Assembly (NCBI GenBank): GCA_963678705.1
Contig: OY783223.1
Coordinates: 2,728,001-2,792,000, forward strand
Reading direction: 5' to 3'
Length of the DNA: 64,000 nt
From: Panorpa germanica
Lineage: Eukaryota; Arthropoda; Insecta; Mecoptera; Panorpidae
A program made the position numbers and the translations under genes. A model generated the notes under the pieces. The model had not been told where the DNA came from. It made no database searches and saw only the letters and a list, made by a program, of their open reading frames with translations. The stretch's first letter is position 1; every line of letters starts with the position of its first letter. Below, in pieces: positions 1 through 64,000 of the stretch.

Positions 1-119
1 CGAGTACCGTGGATAATGCAGTACCTAATCCATATATTTCTAAAATCAGATATTAATAAATAAAAAGGTTAATTGGTTAATTGACATGGGAAGTTCATGA
101 ACTTTAATAAAAAGAAACA

Positions 120-2300
120 ATCGTTAATATTTTGAAACTAAAGATATGTGAACATAATGTAATACGTGTTTTACATAGTTTAATGGCGCCACAGTATCTA
201 GTAATAACATAACCAAAATACTGATCTACGTAAGTGAAACTGAAGTGAAGGCTGAAGTTAATACAGTTGTCTTAGACGATAAGTGGATGATTTATGACTT
301 AATAGTTGGATGTGACTTTTAAACAAACCCTACATAACATTGAGCAGTAGTAACGGGCATGGGTGTGGTAATACGATCCATGAGACTAGTTAAAGAGCAG
401 TGCATCAATATCAGTGACGTGGAGGCAGGTCATGGAATAAACATTTACAATATGACATTTGGGAACATTCACATAAAATATAAAGTTAAATGCGTTAATT
501 TATTAAAGGAATGTATATAAAATGTGTTGCGCTTAGGCTGAGTGACATAAGAAAAACGCAGGCTGCAAAATTATAAATTAAATGTGTAACAGATGAACCG
601 GTAACATGTTGACCGTATAGGCTACCTGTAGTAGAGAGAGAAGCAGTAAAGAATGATAAAAACAACAGATAATAATATTAATAGACATTATATTCATCTT
701 ATGCAAGTACCGTGTGTATGTGTATATAGACTTTGGCAGATTAAATGCAATAATAATAACAATGATTTTAAAAATAATAATAATAAACTGGGAAATAAAA
801 TATATTTTACGGAGCTCGGGCTAGTTTTGGACTTTTAACAAATACCAGTGAATGAAAATTTAATTGCAAAATAGTTTTGTCGTACCTGATGGGCAATATG
901 AACTTTTGGGTATGCCAATGGGAATCTCCATTGCGCTGGTGTGTATCAAAGACTTGTAAATAGACTTGAATAAGATTTGTGTTTGTGCCATGAAAAGATA
1001 CAATAGCTTTTCTATACATTGAAGTCATAATATTTCCGTCTAAATCAGTACCTGAAGGTTTTGAGGGGTTAAAACAAGTGTTACGAGAAATGAATTAACA
1101 CTATAATTGTTAAAGTGTTCATTTTTAAAACGAAATTGACTATTTGGGACGTGAAATTAGTGCTGAGGGTGTGCGACCGAGGAAAGGAAAGATTGAAGCA
1201 GTGCAAAAATGTTAAAGCCGAAAACTGTAAACGGTGTAAAACAATTCTTAGGACTTGCTGGTTATTTTCGTGAATTTGTGTATAAATGAGAGGTCTGGCA
1301 ACTGACAGGGAAGTCATGTGAAGTGGAGTTGAGGGCGGACGTAACAAGAGGTGTTTAATACGTTAAGAACAGTATTGAGTGCAAGAGTATATATTGGGGG
1401 TGTTTGGTTCTGCACACGAGACAGAACTGCATACGGACGCTGGTTCATTGGGGGTGGGAGCTGTGTTGCTACAGTTGGTAGAAAGGGAGTGGAAGCTGGT
1501 TGCATGTTTGGCAGGCAAATAACGGCGGATGTGTTGGAATTGGAATGTTTATGTTACAAGCCGCACTCCGATGTGATGAGTTTTGGCATGTTTTGTTGAG
1601 GTGGATGTTTGTGATGTTCCAATGGCGGTTTTCTTGCGATTGTTTTAAGAAGCTTGGAGTCATTGGTTGGGAATTGGGAAGGTGAACTACTTTTGATCGT
1701 TTGAGCAACGTTGTTGTGATTTCTACGAACTAGAGACTATGGCTATAGAGTTATCCTTAAAGCACTGGAGAGTGTATTTACTATGGTTGAAGTTTAATGT
1801 TGTGGCGGTTGTGAGAGGCGGGCTGTAGCGCCTTGAGGACTGCATTTTCAGAGAAGGATTTGATGCCGAAAACAGGGCCGTGGTGGCTGAAGATTTGGGA
1901 TTTTGGTTTTGAGATTGATTTGAGTTGAGTTTGACAGAGGTTGACTGGATGCAGCGGCGGAACCAAGAGTTGAACAATTATTACAAACTTATACGTAGAA
2001 TGTAAGGAGGGAGAAGTACGGTTGAAGTAAAATAGTATGTTACGGATTATGAGCTGAAAAATGGAGGAATTTAAGGAAACTGGAAAATAGAGTTCAGCTA
2101 TGGATTGTACCTAAAATTGTGCAATGGCAGATTGCAGATTATACCACGATGAAACAGATTATTTCAGTACTGAAAAAGCATTGCATAAAATACGTGAGAA
2201 TTATTGGATTGCTGGTATAAACAGTTTATTACAAAGTACGTAACAACATGGTTACAGTCCTACAGAACGATATTGTGCTATTCTTAAAATACGTAGACAC
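120..2300 (+). pseudogene. Decayed Ty3/gypsy retrotransposon pol relic
   Basis: Conceptual translation in shifting forward frames gives pol landmarks in the canonical order. A protease-like stretch near 235-320 contains IYDLIVGCDF. The start of reverse transcriptase near 580-640 reads VTDEP...PYRLPVVER. RT fingers and palm lie at about 875-925 (VPDGQYELLGMPMG). The RT thumb at about 1050-1290 includes PEGFEGLKQVLR, LKCSFLK, AEGVRP and QFLGLAGYFREFV. RNase H at about 1420-1560 includes ELHTDAGSLGVGAVLLQ. The integrase HHCC region at about 2148-2225 includes HDETDYFSTEKALHKIREN followed by YWIAGI. Many stops and frameshifts separate these pieces, and the RT active-site box is not legible, so nothing here can encode a working protein. 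The class is secure from motif order; the lineage within Ty3/gypsy is not determined. Confidence 0.9.
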
Positions 2301-2839
2301 GTAAGAATAAGCATCGTATCGGCAGTGATCAGGGGATCATGTGTTTGAAATCAATTCAGGTTGTGTTATATGGAGATGTTTGTATGTCTAGCTACAATCA
2401 TATATAACACAACGTATCACGGGAATTGATTGTGAATTAGGCGTGGGCCGAAATTCATGAAGCTAATCCTTCGTGTTATATTGTAGACCTATGATGACGG
2501 TAAATGTCGGTCTCTGGACAGTATAGCATGAGGTAGTGATTATGTCTAAAGGCGGAAACGCCGATATTCATAATTAAGAGGGATACAGGTCGGGACAGGG
2601 GTGGAGGACCTGTATTCATGTGATGTTGACATGTTGTATTTTGGGTGGGCCAATTCTGGTGCCTATGTAAAATGGAACGTGAGTGTTGGTTATTTTTGAG
2701 TGAAGGCTTCTGCAGGGCCGGAAATTCATAAACTCCAATGCGAAATTTTTAAACGATATGTAGTGATAATGGATAGTTGGACACAACTGCTTCATTATTT
2801 TACATGCGTCTGCATTTCTGTTTTCTATCGTTATATTGT

Positions 2840-3140
2840 TATTACAGTAACCCAGGGCGAGGACGCCCTAACGTCAGGTTGGCCGAGTGATATCACCAGT
2901 CTCGAGGAGACGCAGGATTTGTTGATGACTTAAGACAATAAACACTTCAAGGAACACTTCGGGTCATGGAACACGTGCAATGATATCACCAGTCTCGAGG
3001 AGACACAGGATTTGTTGCTGACTTAAGACAATAAACATGCTAGGAATAATTAAGACTGACATGAAACATATGCGGGTGGGAACTGTGCTTGAACCTCGAG
3101 AGTGACTCGGGTTTGGCATTCTGACTTACGGCCTCCGACT
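2840..3140 (+). repeat. Possible gypsy LTR remnant with an internal 57-bp direct repeat
   Basis: This block follows the pol relic. It carries a GGGCGAGGACGCCCTAACG-type GC-rich segment and two direct copies of a 57-bp unit at 2888-2944 and 2981-3037. The copies differ at two positions, and each ends in ACAATAAACA, which includes a polyadenylation-type AATAAA. That fits the R region of an LTR, but no matching 5' LTR lies in the window. The LTR identity is inference; the direct repeat is visible. Confidence 0.4.
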
Positions 3141-3398
3141 GGAAGGGTTGAGCTGATTACATTTTTATAATACTACATATTTAATTTCGGATTGATTACT
3201 AATAAATATATTCTTGTTCAATTGATTGTAATGTTTTAATTAAACAACCCTAACATAACCATCATTTCAAATATAAACAAATATCGTCAAGTAACCTAGT
3301 CAAAACATCTCTGTAATTCAAAAATGCAGTGCTGAAAAGTACATGCATTTTGGGAGACCAGAAAATAAGTGAACTCATTTTTAAAAGGTCTATTTTTG

Positions 3399-4030
3399 AA
3401 TGGGCTTGTGTCTTATGTCTTAATTTCTATAAAAGTGTACTATATATTGATAAAGTGGGTTACTAGAACCTCAAATGTTCAATTATTTTTTAATAACTCC
3501 TTATATGTTAAGAGATATTAACAATTAAAAAAGTCATTTTGTCTCTTTAATTATTAAAGGGATTCAACGTTGTACACATTCCAAGTGCATGTGTCATCAC
3601 AATCCTTGTGTAAGGTTACCAACCTTACAGCTCATAAATCTCTGCTATATGTATTTATATATCAAAATATCAAATATTATTTACAGCTATTTCAAGGAAC
3701 AATCAAATTCCAATATTATGTCTGCCGTAACAGGGTTAAATAAAATAAAAACTTATAATTTTTTGACTTGTCTTGATTATTTCGACTACCAACAGCTACA
3801 AAACATTACCACAGCACTGACTTATCAACAAATAACTGACGTTGAAATGCGTTTCACGTCATAAAAATATGGCCTACCATTTCTAGCACTAAAACTACAA
3901 TTTAAATTTTTAATTACTATATATTTGTTAATATTTAGATATTTAATTAAATAGACACGCCAATACACATTTATTAACATCAATTTCAATCAACAATTGA
4001 AAAATCGACCACTAAAAATGAGGACACAAG
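3399..4030 (+). mobile_element. AATGGGCTTGTGTCC family element (family A), near-complete copy
   Basis: The copy starts AATGGGCTTGTGTC and ends GAGGACACAAG, which are the two ends of a roughly 630-bp family with 15-bp terminal inverted repeats (AATGGGCTTGTGTCC). The order of internal landmarks matches the other copies: TATTGATAAAGTGGGTTACTAG, then TTCAACGTTGTACACATTCC, then AGCGCTAAAACTAC, then CACATTTATTAACATC. The 3' terminus is interrupted at TTGCCCAAGAG. A 91-codon open frame (3589-3864) lies inside, but it is broken in other copies. I read it as a non-autonomous element. Confidence 0.85.
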
Positions 4031-4041
4031 TTGCCCAAGAG

Positions 4042-4335
4042 GCCCATTGTTGATTGAAATTGATGTTAATAAATGTATATTGGCATTTTTATTTTAATAA
4101 ATATCTCAATGTTGACAGAAATATAGCAATTAAAAGTTTGAATTGTAGTTTTAGCGCTAGAAATGGTCAGCCATATTTATGACTTAACATGTCGCACGAA
4201 GAGATAGCAATTTAGCTGATGTGATGACACATGTTTTGGAATGTTCTATAACGTTAAAATATAAGGAATTACTAATAAATAATTGGACATTTGAGGTCCT
4301 GGTAGCTAACTATTAACACACAAGCCTATTGCTAT
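4042..4335 (-). mobile_element. Family A element, internally deleted inverted copy
   Basis: On the minus strand this carries the family A landmarks in order (TTAATAAATG...TTGGC, TTTTAGCGCTAGAAATGGTC, ATAATTGGACATTTGAGGTCC, CACAAGCC). The middle is deleted and it abuts the previous copy head to head. It keeps a GAGATAGCAA segment also seen in the copy at 50753, which suggests an older and longer family form. Confidence 0.75.
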
Positions 4336-5080
4336 TATACGGGTATAACAAATAGCAAAACAAACATAATTGTGTGTACGCAAATGATTTGCGCTTTACT
4401 GTTGTCAAATCCACCAGTGAGGCTCACTGTACCAGGCACGTCAAACTACGGTCCTCAGACTCCAACATTTTGGATATCACTGTCCTAGATAGCCGTGTAA
4501 TTACCTTGATTTCTAGCTGACCATAGCAGGACCATAAAATCTAATCTATTAGAACAACAATTAATATTGATATAATAACTTTGATCAATGTTAATGATAG
4601 ATTTAATGACCCGCCATTATCTAATCTGACGTTAACTGAATTATCAATCAACCGCAGTAATCGTACAAGAGTTGGAGAGGGGATAGAAGGAGAGGGAGAA
4701 GAGCAGAATTCCACTATTCGCAGAATTATTTGCTGTAGTTGTTGTTAGGTGTAATTCTATATTTGTTTTCTGAACTTTCCTTATTTTGAAAATCAATTAT
4801 GATTTCATTTTGGGTTCGCAAATATTTATAGCTATTACAATCGATACATAATTGCTATCAATTAAATAGTATGAGTAATATACTTGGCATGTGTATTTTA
4901 TTGTGTATTGTACACAGGGGCGCAGTGGAGTAGCTACTTATCTACATAATTTCATAAAATTAACATATGATGTTAATATAAGAGTCCTTAATTTAATTGT
5001 GAAGCGTGATAGTAATCTTTAAATTGCGTATAATTAACATGCAGGAAATCTACAAAATATAAAAATCGTTTTATTTATCA
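4336..5080. other. Intergenic DNA, nothing recognised
   Basis: AT-rich sequence with no credible reading frame, RNA gene or inverted repeat that I can see. Confidence 0.5.
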
Positions 5081-5084
5081 AAAT

Positions 5085-5720
5085 CGATAAAAAAAAAGCA
5101 TATTTTCGATAGTGCTTTTTGACGACACAGTTAATATATAATTATTTCTATAATTACTACATGATAAAATAACATTTTAAGAATACTTTGTGAAATTTTC
5201 ATAAATAAATATCAAGAAATAAGGCATTGGCAGCGAATCTCCGCAGACGTCACAAAAAAAAGTAACATTCCGGTGTCACTCATAACTCATCACTGGATTA
5301 TTTGAAATCAAAAATTCAAAAATGATTTCATTAGTTAATAAGTTTCTGCAGGTAACCCTGTCGAGTTTTTTTTTTCTTTTGCAGATTTTTCAATTTTTTA
5401 CAACTCTTAGAAGTCAAAATACCGATTTTTCATGAAACTTTGTTATTTTAAAATACGTTAAAATTAAGAAATTAAAAAAAAACTCGGCAGAGTTACCTCG
5501 GCCTTTATGTAAAGAAACAATATGCAAAATTTCAAAAGAATTGGTGCAGTAGATTTTGAGCTAGAGATGGTACCGACTCTGAAAAAGTTTCAAAGGAAGA
5601 CGAAACCAGATCAGAGAGGTGAAGACTACAAACTCTATATCTCCGACAGTTTTACTCCAATCTACTTCAAATTTTTACACAATAAACTTGATATGTTGTA
5701 CATTAATATAAATAAATAAT
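5085..5720 (+). repeat. Family B interspersed repeat, long copy
   Basis: The same sequence occurs at 13021-13475 (same strand) and inverted at 18598-19090 and 47998-48665. Landmarks are TTTGTGAAATTTTCATAAAT, CTCATAACTCATCACTGGAT, TATCTCCGACAGTTTTACTC and the 3' end GTACATTAATATAAATAAAT. Two arms, GGTAACCCTGTCGAG plus T-tract at 5351-5377 and A-tract plus CTCGGCAGAGTTACC near 5475-5499, form an internal inverted repeat. I see no terminal inverted repeats or shared protein domain, so the class is unknown. The repeat family is certain from four copies. Confidence 0.8.
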
Positions 5721-6883
5721 ATACTTCACTTTTTCACTTTTTGCATATTCAATTAATATAATGATAATAATTTTGTAATCTAAAGAATTATACAATAAGT
5801 GATAAAGATCTGGAAGTATCTGTCCGTCCATCTCTCTATCGCATTTGTATTCGCAATGGCAACCGCAACATCTTACAGCTGTGTAAACCAATGTACTCAA
5901 CTCATAACAAGAAACGAAACGACTCAAGGCCAAATTCTAATAATACTAAGAATGTTTAAATCTTGTTTTGCTGAAATATGTAAACATATAATTTGTATGT
6001 TTGTAATAAATTGCAATTGGTAATTACCAATATCTAATTTTATTCCTTATATATTTACTTTAATTATAATTTACGACTGCAGGGATGGATTTAGACGTGG
6101 ACTGTACATAAAAGCCGAATCATTCCAGAATATATGTTTCGACGGTCTCTATAGTCCCAGTTGAATACTACTGCTTTCACACACAGCCAAACATCCATAG
6201 TAATACAATAATAAACGTGGCAACAACGCAAACTGTTAATCGTAGTAACACATTACAGACACAACCAAATACCGCGCTAAGTTCGTAGCAATATGAAAGC
6301 GCTGTTGCCACATCACTACTACTGTTCGAGTTAATTGAAAAATTCACATTTTAAATAATAATATCTCGATAACAACGTGGTCAGTAATATTCATTTTTTC
6401 CTATGAGGTCTGTGACTACGATTTTTATAACATATCAAATTTTCACAAAGTTCCTGCATTGCGTTTGGAATTTAAGCAAGAAAACCTCATCAAAATTAGT
6501 ATTCTCCATAAGAACCCGTGTTAAAATTACAAAATTTTGATTTCGTTGTTTTATAAAAACGGCGTGGTCAATTTTAAAATAATTAGGCTCATATGATTTG
6601 TATTTAATTAAAGAATAATTAAGCAATGTTTTATTAAAATCCTAAATGTGGTTTATCCCAATGTGGTTTGTATTAGGAAATAACAGTTTATTTTTCCTGG
6701 TTTACTTATGTCGACATTGCTCAGTTTTTTGTATTTAACATCTAATGCCATTTATTTATTTGTGGAATTTCCTGAACGTAATGACATGAAACAGGACCGT
6801 ACAAGTACAGATTTCATGTGTTATTGACTACGTTTCTGGTTCAGTCTAATTTGATACATTTTAAATCAAATAAAAAGAAATTA
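5721..6883. other. Intergenic DNA, nothing recognised
   Basis: No gene or repeat was identified by eye. Short open frames here have no recognisable domains. Confidence 0.5.
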
Positions 6884-6893
6884 AATAAACATC

Positions 6894-7340
6894 GAGTGTA
6901 AGGAAAAAGTAGCGAGCGAAAGGAATATTGGCCAGCTATTAAAGGGAGGCAGTGAAGGAAAGAGGTGGATGGCGGAAATAGTAAGAAGGAAAGAAAAAAC
7001 AGGACAATAAATAAGCTGGTGGCTGGGTTGCATAAGGAACAGGAAGAGAGAGGAAGTACTAAGAGAGGCAGTGAAGGGAAGCAGGAGAAAGAAAGAAGTA
7101 GCGAGGAAACAGTTAAACTTCAGCCCAGAAAAATAGACTAGGGAATAGACCAGTACAGAAGGAAGACTAGGGAAAATGAAGGAAGAGGGTCAAGAGAAGA
7201 AGAAGCAGAAAGTACTTTTGGAGATAAAAAGGTCTAGAATAATGTAAATTTAATTGTAAGTTGAAGTAAATGAAATGTATTAAGAATGTAGATTGTAAAG
7301 CCGAAAGGCACACACAATTAACAATAAATAATAATAATAA
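6894..7340 (+). mobile_element. 5'-truncated LINE (subfamily 1) with target-site duplication
   Basis: The sequence matches 28062-28510 closely: the last codons of a LINE ORF2 (YWx...C-terminal region, truncated here), a purine-rich 3' UTR, the end signature GTAGATTGTAAAGCCGAAAGG and a short (AAT)n tail. The insertion is flanked by the 12-bp direct repeat AATAAACATCGA at 6884-6895 and 7336-7347. Severe 5' truncation plus a target duplication plus a simple-repeat tail is the hallmark of target-primed reverse transcription. It has no coding capacity. Confidence 0.9.
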
Positions 7341-7347
7341 ACATCGA

Positions 7348-8580
7348 CTACTTCCAAAATCCAAAATAGCGGACAAAAGGCTGAAAATAATGCAAAAAAC
7401 TGATAAATATACTTTTCTGACTGATTTGGGTAATTCTGATTGCGAATATTCTATTTACCAGCCTTAATTTTGAAGATGGAGGTGGCCATCTTGATAAAAT
7501 GGCGGCTGAAGACACTTTATTAGTCTTTAGATATAAATATTGATGCTGTCATTGAAACTTAGTACTGATTCAAAATAACGAATTACATTTTTCTGCAAGT
7601 GTATGCGCTTACATTTATGCCCATATTTCCTAAACCCATTATAGTATCTAAACATATCATATATCATTTAAAAGGATTTTTAACGTTCAACAACTTTTGT
7701 ATAAACATTTTTTTGATAAAATAAGTAGTTTACATGTAAATGTTAAAAACAATTGATAATTAAATTTTTTTAATAGATTTGACACACTGACATTTTGTCA
7801 ACTATTAGAAACGTTAATAACTTCTATAATATTGCGAATTAAATAAAATAATTGGATATTTGAAGTCCTGATAGCCAATTTTATCAATATACAGTGCTGA
7901 TTTATATATATTTAGCATCTTTAGCAACAAGAACGGTCATTTTAAATCAACAGAAAAACGCAATATTTTCGTGAAATGTGGTGATATTTTTATTTTAATC
8001 TAAAGTACAAACTCTGAGGTTAGTAATGAAACACAATGTCTGCCAAATGTCACAGAAAGACCCTATGTTCACAAGCCCTCTGATAATTTAAAATCAGGTA
8101 CAAACAATTTAGTTAACCTTACTTCTTTCATTCTTCTACTGCACTCCAACAACGATACAGTCAAGTAAGTAAAACAGTGTATAAATTATATACAGGTATA
8201 ATATATTATGTGTTTAGCTAGATATGAATAAGGTTAGGGCATCCAGTCAGTTCAGTCTTCAGGTAAATCGTACTTCGGACCTGGTTGACACAGTGATTCA
8301 TAAATTTAAACGAGGCAGAACTTAGAATAATTACCGATAAAGAATTGCTTTGAGCTGAGAAGATAAAAAGAGGACAACGGTCAGAAATATTATTTATTTT
8401 TTAAAATTATTTTATAAATGTTTTTCTTTACTTTCGTATTGAAATTTTTCTAATTATACTCGTACAATTACTTTTATGTTGTGTAGTAACGTGAGTTTGT
8501 ATTTTAGATATTTGAAGCTAATATTTGTATGACATTATGTTTTTCTTGATTTATTTTAATTTCATTTAATGTCTGCTCAA
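7348..8580. other. Intergenic DNA with an old family-A-like fragment near 7770-7900
   Basis: Near 7835-7900 the sequence TAATTGGATATTTGAAGTCC followed by GATAGCCAATTTTATCAATATA resembles the A end of family A in the minus direction. It is too diverged for a firm call. Nothing else was recognised. Confidence 0.4.
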
Positions 8581-8584
8581 TAAT

Positions 8585-8720
8585 AGAGGTTATAAGAGTT
8601 GTATAAATCTATGAAACGATGGTAAATTTTATCTTATTCGTTTCTATATACATTATAAAGAATTTAGTGAGACAGTGCTTTTCCATTGTATCGCAGATTT
8701 ATACAGTATAACTAATTATA
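8585..8720 (+). repeat. MITE family G, partial copy
   Basis: GAGGTTATAAGAG..GTATAAATCTAT and TTTTATCTTATTCGTTTCTATAT match the core of the complete copy at 39695-39911 in the same orientation. The terminal inverted repeats are missing. Confidence 0.55.
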
Positions 8721-8897
8721 CCTTATATTCAAGTTATATTTTACTTAAACAAATTCTTGTTATACTTAATTTAAAAGGGTCTTATTTTAAGCTATTTTAA
8801 AAGCCTTTTAATCCTTAAACTATGTTCTTAATTTTTTTAAATGATAAATTTAATTACTATCCGGTCCGAGAATAGGTTATAGTAGATGCAAAATGAT

Positions 8898-9525
8898 AAT
8901 TGGCTTGTGTCCTATGTCTTAATTTCTATAAAAGTGTACTACATATTGATAAAGTGGGTTACTAGAACCTCAAATGTTCAATTATTTGTTAATAACTCCT
9001 TATATGTTAAGAGATATTAACAATTAAAAAAGTCATCTTGTCTCTTTAATTATTAAAGGGATTCAACGTTGTACACATTCCAAGTGCATGTGACATCACA
9101 ATCCTTGTGTAAGGTTACCAACCTTACAGCTCATAAGTCTCTGCTATATGTATTTATATATCAAAATATCAAATATTATTTACAGCTATTTCAAGGAACA
9201 CTCAAATTTCAATATTACGTCTGCCGTAATAGGGTTAAATAAAATAAAAACTTATTATTCTTTGACTTGACTTGATTATTTGACTAGCAACAGCTACAGA
9301 ACATTACCACAGCACTGACCTAATCAACAAATAACTGACGTTAAAGTGCATTTTACGTCATACAAACCATGACCGACCATTTTTAGCGCTAAAACTACAA
9401 TTCAAACTTTTAATTACTATATCTCCGTCAACATTTAGATATTTAATAAAATAGACACGCCAATACACATTTATTAATATCAATTTCAATCAATATTTGA
9501 AAAATCGATTACTAAGAAATGAGAT
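8898..9525 (+). mobile_element. Family A element, 3' end eroded
   Basis: Starts TTGGCTTGTGTCCTATGTC and follows the family A order to AATCGATTACTAAGAAATGAGA, where the terminal GGACACAAGCCCATT is lost. A second diverged A-end fragment (CTTAATTTCTATAAAACTGTACTATATATTG) lies at about 9588-9700. Confidence 0.8.
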
Positions 9526-9700
9526 ACCTGAGAAAAGTCTGCTGTAAAATTAAATTACAGTAGGCGCCGCATTTTTTACAATACGCTTGTGAACCATAGC
9601 TTAATTTCTATAAAACTGTACTATATATTGATAAAGTGAACTACCATTCCAGTTACTTATTAATAACTCCTTATATTTTACGAGATATTAACTATTAGTA

Positions 9701-10400
9701 ATCTAACTAATTATAACTATTCTGAGAATTGGTAACATATCATCTTAAATGATATCTTAAAAGAAAGGCCAATAACCGAGCATGTTTTTAAAAAGGTTTG
9801 AACGATCGAGGTTATTTTATTTATTTTTCTAAATGCCATAAACTGCAGCAGCTTTTCTTAATGTTAAAAGTTTTTAAGACTTCAAAAGCGTCTAGTATTT
9901 TTTTTAAATAACGCAGATGCTTAAAACTTGGTTTATTAGATTAGGTACACATCTGACAAACGCCAAAAAATAAAACAATTAACATACCAACTTAAATTGG
10001 AGCACTGTCGGCATTTAACTGTCAGAAATTGGTTTTTTTTTTAATAACACAAAAATAGCAGTAAAAAATAAATAAGCAGACTTCGGCTAAGGCATGTACG
10101 GCTCAAAATGTTCTAAATGGTCTCAAGTATCATCCCCTTGGCTTTGCACCTTGCTATCCACTCCAATTATATTTATAATTATGTTTATAATCCAATCGAA
10201 CGCTGTAGTGCTTCAAATAAATTTGTGATGGATACTTCTAAATTCAGTTAACGTAATTATGAGTAGTGTTTCTCAGTCCTTCGCTCAACTCTCTTTAAAT
10301 ACGTTATCAACCAACAACCCATATGTAAATAGTGTGGTATAATTAACATTGAAGAAAATGGTTTTGCCGTTATGGTTTGGTTTGGTTCGGTCAGTGATGT
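9701..10400. other. Intergenic DNA, nothing recognised
   Basis: AT-rich sequence without recognisable genes or repeats. Confidence 0.5.
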
Positions 10401-10414
10401 ATGTTATGACAGAT

Positions 10415-10616
10415 GCGGTATATAACGTTTAGTTGGCATAGTTTGTTGCAATAGTTTGGTATTTGTTATCAATATCAGTGAGCTAGACTTATCGATCAGT
10501 GCTTGTAGTTTCATAATCAAAACACCAAGTGAATAACATCTCCGTCTGCAGCGCCATGGAGGCCAGAAAAGAAAGGATGCAAAAAAGACATAAATGTATT
10601 TTTTATTCGGTATGTA
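10415..10616 (+). promoter_or_regulatory. Possible promoter and short first exon of an unidentified gene
   Basis: A TATA-like GGTATATAACG at about 10419-10429 is followed about 30 bp later by initiator-like sequence. A start codon at 10556 sits in a strong Kozak-like context (GCGCCATGG). It opens an 18-codon frame beginning MEARKERMQKRHK that runs into a donor-like TCG|GTATGT at 10610. The local sequence is less AT-rich than its surroundings. No downstream exon was found, and the peptide is too short to assign. It could be an alternative leader of the ADGF gene 3.3 kb downstream, the first exon of a gene spanning the window, or chance. Confidence 0.3.
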
Positions 10617-11525
10617 ATATTTGTATATTGTTTACGTAATAATTATATTCCGATTACGTGTTTTGTGATTATTAACGCGTTGTTAACAAAAACAATCTTA
10701 GATATAACTACATTTGCAAAAGAATTTGGTTATATTTAAATATGTTGAAGCCTCATTCCCACTCACTGTTTTGATATTTAATTTAATGTTTTTATTTAAT
10801 ATTGTAATCTAGATTTCAGGTTCTCGTTTAAGCATTCCTTTTCACATTTGCGTTTTATTTTAAGTTTAGTTAATTTAGTTTTAACAGTTCGACAAAATTG
10901 TATGTGAAACAATTAGTAATAGAAATTGTTTTCACTTCAATATCTTTCAAAAACTGACATTAAACTTCTTTTAAAAGTAAATCTTATTGCATTTTGACGG
11001 ATTGTCACATTTTGGAGGTTATAGTTTTTCCTAATTTAATATTTTTGATTTAAATCATTGGACCTTGTAAGGTTCTAAAAAAAACTAAGAAAACTTAAAA
11101 AATAAATTAAATTTAAAATGGTACTGTGAATGACTATACGCGTATTGCCATATGCTAAACAATTTAAATTAAATACAAAATACAAAATTTAAATTAAAGC
11201 AGTGAGTGGGAATGGGAATGATAAGTAATAATAAGTATCGGTAAATTTAATTACAAAATTTCAAATATTTCGACCAGCTGTGAAGCGAAGTGCATATATT
11301 TAACATGCAGGTGGCCTACAAAAGTATCGCTTTAAAGTATATCTCAAGAACGATTTCACAGATTAAAAGAAAATATTAATAAATTGTAGAGGAATAAATT
11401 ACGAAAGTTCTAACTGTATTTTCTGAATTGGTTGACCAGTCTCGCGACTTGACAACGAGGTATGCTGTATAGCGAGAAAATAAATTGAGAGAACCTTCCA
11501 AAAATAGGACCTTTATGAAGTTAAC
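10617..11525. other. Intergenic DNA, nothing recognised
   Basis: AT-rich; no coding or repeat signal that I can support. Confidence 0.45.
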
Positions 11526-11529
11526 TCAG

Positions 11530-11880
11530 GCTTGTCGCACACTGCAAGCGTATTTAAGCGACGGTGAATTTGGGCATACATTTTTGCATGTGTTGTGTCA
11601 CTATACATACATACCACGTACCGTTACGATAGTACACCAAGTCAAACTTGTGTACTGTAGGGTGTATTGGAGTTGTATTGCACTAACATAATTTATCATG
11701 AGAGCAAACTTTTAGTTTATTTTTATCGATACACCACTGTTATGAAATATACTATTGCATTCTCTTTCATATACTTACAATGTAATCGTTTTGTTAAAAT
11801 TCGCTGATATACGCTTCCAGTATGAGAGCTACATAATGCCCGTATTCGGACGGCTTTGTCGCTTGCAGTGTGCGAGGTTC
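11530..11880. mobile_element. MITE family D, copy 1
   Basis: A perfect 15-bp inverted repeat, CGCACACTGCAAGCG at 11536-11550 and its complement at 11860-11874, bounds about 340 bp. The interior, AAGTCAAACTTGTGTACTG and CACTAACATAATTTATCAT, is shared with 49332-49622. The sequence has no coding content. This looks like a terminal-inverted-repeat MITE; the superfamily is unknown. Confidence 0.65.
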
Positions 11881-12478
11881 ATTACACACGCTTATATGCG
11901 TCCTTGTTGTATCATTTTTCAACAACAACTTTGTTTTTTAAAACAAAGTAAAACAATGAATTTAGATGAAAATGATTCAAATGTTTATTGTATTAGAAAG
12001 AGTAAGGTTTTACAATTATGAATGGAACATGATATCGAACAAATATCTACTACGACCATGTTGACAGATGTCGATTCTTTTATCAAAATTTTCAATCACT
12101 TTTTGGCAAAATTGCGAGTCCATTTTGTAACTCGTGTCACGGATTTTGAGTTTTAAGGCTGCAATCGATTCGATTGGTTCCGTAGTTGTGTATAGCATAA
12201 CCTCACAAAAAATAATCCAGTGGTGTTAAATCACAGCTGAATTTCGTGAAATTCGTGATCCACTATTTTCAAAGCAGATTTTTATTATTTTAATGCGATT
12301 TTAGAGCGAAATTGAATTCATTGTAACAATTGCCAAAGCATCTACTACTGATATGTCAAAAAACTAAATGTCTAAAACTGTTATGTTGTTGGTGTTGCCA
12401 CTATTGAAAAAACAAAGTTCTTATTGAAAAACACTATAAAAAGAATTTTGTATACTTATCTTGTACATCTTACTTATG

Positions 12479-12606
12479 CCGGTTTTACACCAGAGAGACA
12501 GTTTTGAAAACAGTTTTATTGTAAAAAAACAAAACAACAACATGTTACTAAAACAGCAACAAAAGACAAAAGTGTTTTAAGAACTGTCTCTCTGGTGTAA
12601 AACCGG
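12479..12606. mobile_element. 128-bp MITE with perfect 25-bp terminal inverted repeats
   Basis: The arm beginning CCGGTTTTACACCAGAGAGA at 12479-12503 is exactly complementary to 12582-12606. The interior is A-rich and non-coding. TA dinucleotides lie close to both ends, as expected for Tc1/mariner-type MITEs, but the exact target duplication is ambiguous. A transcript would fold into a strong hairpin. Confidence 0.75.
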
Positions 12607-13020
12607 TATTAGAAAGTCGTTGTGATAGATTTAGTACTGGAGATATAATTATATGTATTAAGTAAAGTAAATTAAAAAAAACACATTTTTAGTTTTTGAA
12701 CTTTCCCGCCGGACTTCCGGTATATACATTTATGTAATCTATAAATATAATATAGTCATACGTACTGTACAATCTGCGACCTATGACAGCCGTTTAATAC
12801 TAGGTCAGATGCGACTGAACACGTGTTCAGATAAGAACTCCGCGCACGAGATTCACAGCGTGGGAACTGCATGGTTGTTTATTTTCAACTGATATGCAAA
12901 GATACTCACATAAATAAAGCTGCGTTGAGTAAACCAGTTCCCAGAACTAGTACTATAAAAGAAATGTACTTGTTCACGTTTTTTTGCTAATAATTAAAAA
13001 AAATAATTATAGCAAACATT

Positions 13021-13475
13021 ACCTTGTGAAATTTTCATAAATAAATATCAAGAAATGAGGCATTGACAGCGAATCTCTGCTGACGTCCCAAAAAAAAGTA
13101 ACATTGCGGTGCCACTCATAACTCATCACTGGATTAACAGAAATCAAAAAACCAAAATAATTTCATTAGTTGATAAGTTTCTGCAGGTTTTTTTTCTCTT
13201 TTATTGATTTTTCAATTTTTACAGCACTTAGAACTCAAAATACCGATTTTCCATGAAAAAAATTCAGAACCTTTGTTAGTTTAAAATACGTTTAAATTAA
13301 ATTAAAAACTTGACAGCGTTACCTCGGCATTTATGAAAAGAAAGAGTGTGCCAAATTTCAAAAGAATCGCTGTAGTAAAGCTAGAGAGGTCACTATATCT
13401 CCGACAGTTTTACTCCAATCGACTTCAAATTTTCACACAATAAACCTGATATGTTATACATTAATATAAATAAAT
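13021..13475 (+). repeat. Family B repeat, 5'-shortened copy
   Basis: Begins at TTGTGAAATTTTCATAAATA and ends GTTATACATTAATATAAATA, co-linear with 5170-5718. Internal deletions remove part of the T-tract arm. It lies 460 bp upstream of the ADGF start. Confidence 0.75.
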
Positions 13476-13937
13476 AAAAACAATTGAAAGTCATTTATAA
13501 TATTAACAAAAAATATGCTACTCTTAGTTTGGGAAACTCTATTCTAAACAACTGTACTTTCATTAATAGATAACTAATTACAGATAAGCATTTAATTGAT
13601 TTTGTGTTTGTCAACCAATCAAATCATAAATTAATTAACTTTGATATCTCTATTATATAATGCCAGAAAAGTGTTTACTATTTTAAAATTCAAAGGTCAA
13701 GTTAGCGAAAGGCTAGTCTATTCAAACAACAACGTACAGCCGCGTTACATTTATTCCCATGTTTATGAATTAATTGATCTTCCCTCTCCCTCACACATAC
13801 TCATAGACTGCAACATTCTCATGTTGTTTCACTCTATCAAATACAGTGCAATCCCCTTTACTGCTAGTAGATTTCTCAGTATCCATTCATCATTGCTAGT
13901 GTTAACATCTGTGTTGAATTAATCAAATAAATAAAAA
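13476..13937 (+). promoter_or_regulatory. ADGF upstream region
   Basis: This is the non-coding stretch between the family B repeat and the ADGF start codon. A TATA-like ATTATATAATG occurs near 13652-13662. A pyrimidine-rich GTTCTGCGCAG just inside the first reading frame (ending 13954) resembles a splice acceptor, so an undetected upstream leader exon is possible. No transcription start can be fixed. Confidence 0.3.
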
Positions 13938-14216
13938 ATGTTTTGTTCTGCGCAGGTCATTGCACTCTTCATAATGTCACTTGCAATTGTCGGTGCAACC
14001 CAAAGACAACGGGCAGTGCCAGCATACCTCGCTTCAAGAAATGAATTCCTAAGAAAAGAACAAGCGCGAGCACTCGGCGCGAAAATCGAGCTAACTACAA
14101 AAGAAGAAACAGCTAATAAGTTTATAATGGCTCTAAAACATAAAGAAGTTGATGAAGGCTTTAAGAATCCTCATCAATTCGCTCCTGCGCAGCATCTGTT
14201 TGATGTACTTAAAGAA
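13938..14216 (+). CDS. ADGF: ADGF (adenosine deaminase-related growth factor / ADA2), N-terminal coding block
   Basis: This encodes residues 1-93. The start at 13938 gives a clear secretory signal: a short polar start, hydrophobic VIALFIMSLAIVGA, then a likely cleavage before TQ. The N-terminal ADGF region follows (YLASRNEFLRKEQ, then EETANKFI..LK, then NPHQFAPAQHLFDVLKE), which in the family forms the dimerisation part preceding the catalytic barrel. The block must end by 14225 because an in-frame TAG occurs at 14226-14228. A donor, GAA|GTAAGG, at 14217 is phase 0 and matches the phase-0 resumption at 15425. The alternative start Met at 13973 or an upstream exon joined at 13955 cannot be excluded. 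The LINE tail begins only 15 bp beyond the donor. Confidence 0.85.
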
Positions 14217-14231
14217 GTAAGGAACTAGAAG

Positions 14232-14736
14232 TTATTATATTATATTATATTATTAATTGTTGGCCTTTCGGCTTCATAATCTACATTAATATTTCTTAAA
14301 ACATTTCATAGAATTTTAATTTAAAATTAATCTTAACTATTCTAGACTTTTCTATTTCCCACAGTATTTTCTGCTTCTTCTTCCCTTTACCCTCTCCCTT
14401 CCTGTTCTCTACACCTCCATCATTCTCACCGTTTCCTGCTTCTTCTTCCTTTTTGCCTGTACCTCTGTCTCTCACCTTCATTGACCTCTCTCGACAAACC
14501 CTCAATTATCTTTGCACTATTCTTTCATCCTTTTAGACTTCATTTTCACTTTCCTGCATTTTACCTCTATCACTATGTTCAGACATAATCCTTCGGATTT
14601 TTCACTTTCTCCTTCCAATTACTTCTGCCATCCATCCCTGTCCACACAATCATCCCTAATGTGCTCCAGTGTCTCCACCTCTGCTTTGCACACTCTACAC
14701 TTTTTTTCTTCTTCGTCCACTTTTCTTTTTAAATAA
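14232..14736 (-). mobile_element. LINE subfamily 1 fragment, antisense inside ADGF
   Basis: Read on the minus strand, it carries a LINE zinc-knuckle stretch (CRVC...ETLEHIRDDC) near 14640-14705. A purine-rich UTR follows, then the subfamily 1 end signature (GTAGATTATGAAGCCGAAAGG) and an AT-rich tail that abuts ADGF coding sequence at 14231. Stops and frame breaks show it is dead. Confidence 0.85.
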
Positions 14737-15405
14737 TAATTTAACTTATGTGCAGTTAGGCATTATATTCTTCTGCCTTAACATCACAGACTATATTTCA
14801 TTTTATTACGTACATCTACTCCACTTTCCTTTCAAACGTTTATTTCACAACGCTTCTCCAAACTTTATTCATCCATTTATTCCTTAATTCCTTCCTTGCA
14901 GCTTTTCTATCAGGTCTACTTCACTTTCCAACTTCTCCCGACACCTACTCTTCACATGCTCTAATGTTTCTGCTTTCTTGTCACACATCCTGCATAGTTT
15001 TTCCTCCCCTACAGTATCTACATCCCCTATCTTCTTTCCTTAGTCTAAAAGTTGCGATCATTTTCTTTTCATTACCTCCTTGTTTCTCTAGGTATTGAGG
15101 CATTCCTTTCGACCATAACTGACTGTATCTGGTATTGTTCTTCCTTTGATCCGTTCTCTTCATTCTATCCTGTTGTTGGACCTCTATGTCTCTTACCTTT
15201 ATCAGATTCCGTACCTCTATTCCTTCCTCTTTTAGTTTTACCATCTTCGCCGCCGTTAACTCTCTTCCTTTGACCTTCACCTCTTCTTGTATTTCCTCCA
15301 TTTCATCGCTCTTTGCCTTATTCACTTTTTCCTACAACATTATCACTCTCATTCTCAATTTTAAACAGTTCTCTTGTGTATATATATTCTCTTTGATATA
15401 TTGAA
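14737..15405 (-). mobile_element. LINE subfamily 2 fragment, antisense inside ADGF
   Basis: The minus strand encodes a 114-residue open stretch at 14981-15325 (KAKSDEMEEIQEEV..., IEVQQQDRMKR, MIATFRLRKED). This is co-linear with the LINE fragment at 61130-61700 (EIQQQKRMEK, RVARFRLGNEE). The 3' end motif TTAAGGCAGAAGAATATAATG matches 27911-27935. It is an ORF2 C-terminal piece of an R1/I-like LINE. Confidence 0.8.
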
Positions 15406-15424
15406 ATAGGTAAGGACCTCGCAG

Positions 15425-16681
15425 TTGTTTAAAATCATTGAAAAACTACCTAAAGGTTCTGCTCTTCACGGACATGATACAGCTCTCGTGACAACGGATT
15501 ATATCCTGAAGAATTTAACATACAGAGATAATTTATACGCAATCATCGATGGCGAGAAAATCGAACTACATTTCTACGACAAACCTCCAAGCAAAGAATG
15601 GAAATTATTGAAGGAGCATCGAGAATCTGCTGAAACGGTTGACGTCTTCGATGCGTGGTTGCGTTCCAAGCTGACATTGTTCGTGGACAACCCAAAAGAA
15701 AAATATACAGACATTAATGTTGTCTGGTCTTACTTCTACGAACTCTTTGGTGTCGTCGGACCAATTTTGTACTACAAACCAGTTTGGAAGGATTATTTCT
15801 ACCAAACACTTCTAGAGTTTTATGAAGATAATGTGATGTACATGGAAATTAGGGGGACATTACCGGAAGTCTACGATCTCGATGGTACGATATTCACTCC
15901 TTTGGAAATTGTTGGTTTCTACGTGGAAGTGCTAGAAAAGTTTAAGTCAGAGCACCCAGCGTTCATCGGAGCTAAGTTCATCTATGCCCCCATCCGTGGC
16001 GTAACGAAGGACATTGTCCAAGGATATATCGAGACGGCAATAGCTTTAAAACGAGCTTATCCTGATTTTATAGCAGGATTCGATCTAGTAGGCCAAGAAG
16101 ATTCAGGAAAACCTCTCTTATACTTCATCAACCAATTACTGAGCGTACCAGATGAAATAGACTTCTATTTCCACGCCGGTGAGACCAATTGGTTCGGAAC
16201 ATCCACAGACGAGAATCTTATCGATGCTGTGTTGCTAGGCACGAAGAGAATTGGACATGGATATGCGCTCCTCAAACATCCAGAGGTTCTCAAACTAGTA
16301 AAAGAACTGAAAATTGGTATAGAAGTGAATCCTTTGTCGAATCAGGTCTTGTTGCTGGTTGAGGACTTGAGGAATCACCCAGTGGCTGCGCTATTGGCTG
16401 ATGATTATCCCGTTGTTATATCCTGTGATGATCCTAGTTTCTGGGAAGCGAAAGGACTAAGCTACGACTGGTATATCGCGTTTGTTGGCATGGCCAGTAG
16501 AGATCAGGACTTGAGGATGCTGAAACAACTCGCTTTGAACTCGATTCAGTACAGCGGGCTTAACGACAAGGAAAAGGACAAGGCGTACCAGACTTGGAAA
16601 GCAGACTGGGAGAAATTTATAGACTATGTCGTCGGTCTTTCGTCTTTAGGAAATAATGAAGTTACTGGATTAGAACATTAA
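15425..16681 (+). CDS. ADGF: ADGF (ADA2-type adenosine deaminase), catalytic block
   Basis: This encodes 418 residues (about 94-511 of the precursor) in a single open frame that starts right after an acceptor CAG with LFKIIEKLPKG. It deaminates extracellular adenosine to inosine and acts outside the cell. Family landmarks are the zinc HxH in LHGHD (precursor H108, H110), YMEIRGTLPEVYDLDG, HAGET (H343, E346), RIGHGYAL (H371), EVNPLSNQ and the catalytic DDP (D428, D429). The total of about 511 residues is normal for insect ADGFs. Oddities: the usual SSDDP serine is Cys (ISCDDPSFWEAKG), a usual Gly after FW is Glu, and the paired cysteines I expect in the N-terminal insert (after RDNLY and before WKLL) are both absent. 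NLT at N123 is a glycosylation sequon. No frameshifts or stops were seen. Confidence 0.93.
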   Translation: MFKIIEKLPKGSALHGHDTALVTTDYILKNLTYRDNLYAIIDGEKIELHFYDKPPSKEWKLLKEHRESAETVDVFDAWLRSKLTLFVDNPKEKYTDINVVWSYFYELFGVVGPILYYKPVWKDYFYQTLLEFYEDNVMYMEIRGTLPEVYDLDGTIFTPLEIVGFYVEVLEKFKSEHPAFIGAKFIYAPIRGVTKDIVQGYIETAIALKRAYPDFIAGFDLVGQEDSGKPLLYFINQLLSVPDEIDFYFHAGETNWFGTSTDENLIDAVLLGTKRIGHGYALLKHPEVLKLVKELKIGIEVNPLSNQVLLLVEDLRNHPVAALLADDYPVVISCDDPSFWEAKGLSYDWYIAFVGMASRDQDLRMLKQLALNSIQYSGLNDKEKDKAYQTWKADWEKFIDYVVGLSSLGNNEVTGLEH

Positions 16682-16960
16682 TGATACGTAAGATTCATTT
16701 TGTTATTAATTTAAGGAAATAGTTTGACTGACATTCACTTTTTAAACTAGTAATACATTTACTAAACATAATTTGACAAGGGTCCATTGTTTAGGTCTAT
16801 TTCACTTGTCCATTTAAACACCATTTTTATTTATTACTTCTTTAGAAGTTCCGACTTAGCATTGAAACATTTTTGTTCCATACAAATACTAGCTAGAATT
16901 TTTTTTAAATAGCATAAGTTAGTGTCGCATCAGTACGTACCATACATTAGCAAGTTTCTA
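16682..16960 (+). other. ADGF 3' UTR candidate
   Basis: AT-rich sequence after the stop codon. No canonical AATAAA occurs before the family A element at 16961. The first clear AATAAA-like cluster is inside that element, near 17299. Confidence 0.35.
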
Positions 16961-17596
16961 AATGGGCTTGTGTCCTATGTCTTAATTTCTATAACAGTGT
17001 ACTATATATTGATAAAGTGGGTTACTGGAACCTCAAATGTTCAATTATTTTTTAATAACTCCATATATGTTAAGAGATATTTACAATTAAAAAAGTCATT
17101 TTGTCTCTTTAATTATTAAAGGGATTCAACGTTGTACACATTCCAAGTGCATGTGACATCACAATCCTTGTGTAAGGTTACCAACCTTACAGCTCATAAA
17201 TCGCTGCTATATGTATTTATATATCAAAATATCAAATATTATTTACAGCTATTTCAAGGAACAATCAAATTTCAATATTATGTCTGCCTTAGCAGGGTTA
17301 AATAAAATAAAAACTTATTATTCTTTGATTTGACTTGATTATTTGACTACCAACAGCTACTAAACATTACCACAGCACTGACCTACTCAACAAATAACTG
17401 ACGTTAAAATGCATTTCACGTCATATAAATATGTCCAACTATTTCTAGCGCTAAAACTACAATTCAAATTTTTAATTGCTATATCTCCGTCAATATTTAG
17501 ATATTTAATAAAATAGATCGCCAATACATTTATTAACATCAATTTCAATCAAGAATTGAAAAATCGACAACTAAAAAATGAGGACACAAGCCCATT
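16961..17596 (+). mobile_element. Family A element, complete copy
   Basis: Both ends are present: AATGGGCTTGTGTCC at 16961 and GGACACAAGCCCATT ending at 17596. This is a reference full-length copy of about 636 bp. The flanks (TTTCTA on the left, TTGCCA on the right) show no target-site duplication. Confidence 0.9.
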
Positions 17597-18119
17597 TTGC
17601 CATAAAAATGTACCAGATTCTATTACATTTCTATAAGTTTGTCATTTGTTTATTTTCAGATATCAAAGACTGCTTCAATGGATTGTTACTTCTGCTAACT
17701 ACTCTAGTATGAGCACGAGGGAACGAGGAGAATGATTGTGATAAAGTGGGAGTAGTGGGGATGCTGGCACTGGCCTAGTTAGCTGCAAGATACGACCCGC
17801 ATGACAGTCTGTCAGTATTTAAATTAATTTAATTAATTGGACTATATTAGTCGTGGTATAGCTATAATAAAATATTTAGATTCTTAGCTAACATGAAATT
17901 GACAAAACGAGGATTGTACAAAAAGTGAATTACTTTAAAAATAAATAAATTATATTTTAATACAAAAATAAAACGGTGTTTGATATTTGCCATAGATAGT
18001 GATATTTGTGAAGAAGATTGTAGTTGTATTTGTTTGATAGCTTTGTGTATAATAATTTTGAATTGTATTTGTTTAAATAGATGAATTTGTTAGGTTGTTA
18101 CATTTTTAAATCCTGTTAA
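17597..18119. other. Intergenic DNA, nothing recognised
   Basis: No gene, repeat or structured element was recognised. Confidence 0.45.
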
Positions 18120-18345
18120 GGGGTCATGCAAAAATTACGTTACACAAATTTCATGGTTTTCATTGTCACGTCTTGTCACACATTACGGATTCACCCCCCC
18201 CAAAGATATATTCTTTTTGGGTTTGTTTGTTCTTTTTTTTTTTTGAAAGTCAAATTCTTGTTGAGACATATAAAATTTATGACTCCCATTATCACACTTT
18301 GAGGACGCTAACAACTAACCCCCCCCCCCCCCCCCTTCAGTAATT
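18120..18345. repeat. Fragment of a GGGTCATGCAAAAATTACG-type repeat with poly-C tract
   Basis: GGGGTCATGCAAAAATTACG, TTTCATGGTTTTCATTG and TTGTCACACATTACGG, followed by a C homopolymer at about 18320-18336, resemble a common insect repeat whose two halves are inverted. Only one half is legible here, and this recognition is from memory. Confidence 0.4.
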
Positions 18346-18597
18346 TTAACTAATAATTGTAATTTTAATACTTATACACTCATTGATTTATTTCTGACTG
18401 TCTGGAGCCACTGTCCGTCCAGATCTTGGTGGTATATGACTGCTAGGAGCCGTAGGAAGCTTTATGGGCTACTCGAGACAGCTGTAAGTAACAGAAATCG
18501 GAAAAATATCAAATCAAAAAATAACGGCTTTAGAGTTATGTAGAATCATTTATTATTTGTTACGTAATTTAACAATTAAGATTTTTTATTTTCTTTA

Positions 18598-19090
18598 AAT
18601 TTATTTATATTAATGTACAACATATTAAGCTTATTGTGTGAAAATTTGAAGTCGATTGGAGTAAAACTGTCGGAGATATAGAGTTTTAAGTCTTCATCTC
18701 TCTGGACTGGTTTTGTCTTAACAAAGTTTCTGATTTCTTTCATAAAAAATCGGTATTTTCACATCTAAGTGCTGTAAACAAATTGAGAAAGCAATAAAAA
18801 AAACTCGACACAGTTATCTGCAGAAACTAATCAACTAATAAAATCATTTTGGTTTTTTGATTTCAGAAAATCCAGTGATGAGTTATGAGGGACACGACAA
18901 TGACACTTTTATTTGTAACATCAGCGGAAATTCGTTGTCAATGCCTCATTTCTTAATATTTATTTATGAAAATTTCACAAAGTATTCTTTAAATGTTATT
19001 TTATTATGTAGTAATTATAGAAATAATTATATAATAACTATGTCGTCAAAAAACATTATCGAAATTATACTTCTTTTTGTATCAATTTTA
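18598..19090 (-). repeat. Family B repeat, inverted copy
   Basis: Reverse complement of the family B unit, from TTTATATTAATGTACAACAT to AAAAACATTATCGAAATTATAC. About 150 bp present in the 47998 copy (around 48115-48270) are missing here. Confidence 0.8.
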
Positions 19091-19752
19091 TCTTAAAAAT
19101 TGAATATTTGAGGTTATAATAGCCAACTTTATCAATATATAGTATAGTTTTATAGAAATTAAGACATGCTTAACAAGCCAATTCAGTTAATGGTCCATGT
19201 TCATTATAAGAGAAGCATACTTTTGATATGGGTTATATAAAAAGAAATTTTAACTGCGTTCCACAGCTATTAAACTCTAAAGAAAATTAATAGCCTACAT
19301 ACAAACTTATAAAATAGCTTATCACATTTGCAAATCACAAACACTCACACTTAAATATACAATATAATAACAATAATAATACAATATATAGATAAATACA
19401 TATTCGTTATAAAGTGAGGTTATGTCATCACATTATAAGTTATGTCACGTGGGATTCATATCCATCAAGCAAAGAGAATTGAATCTCTGGCAACATTATA
19501 CATTACAACCTTTTGTAAGCTTACACCTGGTCTTGGTTTTGATTTAATATCATATTTTTGGGGTTTTATCTTCTTATAAAACATGACATATGGCATCTAT
19601 TTTACACCTAGCGGCTAAAATATGAAATAAATATTTACGCCTAACGTAGATATACACAACGAATATACTCGTATGTATATATAATGAAATAAATTAACTT
19701 CTACAGCTGAATAAATATAATATAATATAGTAAATTGCAAGTTATAATTTAG
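19091..19752. other. Intergenic DNA with a short family-A-like end
   Basis: The 19097-19180 stretch (AATATTTGAGGTTATAATAGCC, TTATCAATATATAGT, AGAAATTAAGACATGC) resembles the A end of family A in minus orientation. The rest shows nothing recognisable. Confidence 0.4.
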
Positions 19753-19925
19753 AATGGGCTTGTGTCCTCGATTTTTCAATTGTTGATTGAAACTGATGAT
19801 AATAAATGTGTATTGGCGTGTCTATTTTATTAAATATCTAAATGTTGATGGAGATATAGCAATTAAAAATTTGAACTGTAGTTTTAGCGCTAGAAATGGT
19901 CGGCTATATTTGTATGACGTATATC
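19753..19925 (-). mobile_element. Family A element, truncated copy
   Basis: Begins AATGGGCTTGTGTCCTCG and runs through GTTTTAGCGCTAGAAATGGTC before it is cut off near 19921. Only the B end of the family remains. Confidence 0.8.
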
Positions 19926-20519
19926 TCTTTCTGTTTGCTTGTACTTGATTGCAACAAAACCTCAAAAATATAACTCTTGTCCAGAGAGACAGTAGTCTGC
20001 ATCAAACATCAATTTAACGTTAATAACTTCTACATCTCTCTCTATCTCTCTCTTAACGTATGTACATAATTTAGACAAACTATCAGTGCAATGTTTATCG
20101 TTGTACTTCACTGGTTAGCTTGTAAAAGTACAGGGAGGACGGTATTATTTTTAAAGGAGCAATGAAGCGGCACAAATGCTTGATTTTTATAAAGTAATTA
20201 ATGAAGCGAATAGCTTGTTAAAATATAAAATGAATCAGGGAATTAACAACAAAGAAATTACGTGCATAGCAACAACAAAATGTTGCACAAAACGTCGTGT
20301 GCATAGGACGGTGATATGGTACACTCAACTACTTTAAAATGGGTTGTGTTATGTTAAAGAGACAAACATGACGTCATTTTCAAATTCTACTGACGTTATC
20401 GTTGGATATTTTACTAGCGACTGTTACTGTAGATAATATTTTTGAAAATTTTGTCTATTTCAGTATTACATGTCTTGCGAAAAATTTATATCAACTCTAG
20501 TTAAGCACAAAATATGAAT
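19926..20519. other. Intergenic DNA, nothing recognised
   Basis: Contains a short CTCT-rich tract near 20030-20055. No gene or repeat was identified. Confidence 0.45.
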
Positions 20520-20990
20520 ATTACCTGAAATGATCTCTTCTCTTCCTTTCCCACTCTAAATCTTGTTATTCGCTTTGTGCGTCTCTTTCCTTTATGTATG
20601 CTGCTAATTCCCTTTTTCATATTATTTTGTACCTCTCATTGTATTTCATCTGGTTAATATTCGCCATCCATTTCTGTTGCTGTATCGCTACTTCACTTTT
20701 CTTAGCTTCACCTCCACAATTCTTCTCTCTTCTTTCTGCCTTTTCTATTTCCACTCCATTCCTTTTATAGTACTCTTTCCTCCATCAATTAAATCAAGCT
20801 CCATCTGTATTATCATTAATATAGCACAACGCTCTGGCTCCTCCTTTAATTCTTACTTATATTTTCCTCCTCTTCACTTCTTCTATCACTAGATACTCCA
20901 GTGTGCACCTCGCCACCCCCTTACCTAATTTCACGCACCTCTTTTGTGTTTGTTCTAACTCCTTTGCTTTCTTTTGCGCCTTTTGCTAAA
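20520..20990 (-). mobile_element. LINE fragment, subfamily 2-like
   Basis: The minus strand near 20690-20530 translates to QQKWMANINQMKYNERYK and a degraded RFRVGKEE box, parallel to KYNERYKKIKWRRERYEKRV at 61500-61560. Frameshifts are present and the 3' end is missing. Confidence 0.65.
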
Positions 20991-21442
20991 TGATCATGTT
21001 TAAAATAAGCCATAATTTTATAACACAATGCAATTAACCTAAAAATTGTTACATAAAAGGTGAATTTGTAAACCTTATGTACTAAGTACTAAGTTATTCT
21101 TCTGTTGCATATTCCAGACTACTAGTTTACTGAACCCATTCCTTCATACAAGAAGTTTTTGTTCGTATCCCAGTTCCATGCTTCCATGCTGCTGTGTATC
21201 AGTTGATAATCTGGTTATGCGGTTTAACGTTTCAGTCTCAGTGATTAATCAATGCTAATTATTTCATTGGTAATAGAGCTACTAGTACCGCCACCGTCGC
21301 GCCATGCCACACAGTGTATACTTCTATAAACACTATACTCGACATAGTACACTAGTGGTGGTTATACACACTAATGTCATAATGATACTTTCTTAAATCG
21401 AAATGCCATTGGATTCTAACGATGTTATACATGTTTAGACCA
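20991..21442. other. Intergenic DNA, nothing recognised
   Basis: No supported feature. Confidence 0.4.
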
Positions 21443-22458
21443 GGGGCCCTATTCCTGAATTTTGCGAGCAATGTTCGCAATCGAACAGATTCGATTGAAA
21501 CGAGTGAAGTAAGATTCGATCATAATTGTAAACACTATTCCTGAATACAATCGAAACGAACATTCTCCATTCGATTGAATATATTGTGTAGAACGTTTTG
21601 TAGACTAGTAAAATGCGGGAAATTTAAATTAATTTAAATATTTTTTGTAAGTTGGATATCATTATCTAGTTAAACTATTATTTCTACTGTTTTTCTGGAT
21701 TTTAAAAGAAGCATTTATCTTAGTATAGTACAAATTTAATATTGAAAACAGAGTTTGCATAATAATTTATATATTCTCCTATTTATTAATTTTATAGAAC
21801 TTTTAATCATTTCACAATTGAATTTTAAAAAGTATGTGCATTAATAGAATATTAGAATAGATTATATTTGTTAAATTACGATAGATTAAAAAAACAGCAC
21901 TTATTTTAATAAGTATATTTAAGAATAAACACAATATACTATTTCTAATTTTATTAATAAATAAACAGTATATTCTATTATAAATAAGATCTATTAAGTG
22001 TTTTGACTACGTCTAGTTTCTGATTCTGATGGTTGTATTTTCTTAACTGTATTTCATTTTCCAAATAATTTAACTCCGTTTTTTCAAGCGTAGCTAAATT
22101 ATTTAAAGCCATACTTCTTAGAGATGTCATTTTTATTAAATTAATATAAAGCGCAATAAAAAGTAATAGAAAAATTTTAGGTTAATTTCAACAAATATTT
22201 ATTTTTTTGACATTTCTAGAAAAATAAAATAAACAACACAAATGTTACTAAATACTCTTGCCTGAAACAGTGATAACTAATAAAAGTCACTAAAATTTAC
22301 TGTTCGATCGTACATTTGCAAGCTAAATAGTTGACGTGCAAATGTTCACTTTTTGCTCGATTTCTCTACTCGTAAATTTTCGTAAAATTTCCGGAATAGC
22401 ACTTTTAAGTAAATCGAGTAATTTTTACGATTCGATTGAACTCAGGAATAGCGTCTCT
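21443..22458. mobile_element. About 1-kb DNA transposon with CTATTCCTGA terminal repeats
   Basis: The left end reads GGGGCCCTATTCCTGAA and the right end complements to GAGACGCTATTCCTGAG. A second, subterminal copy lies inside each end (CTATTCCTGAATACAATCG at about 21533; GGAATAG near 22392), along with many ATTCGATTGAA-type repeats. The interior is AT-rich and carries one small minus-strand frame (21978-22130). No transposase is visible. A Harbinger-like origin is possible from the small protein, but no 3-bp target duplication could be confirmed. Confidence 0.65.
21978..22130 (-). CDS. 50-residue coiled-coil-like peptide inside the DNA transposon
   Basis: The minus-strand frame starts ATG at 22130 and encodes MTSLRSMALNNLATLEKTEL, then a charged heptad-like segment (LENEIQLRKYNHQNQKLDVV), ending NRSYL. 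Its Lys/Glu/Gln-rich helical character resembles the C-terminal tails of Myb/SANT accessory proteins of Harbinger-type transposons. That is family knowledge used by analogy, and a chance frame is possible. Confidence 0.25.
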   Translation of the reverse strand: MTSLRSMALNNLATLEKTELNYLENEIQLRKYNHQNQKLDVVKTLNRSYL

Positions 22459-23240
22459 GTCTATTAAGTTGCAGTACTTTTACTAGTTGTAATTCGAGAT
22501 CATGATGCCCTTAATCATTGTTGTTTGAGAGATAATAAAGCGTTTTGTTGATATATCGATATTTATACTTAATAAAATATTGTAAAGTTATGTACCCCAC
22601 TTTCCATTCTACAAAGAAGAGCACCATCGCAGTAGTAGCAGTAGTAGCAGTAGTAGCAGTAGCAGCAACAGCTCGGTGGATACATCGACCACCTCCATTT
22701 GTCTCGTTGTCTTGTTTTAATGAACAATAACAAATTGACTTACTTTGTCAGCTTCGTCTACCGCGAAATGTATAATATTATTATTATTTTGATATTCATT
22801 TTGTTCATATAACTTTAATAAGCAAATGTTTTTGTTTTTTTGACGAAGTTACATGGAACTAGAAAGTTGGGATGGGTTCGAGCTCTTACAAACAGAACAG
22901 AACATGGGTTACAAATAGAATGACAGAATTTAACCAGCGTGTTCATTTAATTAGTTCTTTAGCAGTGGTGGAATCTAACCTAAGAAATAATCTAATCATG
23001 GAAATTAACGGAATAAATGGAATAAATTAATCAAGTATTAGAATGTTCACTCGGGGAACAGGTGAAAAGATTGTGGATCAATGGATGTGAAGACAAGGAT
23101 GAGGCTTTTTGAAAAGTATTTAAATACAAAATAGACCAGGCTTCCAGAGCAGTTTCGTTAGCAAACATTTTGTAAAGCAACCACTCGGGGAGAGTAGTCT
23201 GTTTTGTATTTAGATACTTTTGAAAATTATTTGTGCACAT
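22459..23240. other. Intergenic DNA with an AGC/AGT trinucleotide tract
   Basis: A (GTAGCA)-type microsatellite runs from about 22629 to 22671. The rest shows nothing that I can support. Confidence 0.5.
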
Positions 23241-24200
23241 CTCTGGGCATAATTATGTATATAGCAAAAATATGAGGGTGTATAAAATGTTTATTGCAAA
23301 CGATAGTGACCGCAGGACTTCGACTAAAGAACAGAGAAAGAAAAAACAGGCATTGGGGAAAAGAGGACGCCAAAAAAGGAGAAATTGGTGCACATTCCAA
23401 GTTGGAGATGCCAAGGAAAGAAAAAAGAAAGAGTATACATGGCTGAAGTAAGGAGAAACAGTAGAGAGAACGAGGTTCAACGAAAGCAAACCAGATTTTA
23501 ATTGTAAATTAGGTTAAGCTTAGTTTAAATAAAATTAGATGAAATAAATTATCTTAAATTTTGCTCATAGTTACAACTGACGCGTGTTCTTGATGAAACA
23601 ACACTTTCCCGTGTACCAAATGCTTCCATTTCTTCTTGAAATTATCAGTCAAACGCTACAACAAGTTTGCTATATTGCTTTTGAAGGAGAGTCAATGAAG
23701 AATAAGCTTTCTGTATCTTAGAAAACTGAAGAACATGGCACTGCTGAGGATGGAACTGTCTTCTCCTTCTTTGGAGTCGATTATCCATTACTAGTTCATT
23801 GATTTAATTGTTCTTTTGCCTTCCTATACATCGCCAAACACTCGACTGAAGCATCTTAAAGACGATGCTATTGCTCCTCTGTGAACAAAAGTGTCATCCA
23901 TTTTGAGGATAGCTTTAGGAGATAGAGTATTTGTTGACAAGAAACAGGAAAAGAAGGAGAAAAGGGATAGAAACATGGAGAAACTGTTTCTTGGAAAGAT
24001 GGATGGCTGTGATAAGGAGAAAAAGGAGAGGAAAGCAATGAGGAAGGATTTAGAGAAGAAAGAATATTGAAAGATAGTAAACAAGTTAACCAAGGACAAG
24101 TAATCGCAGCAGAAATCGAAGTAAAAGAAAAGGAAATGGCAAGAAACTAGAAACAGAAGAGTATGAGAAATGTTTAGATTAGTAATATTATCAATTTCAG
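23241..24200 (+). repeat. Purine-rich, LINE-like degenerate sequence
   Basis: Two A/G-rich stretches (23310-23480 and 23930-24170) resemble the body and UTRs of the window's LINEs (AGGAGAAACAGTAGAGAG, AGAAGGAGAAAAGG). No diagnostic motif such as the zinc knuckle or the end signature is present, so the assignment is tentative. Confidence 0.35.
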
Positions 24201-24854
24201 TAAAATCAGTAAATTATCTGCAAGTGGCAGATCTTAATTGATTGACATACACGCATGTATGTATACCACCCCTCATGATGTATCACCCTTTCTCCTCACT
24301 ATTTCAAAGCTTTTTTTCTTTCAATGCTTTCACCTTCACACAAGCAGCATGCACTAAAGAGAATGACGTTGTGAGCATGTGAGGGCTCATGAAAAACAAA
24401 GTGTCTCATTAAAACGAAATACAAGAACTCACTCGCTGTTTAATGGAAAAGCAGAAAAAATAAATGAAGAGAATCCGAACGTGTTTAATCAATATGTGTG
24501 AGTGTCAGTGTGAGAGTGAGTGTGAGTGGGAGACTGTGACTATGACAAAGGGCGTGAGAAACTATTTCTAATGTGAGAACTAAAAATAAACGTGTAAGTG
24601 TTTTAGACTTTTGCATTTTCGTTTGAAATACAAATGGAGTTATTTATTTCTTTTGTTAAGTCCAAGGGTTGTTGCAAGAAACAAAAAAAGTAAAAGAAGT
24701 AAACGGAAGCATCGATGGTGAACCTGTAGTACGAGTGCTGCGACTAATATGTAGTTAATATCAATTCAATTTGGTTTTGAATTCAATTGATTTAATTTTA
24801 ATTTCGATATTTTTAATGCAGTAATAAGTTTTTAAACAATCAGACTAAGCCCTT
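24201..24854. other. Intergenic DNA, nothing recognised
   Basis: A short GTGA-rich stretch lies near 24497-24535. No other signal was seen. Confidence 0.45.
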
Positions 24855-24917
24855 ATTAATATATAGAGAACTGTTTTTTTAAAATTAAGACGTAGGACAC
24901 AAGCCCATTTAACATTT
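24855..24917 (-). mobile_element. Family A element, terminal fragment
   Basis: Only AATTAAGACGTAGGACACAA followed by GCCCATTT is left, the A end of the family on the minus strand. Confidence 0.65.
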
Positions 24918-25176
24918 AACCAACCCCTTGCTGAGCGGTCATATGACATTTCCAGCCCAAGTTACAAGAGTGTAAATAGAACCAAAGAAGCCCTTTTAAA
25001 TACAATAAACAGTTGTTGATTAATACCGCTTGTTCCCTTTTCCAGCCTTTATATATAGGTACATTAGAATATTCGTTTCACTCCACATAAGATCACTGGA
25101 AATTGCAAGCAGAATAACTTTCTAAATGTCCATATTAAGTAAGATTCTCCCAAGACGCAAACCAATCGATTATTCA

Positions 25177-25772
25177 AATGGGCTTGTGTCCTATGTCTTA
25201 ATTTCTATAAAAGTATACTATATATTGATAAAGTTGGTTACTAGAACCTCAAATGTTCAATTATCTTTTAATAACTCCCTATATGTTAAGAGATATTAAC
25301 AATTAAAAAAGTCATTTTGTTTCTTTAATTATTAAGGACATCACAACCGCTGCCAACCTTACAGATCATAAAGCTCTGCTATATGTATTTATATATCAAA
25401 ATATCAAATATTATTTACAGCTATTTCAAGGAACAATAAAATTCCAATATTATGTCTGCCTTAGCAGGGTTAAATAAAATAAAAACTAATTATTCTTTGA
25501 CTTGACTTGATTATTTCGACTACCAACAGCTACAAAACATTATCACAGCACTGACCTAATCAACAAATAACTGATGTTAAAATGCATTTCACGTCATACA
25601 AATATGGCCGACCATTTCTAGCGCTAAAACTACAATTCAAACTTTTAATTGCTATATCTCCGTCAATATTTAGATATTTAATAAAATAGACACGCCAATA
25701 CACATTTATTAACATCAATTTCAATCAACAATTGAAAAATCGACCACTAAGAAATGAGGACACAAGCCCATT
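25177..25772 (+). mobile_element. Family A element, complete copy with a small deletion
   Basis: AATGGGCTTGTGTCC at 25177 and GGACACAAGCCCATT ending at 25772. About 35 bp around GATTCAACGTTGTACACATT are missing relative to the copy at 16961. The flanks (GATTATTCA and GCATCAG) show no duplication. Confidence 0.9.
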
Positions 25773-26459
25773 GCATCAGTAACCCTTCTAAAGTTTCCGG
25801 TGGTAAATTTCCATAACACAAGTACATTCCTCCGCCAGTTCAGTTTGTTACTGAATTAATCATATGCTTTTTCTCAGAAATAATCCTTCTACTCAAGTGT
25901 ATGTTTAGCACATTTTTAATAGCTAATGACCTGGAAATAGCTGCGATAACAAATCACTTCACGCCTGGAGCATAGCCTAACATTTTAACACTAAGCGTTT
26001 AAGTTTAACGTTCAACGTATTGAGGTTCACAACGTACAGGGTAAACTATACCCTACCCCCCACCGCACTTCACCCTCGAAAACTTCACCATTATGACATT
26101 AATATTACCATATGTTTGCAACTGATAGCTAAAGATATTATACTTAAAAACGGTTCTGAAAGTAAGTTATGTGAAAAATAAAACAAATAAAAAAATATTG
26201 ATTTTTAATAAGAAACTTAGCGATGTATATGAGTGTTTCAAATTTGGTTCGTGTAATGTTGATGGTATGTAATCAGGCGTATTATTTCTTTTAGGTCTGT
26301 TTAGTATTATATTAATTATTAGTTATTGCTAGAAGTGTAAGTGTGTCAGGCGCATTAGATTTATCGTATCAGTCATATAAGGGAAGCAGTAAGAAAGGCG
26401 CGAATGCTACTGGTCTACTAAGACAAGTTGCTTTTCGAAGACAGTACATTTTCATGATT
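25773..26459. other. Intergenic DNA, nothing recognised
   Basis: No supported gene or repeat. Confidence 0.45.
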
Positions 26460-27075
26460 AATCACGATTTCCTTTTCGATTCCTCTCTGTTCAGACAAAT
26501 ATAATCAATCTGACGAATGCCATTGGTTTCCAAAAAAACGTTTCTCATTTTATGACATTTTTTGAATGCTAAAAGTGAGATCCTAAGGAAAATAAGAGAG
26601 GAGAGTAGGAAGGAGACTGGAAGAGGAGGATCCAAAGGAGAAAGGAATAATTTGGAAGGAAGAGAATGAGTCTGACAAAAGAAGAGAAGAAGGCACAAGT
26701 GTAGAAATAGAATGGCTAGGTGAAGTTCTAGTCACTCGTACATTTCAATTCTAGCGTTTTACAAGTTGGAGCAACTCACAGAAAATCAATTTTAGTTCAA
26801 ATTGATTCCCTACCTGTCACAGGAGTTGCTTTTATTCAATAGTGAGCACTCGTTGCGCCGTCTGTAGCTCATAAAAGAGACATTCCATATGAACAACTGA
26901 ATAGAAAACAAACGCGTTCATGACAAAAAAACTAGTGAAAAGTAATAGAAGTGAAATAGAATTTACTCCAAAATATTTACTGGGAGAGAGATATATCTGC
27001 AGGAAAAAATTGAAAAATATCATAACAACAAATATAATGAAAGATACAAGAGGATTTGAGAGAGAGGGATACTGG
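26460..27075 (+). repeat. LINE-like repeat shared with 32080-32740
   Basis: An A/G-rich block (26575-26700) is followed by a spacer and TGTAGCTCATAAAAGAGACATT plus CATATGAAC. A second coding-like block (ACTCCAAAATATTTACTGGG) follows. The same order occurs at 32100-32320, 32430-32465 and 32525-32545. I infer the same LINE-derived repeat; the class is unproven. Confidence 0.5.
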
Positions 27076-27268
27076 AATACATACGAGAAAAAGAGACATT
27101 TTCATTTATTAAATTTAATAGCACCTCCTAGGCTTCTGCCCATATGTGCTGCTTTTTCCACTTATTCTATCCCCCTTAATTTTTACATTTCAATTACATT
27201 AATATATAATTATATAGGAACAAATAAAAGATGTACAAAGGAACTTATTATAACTCATTTTATCTAAT

Positions 27269-27532
27269 TTACTGTTCAATCTCATCCGCTGTGAAATTAT
27301 GCCAATTCCCTTGCTCTAATTCTTCTTCTTCACTTCCAATTACTGTCTTTGCATCTCTTCTTCTTCTTACTTTATTATTCATCAATAGAATTTTTCTAGT
27401 TTCAAAAATCTCCTCCGCATACTCATTATAATATCGATACCTAATCTCTTCATTTACTAGATACTCCAGACTTCCAATTTCTCTGACTTTTATTCTATCT
27501 TGAAAATTTACTCTCGCTTCATAGTAGTCTGG
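27269..27532 (-). mobile_element. LINE RT C-terminal (thumb-like) fragment
   Basis: The minus strand is open and reads KVREIGSLEYLVNEEIRYRY, then EIFETRKILLMNNKVRRRR. This resembles the segment after the RT active site of R1/I-like LINEs where the reference line number motif (YLG) occurs. It abuts a plus-strand LINE fragment at 27535. Low complexity of the surrounding frame is a caveat. Confidence 0.5.
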
Positions 27533-27534
27533 TA

Positions 27535-27957
27535 GGAGAAAAGGAGACAAAGAACATTGCAAGATTTGGATTGGGAAACGAAGAAAAAGGTAGCAACTAC
27601 TGGTAAAATAGAGAGGAAGGATGTTCAAGGTGTGCGGGAGAGAGATAGAAACGCAGGAGCACATTATGTATTCATGTGAGAAAAGAGTAAGAAGTGAAAA
27701 GAAGATTGTGCAGTTATTAAAGAGAAGAGGTGGATGGTGGGATAGAGAGAAGGAGCGAGGAAAGAGCAGGATGGCAGAGTAAAAACAGGATGGAGAATAG
27801 CAGGAAGAGAGAAACAGTAGGAGTTTAAATTTATATATTTTGTTCGTATTTTTATTGTGTCTTTTGGAAGGAGTGATAATAGGTAGATAATATGTAATTA
27901 AGCACAATTTAAGGCGGAAGAATATAGCGCCTAATAGCAAAAACATTACAATAAGGT
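27535..27957 (+). mobile_element. LINE subfamily 2, 3' end
   Basis: The plus strand reads ARFGLGNEEKGSNYW and a degraded knuckle (CSRCAGER.ETQEHIMYSC), then a UTR and the subfamily 2 end motif ATTTAAGGCGGAAGAATATA followed by CAAAAACATTACAATAA. The same end occurs inverted at 61140-61200 and 14760-14840. Confidence 0.8.
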
Positions 27958-28510
27958 TTAGATTGGGAAATGAGGAAAGAGGAAACAGATACTGGGAAAG
28001 TAGTGAGGAAAGAAAGTGTAGAGTGTGCGGAGCGGAGGACGAAACACTGGAGCACATTAAGTTTGAGTGTAAGGAAAAAGTAGCGAGCGAAAGGAATATT
28101 GGCCAGCTATTAAAGGGAGGCAGTGAAGGAAAGAGGTGGATGGCGGAAATAGTAAGAAGGAAAGAAAAAACAGAACAATAAATAAGCTGGTGGCTGGGTT
28201 GTACAAGGAACAGGAAGAGAAAGGAAGTACTAAAAGAGGCAGTGAAGGGAAGCAGGAGAAAAGAAAGAAGTAGCGAGGAAACAGTTAAACTTCAGCCCAG
28301 AAAAATAGACTAGCGAATAGACCAGTACAGAAGGAAGACTAGGGAAAATGAAGGAAGAGGGTCAAGAGAAGAACAAGCAGAAAGTACTTTTGGAAATAAA
28401 AAGGTCTAGAATAATGTAAATTTAATTGTAAGTTGAAGTATATGAAATGTATTAAGAATGTAGATTGTAAAGCCGAAAGGCGAACAATAAACAATTAATA
28501 ATAATAATAC
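27958..28510 (+). mobile_element. LINE subfamily 1, 3' end with intact zinc knuckle
   Basis: The open stretch at 27963-28181 encodes GNEERGNRYWESSEERKCRV, then CGAEDETLEHIKFEC (a CxxC...HxxxxC knuckle found at the C-terminus of many LINE ORF2 proteins), then RWMAEIVRRKEKTEQ and a stop. The purine-rich UTR ends GTAGATTGTAAAGCCGAAAGG with an (AAT)n tail. It is the best-preserved representative here and is 5'-truncated exactly at the tail of the preceding subfamily 2 copy. Confidence 0.88.
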
Positions 28511-29440
28511 AATAAGATAATAATAAAATAAATTACATTAAAGGAGTATATTTTATTTCAATCATGCCCGCGTTTTATTTTTATGACCGCGTTTACCTCA
28601 AAAACTTTAAGCACCTGTGCTTTAGATAAAACCTATAAAAATTAGATTTCACTCAAATCAATAAAAATGCTAACCGCCCTTCAGCACCACAAAGCATCAG
28701 GTAATCCCATTTCGTATCACATATCAAATTCAACAGATTTTAAAAGACATAAAAAGTACAAAAAGAAAAGTAGAAGAACACCAGTAGATTTTGTTGTTTT
28801 TTTACATCTTATTTTATATTCGTGTAAGGTAAAAAACTTGTTTATCAATTTTTATAAATGTATTACACCCCTACTTACAGCCCTTATCTTATTTAAGCCA
28901 CCCTATCATTTTAAATCTATCTCACACGTGTATAACCGTGTAACTGTCTCCGCGATAGATGTGTGTGTAAGTGCTTGGGGCGCTTTTTTAGGGTTGACTT
29001 AGACGTAGGCATATAGGGTAGTCTGGGTCTCGTAGGGGTGGGTTTGTTTGTTATATGTTTTTGTGAAGAGCTTAGAAAAATATCATACAGTTCGTTGTCG
29101 TATAACACGCTACTTATACAACGCGATATACATATATATGTTTATAATAGGTCTTATTTTAATGCTATTACTTTAATAAAATATTTAAGTCATTTCCTAA
29201 GATGTAGAGTGTAAGGACGGACATGGCTTTAAATTGCGTCATAACATTGCGAGTAATTTTAAAAAATCATTTGAGATCCTGATAGTTAAGTTTATCAATA
29301 CATATCATATACATTTCTTGAATTCAAAAGGTTATATACAGTCAGGAGGCTCAAAAAAGCGACTTTTTAAGAATTTTTCCCGAGAAGACTTTTAAATGTA
29401 TTAGTGTAAAAATTTGTACACATATTATGGTAACTTTTAA
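28511..29440. other. Intergenic DNA, nothing recognised
   Basis: Open frames at 28667-29002 and its antisense have no domain signal. No repeats were recognised, except a faint family-A-like TTTATCAATACATATC near 29290. Confidence 0.4.
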
Positions 29441-29870
29441 CTGTATTTCAACATTTTTGTATTTGTAAAATAATAATTTTAAGCTCCAGGAGCTTCTCTC
29501 AAAAAGGCATCTTGCGGTGACCACGATATCTCTGCAATTATTGTATGTACGGAAATTTCATAACGCGGGGTACACCGATGTACTGCTGTATAAATACTTT
29601 CAAGTTTAAAGACTATACACTAGTCAATTTCATAATAATTGAAATTTCTGTTTTGTAAAATTTATAACGGTTCTTGTCGTAAAAATATATGCTGATTTCA
29701 AACCTGCAACTTATTTTTTGGTGGCACTTCCGGTTTTCGAGATAATAGCGTTTCAAGGGTTAAATAATAGAAATATTTTAAAATGGATTTCCGGTTTGAA
29801 ATCAGCGGGTACAAAAGTACATTTAAAATATTTTTTTTCCGTCAAGTCTTTAAAAAATTTAGTGCTTTAA
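29440..29870. repeat. Diverged satellite-like sequence related to the 45080 and 60100 loci
   Basis: ATATGCTGATTTCAAACCTG, TTCGAGATAATAGCG and GGTTTGAAATCAGC recur in the same order at 60150-60270 and in the centres of the foldback-like loci. A single diverged unit. Confidence 0.45.
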
Positions 29871-30541
29871 TCTCTATTGTGGAGGCCCCGGGGTAGTAGC
29901 CTCGTCTGCCCTCATTTAAATCCGGGCCTGCTGCACTGTATCATCTAAAATGAAAAAAACCAAACGGATTTCGTTCAAGTAATACATTATCTTGTAATTA
30001 ATCGAAAAAATAAGTCAAATAAAATTGTTTGCACCAAAAGTGTGACTACCCTATGGTCTCCTACAGTGCGGTGTTTTTATGAAGTGTAACTCCCGCGTTA
30101 TTCGAGGGTTAACTACATATGTTGTCCTTGAAACAAATCATTTGTTCCTTATCTATCCTATATCTCCATCCTTGTCATACTTTTGTGAGTAGCTTTAAGT
30201 TTACCTTGGTTTGGGTGGAGATGAAGGTGGGTGTATAATTGGTGAATTGTATGCTTTGATAGAATGGGGTTAACTTGGCCTGCCAAAGCAGAAGTGGTTC
30301 CAACACAACGCCAACACCGGCTTAAGACCACTTCAAACTTTAAAACAAACAAATTGTACCAACATCCAAATATAAGAGGTTATGTCAACAATCGCTACAG
30401 AACAGAGGATATAAAACTATGAAAGTACGTGTTTACAAGTCTTTTATGAAAACAAACATAAGGAGAAGAAGAAGAAGACGCTGTGAATTAAGGAACAGTA
30501 TGTGAATAACATGAATACCATTTGTGGGATATGTAATTACA
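29871..30541. other. Intergenic DNA, nothing firm
   Basis: A GC-rich patch at 29880-29935 (GGAGGCCCCGGGGTAGTAGC) vaguely recalls the hAT MITE at 43720, but it lacks paired ends. Confidence 0.35.
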
Positions 30542-30542
30542 C

Positions 30543-31102
30543 AATGGGCTTGTGTCCTCATTTTTTAGTGGTCGATTTTTCAATTGTTGATTGAAATTGA
30601 TGTTAATAAATGTGTATTGGCGTGTCTATTTTATTAAATATCTAAATGTTGACGGAGATAGAGCAATTAAAAATTTGAATTGTAGTTTTAGCGCTAGAAA
30701 TTGTCGGCCATATTTGTATGACGTGAAATGCATTTTAACGTCAGTTATTTGTTGAGTAGGTCAGTGTTGTGGTAGTTTTGTACCTGTTGGTAGTCAAATA
30801 ATCAAGTCAAGTCAAAGAATAATAAGTTTTTATTTTATTTAACCCTGCTAAGGCAGACATAATATTGAAATTTTATTGTTCCTTGAAATATCTGTAAATA
30901 ATATTTGATATTTTGATATATAAACACATATAGCAGAGATTTATGAGCTGTAAGGTTGGCAGCGATTGTGATGTCACATGCCTTTTGACTTTTGACCAAA
31001 TGACTTTTTTAATTGTTAATATCTCTTAACATATAACGAGTTATTAAAAAATAATTGAACATTTGAGGTTCTAGAAATTAAGACATAGGACACAAGCCCA
31101 TT
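30543..31102 (-). mobile_element. Family A element, complete inverted copy
   Basis: AATGGGCTTGTGTCC at 30543 and GGACACAAGCCCATT ending at 31102, minus orientation. It lost about 45 bp around the GTGTACAACGTTGAATCCC landmark and a segment before AGAAATTAAGAC. The flanks TTACAC and GCTGGA show no duplication. Confidence 0.9.
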
Positions 31103-31238
31103 GCTGGACTGTTATATCTACAGACACGGGACTACACACTACAGTCTCGTTATTTAATAGCCTCACCACATATATTATCTCTCCAATATCAAACACCCTG
31201 TATTACCAACCCTTTGAGATTTCAATTACATATTGAAT

Positions 31239-31280
31239 GACGACTGACGACACAAGACGAGTCATCAGTCGTCAGTCGTC
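31239..31280. repeat. Small hairpin-forming inverted repeat
   Basis: GACGACTGACGAC (31239-31251) pairs perfectly with GTCGTCAGTCGTC (31268-31280) across a 16-base loop. Overlapping GTCGTCA repeats make several registers possible. The function is unknown. Confidence 0.6.
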
Positions 31281-31796
31281 AGGCGTCTCGAGTGACTGAT
31301 GGAATTTCATAAAAGTAAATTGTATTCTGTATAAATTATCGTCTTGTGTAATGAATGACGTCATCGCTATAAGAAACTTCATCTTGTTTTTAGTAATTTA
31401 ATATTATAGCTTGAAGAATTTGCAGATTTACATTCTATAAAACGTGAGGATTCCCAGTCCTTCGCAACGCTGCGACTGCTATCTAGTTCTTCCTTAATTT
31501 TGTTTTCTTATTTGACATCAACTGAGTTACAGAAATTCCCATTCATCAGGGATGCTGGTTCAATTGTTTGGGACGTATGGACCAGGATACCTCCTTTGGG
31601 ACAACTGTTGGACACGGAGGACACGATAACTTGGAGTTAAGAGTTTAGCATGGGACATATGACACACAAAACTTAAAGATTCGGAGTTGGGATTTCGAGA
31701 CATATACAAAGATCGGTTAAAAGACCCGACAATATTCATAATTGATTGGAATTGATAATTAATAATTTGGAAAACTAATTATTAATATATTTAAGG

Positions 31797-32045
31797 TAAC
31801 ATGTCAGAAAAAGGTAATAAGCGAAAAGAATATTGTGCAGTTATTAAAGGCAGGCAGTGAAGGGAAGAGGTGGATGGCGGAGATAGAGAGAAGGAGCGAG
31901 GAAAGAGAAGGAACGGCAGACTAGGAGTCATGGCTAGGAGTCATGAAGTAGCCAAGAAGATGACAAAAGGTCAAGGAACAAAATAAAAAATTTATAATTT
32001 GTTAAAGTAAAGTTTAGTTAAACTAAATTCTTTGTAAAAGAATGA
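31797..32045 (+). mobile_element. LINE 3' fragment
   Basis: AAAGAATATTGTGCAGTTATTAAAGG, then GGAAGAGGTGGATGGCGGAGAT and GAGAGAAGGAGCGAGGAAAG match the subfamily 2 C-terminus and UTR (compare 27700-27770). It ends in an unfamiliar GTAAAGTTTAGTTAAACTAA tail. Confidence 0.65.
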
Positions 32046-32079
32046 TAGAGCTTAAGATTTATAGTGAAAAGCAGATAGA

Positions 32080-32745
32080 TAACTTATTGGAAAGAAACAG
32101 GAAATAAAAGATGTGGAGGACGAAGATACAGAGAAGAAGGAAGAAAGGAGGAGAAACATGAAGTAAAAAGCGACTGCGTAAAGTGAAACAAACGTGGAGG
32201 AACTGTCACTTCGAGAGAAGGAAGGTGAAGAGTAAACGTAAACATGGATGTCTGAGATAAGAAGGAGAAGACAAGGACATGAAGAAAAGAAGGACGGAGA
32301 ATACACCGAGGAAACAATTTGGTGCAGCGTCCTGTTTTGTGACGTTTCTATCACTATTGCACTTCAATTATAGTTCGCAATAACTTTATTTTCATTTGTA
32401 TTTCGGCAGGTGAAGTGGTTTTGCCATTTGTAGCTGATAAAATAGCCATTTCATATGAACGACTGTGAGGAACTCAACTGTATCTTGACAAGAAAATAAT
32501 ACGCATATTCAATATGAAGACAAAGTGACTCCAAAATGTTTACTGGATGGAGAAGCTGTAGAAGAAAACGAATAAGAAGGGACTTAAAGAATAAAGAAAA
32601 AGAAGGATGGAAAAACAAGTTAACAAAAGAAGAAGTAATGGTAGTGCGTAAAGAAGTAAAAGAAGAGGGAGCGGCACAGAAAAGAAGATAAAGACAAGCA
32701 TAGTTGATTGTAACAGTAGAAAATAGTGCCGAGAAGGAAATCAAG
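32080..32745 (+). repeat. LINE-like repeat, second copy of the 26460 unit
   Basis: Purine-rich block, spacer with TGTAGCTGATAAAATAGCCATT and CATATGAACGACTG, then ACTCCAAAATGTTTACTGG and a charged coding-like tail (KLTKEEVMVVRKEVKEEG), all in the same order as at 26460-27075. Confidence 0.5.
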
Positions 32746-33507
32746 TAAATGAACACATACATAGAAAAATAAAAAGAGTTTTACTTCTTAAAACAAAAAC
32801 GAACTTACTTTCCTTCCACCCCTATCGGAAATTTCAGAAAAAGTGTTTTCTTTAATCAAATATATAATTTACTTGAAATGTTTTAATCATTCTGTCGGAT
32901 GAATCAAGGAATTTAGCGCCCTCTATTTGATTAAGATGTTTAGCGCGCGGAATTTTAGTCTCCCCTTCAAGAACGCCTCAGTGATTAGACGACACCTTGT
33001 AAACATCACCTATCTCATCATCCCGTCACGCATTGGTATATTACCAACCGCCCCACGCAACCCCCTGCTGACACTCCCTCATTCTCCATCCAGACATGAC
33101 AAGAAAGTTTGCGATGTTCCAAATAATTAATGTATACTGACAGCTATTACTTGCTACGAAAAATGAAGACCTCCCTATTACGCGAGTCTCTGAAATATGT
33201 ATTTATAAAATGCGCAATAAAATATTATCGCTAGCGGTCTTCGTTAACGCGTTTTCTTCAGTCTTTTAAACATCTTGTTAAAATTTACTTATCTTACCAA
33301 ATGGTGCTAGACCGTCAAATTGAGGCTAGAGAGATACCAAAGGCTGAACATCTGAAAAGAATGTGTTTGTTATATATATTGACTGAAGATTTGAGCAGCC
33401 CGCGCATAAAATTGAATTGAAAATGCAACTTCTGTTTAAGCTTTGATTCGTCAATATTAACCTTAGAGGATATATGTATATATGGAGAGTGAATGCTGAA
33501 CCTGAAA
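32746..33507. other. Intergenic DNA, nothing recognised
   Basis: Somewhat less AT-rich at 32960-33100. The 67-codon frame there has no recognisable domain. Confidence 0.4.
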
Positions 33508-33595
33508 GTGTGTCCAAAATGTGTGCAAGAGAGAAAGGTATATGTTCCTATTTATTCTCTATGCGTATGCGTCGAAAGTGACATTTTGGACACAC
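33508..33595. repeat. 15-bp inverted repeat with 58-bp spacer
   Basis: GTGTGTCCAAAATGT at 33508-33522 pairs perfectly with ACATTTTGGACACAC at 33581-33595. The spacer is non-coding. This could be a tiny MITE or hairpin. Confidence 0.5.
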
Positions 33596-35016
33596 ATTTA
33601 TGAATAAACGGACATAGAACTGCTGAGAAACTGATGGAAGGAAATTCAGGAGCGAGATGGAATTGGAAGATGGAAGCATCCAATAAGAAAAAATGGAATA
33701 CATCTTAAAGGAGGTCAATCCCCAAGAAAAGTAGAACACCAGATATAGTATTAAATCCGGCACTGTTGTAACCCAATTGAATACACAAAATATCATATTT
33801 GAAGTGGTTGCTCTTCTTGTAACCAACCCCTTCCATCCCTACTACTGGTTTTAACAAAGTCCACGCATTTTTCTACACTAAATCTCTCCTCAAAGTTCAT
33901 TTTCTTTACAGTTATTTACCCCATAGACCCTGGGGGGCATAACACTTCCATGGGGGTTGTAAAAGTACAAAACAATTACTAAAAGAAATTCTAAATCCGC
34001 TTTTATACATTTTTTTGTTGTGTAATACTTTGTAAGCCTCTTTGCTTCTTTCCATTTTTTTTTTTTTTTTTTTTATTTTTTATTTAAATATTTTTCCCGT
34101 TCATTTGTTGTATATTTTAATTGTCTTAGTTGAAAATTCATTTCTATTTTTAAAATTGCTGCGTTCATTGCTAGAGGATTATGGTATTTTTTGTGTTCAT
34201 TAATTTCATTATTTTTAATACTTAGAAAGCTTGAAGAAAGAAAGGGAGAGAGATAAAATCAATTGAAAAAGTTCAGAGAGAGAGATAAGGCTAATTTATT
34301 GACCATGCATGCATGTTCGGGGCTGAATGTTCGTCTTCTGCACAAAGGTAAAGATTCATGTCTCATTATTGTCGGTAAATACAAGGTGTGGCAGTGAAAC
34401 AGCACGATTTAAAATAAGGGCAATAATTAAAGATTAAAGAAATGTTTATTTATTTAAACATAGATAAAAAGTAGAATAGTGGAAATTATTAATTTACATT
34501 AAACATTGCTTATTTTCTTAAGATGGTGTCAGTCAGATGGCGTTCAAACTCTACCTAATCAGATTCTACCCAACCATGTACATCTTTAAACCTAACTTAA
34601 AACAGAAATTCTACTTTATCAATAACCTCCCATGTGGGAAGATTCAAAATCTTAAAAGTGTGAGAGATAAAGAATCTGAAACTTTGTTTTATTAATGTTT
34701 CTGTAATTCCCACCGCTTTACATAATTTAAAAAAAAAATCTCATTACATACTTTTTGGTAACTCCCTTTACCCATACCATTCTATACCACCCCCTATCAC
34801 CCCCCCCCTTACCCCCCTTACCAGACTTCATAAAGTTCTATTATTTATTCTTTTTCTGTATTTTATATTTAAATCATTTTAAAATTATACAAAATGTATT
34901 GAACTTGCACAGAATTCGTAAATAGGCTTAAATGTGTCAATATTGGTTTTGTGGTTTGTAAATACATTTGTGAAGAGATTTTAGAGCAGGGCCGTCCAAG
35001 GAAAGACATCTAGATG
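33596..35016. other. Intergenic DNA, low complexity in part
   Basis: Contains a poly-T run (about 34055-34075) and a C-rich tract (about 34790-34820). No gene was recognised. Confidence 0.45.
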
Positions 35017-35018
35017 TA

Positions 35019-35988
35019 GCACATGGGCTGAAAAGTCCCGGACCTAACACATAGATGGCGCTAGTTTTATTGCAGTCACCTTTTTTTCAGTTAATACTAA
35101 CCTCAAAAGACAGCTGTTCAAATTTCATGATATTCTATTCAGTAGTTTGTGAGTTATTGTGCTAAGAGTGACGCTACTTTTCTTATTTTCAAAACAATGG
35201 ATCAAAAACAATTTCGTGTTTTAATTTTACACTGCTTCTTGATGGGAAAAAATACCGTTCAAGCGAAGCAATGGCTTGAAAAGTGTTATGGGGACTCCGC
35301 TCCATCAGAAACAACAATAAAACGTTGGTTTGCTGACTTCAAACGTGGTCGTAAAGAAACCGATGATGCAGAACGCAGTTGACGTCCAAATGAGGCGGTA
35401 ACACCAGAAAACATAAAAAAAATCCACAAAATCGTTTTGAATGATCCAAAAGTGAAGTTGCGTGAGTTAGCTGACATCGTAAAGATATCAAAGGAACGTG
35501 TTGGCTTTATATTGCATGAGCATTTGACTATGGGAAAGCTCTGTTCAAAGTGGGTGCCGCGTTTGCTTACTGTTGACCAAAAACGAGAACGTGTTGATGA
35601 TTCTGAGCAGTGTTTGGCTATGTTTAAACGTAACAAACCGGAATTTTTGCGTCGACATGTGACAATGGATGAAACATGGATCCATCACTTCACTCCGGAA
35701 TCAAAACGATCGTCATCTGAGTGGACAGCAACTGGTGAACCTCGTCCCGTTGAACCGGTGAATGCTCGCCGGTAAGAAATTTCGCACGAATGAAGAGGTT
35801 ATCGCTGAAACTGAGGCCTATTTTGAGGCAAAAGATAAATCGTTCTACAAAAGTGGTATTGAAATGTTAGAACGGCGCTGGAATGATTGCGTTGCTCTTG
35901 ATGGAGATTACGTTGATGAATAAAGCTAATTTTGAACCAAAAAAACTGCGTTTTCTTTGTTAGGCCCGGGACTTTTCAGCCCATGTGT
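35019..35988 (+). mobile_element. Mariner transposon, internally deleted
   Basis: Terminal inverted repeats of about 30 bp (ACATGGGCTGAAAAGTCCCG with GACCTAACA or GGCCTAACA following) bound 970 bp. TA dinucleotides flank it at 35017-35018 and 35989-35990, the mariner target duplication. It is shorter than the usual roughly 1.3 kb because the middle of the transposase gene is missing. Confidence 0.95.
35197..35923 (+). pseudogene. Mariner transposase pseudogene
   Basis: Starts MDQKQFRVLILHCFLMGKNT with the mariner helix-turn-helix region, continues through SETTIKRWFADFKRG and has an in-frame TGA right after DDAERS (35380-35382). It resumes with RPNEAVTPENIKKIHK, KISKERVGFILHEHLT and VTMDETWIHHF, which holds the first catalytic Asp. 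A deletion near 35757-35763 then joins EPRP to the C-terminal GKKFRTNEEVIAETEAYF in a different frame. The HQDN and the last D box of the catalytic triad are gone, so it cannot be active. The sequence suggests the irritans-like side of mariner, from memory. Confidence 0.95.
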
Positions 35989-35990
35989 TA

Positions 35991-37251
35991 ATGCATTTTT
36001 TCAAATGATCAACCATTCGAGATATAGCGTAAAGAGAGGAGAGAGGATTCATCAGTAGAGAGACAATGCAGGTTCACACCGCACTTACAGATAGAAATGT
36101 GAAAGTTTGTACAATGAAAGAGTTTAACGAGTAGATAATTTTTAGATGTGGAGCTACTTAAACTTCCCCCTCTTTCCAGTATTATGCTGGATTCAAAATG
36201 AACCGCTTAACATATTTAAATTATTTTACGGTAAATGAAAGCTGATTAAATTACGCATAATTTATCAAGAACAACATTTTTTCACAAAACGAATTGTTTA
36301 TAAGTTATGAGGAGTTTTATATAAAAAAGAAAGTAGTTTGCATAGTTCTTTACCTGAATAGTTTTATAATTGTAATAGTCGGAATGTATTTATTTGAACT
36401 AATGGTAATATTCTAAATCTCCAACTTGCATATCTTCCAACAAGCTAAGAGTAAGTTTCCCTTAGGGGTTGCAGTTCACATTACGTAACGTTCATTCTCG
36501 CTATCTCCCTAATAACATCTTCAACTTACATAACAATTGATATATACGCTACCATTCGACTATACACACTCGTTCTCTGCAACTACTACTCTCTCTCTTC
36601 ATTGTTTTGTTACTGGCAACCATTGTGGTATCAGCACAGGGGCTGATGGTAGGACAACTGCATTCTGGGAGACAATAGCAGCCGCTTGTCGCTACAAGGG
36701 ATGCTCAAGGAGTTTCCCAGAGTTCAACTGTTCGTAGAAAACAACGTTCAAAACTATACCACAGTTTTCTAACTGTATAATATTACACTTCATGGTCATG
36801 TCTCTATGTAGTTTGAATTCAGTAGCGGTGGTACGATATGGGATGGAATACACTTCGAAAATGTTCCGAAATTTTCGTGTTTTCTTAGTAGTTTCTAACA
36901 AACAATTTGTCTGAATGACTCGATGTCTATTTTTGTATATACACCTATAAAGCTTCTTTAAGATAAATCTACTTTCTCCTCAGATATGTCTAAATTACTT
37001 CTTTTACATCGAGATTTCCTATCGAATATGATAAGAGTTTCTATAGACGTTTTGTTTGCTCTACCTTACTCACCCAGGTCACCCAAGTGGCTTTAATTAT
37101 TTTATAATAAATGACAGAACCGCTTTTCTAGCGCCCCAAGTTTGTTAGGTGTTCTAGAATGCCGAGATGGCTTATTTTTTAAACAGTGAGCAAACTTTAA
37201 ATTTCAGTATTTCGCCCTACATGCTGTAATAAGATGAATAAACTGGTACAC
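35991..37251. other. Intergenic DNA, nothing recognised
   Basis: No repeats shared within the window and no domain-bearing frame. Confidence 0.45.
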
Positions 37252-37872
37252 AATGGGCTTGTGTCCTCATTTTTTATTGGTCGATTTTTCAATTGTTGAT
37301 TGATGTTAATAAATGTGTATTGACGTGTCTATTTTATTAAATATCTAAATATTGACGGAGATATAGCAATTAAAAGTTTGAATTGTAGTTTTAGCGCTAG
37401 AAATAGTCGGCCATTTGTATGACCTGAAATGCATTTTAACGTCAGTTATTTGTTGAGTAGGTCAGTGCTGTGGTAATGTTTTGTAGGTGTTAGTAGTCAA
37501 ATAATGCAGTCAAGTCAAAGAATAATAAGTTTTTATTTTATTTAACCCTGCTAAGGCAGACATAATATTGGAATTCGATTGTTCCTTGAAAGAGCTGTGA
37601 ATAATATTTGATATTTTGATATATAAATACATACAGCAGAGATTTATGAGCTGTAAGGTTGTCAGCGGCTGTGATGTCACATGCATTTGGAATGTGTACA
37701 ACATTGAATCCCTTTAATAATTAAATAGACAAAATGACTTTTTTAATTGTTAATATCTCTTAACATATAAGGAGTTATTAAAAAATAATTGAACATTTGA
37801 GGTTCTAGTAACCCACTTTATCAATATATAGTACACTTTTATAGAAATTAAGACATAGGACACAAGCCCATT
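37252..37872 (-). mobile_element. Family A element, complete inverted copy
   Basis: AATGGGCTTGTGTCC at 37252 and GGACACAAGCCCATT ending at 37872. Minus orientation, about 621 bp. The flanks GGTACAC and GGCTTA show no duplication. Confidence 0.92.
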
Positions 37873-38009
37873 GGCTTATTTAACATAATACAGTTTATCT
37901 ATTACATCATTTTTTAAGCTAATGTAAGGTTACTTAACAAAAATTATATATCGAGACCTAGGTGTAAAATGTGTCGCTTGTAGCAAGCTTACAAATGTGA
38001 AACTTAGTC

Positions 38010-38222
38010 TGCTAGGAACTAGAGTTCGGCGGCGACTTATAATTAAAACAAGTTGTGGGGTATAAACTGCCGATATAACTAAAAAGCACTGACTTACATA
38101 TTTTTCTATAATGTATATAGAAATAAATAAGATAAAATTCATTATCGTATTATAGATTTAAACCGCTCTTATAACCTCTTTTAAGTATAAGTCACCGCCA
38201 AACTATCGTGATTTAGACTATA
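38010..38222 (-). mobile_element. MITE family G, copy in minus orientation
   Basis: AGAGTTCGGCGGCGACTTAT on the left and TATAAGTCACCGCCAAACTA on the right form an inverted repeat. The interior (ACAAGTTGTGGGGTATAAAC, AATAAGATAAAATT) is the reverse complement of 39695-39911. Confidence 0.75.
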
Positions 38223-38308
38223 CATGAGAAGTAAAAAATAAACCTTGAAAATAGTTTGCTGCAAGTGTGAATTATTCATTGCAAAACAATTCATGAAAGA
38301 ATATACTC

Positions 38309-38431
38309 TTACCGTCTTACAAATAAACTTGTTATAAAATTTATAACAGGTATAAAGCCCGTCCGGACTGGCTTATTATTAGTTTATACCTGGTATAAAT
38401 TTTATAACAAGTTTATTTATAAGGCGGTTAA
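38309..38431. mobile_element. About 120-bp hairpin MITE
   Basis: AAATAAACTTGTTATAAAATTTATAACAGGTATAAA (begins near 38321) is mirrored by an almost exact complement that ends near 38420. Weaker pairing continues outward (CCGTCTTA and TAAGGCGG). The central loop is CCCGTCCGGACTGGCTT. It would fold into one long stem. Confidence 0.75.
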
Positions 38432-38434
38432 GGT

Positions 38435-39149
38435 TCTTTGCATTATTTTAACGGTTGTGTAATAGAGTTAATTTAAACTTCGGTTAGCCATTAGGTATAA
38501 AATATTACCTTAAATGATACTTGAATTAAAGTTTTGTGTTTAGCGGAATGTAATTAATGACATATCAAATTTCTATTTCTTTATCCCGTCTGTTGAGCCA
38601 CAGAAAATTAATGCGACGCTGAAAATTATAAGATTTGATTAACACACTCCAAAGTTATTCGTCGTAGAGAGTGTTTGGGGGCGGGGGAGGAGTAGTAGAG
38701 GGTGAAATATAAATGAGTCTGTATTACTTTGTGTTTGAATGATGCGGTTGTACATGATTTCCCCCTCTCCGTGTGGTTTTATTGCGCATGCCTCCATTTG
38801 CGAAGTAACAGTGTAATTTTATCAGTTTCTCGACATCTTCAGAATCATTCCTGATTCGTAGGGGTAACGGTAACGGTAACGGTATCGGTACTCGTTGGTT
38901 CACCTTCAGTGTCCAAACGGTTTGGTAACGGAACGGTTCATATCGCATACCATCCGTTCGTCTGTCGGTACGCCGTTGTTGGTATTAACGGATCGTGTTA
39001 ACGAAATGATAAACGCGCGTTATGTGATTAACAACGTGCTGTGTCGATTCAAAACAATTTTCAACTTTTCTATTTATTAGTTAAATAAATGTGTTTTTCT
39101 CATAGTTTCCACCAGGTATTTATTTACTTATATATAGTCGTAGAATCGT
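38435..39149. other. Intergenic DNA with a short GGTAAC tandem tract
   Basis: GGTAAC units repeat about four times at 38862-38885, followed by variants. Nothing else was recognised. Confidence 0.5.
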
Positions 39150-39174
39150 AATATATATATATATATATATATAT
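39150..39174. repeat. TA microsatellite
   Basis: Uninterrupted AT dinucleotides. Confidence 0.95.
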
Positions 39175-39509
39175 TATTTACTTATTTACCTTGACTTTCT
39201 TTCGTCATAGCCACCATCAAACATTTTTTATACATCTATTATAATTTATAATTCAATTTTACAAATTTCTAAATATTTCAATAATTCACTAATTAATTTT
39301 GAATCACCTAACAAAAATTTAGTATTACCAGGAAAAGTTTTAATCACATCTAATATTTCGCTATTGAATTTTGATCTTTCTAAACTATAATTTATGCATT
39401 CAAATATAATATGATCCAAAGTTCCTTCTTCACCACATTGACATCTATCGTCAGATTTAATATTAATTTTGTACAGGTGAGCTGGAGTTTTGCAATGATT
39501 ACTTTTGAT

Positions 39510-39513
<4 letters not shown>

Positions 39514-39590
<77 letters not shown>
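39514..39590. repeat. TA microsatellite, about 38 units
   Basis: Uninterrupted TA dinucleotides; the tract explains an (IY)n open frame over it. Confidence 0.95.
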
Positions 39591-39592
<2 letters not shown>

Positions 39593-39694
39593 AAAATTAC
39601 TTTGTAGAAAAACGCTTATATTAATTAAGTAAAGTATTTATTTTACTAGAGATATTTTAACCGAGATTCTGTCCTCTGTAGTAAATATATTTAT

Positions 39695-39911
39695 ATAGTC
39701 CAAATCACGAGAGTTCGGCGGCAACTTATACTTAATAGAGGTTATAAGAGTGGTATAAATCTATAAGACGATAATTAATTTTATCTTATTCGTTTCTATA
39801 TGCATAACACAAAAATAAGTGAGTCAGTGCTTTTTAGTTATATCGGCAGTTTATACCCCACAACTTGTTTTAAGTATGAGTCGCTGCCGAACTCTCGTAA
39901 TTTGAACTATA
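39695..39911 (+). mobile_element. MITE family G, complete copy
   Basis: The ends TATAGTCCAAATCACGAGAG with TTCGGCGGC, and GCTGCCGAACTCTCGTAATT with TGAACTATA, form about 35-bp imperfect terminal inverted repeats around a roughly 150-bp non-coding interior. Confidence 0.8.
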
Positions 39912-40577
39912 GTTATTTTTTATCTGTGCTAAAATTTTGAAAATTTGAACATTGAGCATACTACTGACTGGGAGACAACATACTGGGTGAATTTAAGTAT
40001 AGCTACTGTAATACATTAAAAAAATTATAATATATGTAAATCTATAAATAAAAGAATTTGGTAAATTAAATTTATTAGGAATTGTAAATTTTTAATCAAA
40101 CTTATGTGTTGCTTCTGAAATCAAAGATTTTTATTTTAGTAATTTACATACACATTATAATAATTACACTGTTTAACTTAAATCATACTATCCTACCTGA
40201 AAACAAAGTAACGATATTTAAAGTTTATTATTTAATATTTAAATTGTAAATTACTTTTTATCTAATTTTTTAATAACCTAACATTATGCACAGTGAGTTC
40301 TGTCGATTGATATCTCTGGACAGTGTTACCAACTAAAGAAATATAATTTCTTTACATTTATATAATTAATTAATATTGGCGTCTCTCTCCAAATAATTCC
40401 CTATAAAAGATTTTTAAGTAATAATTGCAAACTTGTAAATAACTGCGTTGTACTTGAAAACAAATATTCAAAACGAAATTGGTTCATAGGAATGAATTGT
40501 TTCCCATGAAATTTAATGTTCTTCAACATTTCCCTAAAATATTAAAGATAGAAATCCCCATTATTAATTGCTATCAG
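39912..40577. other. Intergenic DNA, nothing recognised
   Basis: AT-rich; nothing supported. Confidence 0.45.
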
Positions 40578-40578
40578 T

Positions 40579-41179
40579 TGGCTTCTGTCCTATGTCTTAA
40601 TTTCTATAAAAGTGTACTATATTTTGATAAAGTGGGTTACTAGAACCTCGAATGTCCAATTATTTTTTAATAACTCCTTACATGTTAAGATATTTTAACA
40701 ATTAAAAAAGTCATTTTGTCTCTTTAATTATTAAAGGGATTCAACGTTGTATACATTCCAAATGCATGTGGCATCACAATCCCTGTGTAAGGTTACCAAC
40801 CTTACAACTCATAAATCTCTGCTATATGTATTTATATATCAAAATATCAAATATTATTTATAGCTATTTCAAGGAACAATAAAATATCAATATTATGTCT
40901 GCCTTAACAGGGTTAAATAAAATACAAACTTGTTATTCTTTGACTTGACTTGACTCGACTACCAACAGCTACAGAACATTACCACAGCACTGACCTACTC
41001 AACAAATAACTGACGTTAAAATGCATTTCACGTCATACAAATATGTCCGACCATTTCTATATGCGTAAAACTACAATTCAAACTTTTAATTGCTATATCT
41101 CCGTCAACATTTAGATATTTAATAAAATAGATACGCCAATATCAAATCGACCACTAAAAAATGAGGACACAAGCCCATT
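40579..41179 (+). mobile_element. Family A element, near-complete copy
   Basis: The left end is mutated (TTGGCTTCTGTCCTATGTC); the right end GGACACAAGCCCATT is intact and ends at 41179. It has lost about 30 bp before the B end. Confidence 0.87.
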
Positions 41180-41937
41180 CCAGAAACTCTTCTGTATTTG
41201 GAGCCCTCAAACTTTCAAACAGGGCTATCGTAAATTATCTCTAAAATATAGCATTAGGTTTGATTTTCAGTTTTTATTTTCTTGTTACAACTTTATTACG
41301 AATATTTTCTACTTGTACGTGATTTTATCATTAAATTTTCTAATGAAACCAACGACTGTCTCCCCCTTAATTGTCTAAAGTTTTGGATGAGGGTCTATTC
41401 AACAATGTTTGAAGTTGTTTTATACGTAAAGGCTCCACTAGGAACAGGGGAGGGGGGCGAAATTGTATCACTGTAGTATACTTCTGCGTACTATATTATA
41501 ACATATTTAGAATTATGTATTTTGTATATGATGCTTGTTTATTTTACATTTATTTCTCTTTCTTTTTTTTCTAAAATTCCGACAGAATTATTCTTGATGT
41601 AATTTTATATTAGCACAAAACTTGAAAACCCCTTCAAAGTATTCAAATAAATAAAAATGGCTTGCCGCTAGAATTTATTTAAACGAATATGAATGTACCA
41701 TATATAGTTAAGTTTATTAATTAATGTATGCAGAGTATTTATTAGTTGATTTTGTTGACAATAGACCAGTAGCTTATATACTCTAAGCGTCAGAGCCGTG
41801 AAGAAATTAAGTACGTTAGTCTACAGAGAGGAGAACTGATGTAAAGAGAGAAGTAGTTATTGTAATTATAGTTTCTTACTTACTGAGTGCTAGACTAAAT
41901 CTAAAGTATTCTTTACCTGTCTTACATCTTCTTCTTA
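41180..41937. other. Intergenic DNA, nothing recognised
   Basis: No supported feature. Confidence 0.45.
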
Positions 41938-42273
41938 TCTTCTTAATATATATAAATTACGTGTCACATGTTTGTCCGAGTTTGTCCGCGATGGACTCCT
42001 AAACTACTTAACCGATTTTAATCAAATTTGTACACCGTGTGCAGTTTGATCCAACTTGAAAGATAGGATAGCTTACATCTCAATTTATTTATCTTATTGC
42101 AAATTATTTGTCTATTAATTATCTGTATATGACATATGACATCTGGCGACGATGATGGCGACATCTGTTGAGTTGATCTGTTGACTAGATTGAGTAAATA
42201 TTCAATAGATGGCACTATGTAATGTAATATGACAAAAACGTTAGTCACAGCAACGCGTGGCCGGGACAGCTAG
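41938..42273 (+). mobile_element. Non-autonomous Helitron-like element
   Basis: Begins TCTTCTTAATATATATAAATTACG and carries TGTTTGTCCGAGTTTGTCCG, then ACTACTTAACCGATTTTAATC. This opening (target TC, TATATA, TTTGTCC, CCGATTTTAATCAAA) is typical of short insect Helitrons. It ends AACGCGTGGCCGGGACAG|CTAG and is followed by T, with A before the TC, matching A|TC...CTAG|T insertion. No target duplication is expected. The classification rests on remembered end motifs. Confidence 0.65.
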
Positions 42274-42405
42274 TATGTATATAAACCTCTTGTATTTATG
42301 TCACAGTTGCGGGGGTATCTGATGTCTGTAAGGCCAATAAAGTAATGCTAGTTTAAAAATAGCAGGGTTGTACTCAGATAAATGTACACAGGGTGTTCAT
42401 TTGTT

Positions 42406-42409
<4 letters not shown>
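42274..42409. other. Intergenic DNA
   Basis: Short unannotated spacer. Confidence 0.4.

Positions 42410-42463
<54 letters not shown>
42410..42463. repeat. TA microsatellite, about 27 units
   Basis: Uninterrupted TA dinucleotides. Confidence 0.95.
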
Positions 42464-42466
<3 letters not shown>

Positions 42467-43359
42467 GAGTCGTAAAAATAAATCGAGCACACAAAGTAAT
42501 CATATCTATAACACCCGAGCTAGAAAAGTCATAAAAGAATGTGATTAATAAGTGTATATTGTGAACGGAAACCAAGTCAAAGGTTAAAGCAATTAAAATG
42601 TGTGAAACTTTAAACCACTGATTGAATACGTGAAGGAATGTGCTTACCGAAATTAACTAAACGCATTCTCAAAAGTAATAAAAATAAACCTATTGAATCT
42701 AGCTGAAAACTAATGTAGGACTGAGTATATAATAACTAGAATTCAAGATGGTTTGTTCTGTATTTGTAAAGTAAATACCAACGTTTATATTGTAACCTTA
42801 TTGTATTATTATCATCGTTATTATTTTATTAAATAAATGTATTAAACAAATTATGTGATTCTTTATCATCCTGACAAGAAACTAAGATATTGCATAGTTG
42901 AATATTCACTGAATTGACATTTGCCCTAAATTAAATAAGAATACCTTGATTCCACATTAGATTAGCGGATTGGGTATTGTATTCCACATCAGAAGTGGGA
43001 TAGTACTCTCGTTTTCCACATATATATAGAATCAAAATAAACTTTATTTTATCAAATAATCGTTACACTTTTCAAATCCATTCTATTTAAGATTAATTAC
43101 TAATCCCGATTTCATATAAATGTTTATCCTAAGCAATTATGATTAACTAAATAGATGATAATAAGCTTTTGTGTTTCTAGCTTCCTTTTATTAGTAATAT
43201 ATATTATTTATTATTAAATCCTTAATATTTTAAGGTATAGTACTACCAAGACGTATTACCTACTTAACGATAAATCCTTAAATAATCATAGCAAGATTTA
43301 TCATGGTTATATCTCGTAAACTATACGTGATGATTTAAATTTTGTTGGATAGAGGGTTC
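42464..43359. other. Intergenic DNA, nothing recognised
   Basis: No supported feature. Confidence 0.45.
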
Positions 43360-43711
43360 ATGTCTGTAATAGAGTGATAGAGGTAAAAGGTAGGAGAAGT
43401 GAAGATGAAGACATAATGGTGGAAGGATAGTGAAAAGATAATAGAGGGTTTGTCGAGAGGAGACAAGGAAGGTGAGAAACGGACGTACAGGCAAGAGGGA
43501 AGGAGAAGCAGGAAACGGAGAGAATGAAGGAGGAGTAGGGAACATGAAAAGAGAGGGTCAAGAGAAGAAGAAGCATACAGTACTTTTGGAAGTAGTAAAA
43601 GTCTAGAATAGTTTAAGTTTGAATGTATATAGGAATGAAATATATTAAGAAATATAATAATGTAGATTGTAAAACCGAAAGGCACACAATTAATATAGTA
43701 AATAATACAAA
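43360..43711 (+). mobile_element. LINE subfamily 1, 3' UTR fragment
   Basis: AGAGTGATAGAGGTAAAAGG, GAGGGTTTGTCGAGAGG and the end signature GTAGATTGTAAAACCGAAAGG with an AT-rich tail. The tail is the target of the hAT MITE that follows. Confidence 0.85.
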
Positions 43712-43719
43712 AGCAGAAC

Positions 43720-44110
43720 CAGAGGCAGCCTTAGCGGGTGGCAAGCAGGGTAACCGCCTAGGCCCTCACTCTAGTAGAGGCCTCGCCTTCTCGCGCAACA
43801 ACCCAAGTAGAAAAATTCATTACTATATATCTTATTAGCGTATATCTTTAAAGACATTCATGTACCTTACTTTATCGTCATTAATATTTGTCGTCTTTGT
43901 GCTTGTTAACTTTTATAAATCTTCTAATATAAAATTTTATTTCTCGTTAATTATCATCAAACAATTATTACAATTTTTATTATTATTATATACAAATAAA
44001 ATTACAATTTACAAATTATACAGAGAACAAGTTCCTCGCAAAGATCTGCCGCTCCGGGGTTTCACAAAGATCTGCTTAACGGGGCCTCGCAATCGCTAAG
44101 GCCGCCCCTG
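43720..44110. mobile_element. hAT-type MITE with 8-bp target duplication
   Basis: The left end CAGAGGCAGCCTTAGCG and the complement of the right end CAGGGGCGGCCTTAGCG agree at 15 of 17 positions. The 391-bp element is flanked by perfect 8-bp direct repeats, AGCAGAAC, at 43712-43719 and 44111-44118. An 8-bp duplication with CAG-type ends is the hAT signature. There is no transposase; the interior is AT-rich with GC-rich ends. Confidence 0.92.
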
Positions 44111-44118
44111 AGCAGAAC

Positions 44119-45079
44119 GAATTATAAAAGAGCAAAGTTTGCTAATTAAAGAACAATTATGCTATCATTTAAACTTGTAACTATACTTAATTAATAATTT
44201 TCATAACATGCACACATATCTTGTATAAAATCGCAATTTTCCAGCCGAGCTACGTGATAACAACGCTGACAATGTCTAATCTGTGAAGACATCGTACTTA
44301 TCGGAGGACTGGGCTGATTGTAGTGAGATTATCCACCATGCTAATTTAACATAGGTCTCGAAAGAAAACTTACATTTACATCAAAAGATAACTTTTGTTA
44401 TGTAATCTTACATTATATAAACCTAAATTTGTTAATGTAACACGTCGTATGCGATCAACAAAGCTTGGAGACTACTAGTGTAGACAAACGTTATTCCTTC
44501 AACCCCAATAGACGACCCTTTCTTTGCCCACCTCCAAATAAATTTCTCTTAGTCACTTTTCATTAAAGTAACAACCAAAAAATCCAATTGAACACATTAG
44601 AAATAAAAAGAAAGCAAATAGAATCCTTTTATAAAAGATTTAGTTTAGAAATGTAATAAAGAGAATTGCGGTGTCTGCATTTGGTGTCAGGCGTGGGATT
44701 TAGGGGTGTTGCTGTGTTCTGGTCTGTGCTGGTATTTACGGGGTGCATTGCTCAGTATCCATGGCTGTTTCTTCTTGTGCTAGATTCATTGCTTAGATTT
44801 ATCTTTGGTATTGTACAGTGGTACTTTACACTCCTTGGAACCTGATCAAATTAATCGATAACATCGTTAGATATCCTGGACGGGATAGTACTTGCGGTAA
44901 ATTTAACTTTAATTTAATGGCTCGCTTGTATTTATTGTACTGACAGTGAAAACGAACAGCGAAGTGTCTTGAAATTATTTGTAAGGTTACGTACAAATTA
45001 CGTAACTTATTTATAAGAATTGAAATATTATCTTTATCTTTATTAATTAAAAGTTAGAAAAGAAATTATCGATAGAAAC
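44119..45079. other. Intergenic DNA, nothing recognised
   Basis: No supported feature. A G/T-rich patch lies at 44670-44760. Confidence 0.45.
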
Positions 45080-46175
45080 TTTTTTCTCAAACATTATTAT
45101 TCTTATTTTTTGATGGGGTTATGTTCGCTATATGTTTAATTAATGAACTTTTCAATTAAATTTAAAATATTTACGCATTTCTAGATTTTATCTCATTTTC
45201 TTTAAATTCATGGAGCTAAAACTTTAATTTTTATATTTTTTAATGTAGTTTTTTATGCTGATTTTAATCAAGAAACACATTTTTAAAAATCTATTACGTT
45301 TTAAGTAGAATAAGCTGCTATCTCGTAAACTGAAACACTTATCTAAAAATGAAATACAGATTTTAGATTTTCATTCAAAATATGTTAAAAACCGTTAGAA
45401 AAACAATAGATATTTATCTTCAACTTTTGTGAAAAGTAAGAAGACTATACTCTTTTTCCTTTTCATAAAAAACTTGTCCTTTATTTTCGCAGATGATATA
45501 TGTTTTCTAACGTAGATTTTTAAGCAGATTTAAAAAATTAATATTATGTTTTAAAATCTATTACGGTTCAAGTTTAATATGCTGATATCTCGAAGACTAT
45601 ACTCTTTTTACTTTTCATAAGAAACTTGTTCTTTATTTTCGCAGATGATATATATTTTCTAACGTAGCAGATTTAAAAAAATACATTATTTAAAAAATCT
45701 ATTACAGTTCAACTGTAATATGCTTACCTAAAAATAATTACAAATTTGAAATCAGCATTCAAAATTATGTAAAAACAAGAGATTCTTATCTTGAATTTTT
45801 ATGAAAAGTAAGAAGAGTATAGCCTTCTTATTTTTCATAAAAATGAAGCAAAATAGTTTCTCATTTTTACAAGGGTAATTAACATAATTTTAAATTCTGA
45901 TTTCAAATTTGCAATTCATTTTTAGATAAATATTTGATTTACGAGATATCAAATGTAATAGATTTAAAAAAAATGATTTTTCTTTTTGAAATTAGCACAA
46001 GAAGCTACTTTGGAAAACATATAACACTAATATTTTCTGTAGAAAATGTCCATGAATTTATAAAGGGTAGCATAAATGTCTGAAAATCGTAGATATTTAA
46101 AATTTAATAACGCAGTTCTTTATTTTATAGCTTAACGAATATAACTGCATCAAAAAATATCAAAGAAATGTAAAT
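45080..46175. repeat. Foldback-like satellite locus 1
   Basis: One roughly 145-bp monomer in plus orientation (45090-45260: GGGTTATGTTCGCTATATG, TCTAGATTTTATC, AAATTCATGG) is followed by central units (45260-46010) that contain CTGATATCTCG, TTTTCTAACGTAG and palindromes at 45429-45466 and 45801-45838. A monomer in minus orientation follows (46020-46170: GTCCATGAATTTATAAAGG, AACGAATATAACTGCATC). The arrangement mirrors the larger locus at 56010-57835. It is non-coding. Confidence 0.75.
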
Positions 46176-46260
46176 TTTTCATGAAGTTATGTAGTGAAAT
46201 ACACCTTCATTACTGTAATTAATATAAATTGTAAGAGTAATGCACAGGCACTCACCTTAA

Positions 46261-47005
46261 GGGAGGGGTTAGGGTTTCAGCGTAAAAAAACACTTTTTTT
46301 GCGATTTTTTTTCTCAAGTATAGATTGAGCAATTTTATTCGAACCTTTTGTACATTATTAAGCATACTTTTGACTATGTTGTATAATTTTATCATGCAGC
46401 AATATTGAAGCATAAGCCGATAACAGAGCTTCCTCCGAAGGTCTTGAGAAAAAAGACAATTTGCGGTGTTCACAATAACTCGGCCGGAAATTATCTCAAA
46501 ATGAAAAACCATTAAAATTTAGTTAAATTATAATCAAATCTTCCCCCCAACGGTCTCTCATAATTTTTTTTTTTATTTAAAAATTTTTGGCGGCCCTCTA
46601 AAGTGTAAACTGTTATTTTCCACGAAAAATTCCGCGATTTTGTGGGTGGGAAACATTCTTAATGTAAAAAAAAATGTTTTATCTAAACGTTGGGGGGAGG
46701 TATTTTATATGTAGAAAATGTGTACGAAGTTTGAAATGAATCGGTCAATTAGTTATTAAATGGCAGTGAACACGGACTTTGAAAAAGTAGTTTTAAGAAA
46801 AACGCTTTAGGACAATAGCAATGAATAAACTGTATACCTGATTAACATATAATACAATATAATATACCGGATTAATAAGACAATAACTTCAAGAATATTG
46901 CTTAGATCGGCTTCAAATTTTAAGGACATATTCTTGAAATGATAAACAATAAGATAAGACAAAAAAAAATTGGATTTTTCGAAAGTGAAAACCCTAACCC
47001 CTTCC
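46261..47005. mobile_element. TTAA-flanked DNA element (piggyBac-like, non-autonomous), 745 bp
   Basis: TTAA at 46257-46260 and 47006-47009 flank the ends GGGAGGGGTTAGGGTTT and AAACCCTAACCCCTTCC, complementary at 16 of 17 positions. The TTAA target suggests the piggyBac superfamily. The interior has no transposase; the 86-codon minus frame near 46252-46512 overlaps the end and is not convincing. Confidence 0.75.
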
Positions 47006-47009
47006 TTAA

Positions 47010-47994
47010 CAAGACAAATAGAAGTTACAATAATATTTTTGCTACAGGCCCTGCGCTGTTTTAATCCGGCACTGTATCTAATCCGTTAAGCGAGATATAA
47101 TCCTGTATTTCTTTAGCAAAACTACACATTTCTTTATTTTACTTTGTAGTTACATTACTATAAACCACATAGTCTGTACAACAGGAGTCTCAAAGAATTC
47201 CCACCTAGCCTGTAATATTTCAATCTGGCACTACATACACATAACTCAATAGATTACAATCTCCACCTATTTTACAATTAAAGTCATTATTACCTAAGCC
47301 ACTTCCACTTAACATTCAGATCCTGTAGAACTTTTACTACCTTTATCCTTCCAAATTATCCGCACACATCGAATAATTACTTCTATTATTCCTTTAAAGT
47401 TTCTAACAAAACATTTTCGAACTCGAAAGAAACGAATAACTCTTATTTTTTCAATCGACTTTTTGATTGATCCGAACGTGAGATATCCACTGCAGCTTAA
47501 CCAGGGAACGAAACTGAAACTGTGGTTTCATAAAAAACTTTAAGCAGGGAGATTTATACCTTATACCATACATTTTCTTTTTGTTCTTTCGGTTCTTTCT
47601 GCCTCATTGACACTTTGGCAACGTGGGCTGTTGCCCTGCTTGTGCTAGGGCTATAGCTTTGCTATGGATAATGGACCCGTAGATATAAGTAACGCCCAAC
47701 CTCACATCTTGGAATATCTAAGGAAACTGTACAACATAGGTATATGGAGGAACATGGGAAATTCATTGTTACGGGTTTAAAAAACATGTAATGCATTTTA
47801 AGGGTTTAAGAACTATATATGTTAACATGGGCCTTAGGGGCACGAGCCTTTAACTTAATAACTAATCTAATTTGAACAGAAAACCGAGAAAATCAAGTTA
47901 AATCCTGTTCGAAACCGAAATTTGAAACGATAATGCCTATAGATAGGTCGTCTTTTTGTCGGAATATAAAGCTTTAGGAGGAAGAAACTTTCTT
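47010..47994. other. Intergenic DNA, nothing recognised
   Basis: No supported feature. Confidence 0.45.
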
Positions 47995-47997
47995 TTT

Positions 47998-48665
47998 CTT
48001 TTCATTTATATTAATGTACAACATGTTAAGTTTATTGTGTGAAAATTTGAAGTCGATTGAAGTAAAACTGTCAGAGATATAGAGTTTTAAATCTTCACCT
48101 CTCTGGTCTGGTTCTTCTTACTTTTAAACGCGTTTTTCTCACACTTAGATATTTCAGAGTCGGTGTCCTCTCTAGCTCAAAATCTACTCGACCGATTTTT
48201 TCAAAATTATACACAATCTTTCTTTACATAAATGCCAAGGTAACGCTGTCGAGTTTTTTTTTAATTTTTTGGTTTTAAAGTATTTTAAAATAACAAAATT
48301 TCTGATTTTTTTCATGAAAAATCGGTATTTTGACTTTTAAGTGTTGTAAAAAATTTAAAAATCAATAATAAAAAAAAAATTCGACAGGGTTACCTGCAGA
48401 AACTTATTAACTAATGAAATCATTTTGGTTTTTCGATTTCAGAAAATCCAGTGATGAGTTATGAGTGCCTCCACAATGTTACTTTTTTTTTGTGACGTCT
48501 GCGGAGATTCGCTGTCAATGCCTCATTTCTTGATATTTATTTATGAAAATTTCACAAAGTATTCTTCAAATGTTACTTTATCATGTAGTAATTATAGAAA
48601 TAATTATATATTAACTGTGTCGTCAAAAAACATTATCGAAAATATGCTTCTTTTTATCGTTTTAC
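47998..48665 (-). repeat. Family B repeat, long inverted copy
   Basis: Reverse complement of 5085-5720 over its full length. It has the arm pair GGTAACGCTGTCGAG plus T-tract near 48240 and A-tract plus TTCGACAGGGTTACC near 48369-48393. Confidence 0.82.
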
Positions 48666-49331
48666 TTACTCAGGAAACCCGAGAAACCATCAACAAAAAC
48701 GGAAACGCATAGTTCCCCAGATCAAAATATTGCACCTTTGGCCGTTGCGCCGCTAGCTAGTCGTTAATACAGCACTATTTATTTCGTTTTATAACGGAAA
48801 ACGCATTTTATAACACAACGGCACCGTTATAACAGTACAACAATGTTCCCTACATATCGATTGCGATTCCGTTATACGACTTATTCCGTTAGCATCACAC
48901 CAATGTACCATTAAGCTCCCATAACCCCCTTCACACTCCTTCCACGTCGCTAGCCTGAGGCTACGAATAGGGGGGGGGGGGTTGTTGAGCCGTTGGGCAC
49001 CGAACGGCGAACGGCGAACAGTGAACGCCGTTAGAGGAAAGTATTTACAAAATGAAGATGTATGATAGCAAATAGACATCCTGATTTGTTTTCGTATGTA
49101 TGTGTGTGTGTGTGTTTTTTGTACACCGATTCATGTTGCAATATGTTCCACATCAACGGATGGATCAAGATTTTCACAACCCCTATTTTTGTTAATAATT
49201 AATCGGGTTTAAAATCAACTTTGGGGATAGTACATATACTCGTTGGTAGGAATATGTGTTAAAGGGGTGTTTTTGTGTAAGGGTTTTAAATTACAAGCAG
49301 ATTTATTGCTTTACTAATAGCTATAAAGCGA
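48666..49331. other. Intergenic DNA with low-complexity patches
   Basis: A G homopolymer (48969-48980) and a CGAACGG tandem (about 49001-49022) were seen. No gene was recognised. Confidence 0.45.
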
Positions 49332-49622
49332 GTCTCATACAACGCGACCATATTTAAGAGGTATGTATATTTATATTTTAATATACGACAGTACGCCAAG
49401 TCAAACTTGTGTACTGTAGGGTGTATTGGAGTTGTTTTGCACTAACATAATTTATCATCAGAGCAAACTTTTACTTTCATTTTTATCGTTACACCACTGT
49501 TATGAACCAGTCTCAGACGGCTGATTGCATTTGCAAGGTTCGGATAGGTAAAGCGTACTAGCGCGTATACGTCCGGTCAAAATTCGCTTAAATACGCTGG
49601 CACTGTGCGAAAGACCTTAAGA
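49332..49622. mobile_element. MITE family D, copy 2
   Basis: Shares AAGTCAAACTTGTGTACTGT and GCACTAACATAATTTATCAT with 11640-11700. The ends (GCGAGTCTCATACAACGCGA and CGCTGGCACTGTGCGAAAGA) are diverged inverted repeats. Confidence 0.6.
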
Positions 49623-49839
49623 TTTACTGTCTTCCACATTTCAACGTTAATAATATTTCAATAAACGAATTCTAAGTATTCCACATTCTAATTAAACTTA
49701 CATCTAATGCCATCTTTTTCTTTCCCCCCCTCTCCGTCAATTTCTCTGTTCTCTTTGTTACATTAAACCTGGCTACCCTCTTCTGTGGCTCATTTTGATA
49801 TGAAATTAATGGGAAAATAATAATGTACTTACATACGCA

Positions 49840-50290
49840 GGCATTTGAAGCAGGAGAAAGGTGGAGCAGCTATTAAAACGGGGAAAGGAAGAGAACAGAT
49901 GAATGGCAGAAGTAATTAGAAGAAGGAAGTGAAAAACCAGAAGGTGGATCTGAACAGAGTGATAGAGGTAAAAGGCAGGAGAGGGAAAATGAAGTCTGAA
50001 AAGAAGAAAGAATGATGCAAAGATAATAGAGGGTTTGTCGAGAGGGGTCAAGGAAGGCAAAAGGTGAGTGACGCAGGTACAGGAAAAAAGGAAGGAGAAG
50101 CAGGAAATAGTGAGAAGGAAAGAGGTGTAGGGAACAGGAAGGGAGAGAGTAAACAGAGGAAGAATCAAAAAGTACTGTCGAAAATAGAAATGTCTAGAAT
50201 AGTTAAGATTAATTTTAAGTTGAAATGTTGTAAGAAATATTAATGTAGATTGTAAAGCCGAAAGGAAAACAATTAATAATAAAATATATA
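49840..50290 (+). mobile_element. LINE subfamily 1, 3' fragment
   Basis: GAACAGAGTGATAGAGGTAA, GGGTTTGTCGAGAGGGGTCA and the end signature GTAGATTGTAAAGCCGAAAGG, then AACAATTAATAATAAAATAT. The 162-codon minus frame over it is the complement of this purine-rich UTR. Confidence 0.85.
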
Positions 50291-50752
50291 CCAAAATGCT
50301 AATATTTGTGTTAGAAATACTGGCCCATCTATGACCCTCAGTCCCAAATTGCAGCTTTCACATACGTTCATAAGTTGTACCAAAAGAAAATGATCAGAGT
50401 GTACCAAACAAAGTACAGCTGCCATGGGAGCGATCTCTGGGATTGGGTGGCAAAAGCTGGCGAATGTGTTGTAATCTCAGAAGAGATTGGTCCAGGGAGT
50501 AAATGATCCAAAATAATATTAGATGATTTAAACATGTATTATACAAGAATAAATGTGAGATCATCAAATAAGATACATTGGAAAAGGGAAAAGGAGTATA
50601 GTCTGATGAAAAGTTAAAGAATGTTTGCACGGGTTAAGAAATGTGAAGATATGTTTAGTGTTAGCAGCAGTTACAGTTTATCACACAGGTTAAGGACTAA
50701 TAAATAATGAAGTAACATAATTTATAAATTGTTTTGAACCATACCATACTTG
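50291..50752. other. Intergenic DNA, nothing recognised
   Basis: No supported feature. Confidence 0.4.
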
Positions 50753-51402
50753 AATGGGCTTGTGTCCTTCTTTTTTAGTGGTCGATTTTTCAATTGTTGA
50801 TTGAAATTGATGTTAATAAATGTGTATTGGCGTGTCCATTTTATTAAATATCTAAATGTTGACGGAGATATAGCAATTAAAAGTTTGAATTGTAGTTTTA
50901 GCGCTAGAGATTTTAACGTCAGTTATTTGTTGATTAGGTCAGTGCTATGGTAATGTTTTGTAGCTGTTGGTAGTCAAATAATCAAGTCAAGTCAAAGAAT
51001 AATAAGTTTTTATTTTAATTAACCCTGTTACGGCAGACATAATATTGAAATGTGATTATTCCTTGAAATAGCTGTAAATAATATTTGATATTTTGATATA
51101 TAAATACATACACCAGATATTTATGAGGTTGGTAACCTGTAAACTTACCAGAGTTCTATCTTGCATATGCTATCTCTTTTACGCTCTGTTGTATGAAAGA
51201 GATAGCAACTAGCGGCTGTGATGTCACATGCATTTGAAATGTGTACAACGTTGAATCCCTTTAATAATTAAAGAGAAAAAATGACTTTTTTTATTGTTAA
51301 TATCTCTTAACATATAAGGAGTTATTAAAAAATAATTGGACATTTGGGGTTATAGTAACCCACTTTAGCAATATATAATACACTTTTGTAGAAATTAAGA
51401 CT
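50753..51402 (-). mobile_element. Family A element, long inverted copy
   Basis: AATGGGCTTGTGTCC at 50753; the distal terminus is lost after AGAAATTAAGAC. It carries an extra segment of about 70 bp (51135-51210, AAGAGATAGCAACTAGCGGC at its end) that is missing from most copies but partly present in the fragment at 4042-4335. A related, diverged piece follows at 51410-51490. Confidence 0.85.
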
Positions 51403-51499
51403 ATATGTTAATGAAGTTGACTATCAAAACCTCGAATGATCAATTCTGATTTAATAAGTCGTTGTATTATAAAAGTTATTAACATTTAAAGTCGCCAAT

Positions 51500-53369
51500 T
51501 CTATTCTTTATGTAATTGATTACTTATAAGGGATTTTTTTCTTATAAGCTTGATACATTTAGTCCAGCGTTTTCCAATTTTTTTATTACTTCCAAATAAT
51601 AGATTTTCTCAAGTGCCTCAGTTTGTTTCAGTGATTTCAGTGATGACCTCTTTGTCAGACCCAAATCTCTTACCGATCAGCTATTTCTTTAGGTTTGGAA
51701 ACATGAAATAGTCAATTTATGAATTTTTGGTATGGAGGCTTTCTCAGCTGACGGTATCTGCGCGGGAAATTCAAAAAGTCACTGAATTATCAAACTACCA
51801 TCGTAAGTAAACTGAATCCGGTTCGAAGGACCACACTCATCAACTTACATATATATCTACTCCAAAACTAATATCGGTTATTTCAATATACATATAATTC
51901 AGTAAATGGTTTCCTTTAAACCTAAAGAGACCCTTCTGTTTCTAATTTCACCCCCACCCCCGCATCTATGATCCCACGCTTTACATTTGATGTAACAACA
52001 CCTGATATGAATATCTTATAATCCACAAATCACAAGGCAGTCATTTACTCATTTCTAGATGCCCTCCTACTTCGTCTATCCACTTTCCAACACCCCTATT
52101 TCACCCTCTTTGTCGTGTGACGTCATGCCTATCATTTTAATCAGTGTAGTTATCCAGTTTCCGAGTCGAAACATAAAATGAAAGGGTGGGACGCCCTTAT
52201 ATGTAGTCCTGGAACATTGCTTGGTGATTACATGACCTTTGAACTGTGTTCCTCTACGCGCGGAGCGGCGCGGTGTGTCGTATTAGCGTAATCACTTTAC
52301 GGTACATAAACTAATTGCAATTTGAGCTCTCTGGCAATACTAGTCGAATGTAAAACACTGTAAGTTTAACTGAAACTGCGTGGAAAGTATTCTAAGTTTG
52401 AAAAACTAAGAAATTGTTACTACTCTACAACGATTTTGATCAGAATCGTACACGATTCGAAGTGTCCGATTCTGAACCGTTTTTGATTAGAAACAGAACA
52501 GAATATATTTTCTGGGTTTGGTTGTTACCAAAATAAATAGATTGCATTTTTTATTTAGTTTAAACTTGGTTTGTTGTTGTTAAACGTAGTAATCTAATCT
52601 TCTTTGCGCCCCACTCTGCTCTGATCTGCATATTTAATAAACACTATTCAATTATTCAATTAAATAGCAATGATTCATGTTCAGTAGTACTGCCTGCATT
52701 ACATTTTCATTGTTTTCCAGCCTCCCAACCACCCCTTTCACTTTGTTTATATTTGCCCACTAAAATATAGTTACCCGCGGTAGTAGAAGAAAACTATTTA
52801 AATATTTAATACTTGATTTATGTTTAGTTTTATACAGCTATCCTTCTCTGTTACATTATCTCTGTTAGTATTCTTTTCTGTAGTAATTTATCTGCATCTC
52901 TTTCTCACAACATACGTTTTATCTTTATATAGGAGTAACATGGTCCAGATATTACACCACCAAATAAATGTTTCCTTGCAACTAGTGTGTATCATATGGT
53001 TAAGCTGGTTTCAAACGATGCTACGAACACCTTGCAACGTTGAACGCATCGTGTAGCCGGTGCTGGAACTAAGTGTATCCAGTGTCAGGTGTCCAACGTT
53101 CTCGTTGGAAGAAGTTCGGTCTTTTGTAGGTCTTATGACTCGCGTCAAAAGGGATTTTTCACACTTGATCCACATGTCATGCACTGCTGCACGAATCGTC
53201 CAACAAAGGAAGGTTTTATACTTGAAAGTTTCTTTATTTACTTGAAAGTTTTTGTTAAACAGTGTCAGTGTCAATAATATCAACAAATTGATAAAATAAA
53301 TAAATCATTCGGATTATACAGCTTTAAATAGTATTTGACGACTCCATTGTATAATAGAAATGATGTCAA
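51500..53369. other. Intergenic DNA, nothing firm
   Basis: A GC-rich patch occurs near 52257-52290. Short frames at 52820-53290 show no domain. No repeats were recognised. Confidence 0.4.
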
Positions 53370-54010
53370 CGGATTAGATTCAATGACACATTAATTTTGG
53401 CTGTGCATGAAACTCCACCATCAAGTACAAGCTAACCCAGAGGAGATTCAATATTGGCTAAAGAAGTGGCGAATTTAAGCAAACGAGACGAAGTCAACTC
53501 AAGTTACATTTACCTTGTGTGGAAACACATGTCCTGCTGTACGTTTAAATGAACAAATTATACCACAATGTGAAGAGACTAAATATTTAGGCATGCATTT
53601 AGATCGGCGCATAACTTGGAAAAAGTATATCACGAAAAAATGTAAGCAGCTACATCTTAAGTACAGAAAGTTGCACTGGCTTATTGGACGCAAATCACAT
53701 TTATCCAGTAGCAGCAAACTAATGATTTATAAAACGATCCTGAAACCTGTCTGGACTTACGGCATTGAACTCTGGGGAACATCTAGTGTTTCGAACACAG
53801 ATAACCTAGAAAAATTTCAGTCAAGGACAGTAAGAACCATTATGGATATCCCGTAGTTCATAAGCAACAAATACATAAACCATGACTCCGGCATTACAAC
53901 TGTGAAAGAAGAAATTAACAAATTCAGCCAAAGATACCAGCAGCGGTTAAACAAGCATCCAAACTATCTGGCTGTGAATTTACTAGATAAAGAGTCTTTA
54001 ACTTTGTCAA
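53370..54010 (+). pseudogene. Jockey-like LINE reverse transcriptase C-terminal fragment
   Basis: The same plus frame runs through EEIQYWLKKWRI, a stop, NETKSTQVTFTLCGNTCPAV, TKYLGMHLDRRITWKKYI, KLHWLIGRKSHLS, YKTILKPVWTYGIELWGTSS, LEKFQSRTVRTIMDIP, a stop at 53854-53856 where Trp is usual, FISN, and TVKEEINKFSQRYQQRL. This is the RT thumb and C-terminal region of Jockey-clade LINEs. The YxDD catalytic box is upstream and not legible. The longest open part is 53515-53856. Premature stops show it is dead. Confidence 0.92.
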
Positions 54011-56009
54011 TTATTATCATTTTTTAAATTAAGAAAATTAGTTTGATCAACTAAATGCGAACTCTGGAACTCCGCCCTTTGTAGTCCATTTCTTGCTTTT
54101 GTACTATTTATGCATTGCCACAGAATGTGCTTAGATCCTAAGCACACCTCCTCAAAAATATGTTAAAACAAAAATTAATTTAGCTGATTAAGTTTTTTTT
54201 ACAAATAAACTTGCATCTGACTATTCCAAAGTGTTGCAGTCCCTTAATTGCAAATCTCGCGTAGATGGGTTAGAAGTACAGTTGCGAGTTGATTATTTTT
54301 GTATTAGAATGGTTGTCGTATCTGTCTATCTTCATACCCCACCCCCACTACTCCCGCCCTACCTCTTGTTCGTATATTTGTACAGCAAGGTTGTATATTA
54401 CAAAGCAGAACCACCATTAATCAACCAGTACTACTTTAATGCTATAATGACGTAGAAACAAGGAGATAAAGCGTCGGATAACGAGTAATGAAAACCCGAC
54501 GACATCCCGTCTGATGACACGTCAACCTCCCCCTCCCCCTTCCCCCATTGTGGGAGGATGAGTTCAGCGGTTAAGCGCTAGGGTTGCAACACATCACAAG
54601 GAGTAGATGGAAATTAAAACTAATTTTAACAAATCTAATACATACTCGAACGCGTCAAGCATGCTCGCGGTTCCATACACGACCGAACCAAACCTACAAA
54701 TGAGGAAATAAGAAGAGGAATATTCTTTTTAAATTACATTTCCATTGCTGCACAAATTCTTGAACAAGTAAGAACTATGCATTTGTTCTTTTCACCATTC
54801 CAAAAAGTTAGTTATTATTATTTCTATATAAAAGAAAACAATTTTACTTTACATTTTAAAAATGCATTTTTTTAGCAATCTAATAGCGTGCTGGATTCCC
54901 CTTCTTGTATTGTGTGATGATATGTATTTGAAATAGGGAAGCTGCCATCTGTAAAGCTAAAAAAAACCCGTCGAGCAACAACACTCACTTGCGTTTTTAA
55001 TAATAAAGAAACAAGAGGCGGAGAGAGAAAATAAATATTACTTTCTCTAAAAAAAACAATGGGTCTATAAAGAGGTACCAAGCATTCTAAAACGTATAAG
55101 AACAATTTCCTTATAAAAACTTTAAAGTCGTTAAAACATGAAAAAAATGAGCAAAAAAAAAAAAAAATTCGTATAAATTCAATTACTGAAATTATTTTTA
55201 AAATTACACGCAATAAGATTAGAAAAGGAACTGAATAATACGGACGAAGAGGATACGGAAACAGTGTTATAGAACGCGTTAATTCTTACGACACGAGCAA
55301 CAATCTAAATTACATGTCTATAGTAAATTGCTTAAAATACAAGCGATCTAGAGATAGAAATAAGTGTAAGAATGGTAGTGGATTTTCAGGCGCAGAGAAA
55401 ATGATTCGATCAAAGAAGTGCGAAATAAGAATGGGGAAAACCGTAAAACCGTAAAGTAGTGAAGAGGTTGAATGAATAGGCAGGAACGGGAAGGAAGGGG
55501 GTGGATTACGGCGTAGGGAAGAGAAGGAACAGAGGTTGACGGGTCTGGGGTGTGTAGGAATGGTGGAGTGTTCTTAGGCGTATGGTATGTGGGTGTTATT
55601 CGGTCAAATATTGATGGAAGGTACATATTTCAGCGTGGTGACTGGTACGACATGAAAACCATGTCACAAAGTTAACTATACGTACGAGTATATACACAAC
55701 TGTGTGTGCATAAGAAAATTGACGCAAGAATTTACGCTAGTGTTGGGGACGGTATACTTATTTGTCTTAGTGTAGACCGGAAACTATTTTAGTTAAGAAA
55801 GATGTTTAAGTTTGGAGACCAGGAGCTCATAATTATTAACATAATTTCAAAGTAATATTACTTCTTAATAATATTTAATAAACACATTACAAAGCGCCTG
55901 ATCCTTACGCTAATACTATAACACTGATGAGTACTTCCAAATAACGAACTGCTTCACTCTAATTATGTTTTTTACGTTTCTTTGGCTTATCACTTTATGG
56001 ACATTTTTT
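54011..56009. other. Intergenic DNA, nothing recognised
   Basis: A poly-A run lies near 55157-55168. A purine-rich stretch at 55380-55620 recalls LINE UTRs but lacks their end signature. Confidence 0.4.
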
Positions 56010-57835
56010 TCTAAAAAGAAATGTACATTTCTTTGATATATGTCAATGCAGTTATGTTCGTTATGTTATAAAATAAAGAATTGCGTTATTACATTTTAAG
56101 TATCTACGATTTTCTGGCATTTATGGGACCTTTTATAAATTCATGGACATTTTTTTTTAAAAGATAAATTTACATTTTTTGAATATTTTTTGATGCAGTT
56201 ATGTTATAAAATAAAGAACTGCGTTATTACATTTTAATTATCTAAGATTTTCTGGAATTTATGCGACCTTTTACAAATTCATGGACTTTTTTCTCAAAAA
56301 AAAAATTACGTTTCTTTGATATTTTTTAATGTAGTTATGTTCGTTAAGTTCTAAAATAAAAAACAACGTCATTACTTTTTAAATATCAACAATTTTCTGG
56401 AATTTATGGGACCTTTTATATATTCATGGACTTTTTTTTCTAAAAAAAATATTTACGTTTCTTTGCTGATATCTCGTAAACAAAAACACTTATGTAAAAC
56501 CTAATTGCAAATTTGAAATCAGCATTTAAAATTACGTTAATTACAGTTATAAAAATAAGAAATTATTTCGGTCAATTTTTGTAAAAAGTAAGAAGACTAT
56601 ACTCTTGTTACTTTTTACAAAAAACACTAATTTTATTTTGGCACATGATACATGTTTTCTAACGTAGAATTTTATGCTGATTTCAAAAATGAAAACCATT
56701 TTCAATTATCTCTTTCAGTTTCCGAATAATCAGCATTTTAAAGTTTAGTTTTTTTTGTGAAAAGTAACAAGAGTATAGTCTTCTTACTTTTCACAAAAAC
56801 ACTAATTTTATTTTGGCACATGACACATGTTTTCTAACGTAGATTTTTATGCTGATTTCAAAAATGAAAACCATTTTCAATTATCTTTTTCAGTTTTCGA
56901 ATAATCAGCATTTTAAAGTTGATATTTTGACTTTATTATTATTTGCTAAAAAGCTAGAAAATTGTAGATATTTAAAATGTAATGAAGCAGTTCTCAATTT
57001 TAGACCATAACGAACATAACTGCATCAAAATTTTTCAAAGAATCAAAAAAAAAAAAAAATTAAAAAAAAAAGTCCATGAATTTAAAAAAAGTCGCATAAA
57101 AGCCAGAATCGCCTAGTTATTTAAAATGTAATGAAGCAGTTCTTTATTTTGGATCATAACGAACATAACTGCATCAAAATTTTTCAAAGAATCAAAAAAA
57201 AAATAATTAAAAAAAAAAGTCCATGAATTTAAAAAAAGTCGCATAAAAGCCAGAATCGCCTAGTTATTTAAAATGTAATGAAGCAGTTCTTTATTTTAGA
57301 CCATAACGAACATAACTGCATCAAAATTTTTCAAGAATCAAAAAAAAAAAAATTTTAAAAAAAGTCCATGAATTTGAAAAAAGTCGCATAAAAGCCAGAA
57401 TCGCCTAGTTATGTAAAATGTAATAAAGCCGTTCTTTATTTTAGACCATAACGAACATAACTGCATCAATATTTTTTAATAAAACAAAAAAAAAAATTAA
57501 GAAAGAAAAGTCCATGAATTTAAACAAGGTCGCATAAAATCTAGAAATGTGTAGATATTTTAAATTTAATTGAATGAATCATCAATTAAGCATATAGCGG
57601 ACATAACCCTATCAAAAAATTTGAAATATATATAAAAATTACTTTCAGAAAAAAAGTCCATGAATTAAAAAAAAGTTCAATGAAAATCACAAAAGCGTAG
57701 ATATTTTAAATTGAATTAAACAGTTCATCAATTTGCCGTATTTATAGTATGGCAGACATAACCCTATTAAAAAATGTCAAAAATATTTAAATTTAACTTT
57801 TAGAGAAAAATATCCATAACTTGCAGTTGCTAACT
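56010..57835. repeat. Foldback-like satellite locus 2
   Basis: Three monomers in plus orientation (about 56025-56460; TTTGATGCAGTTATGTTCG, AAATAAAGAACTGCGTTATT, TTTTCTGGAATTTATG) are followed by a centre (56460-56940) of two direct units of about 175 bp, each led by a 38-bp near-palindrome (56581-56618 and 56757-56794). Six monomers in minus orientation follow (56952-57830; starts near 56952, 57101, 57248, 57393, spacing 145-149 bp; CATAACGAACATAACTGCAT, AAGTCCATGAATTT). Adjacent minus monomers at 57101 and 57248 are nearly identical, so they amplified recently. It is non-coding. Confidence 0.85.
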
Positions 57836-59112
<1,277 letters not shown>

Positions 59113-59332
59113 TCCGTCGCAAACCAACGTCTGTTATGTGAAAAATATAGTTAACAAACAATTTTGACAAGAATCGTATGAACTTAATACGATTCTTATA
59201 CGATTTTATTAAGATTCTAATACGATTCGTATCGTATTCGTTTCGATTCATCACGATTCATTGTTTGTTAACTATATTCTTGCACAATAAAATAATTAAT
59301 CATATCATTTTAAATCTTAATTCCATTTTTAA

Positions 59333-60074
59333 GGAGGTACAGGACGTAAACGTAAATGATGAAAACGTTGTGAAATTTGGAGGGTCAATACAAATAGTAA
59401 AAATACATGCTGTCTCAAAATTTTAGAGACCTAGGGTTCATAGTTTTCTTTTTATACATGATTAAAAATAGTCATTTTCCATACAAATCATAATTTTTAG
59501 CTCAATTTCACCACATAATATAACTTTTAACTATAAAAAAATGGTGACACGGCTTTCAAAAACTAGGTGTATATAAAAGAATCTTTTCTGTAACTATTGC
59601 AAAAGGAAAATTATCAAAAGGATACCTATATTCAAAAATATTTAAATAAAACCTTTAAGAAACAGCAAATGTAGGTTATAAGCCGGCAACGTTGCAAATG
59701 TCAATTTGAGCGGGAAATTCAAAATCGGAATAAATGTTATATAAAATATAACAATTTATTGGTCAAACAACCAAATCACGCATGCGTCAACACACGTAAA
59801 TTTACAGCGTTGCCAAATTTATTATTCCTTTTTCAAAATATTTAATTTGTATTTAAATTGAATTAATATAAATTTGATATTAATTATAGGTAATTTTTAA
59901 TTTATTAAACTATTATATGCATAAAAAAATCATTTTAACAAACAAAAAGCAGTTTAATAGGGTACAATAGGGTTTCAAAGGTACAGTCCCAATATTTGCT
60001 CGTCCTTCATGTATTTTGCATTTCGTATTACCGAGAGATAAACTTTTTGCATTGACGGTACGTCCTGTACCTCC
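59333..60074. mobile_element. TTAA-flanked DNA element, 742 bp, with perfect 16-bp ends
   Basis: TTAA at 59329-59332 and 60075-60078 flank GGAGGTACAGGACGTA at 59333-59348 and its exact complement at 60059-60074. The interior is AT-rich and non-coding. The TTAA target points to piggyBac-like transposition. It is almost the same length as the element at 46261 but has different end sequence. Confidence 0.85.
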
Positions 60075-60099
60075 TTAAGTGTTAATTTTATAAAAATAT

Positions 60100-60340
60100 G
60101 CAATTTAATTTGTTCAATTTTTAATTGTTCTTGACATAGTTTTTAATGCTGATTTTAAATCTGTAATTTATTTTTAAATAGGTGTCTTGTCTTTCGAGAT
60201 ATCAGCATGTTCAGTGGTAAATAATTCATATATTAAACAATGATTTCCGGTTTTGAAATCAGCTTAAAAAATTACGTTAGAAAATATATCTAATACGTCA
60301 AAATAAAAATGTGTTTTTCATTGAAAATTACCATTACCTT
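60100..60340. repeat. Satellite-like unit related to foldback loci
   Basis: TTTTTAATGCTGATTTTAAA, TCTTTCGAGATATCAGCATG and GAAATCAGC...ACGTTAGAAAATATAT share motifs and order with the centres of the loci at 45260-46010 and 56460-56940. Confidence 0.55.
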
Positions 60341-61129
60341 ACCATTCATTTCATATCAGATTAAGCCACAGAGAAGCGTGACCAAGTTTAGCTACTAAAT
60401 AATAAATGACCTATGTTTTTATGATTAATGTTTCATTATTTTTATTTATTAAAAAATGTAGTAATTAAATGAAACCTGCCACTTTCGCCACCCCCAACCC
60501 CGTACACACACGATCATACAAATTAAATGTGTCATTAAATATTTATCAGCAAAGGGTGAGTAAAAAGTTAGCCATGTAGATCAGAGTCCATAAAGTGGTG
60601 AAGGCGAAGGATTAAAGAGCAAAGGGATCGTTAAAACAACACCCTTAACGTCGACGAACTGTCTGTAACGAACAAAGTAATATGATGTCAGTCTTACTAG
60701 GCATGATAAACCCCCAAATCCCAAAAGCTTCACTGTACTATCACCACAATTATACACCACCCATAAGTGTAAAAGAGATGGAACGATACCAACGTAGAAA
60801 TTTATTATCTCTTTCACACTTCCAGTCTGGTTTTTATATTTTACGATTTTTAATTGTGTACATTTTTTTTATTTGTTTGTGTTTTTTTTTGTTTTTTGTG
60901 AATTTAATTGTGTAACAATGGTTGTTGTTACGCTTCAAGTACTTCTGTATTGTTATTTGCTGATATATCTAATTAATTTGGTTTAATGAAGTGGAGAAAT
61001 GTAACTGTAAAACGAAGCAGAGGTTGAGCATTAGGTGCTTGAAAAATTATCTCGCGGAGACTTGAACAATAATTAAAAAAACAATACTTGCAATGATTTA
61101 GCTAGTGTAGAAAATTCATAGGAGGTTTT
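60341..61129. other. Intergenic DNA, nothing recognised
   Basis: No supported feature. Confidence 0.4.
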
Positions 61130-61700
61130 ATTTATTTTATTGTAGTGTTTTTGCATTGTTCCGCCTTAAATCATTAAATTGAGCTAAATTACATACTATC
61201 TATTCATTTTCACTTCTTCAAAAGAAAAAATATAAACAAAACAGATAAATTTAAGTTCTTACTGCTTCTCTCTTCCTGCTACTTTTCCTCCTGTTTTTAC
61301 TCTGTACTTCTTGCTCTTTCCTCGCTCTTTCTCTTTATCTCCGCCATCCATCTCTTTTCTTCAATAACTGCACAATCTTCTTTTCACTTTTTACTCTCTT
61401 CTGCAAACCTTGCACTCCTTTACTCTCTATTTTCCTAGTATCTGTTGCCTTTCTCTTCGTTTCCCAATCTAAATCTTGCGACTCTTTTCTCGTATCTCTC
61501 TCTACGCCACTTTATCTTCTTGTATCTTTCATTATATTTGCTGTTATCAATTTTTTCCATTCTTTTCTGCTGCTGTATCTCTCTGTCTCTTCTCCTTAAC
61601 ACCTCTTTCACACTTGTGCTTTCTTCTCTTTTTCTTTCTGTCACCATTTCGTTCTTTATTCTTCTCCTTTTCGTTTCTCTTCTTCCAAACGTGACTTAAA
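61130..61700 (-). mobile_element. LINE subfamily 2, 3' fragment
   Basis: The minus strand encodes RRRDREIQQQKRMEKIDNSK, then YNERYKKIKWRRERYEKRVA and RFRLGNEEKGNRY (61435-61647), a degraded knuckle region, RWMAEI and a UTR. It ends ATTTAAGGCGGAACAATGCA with an (ATAA)n tail at about 61135. It is 5'-truncated and dead. Confidence 0.85.
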
Positions 61701-62809
61701 ATTGGCTAATAAGAACGGCTAATAACTTTCTGATCTGCGCACATTAAAAAGAACCAAGCCGTAAGACCTGACCTAATGAATCTGACACCAAACCACACAA
61801 GAAACAAGTGTTTACTGATCTTTTGGAACTAATAGTGGATTGGAGCTGAATAAAATTGTCTAGAACGAAATGTAAATTACTAGATAAGCGACAGCTTAGT
61901 TGTAATGTCGCAAAAATATAAAAAAGGTTATAAATCGCTAACCTGTTCATTTCTGCCATGTGTATAGAGGAGAAACATGATTAAAACCTCACTAAGAGCG
62001 TCATTGGCAACCCTGTTTACAGCCAGGGGTTGGTTACCTCTGTAAATATACGAATACCTTAAATACGACTCTTACAAGATATAATTTTACGAGTATTTTT
62101 ACTCTAAAGGTAAGAACCACTTTGCATCTATTTGAAAGTAATTTCCCATATTCTTGCTGTAGTACAATTCTATCCCATTTTTACAACATAGATAATAAAT
62201 AATTGTAGGATTTAAACTTCGTCATTTTAAATCCTATTATTTTGGTTGTTTTAAATCCACGGTAAAACAAAACAATACAACGGATTAAACCGATGTAATA
62301 AATTAAATTTAACGATGAATGCTTCAACGACCGCATTGTTATGGGTTTAACGTTCGTATTTCATAATAACACCTCCACCTCCTCCTACTCCGCAACTCTT
62401 CTCTCTTCTCCCGTGTTCGCTCTTCATCCTTCACCTTCATTGTATGCCCTGTGCCCTCTCTGCCCTCTCTACACTAATACCTGCTGTAATCCGGTCACTA
62501 GTTAATCCGCGCTCTGCTATTATTTGGAGGAAACAGCAATGCATCAAAAAAACCGTTCAGTTTAAATCGGGACTGCTCTCAATAGAATTCAAAGTAACGT
62601 ATTTTATTTGCATTCGGTAAAAATAGATATTTACTTTACAAGCATTACCAAAATTGGTAGAAGCGATCGAGGATAGAGAGGGTAGTGTCTTGTGTTTCGA
62701 GATATCAGCTAATAAATAATTTTACAACAAATTCTTATTACGATAGTTGTGAAAACGTCTTATGTGTGTATTTCTTATGTGACGCAGCTAAAACATGCGC
62801 AAAAATGAA
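61701..62809. other. Intergenic DNA, nothing recognised
   Basis: A pyrimidine-rich patch occurs at 62370-62470. No supported gene. Confidence 0.4.
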
Positions 62810-62955
62810 ATTCAAATTTGTTATAACTGTAACTCTACTAACTTTTGGATATTTAAAGAAATAAAAACATCAATATACATATATTAACCTTTACTTCAAA
62901 TCACAAATAAAAAAAACGACGCTTAAAAAATTATTTCACAAGCCCATTAAAATTC
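62810..62955 (+). mobile_element. Very diverged family A end
   Basis: TTTGGATATTTAAAGAAATA, ATATACATATATTAAC and TTTCACAAGCCCATT follow the order of the family A right end (TTTAGATATTTAATAAAATA, ATACACATTTATTAAC, GGACACAAGCCCATT). Confidence 0.5.
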
Positions 62956-63280
62956 GGGGTGAAAATCGCACTCATTCGTTCAGTTTTCTTTATTTGACGG
63001 GTTTTCTAAATAGTTGTATTCGGTCTAGATCCCATTTAGAAATAATTACGCTGTAAAAGGATTTGTAGATTTCTACAGAAATCACCGCAGCACAGACAGT
63101 TTGTTTCCTTATCTTATTTGTAAAAGATATAGTTGAATGTGGACACACGCACTACGGAATTATTTCCGTAAATACCATATGCTGTTGTTGGCGGATCTCT
63201 TTGGAAGTAGTATGTCATCTGTAGCTTCATCTCTTTGTATATCCATTAACAAGACAAGTACATAAGTACAACTGTAAAAA

Positions 63281-63727
63281 AACTATAGAGATATAAGACT
63301 AGAGTTCGCAAGAGGCTGAATACTGTATTATAGGTAAAGAGAGAGATAACCTCGAAATTCTTCTGTGTCTCTTTCAAGCCGAGTACTGTCGCGGTAACGA
63401 AAATATAGCTATACTAGAATCACGTTGCGTCAGAGTGGGGGGCTGTCGGTATCTTTATTCATTTTATTTCAAACAACGCTTCATTTTAAAATTTACTATA
63501 TGCTACACTAACTATTTACAAATACTTTTATTTTTATTTTTATTTTAACAATAGCGTCTGCTTGCTTGTTTACCCTCTACCATACCGCCAATCAACCAAG
63601 CCAGCAGCAGCGGTTCGGTTAGGAAGAAACAGATAGGAACCTCGGTAGGGTATCTCTCTCTTTGATTATATCGCTTCCTCTTACACGCGGCCGTAGACTT
63701 CGCGTACTCTAGTCTTATATCTCTATG
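63281..63727. mobile_element. Element with perfect 21-bp inverted repeats
   Basis: ATAGAGATATAAGACTAGAG followed by T at 63285-63305 is exactly complementary to 63706-63726. Weaker pairing continues inward (AAAGAGAGAGATA on the left, TATCTCTCTCTTT on the right). GTAAAAA occurs directly outside at 63274-63280 and 63728-63734, a possible 7-bp target duplication. The interior is non-coding. Confidence 0.6.
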
Positions 63728-63734
63728 GTAAAAA

Positions 63735-64000
63735 CAGTCCTTGGCCGAACCAAGTACTGCATATAAATTCAGATGAATTTATCCGCAGTGTGTGAATTAT
63801 TTCGTAGTATGATATTACAGATTTAACTAATCAATATTTCGTATTAAATTATAATGCAACCTGAGACAGATAGACGGAGAAGTGACGTGCTAGACAGTGA
63901 CGGACGTACGTTTGGTTTTATTTTTAATCCGCAAAGTGCCATTCAGTGGTTTTGCATAATTAACTAATTATTCAACATTTTGTTCAGTAATTGACAGAGT
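63735..64000. other. Intergenic DNA at window edge
   Basis: Nothing recognised. An exon of a gene beyond the window cannot be excluded. Confidence 0.3.

Follow-up and report, generated by a model that had tools for sequence, protein, structure and literature searches.

An antisense LINE-type insertion in an ADGF gene of Panorpa germanica has very probably become an intron with both splice sites drawn from its target-site duplication

An adenosine deaminase gene of the ADGF/ADA2 type lies at positions 13938-16681 of the window, the 64,000-nucleotide stretch of the Panorpa germanica genome that we analysed. Its coding sequence falls into two open blocks, one of 93 codons and one of 423 (Table 1). 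The protein joined from these blocks matches PF08451 (A_deaminase_N, E 1.7e-21) and PF00962 (A_deaminase) above the Pfam cut-offs, and combines an N-terminal ADGF domain with a deaminase domain. One of its three best solved relatives is 3lgd, adenosine deaminase CECR1 (E 1.3e-121), the human ADA2. A database search matched 906 proteins; the 120 listed share 47-55% identity with the window protein, and those named to species are insect proteins, with no close relative among them. A pyrimidine-rich stretch at 13938-13956 ends in CAG just 3' of the ATG. It could be the acceptor to which a first exon farther upstream is joined, which leaves the choice of start codon uncertain.

Table 1. Features of the ADGF locus, in window coordinates, and the second ADGF gene
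Feature	Position	Strand	Remarks
ADGF coding exon 1	13938..14216	+	93 codons, counted from the first in-frame ATG; ends ...HLFDVLKE
Left copy of 42-nt duplication	14195..14236	+	22 nt of exon 1 and 20 nt of intron
5' splice site GAA/GTAAGG, predicted	14217..14222	+	read-through meets TAG at 14226-14228
Intron, predicted	14217..15409	+	1193 nt, phase 0, GT-AG; from protein spacing and register of the duplication
LINE-type fragment A	14237..14720	-	antisense; TTATTA-rich 3' tail adjoins left copy; 76-86% identity to 27 copies; weak zf-RVT match
LINE-type fragment B, related to A	14726..15375	-	antisense; clear to ~15346, weaker to ~15375
Right copy of 42-nt duplication	15388..15429	+	22 nt of intron (LFDILK*) and 20 nt of exon 2 (VRTSQL and two bases)
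3' splice site AAATAG/GTAAGG, predicted	15408..15409	+	keeps five conserved residues
ADGF coding exon 2	15410..16681	+	423 codons and stop; from protein comparison and Pfam
Second ADGF gene	G000:C11:2988384-2999112 (L052-L058)		about seven introns, four with ends set

The interval between the coding blocks is bounded by a direct duplication that spans both exon edges. The sequences GTAAGGAACTAGAAG (14217-14231) and GTAAGGACCTCGCAG (15410-15424) agree at 12 of 15 positions and are the middle part of a 42-nt imperfect duplication: ungapped extension yields two copies spaced 1193 nt apart, identical at 32 of 42 positions in register (76%). The left copy reads LFDVLKE/VRN*KLL in the gene's frame and the right copy LFDILK*/VRTSQLF. 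A tblastn alignment with the protein crosses the junction at either copy, reaching 7 residues into the intron at the left copy (VRN*KLL). Both halves contribute, with the end of exon 1 matching the end of the intron at 16 of 22 positions and the start of the intron matching the start of exon 2 at 16 of 20. Each copy holds the end of one exon together with the start of the next, and is therefore most simply derived from contiguous coding DNA, which would have had no intron at this point when it was duplicated.

Simulated introns did not reproduce these edges. Under three null models of composition, with GTAAGG and the final AG held constant, none of 200,000 introns per model reached 32 of 42; the best scored 28, 29 and 29. 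Within the 64-kb window, the 22-nt end of exon 1 finds at least 16 of 22 matches only at its own site and at the intron end, and the 20-nt start of exon 2 finds at least 16 of 20 only at its own site and at the intron start. Random pairs of 42-mers from the window reach 32 at a frequency of 2.0e-5 (1751 of 86,598,029, repeats included), a figure that, like the others for chance, is somewhat favourable to the duplication because its 42-nt length was picked by extension. In the equivalent edge comparison, four introns of the paralogous gene on C11 scored 14, 9, 12 and 18 of 42.

The body of the intron consists of transposable-element sequence that recurs in the genome, which we searched (464 Mb, 249 contigs) for LINE copies and ADGF genes. 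It comprises two related but distinct fragments, A and B, placed head to tail and both antisense. With a query starting at 14100, all 39 other main matches listed for fragment A, drawn from the 40 candidates scored of 4418 and leaving out 8 smaller pieces, have their first aligned position in the interval 14226-14250, where the left copy ends. At least 39 other main matches are listed for fragment B, again among 40 candidates scored. The 27 copies compared with fragment A (L002-L028) are seven from the first genome search, the window itself aside, and 20 further loci. Fragment B gave best alignments of 69-76% to 19 loci, 13 of which have an alignment starting within 14719-14740; this looks like the fragment's own 3' end. 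Some B alignments reach 15397-15408, but the aligned letters are unlike 15388-15409, and we rejected a LINE origin for the last 22 nt of the intron.

The inserted sequence has the hallmarks expected of a non-LTR (LINE) retrotransposon: a common 3' end, a simple-repeat tail and variable 5' truncation. In the intron copy and four other window copies of A, the end is rich in TTATTA and leads into a CCTTTCGG motif, the copies differing slightly from one another. These four copies (7168-7336, 28340-28520, 43352-43710 and 49898-50288) all lie in the opposite orientation to the intron copy. A Pfam search of the LINE pieces returned no reverse transcriptase domain, only zf-RVT matches below the Pfam cut-off, in two antisense frames of the intron (E 0.03 and 0.0033) and in the window copy near 28 kb (E 0.0004). 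The window also holds a MITE-like inverted repeat at 12469-12616, whose 49-nt arms are 88% complementary and separated by 50 nt. An open frame at 35383-35775 resembles a mariner-type transposase fragment; Pfam found no match at E 0.01 in two other window ORFs, this one included.

Shorter candidate direct repeats flank some other copies of fragment A. Repeats near the tail and 5' end measure 13 bp at L002, 12 at L003, 20 at L005, 23 at L006 and 14 at L027, so that the 42-bp ADGF duplication exceeds the 12-23 bp range seen there. A candidate repeat was present at 11 of the 27 A loci, some not beside the tail, and none scored above threshold at the other 16. One of those 16, L008, has a 12-bp repeat under looser scoring, and the looser search at two window copies of A gave no direct repeat. 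Two copies about 1.1 Mb apart on C7, L006 (1477-1499) and L019, carry an identical flanking direct repeat, which suggests a segmental duplication. For fragment A of the intron itself, no separate target-site duplication could be made out, its tail being highly repetitive.

These results bear out much of what a preliminary description had read at the locus. It had reported the 12-of-15 direct repeat in codon phase with the flanking exons, and the sequence agrees; its statement that the interval is nearly all antisense LINE is upheld by the genome matches of both fragments. Its central proposal, an insertion into coding sequence with a target-site duplication, now stands on copies that both extend over the junction, stronger ground than the 15-bp repeat alone.

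Protein spacing points to an intron that costs the gene no codon. Two in-frame AG sites occur between 15250 and 15460, at 15409 and 15424, and only the first keeps the residues VRTSQ. With these kept, the stretch of the window protein that opens with the H of HLFDV and closes with the G of LPKG is 24 residues long, as it is in 119 of the 120 listed homologues (906 found); the one that differs, P0001, is a fused prediction that lacks the region. There is no gap at VRTSQ in the alignments to the three best solved relatives (3lgd, 9nti and 9nte). Because of this spacing, and because 15409 alone retains the five residues, the acceptor is most likely 15409 rather than 15424. The 40 nt before it form a weak pyrimidine tract (60% C+T), and the intron as a whole is 71% C+T, a richness in pyrimidines that follows from antisense insertion as a side effect. 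From the open exons and the protein spacing we infer that the element is removed by splicing.

The preliminary description fared unevenly here. The donor that it named in the left copy, GAA/GTAAGG, is supported as a predicted site. It had placed the acceptor at 15424, at the price of five codons, whereas 15409 would restore the coding sequence exactly. Its statement that the HLFDV-LPKG region falls five residues short of the family norm does not hold once VRTSQ is counted, and the 511 flanking open codons that it gave are 516 (93 + 423). Taken as a whole, its observation survives for the repeat, the phase and the LINE interval and fails for the protein spacing and the codon count.

A paralogue lacks an intron at this position. 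Apart from the window gene, a six-frame genome search with the ADGF protein found a single gene, on C11, in seven separate matches of 32-50% identity. One C11 exon covers window-gene residues 34-109 without a break and includes AKHFFLARDGINQSPVYDFVKKMPKG; the donor of this exon falls within the codon that follows MPK. Introns with ends set lie near residues 109, 190, 352 and 405 of the C11 gene, and breaks between matches suggest others near 245, 311 and 472. None of these is present in the window gene. Its second block stays open over residues 94-516, and the LINE appears to be its only evident coding intron. The window gene may be a retrocopy, which would explain the absence of the C11 introns. 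The uninterrupted exon of this one old paralogue, together with copies that span the junction, indicates that the ancestral gene had no intron here. A search for DNA of ADGF relatives found none in viral contigs and, in genome contigs, one bacterial relative, which has no bearing on where introns lie. Among the papers listed on the structure of ADGF genes, nothing usable on intron positions came up.

We consider it very probable that an antisense LINE inserted into ADGF coding sequence and became an intron with both splice sites supplied by the target-site duplication. In this account a LINE-type (non-LTR) retrotransposon would have entered, in antisense, a coding sequence that was still contiguous (LFDVLKEVRTSQLF, ...HLFDVLKEVRTSQLF...). 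About 42 bp of target, roughly codons LFDVLKE-VRTSQL, would have been duplicated. The left copy would then have provided the donor GAA/GTAAGG, and the right copy the acceptor, now AAATAG/GTAAGG, followed by the coding half in use. Splicing between these sites would remove all that separates them, from the remainder of the left copy through the LINE to the first part of the right copy, giving an mRNA with the pre-insertion reading.

The acceptor could have been present from the start or could have arisen later. In place of the GAA that ends exon 1, the right copy has TAG. Since the ancestral gene could not have carried a stop there, the right copy, at least, changed after duplication. An ancestral GAG requires one change in each copy and an ancestral GAA two in the right copy, and the change counts do not decide between them. 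With GAG as the ancestral Glu codon, the target would have contained an AG/GT proto-splice site and both splice sites would have existed from the moment of insertion. With GAA, the acceptor AG would have come by mutation in the right copy.

The two LINE fragments may have arrived together or one after the other. At the A/B border, similarity breaks off at 14719-14721 in most of the A loci that match there, and A matches in B loci fall on B itself or far away. Unbroken alignments over the border come from the window copy near 28 kb (14650-14822, 66%; region 27600-28520) and from L021 (14657-14858, 65%), and partial ones from L005 and L010. The 28-kb copy and L021 hint at a composite LINE. Fragment A may have entered B's tail in an insertion of its own, a single event may have switched template, or the two may have come in together as parts of a composite element. 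We also entertain a bolder version, which we hold to be unlikely: a single target-primed insertion, either of a composite or of LINE A and LINE B joined when the template jumped from A RNA to B RNA, left one long duplication at AG/GT and made a kilobase-sized, pyrimidine-rich, precisely spliced intron at one stroke. If this were true and repeated by the family, Panorpa germanica would possess a LINE-based intron maker.

Gain is favoured over an older intron later invaded, given the edge peptides and the C11 exon without an intron. The preliminary description had offered such an older intron, filled by LINEs and matched at its edges by chance, as its alternative. LINEs are frequent in insect introns, and GTAAG is the donor consensus, which inflates the 15-bp match. 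The match nevertheless covers both edges, it was never equalled in simulations that had GTAAGG and AG given, and the edge copies yield nearly the same peptide; nor does the C11 paralogue have an intron here. A pre-existing intron could not give contiguous copies of both exon edges, and we regard this as the least probable reading of all. Scarcely better is the same insertion spliced from 14216 to 15425 with the loss of five codons. The AG at 15424 belongs to an in-frame CAG that could have served early, before AAATAG; this route would discard residues kept in 119 of the 120 listed homologues and ungapped against the three solved relatives, and only 50% of the 40 nt before 15424 are pyrimidines.

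A tandem duplication of the coding segment, with the LINE arriving independently, would make the same splicing claim, and its likelihood is not exclusive of that of the insertion account. Its appeal is that 42 bp is long relative to the repeats at LINE A copies and that the tandem model is documented (PMC3443670, PMC4974935). LINE homology starts, however, at the end of the left copy, so an independent insertion would have had to hit the junction between copies, and A and B each show a family 3' end in one orientation, unlike random filler. We rate it as improbable.

The insertion account matters because the origin of new introns is an open question and most old introns no longer show how they arose. 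In ADGF the coding peptide duplicated at both edges makes it possible to read from one genome that there was gain and not loss, by what mechanism, and where both splice sites came from. Among the titles listed in a survey of the literature on transposon-derived introns, none is on this gene, and the portions consulted of PMC12124190 and PMC3257199 contain no LINE case of the ADGF type.

The ADGF intron would be an unusually legible case of a precise intron gain already modelled, with a retrotransposon precedent in Drosophila that involves Doc, a LINE. Intron 3 of Drosophila sechellia GM26034 was gained by insertion of the retrotransposon Doc1053 (Yenerall et al. 2011, PMC3296678). It has in common with ADGF a non-LTR element in an insect coding exon, target-site duplications and a frame that is kept. 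The GM26034 intron is 98.4% similar to Doc1053, added five amino acids and has its downstream duplication 15 nt past the intron end (PMC3296678), whereas in ADGF the element is old, the duplication covers both splice sites and no residue would be gained or lost.

A review describes the model of precise gain, in which a transposon enters AGGT and the duplicated target becomes both splice sites, leaving the coding sequence unchanged; a table in that review counts 35 transposon-insertion events (PMC3443670). ADGF shares the donor on one side, the acceptor on the other and the unchanged coding sequence, but its AGGT would be ancestral and does not stand in both copies (left GAA/GT, right TAG/GT). 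Introners are introns made by transposable-element insertion that form families of similar sequences, for which DNA transposition is the most consistent origin; in some of these families both splice sites are taken from the place of insertion (Gozashti et al. 2022, PMC9860276). In both cases transposable elements would have made the introns; ADGF offers one intron, and its element is LINE-type. In tandem genomic duplication introns, the Rogers model exemplified by ATP2A1 and potato RdRp (PMC4974935), a duplicated exonic segment can likewise supply both splice sites. The ADGF copies differ in not being adjacent: they flank 1151 bp of mostly LINE-type sequence.
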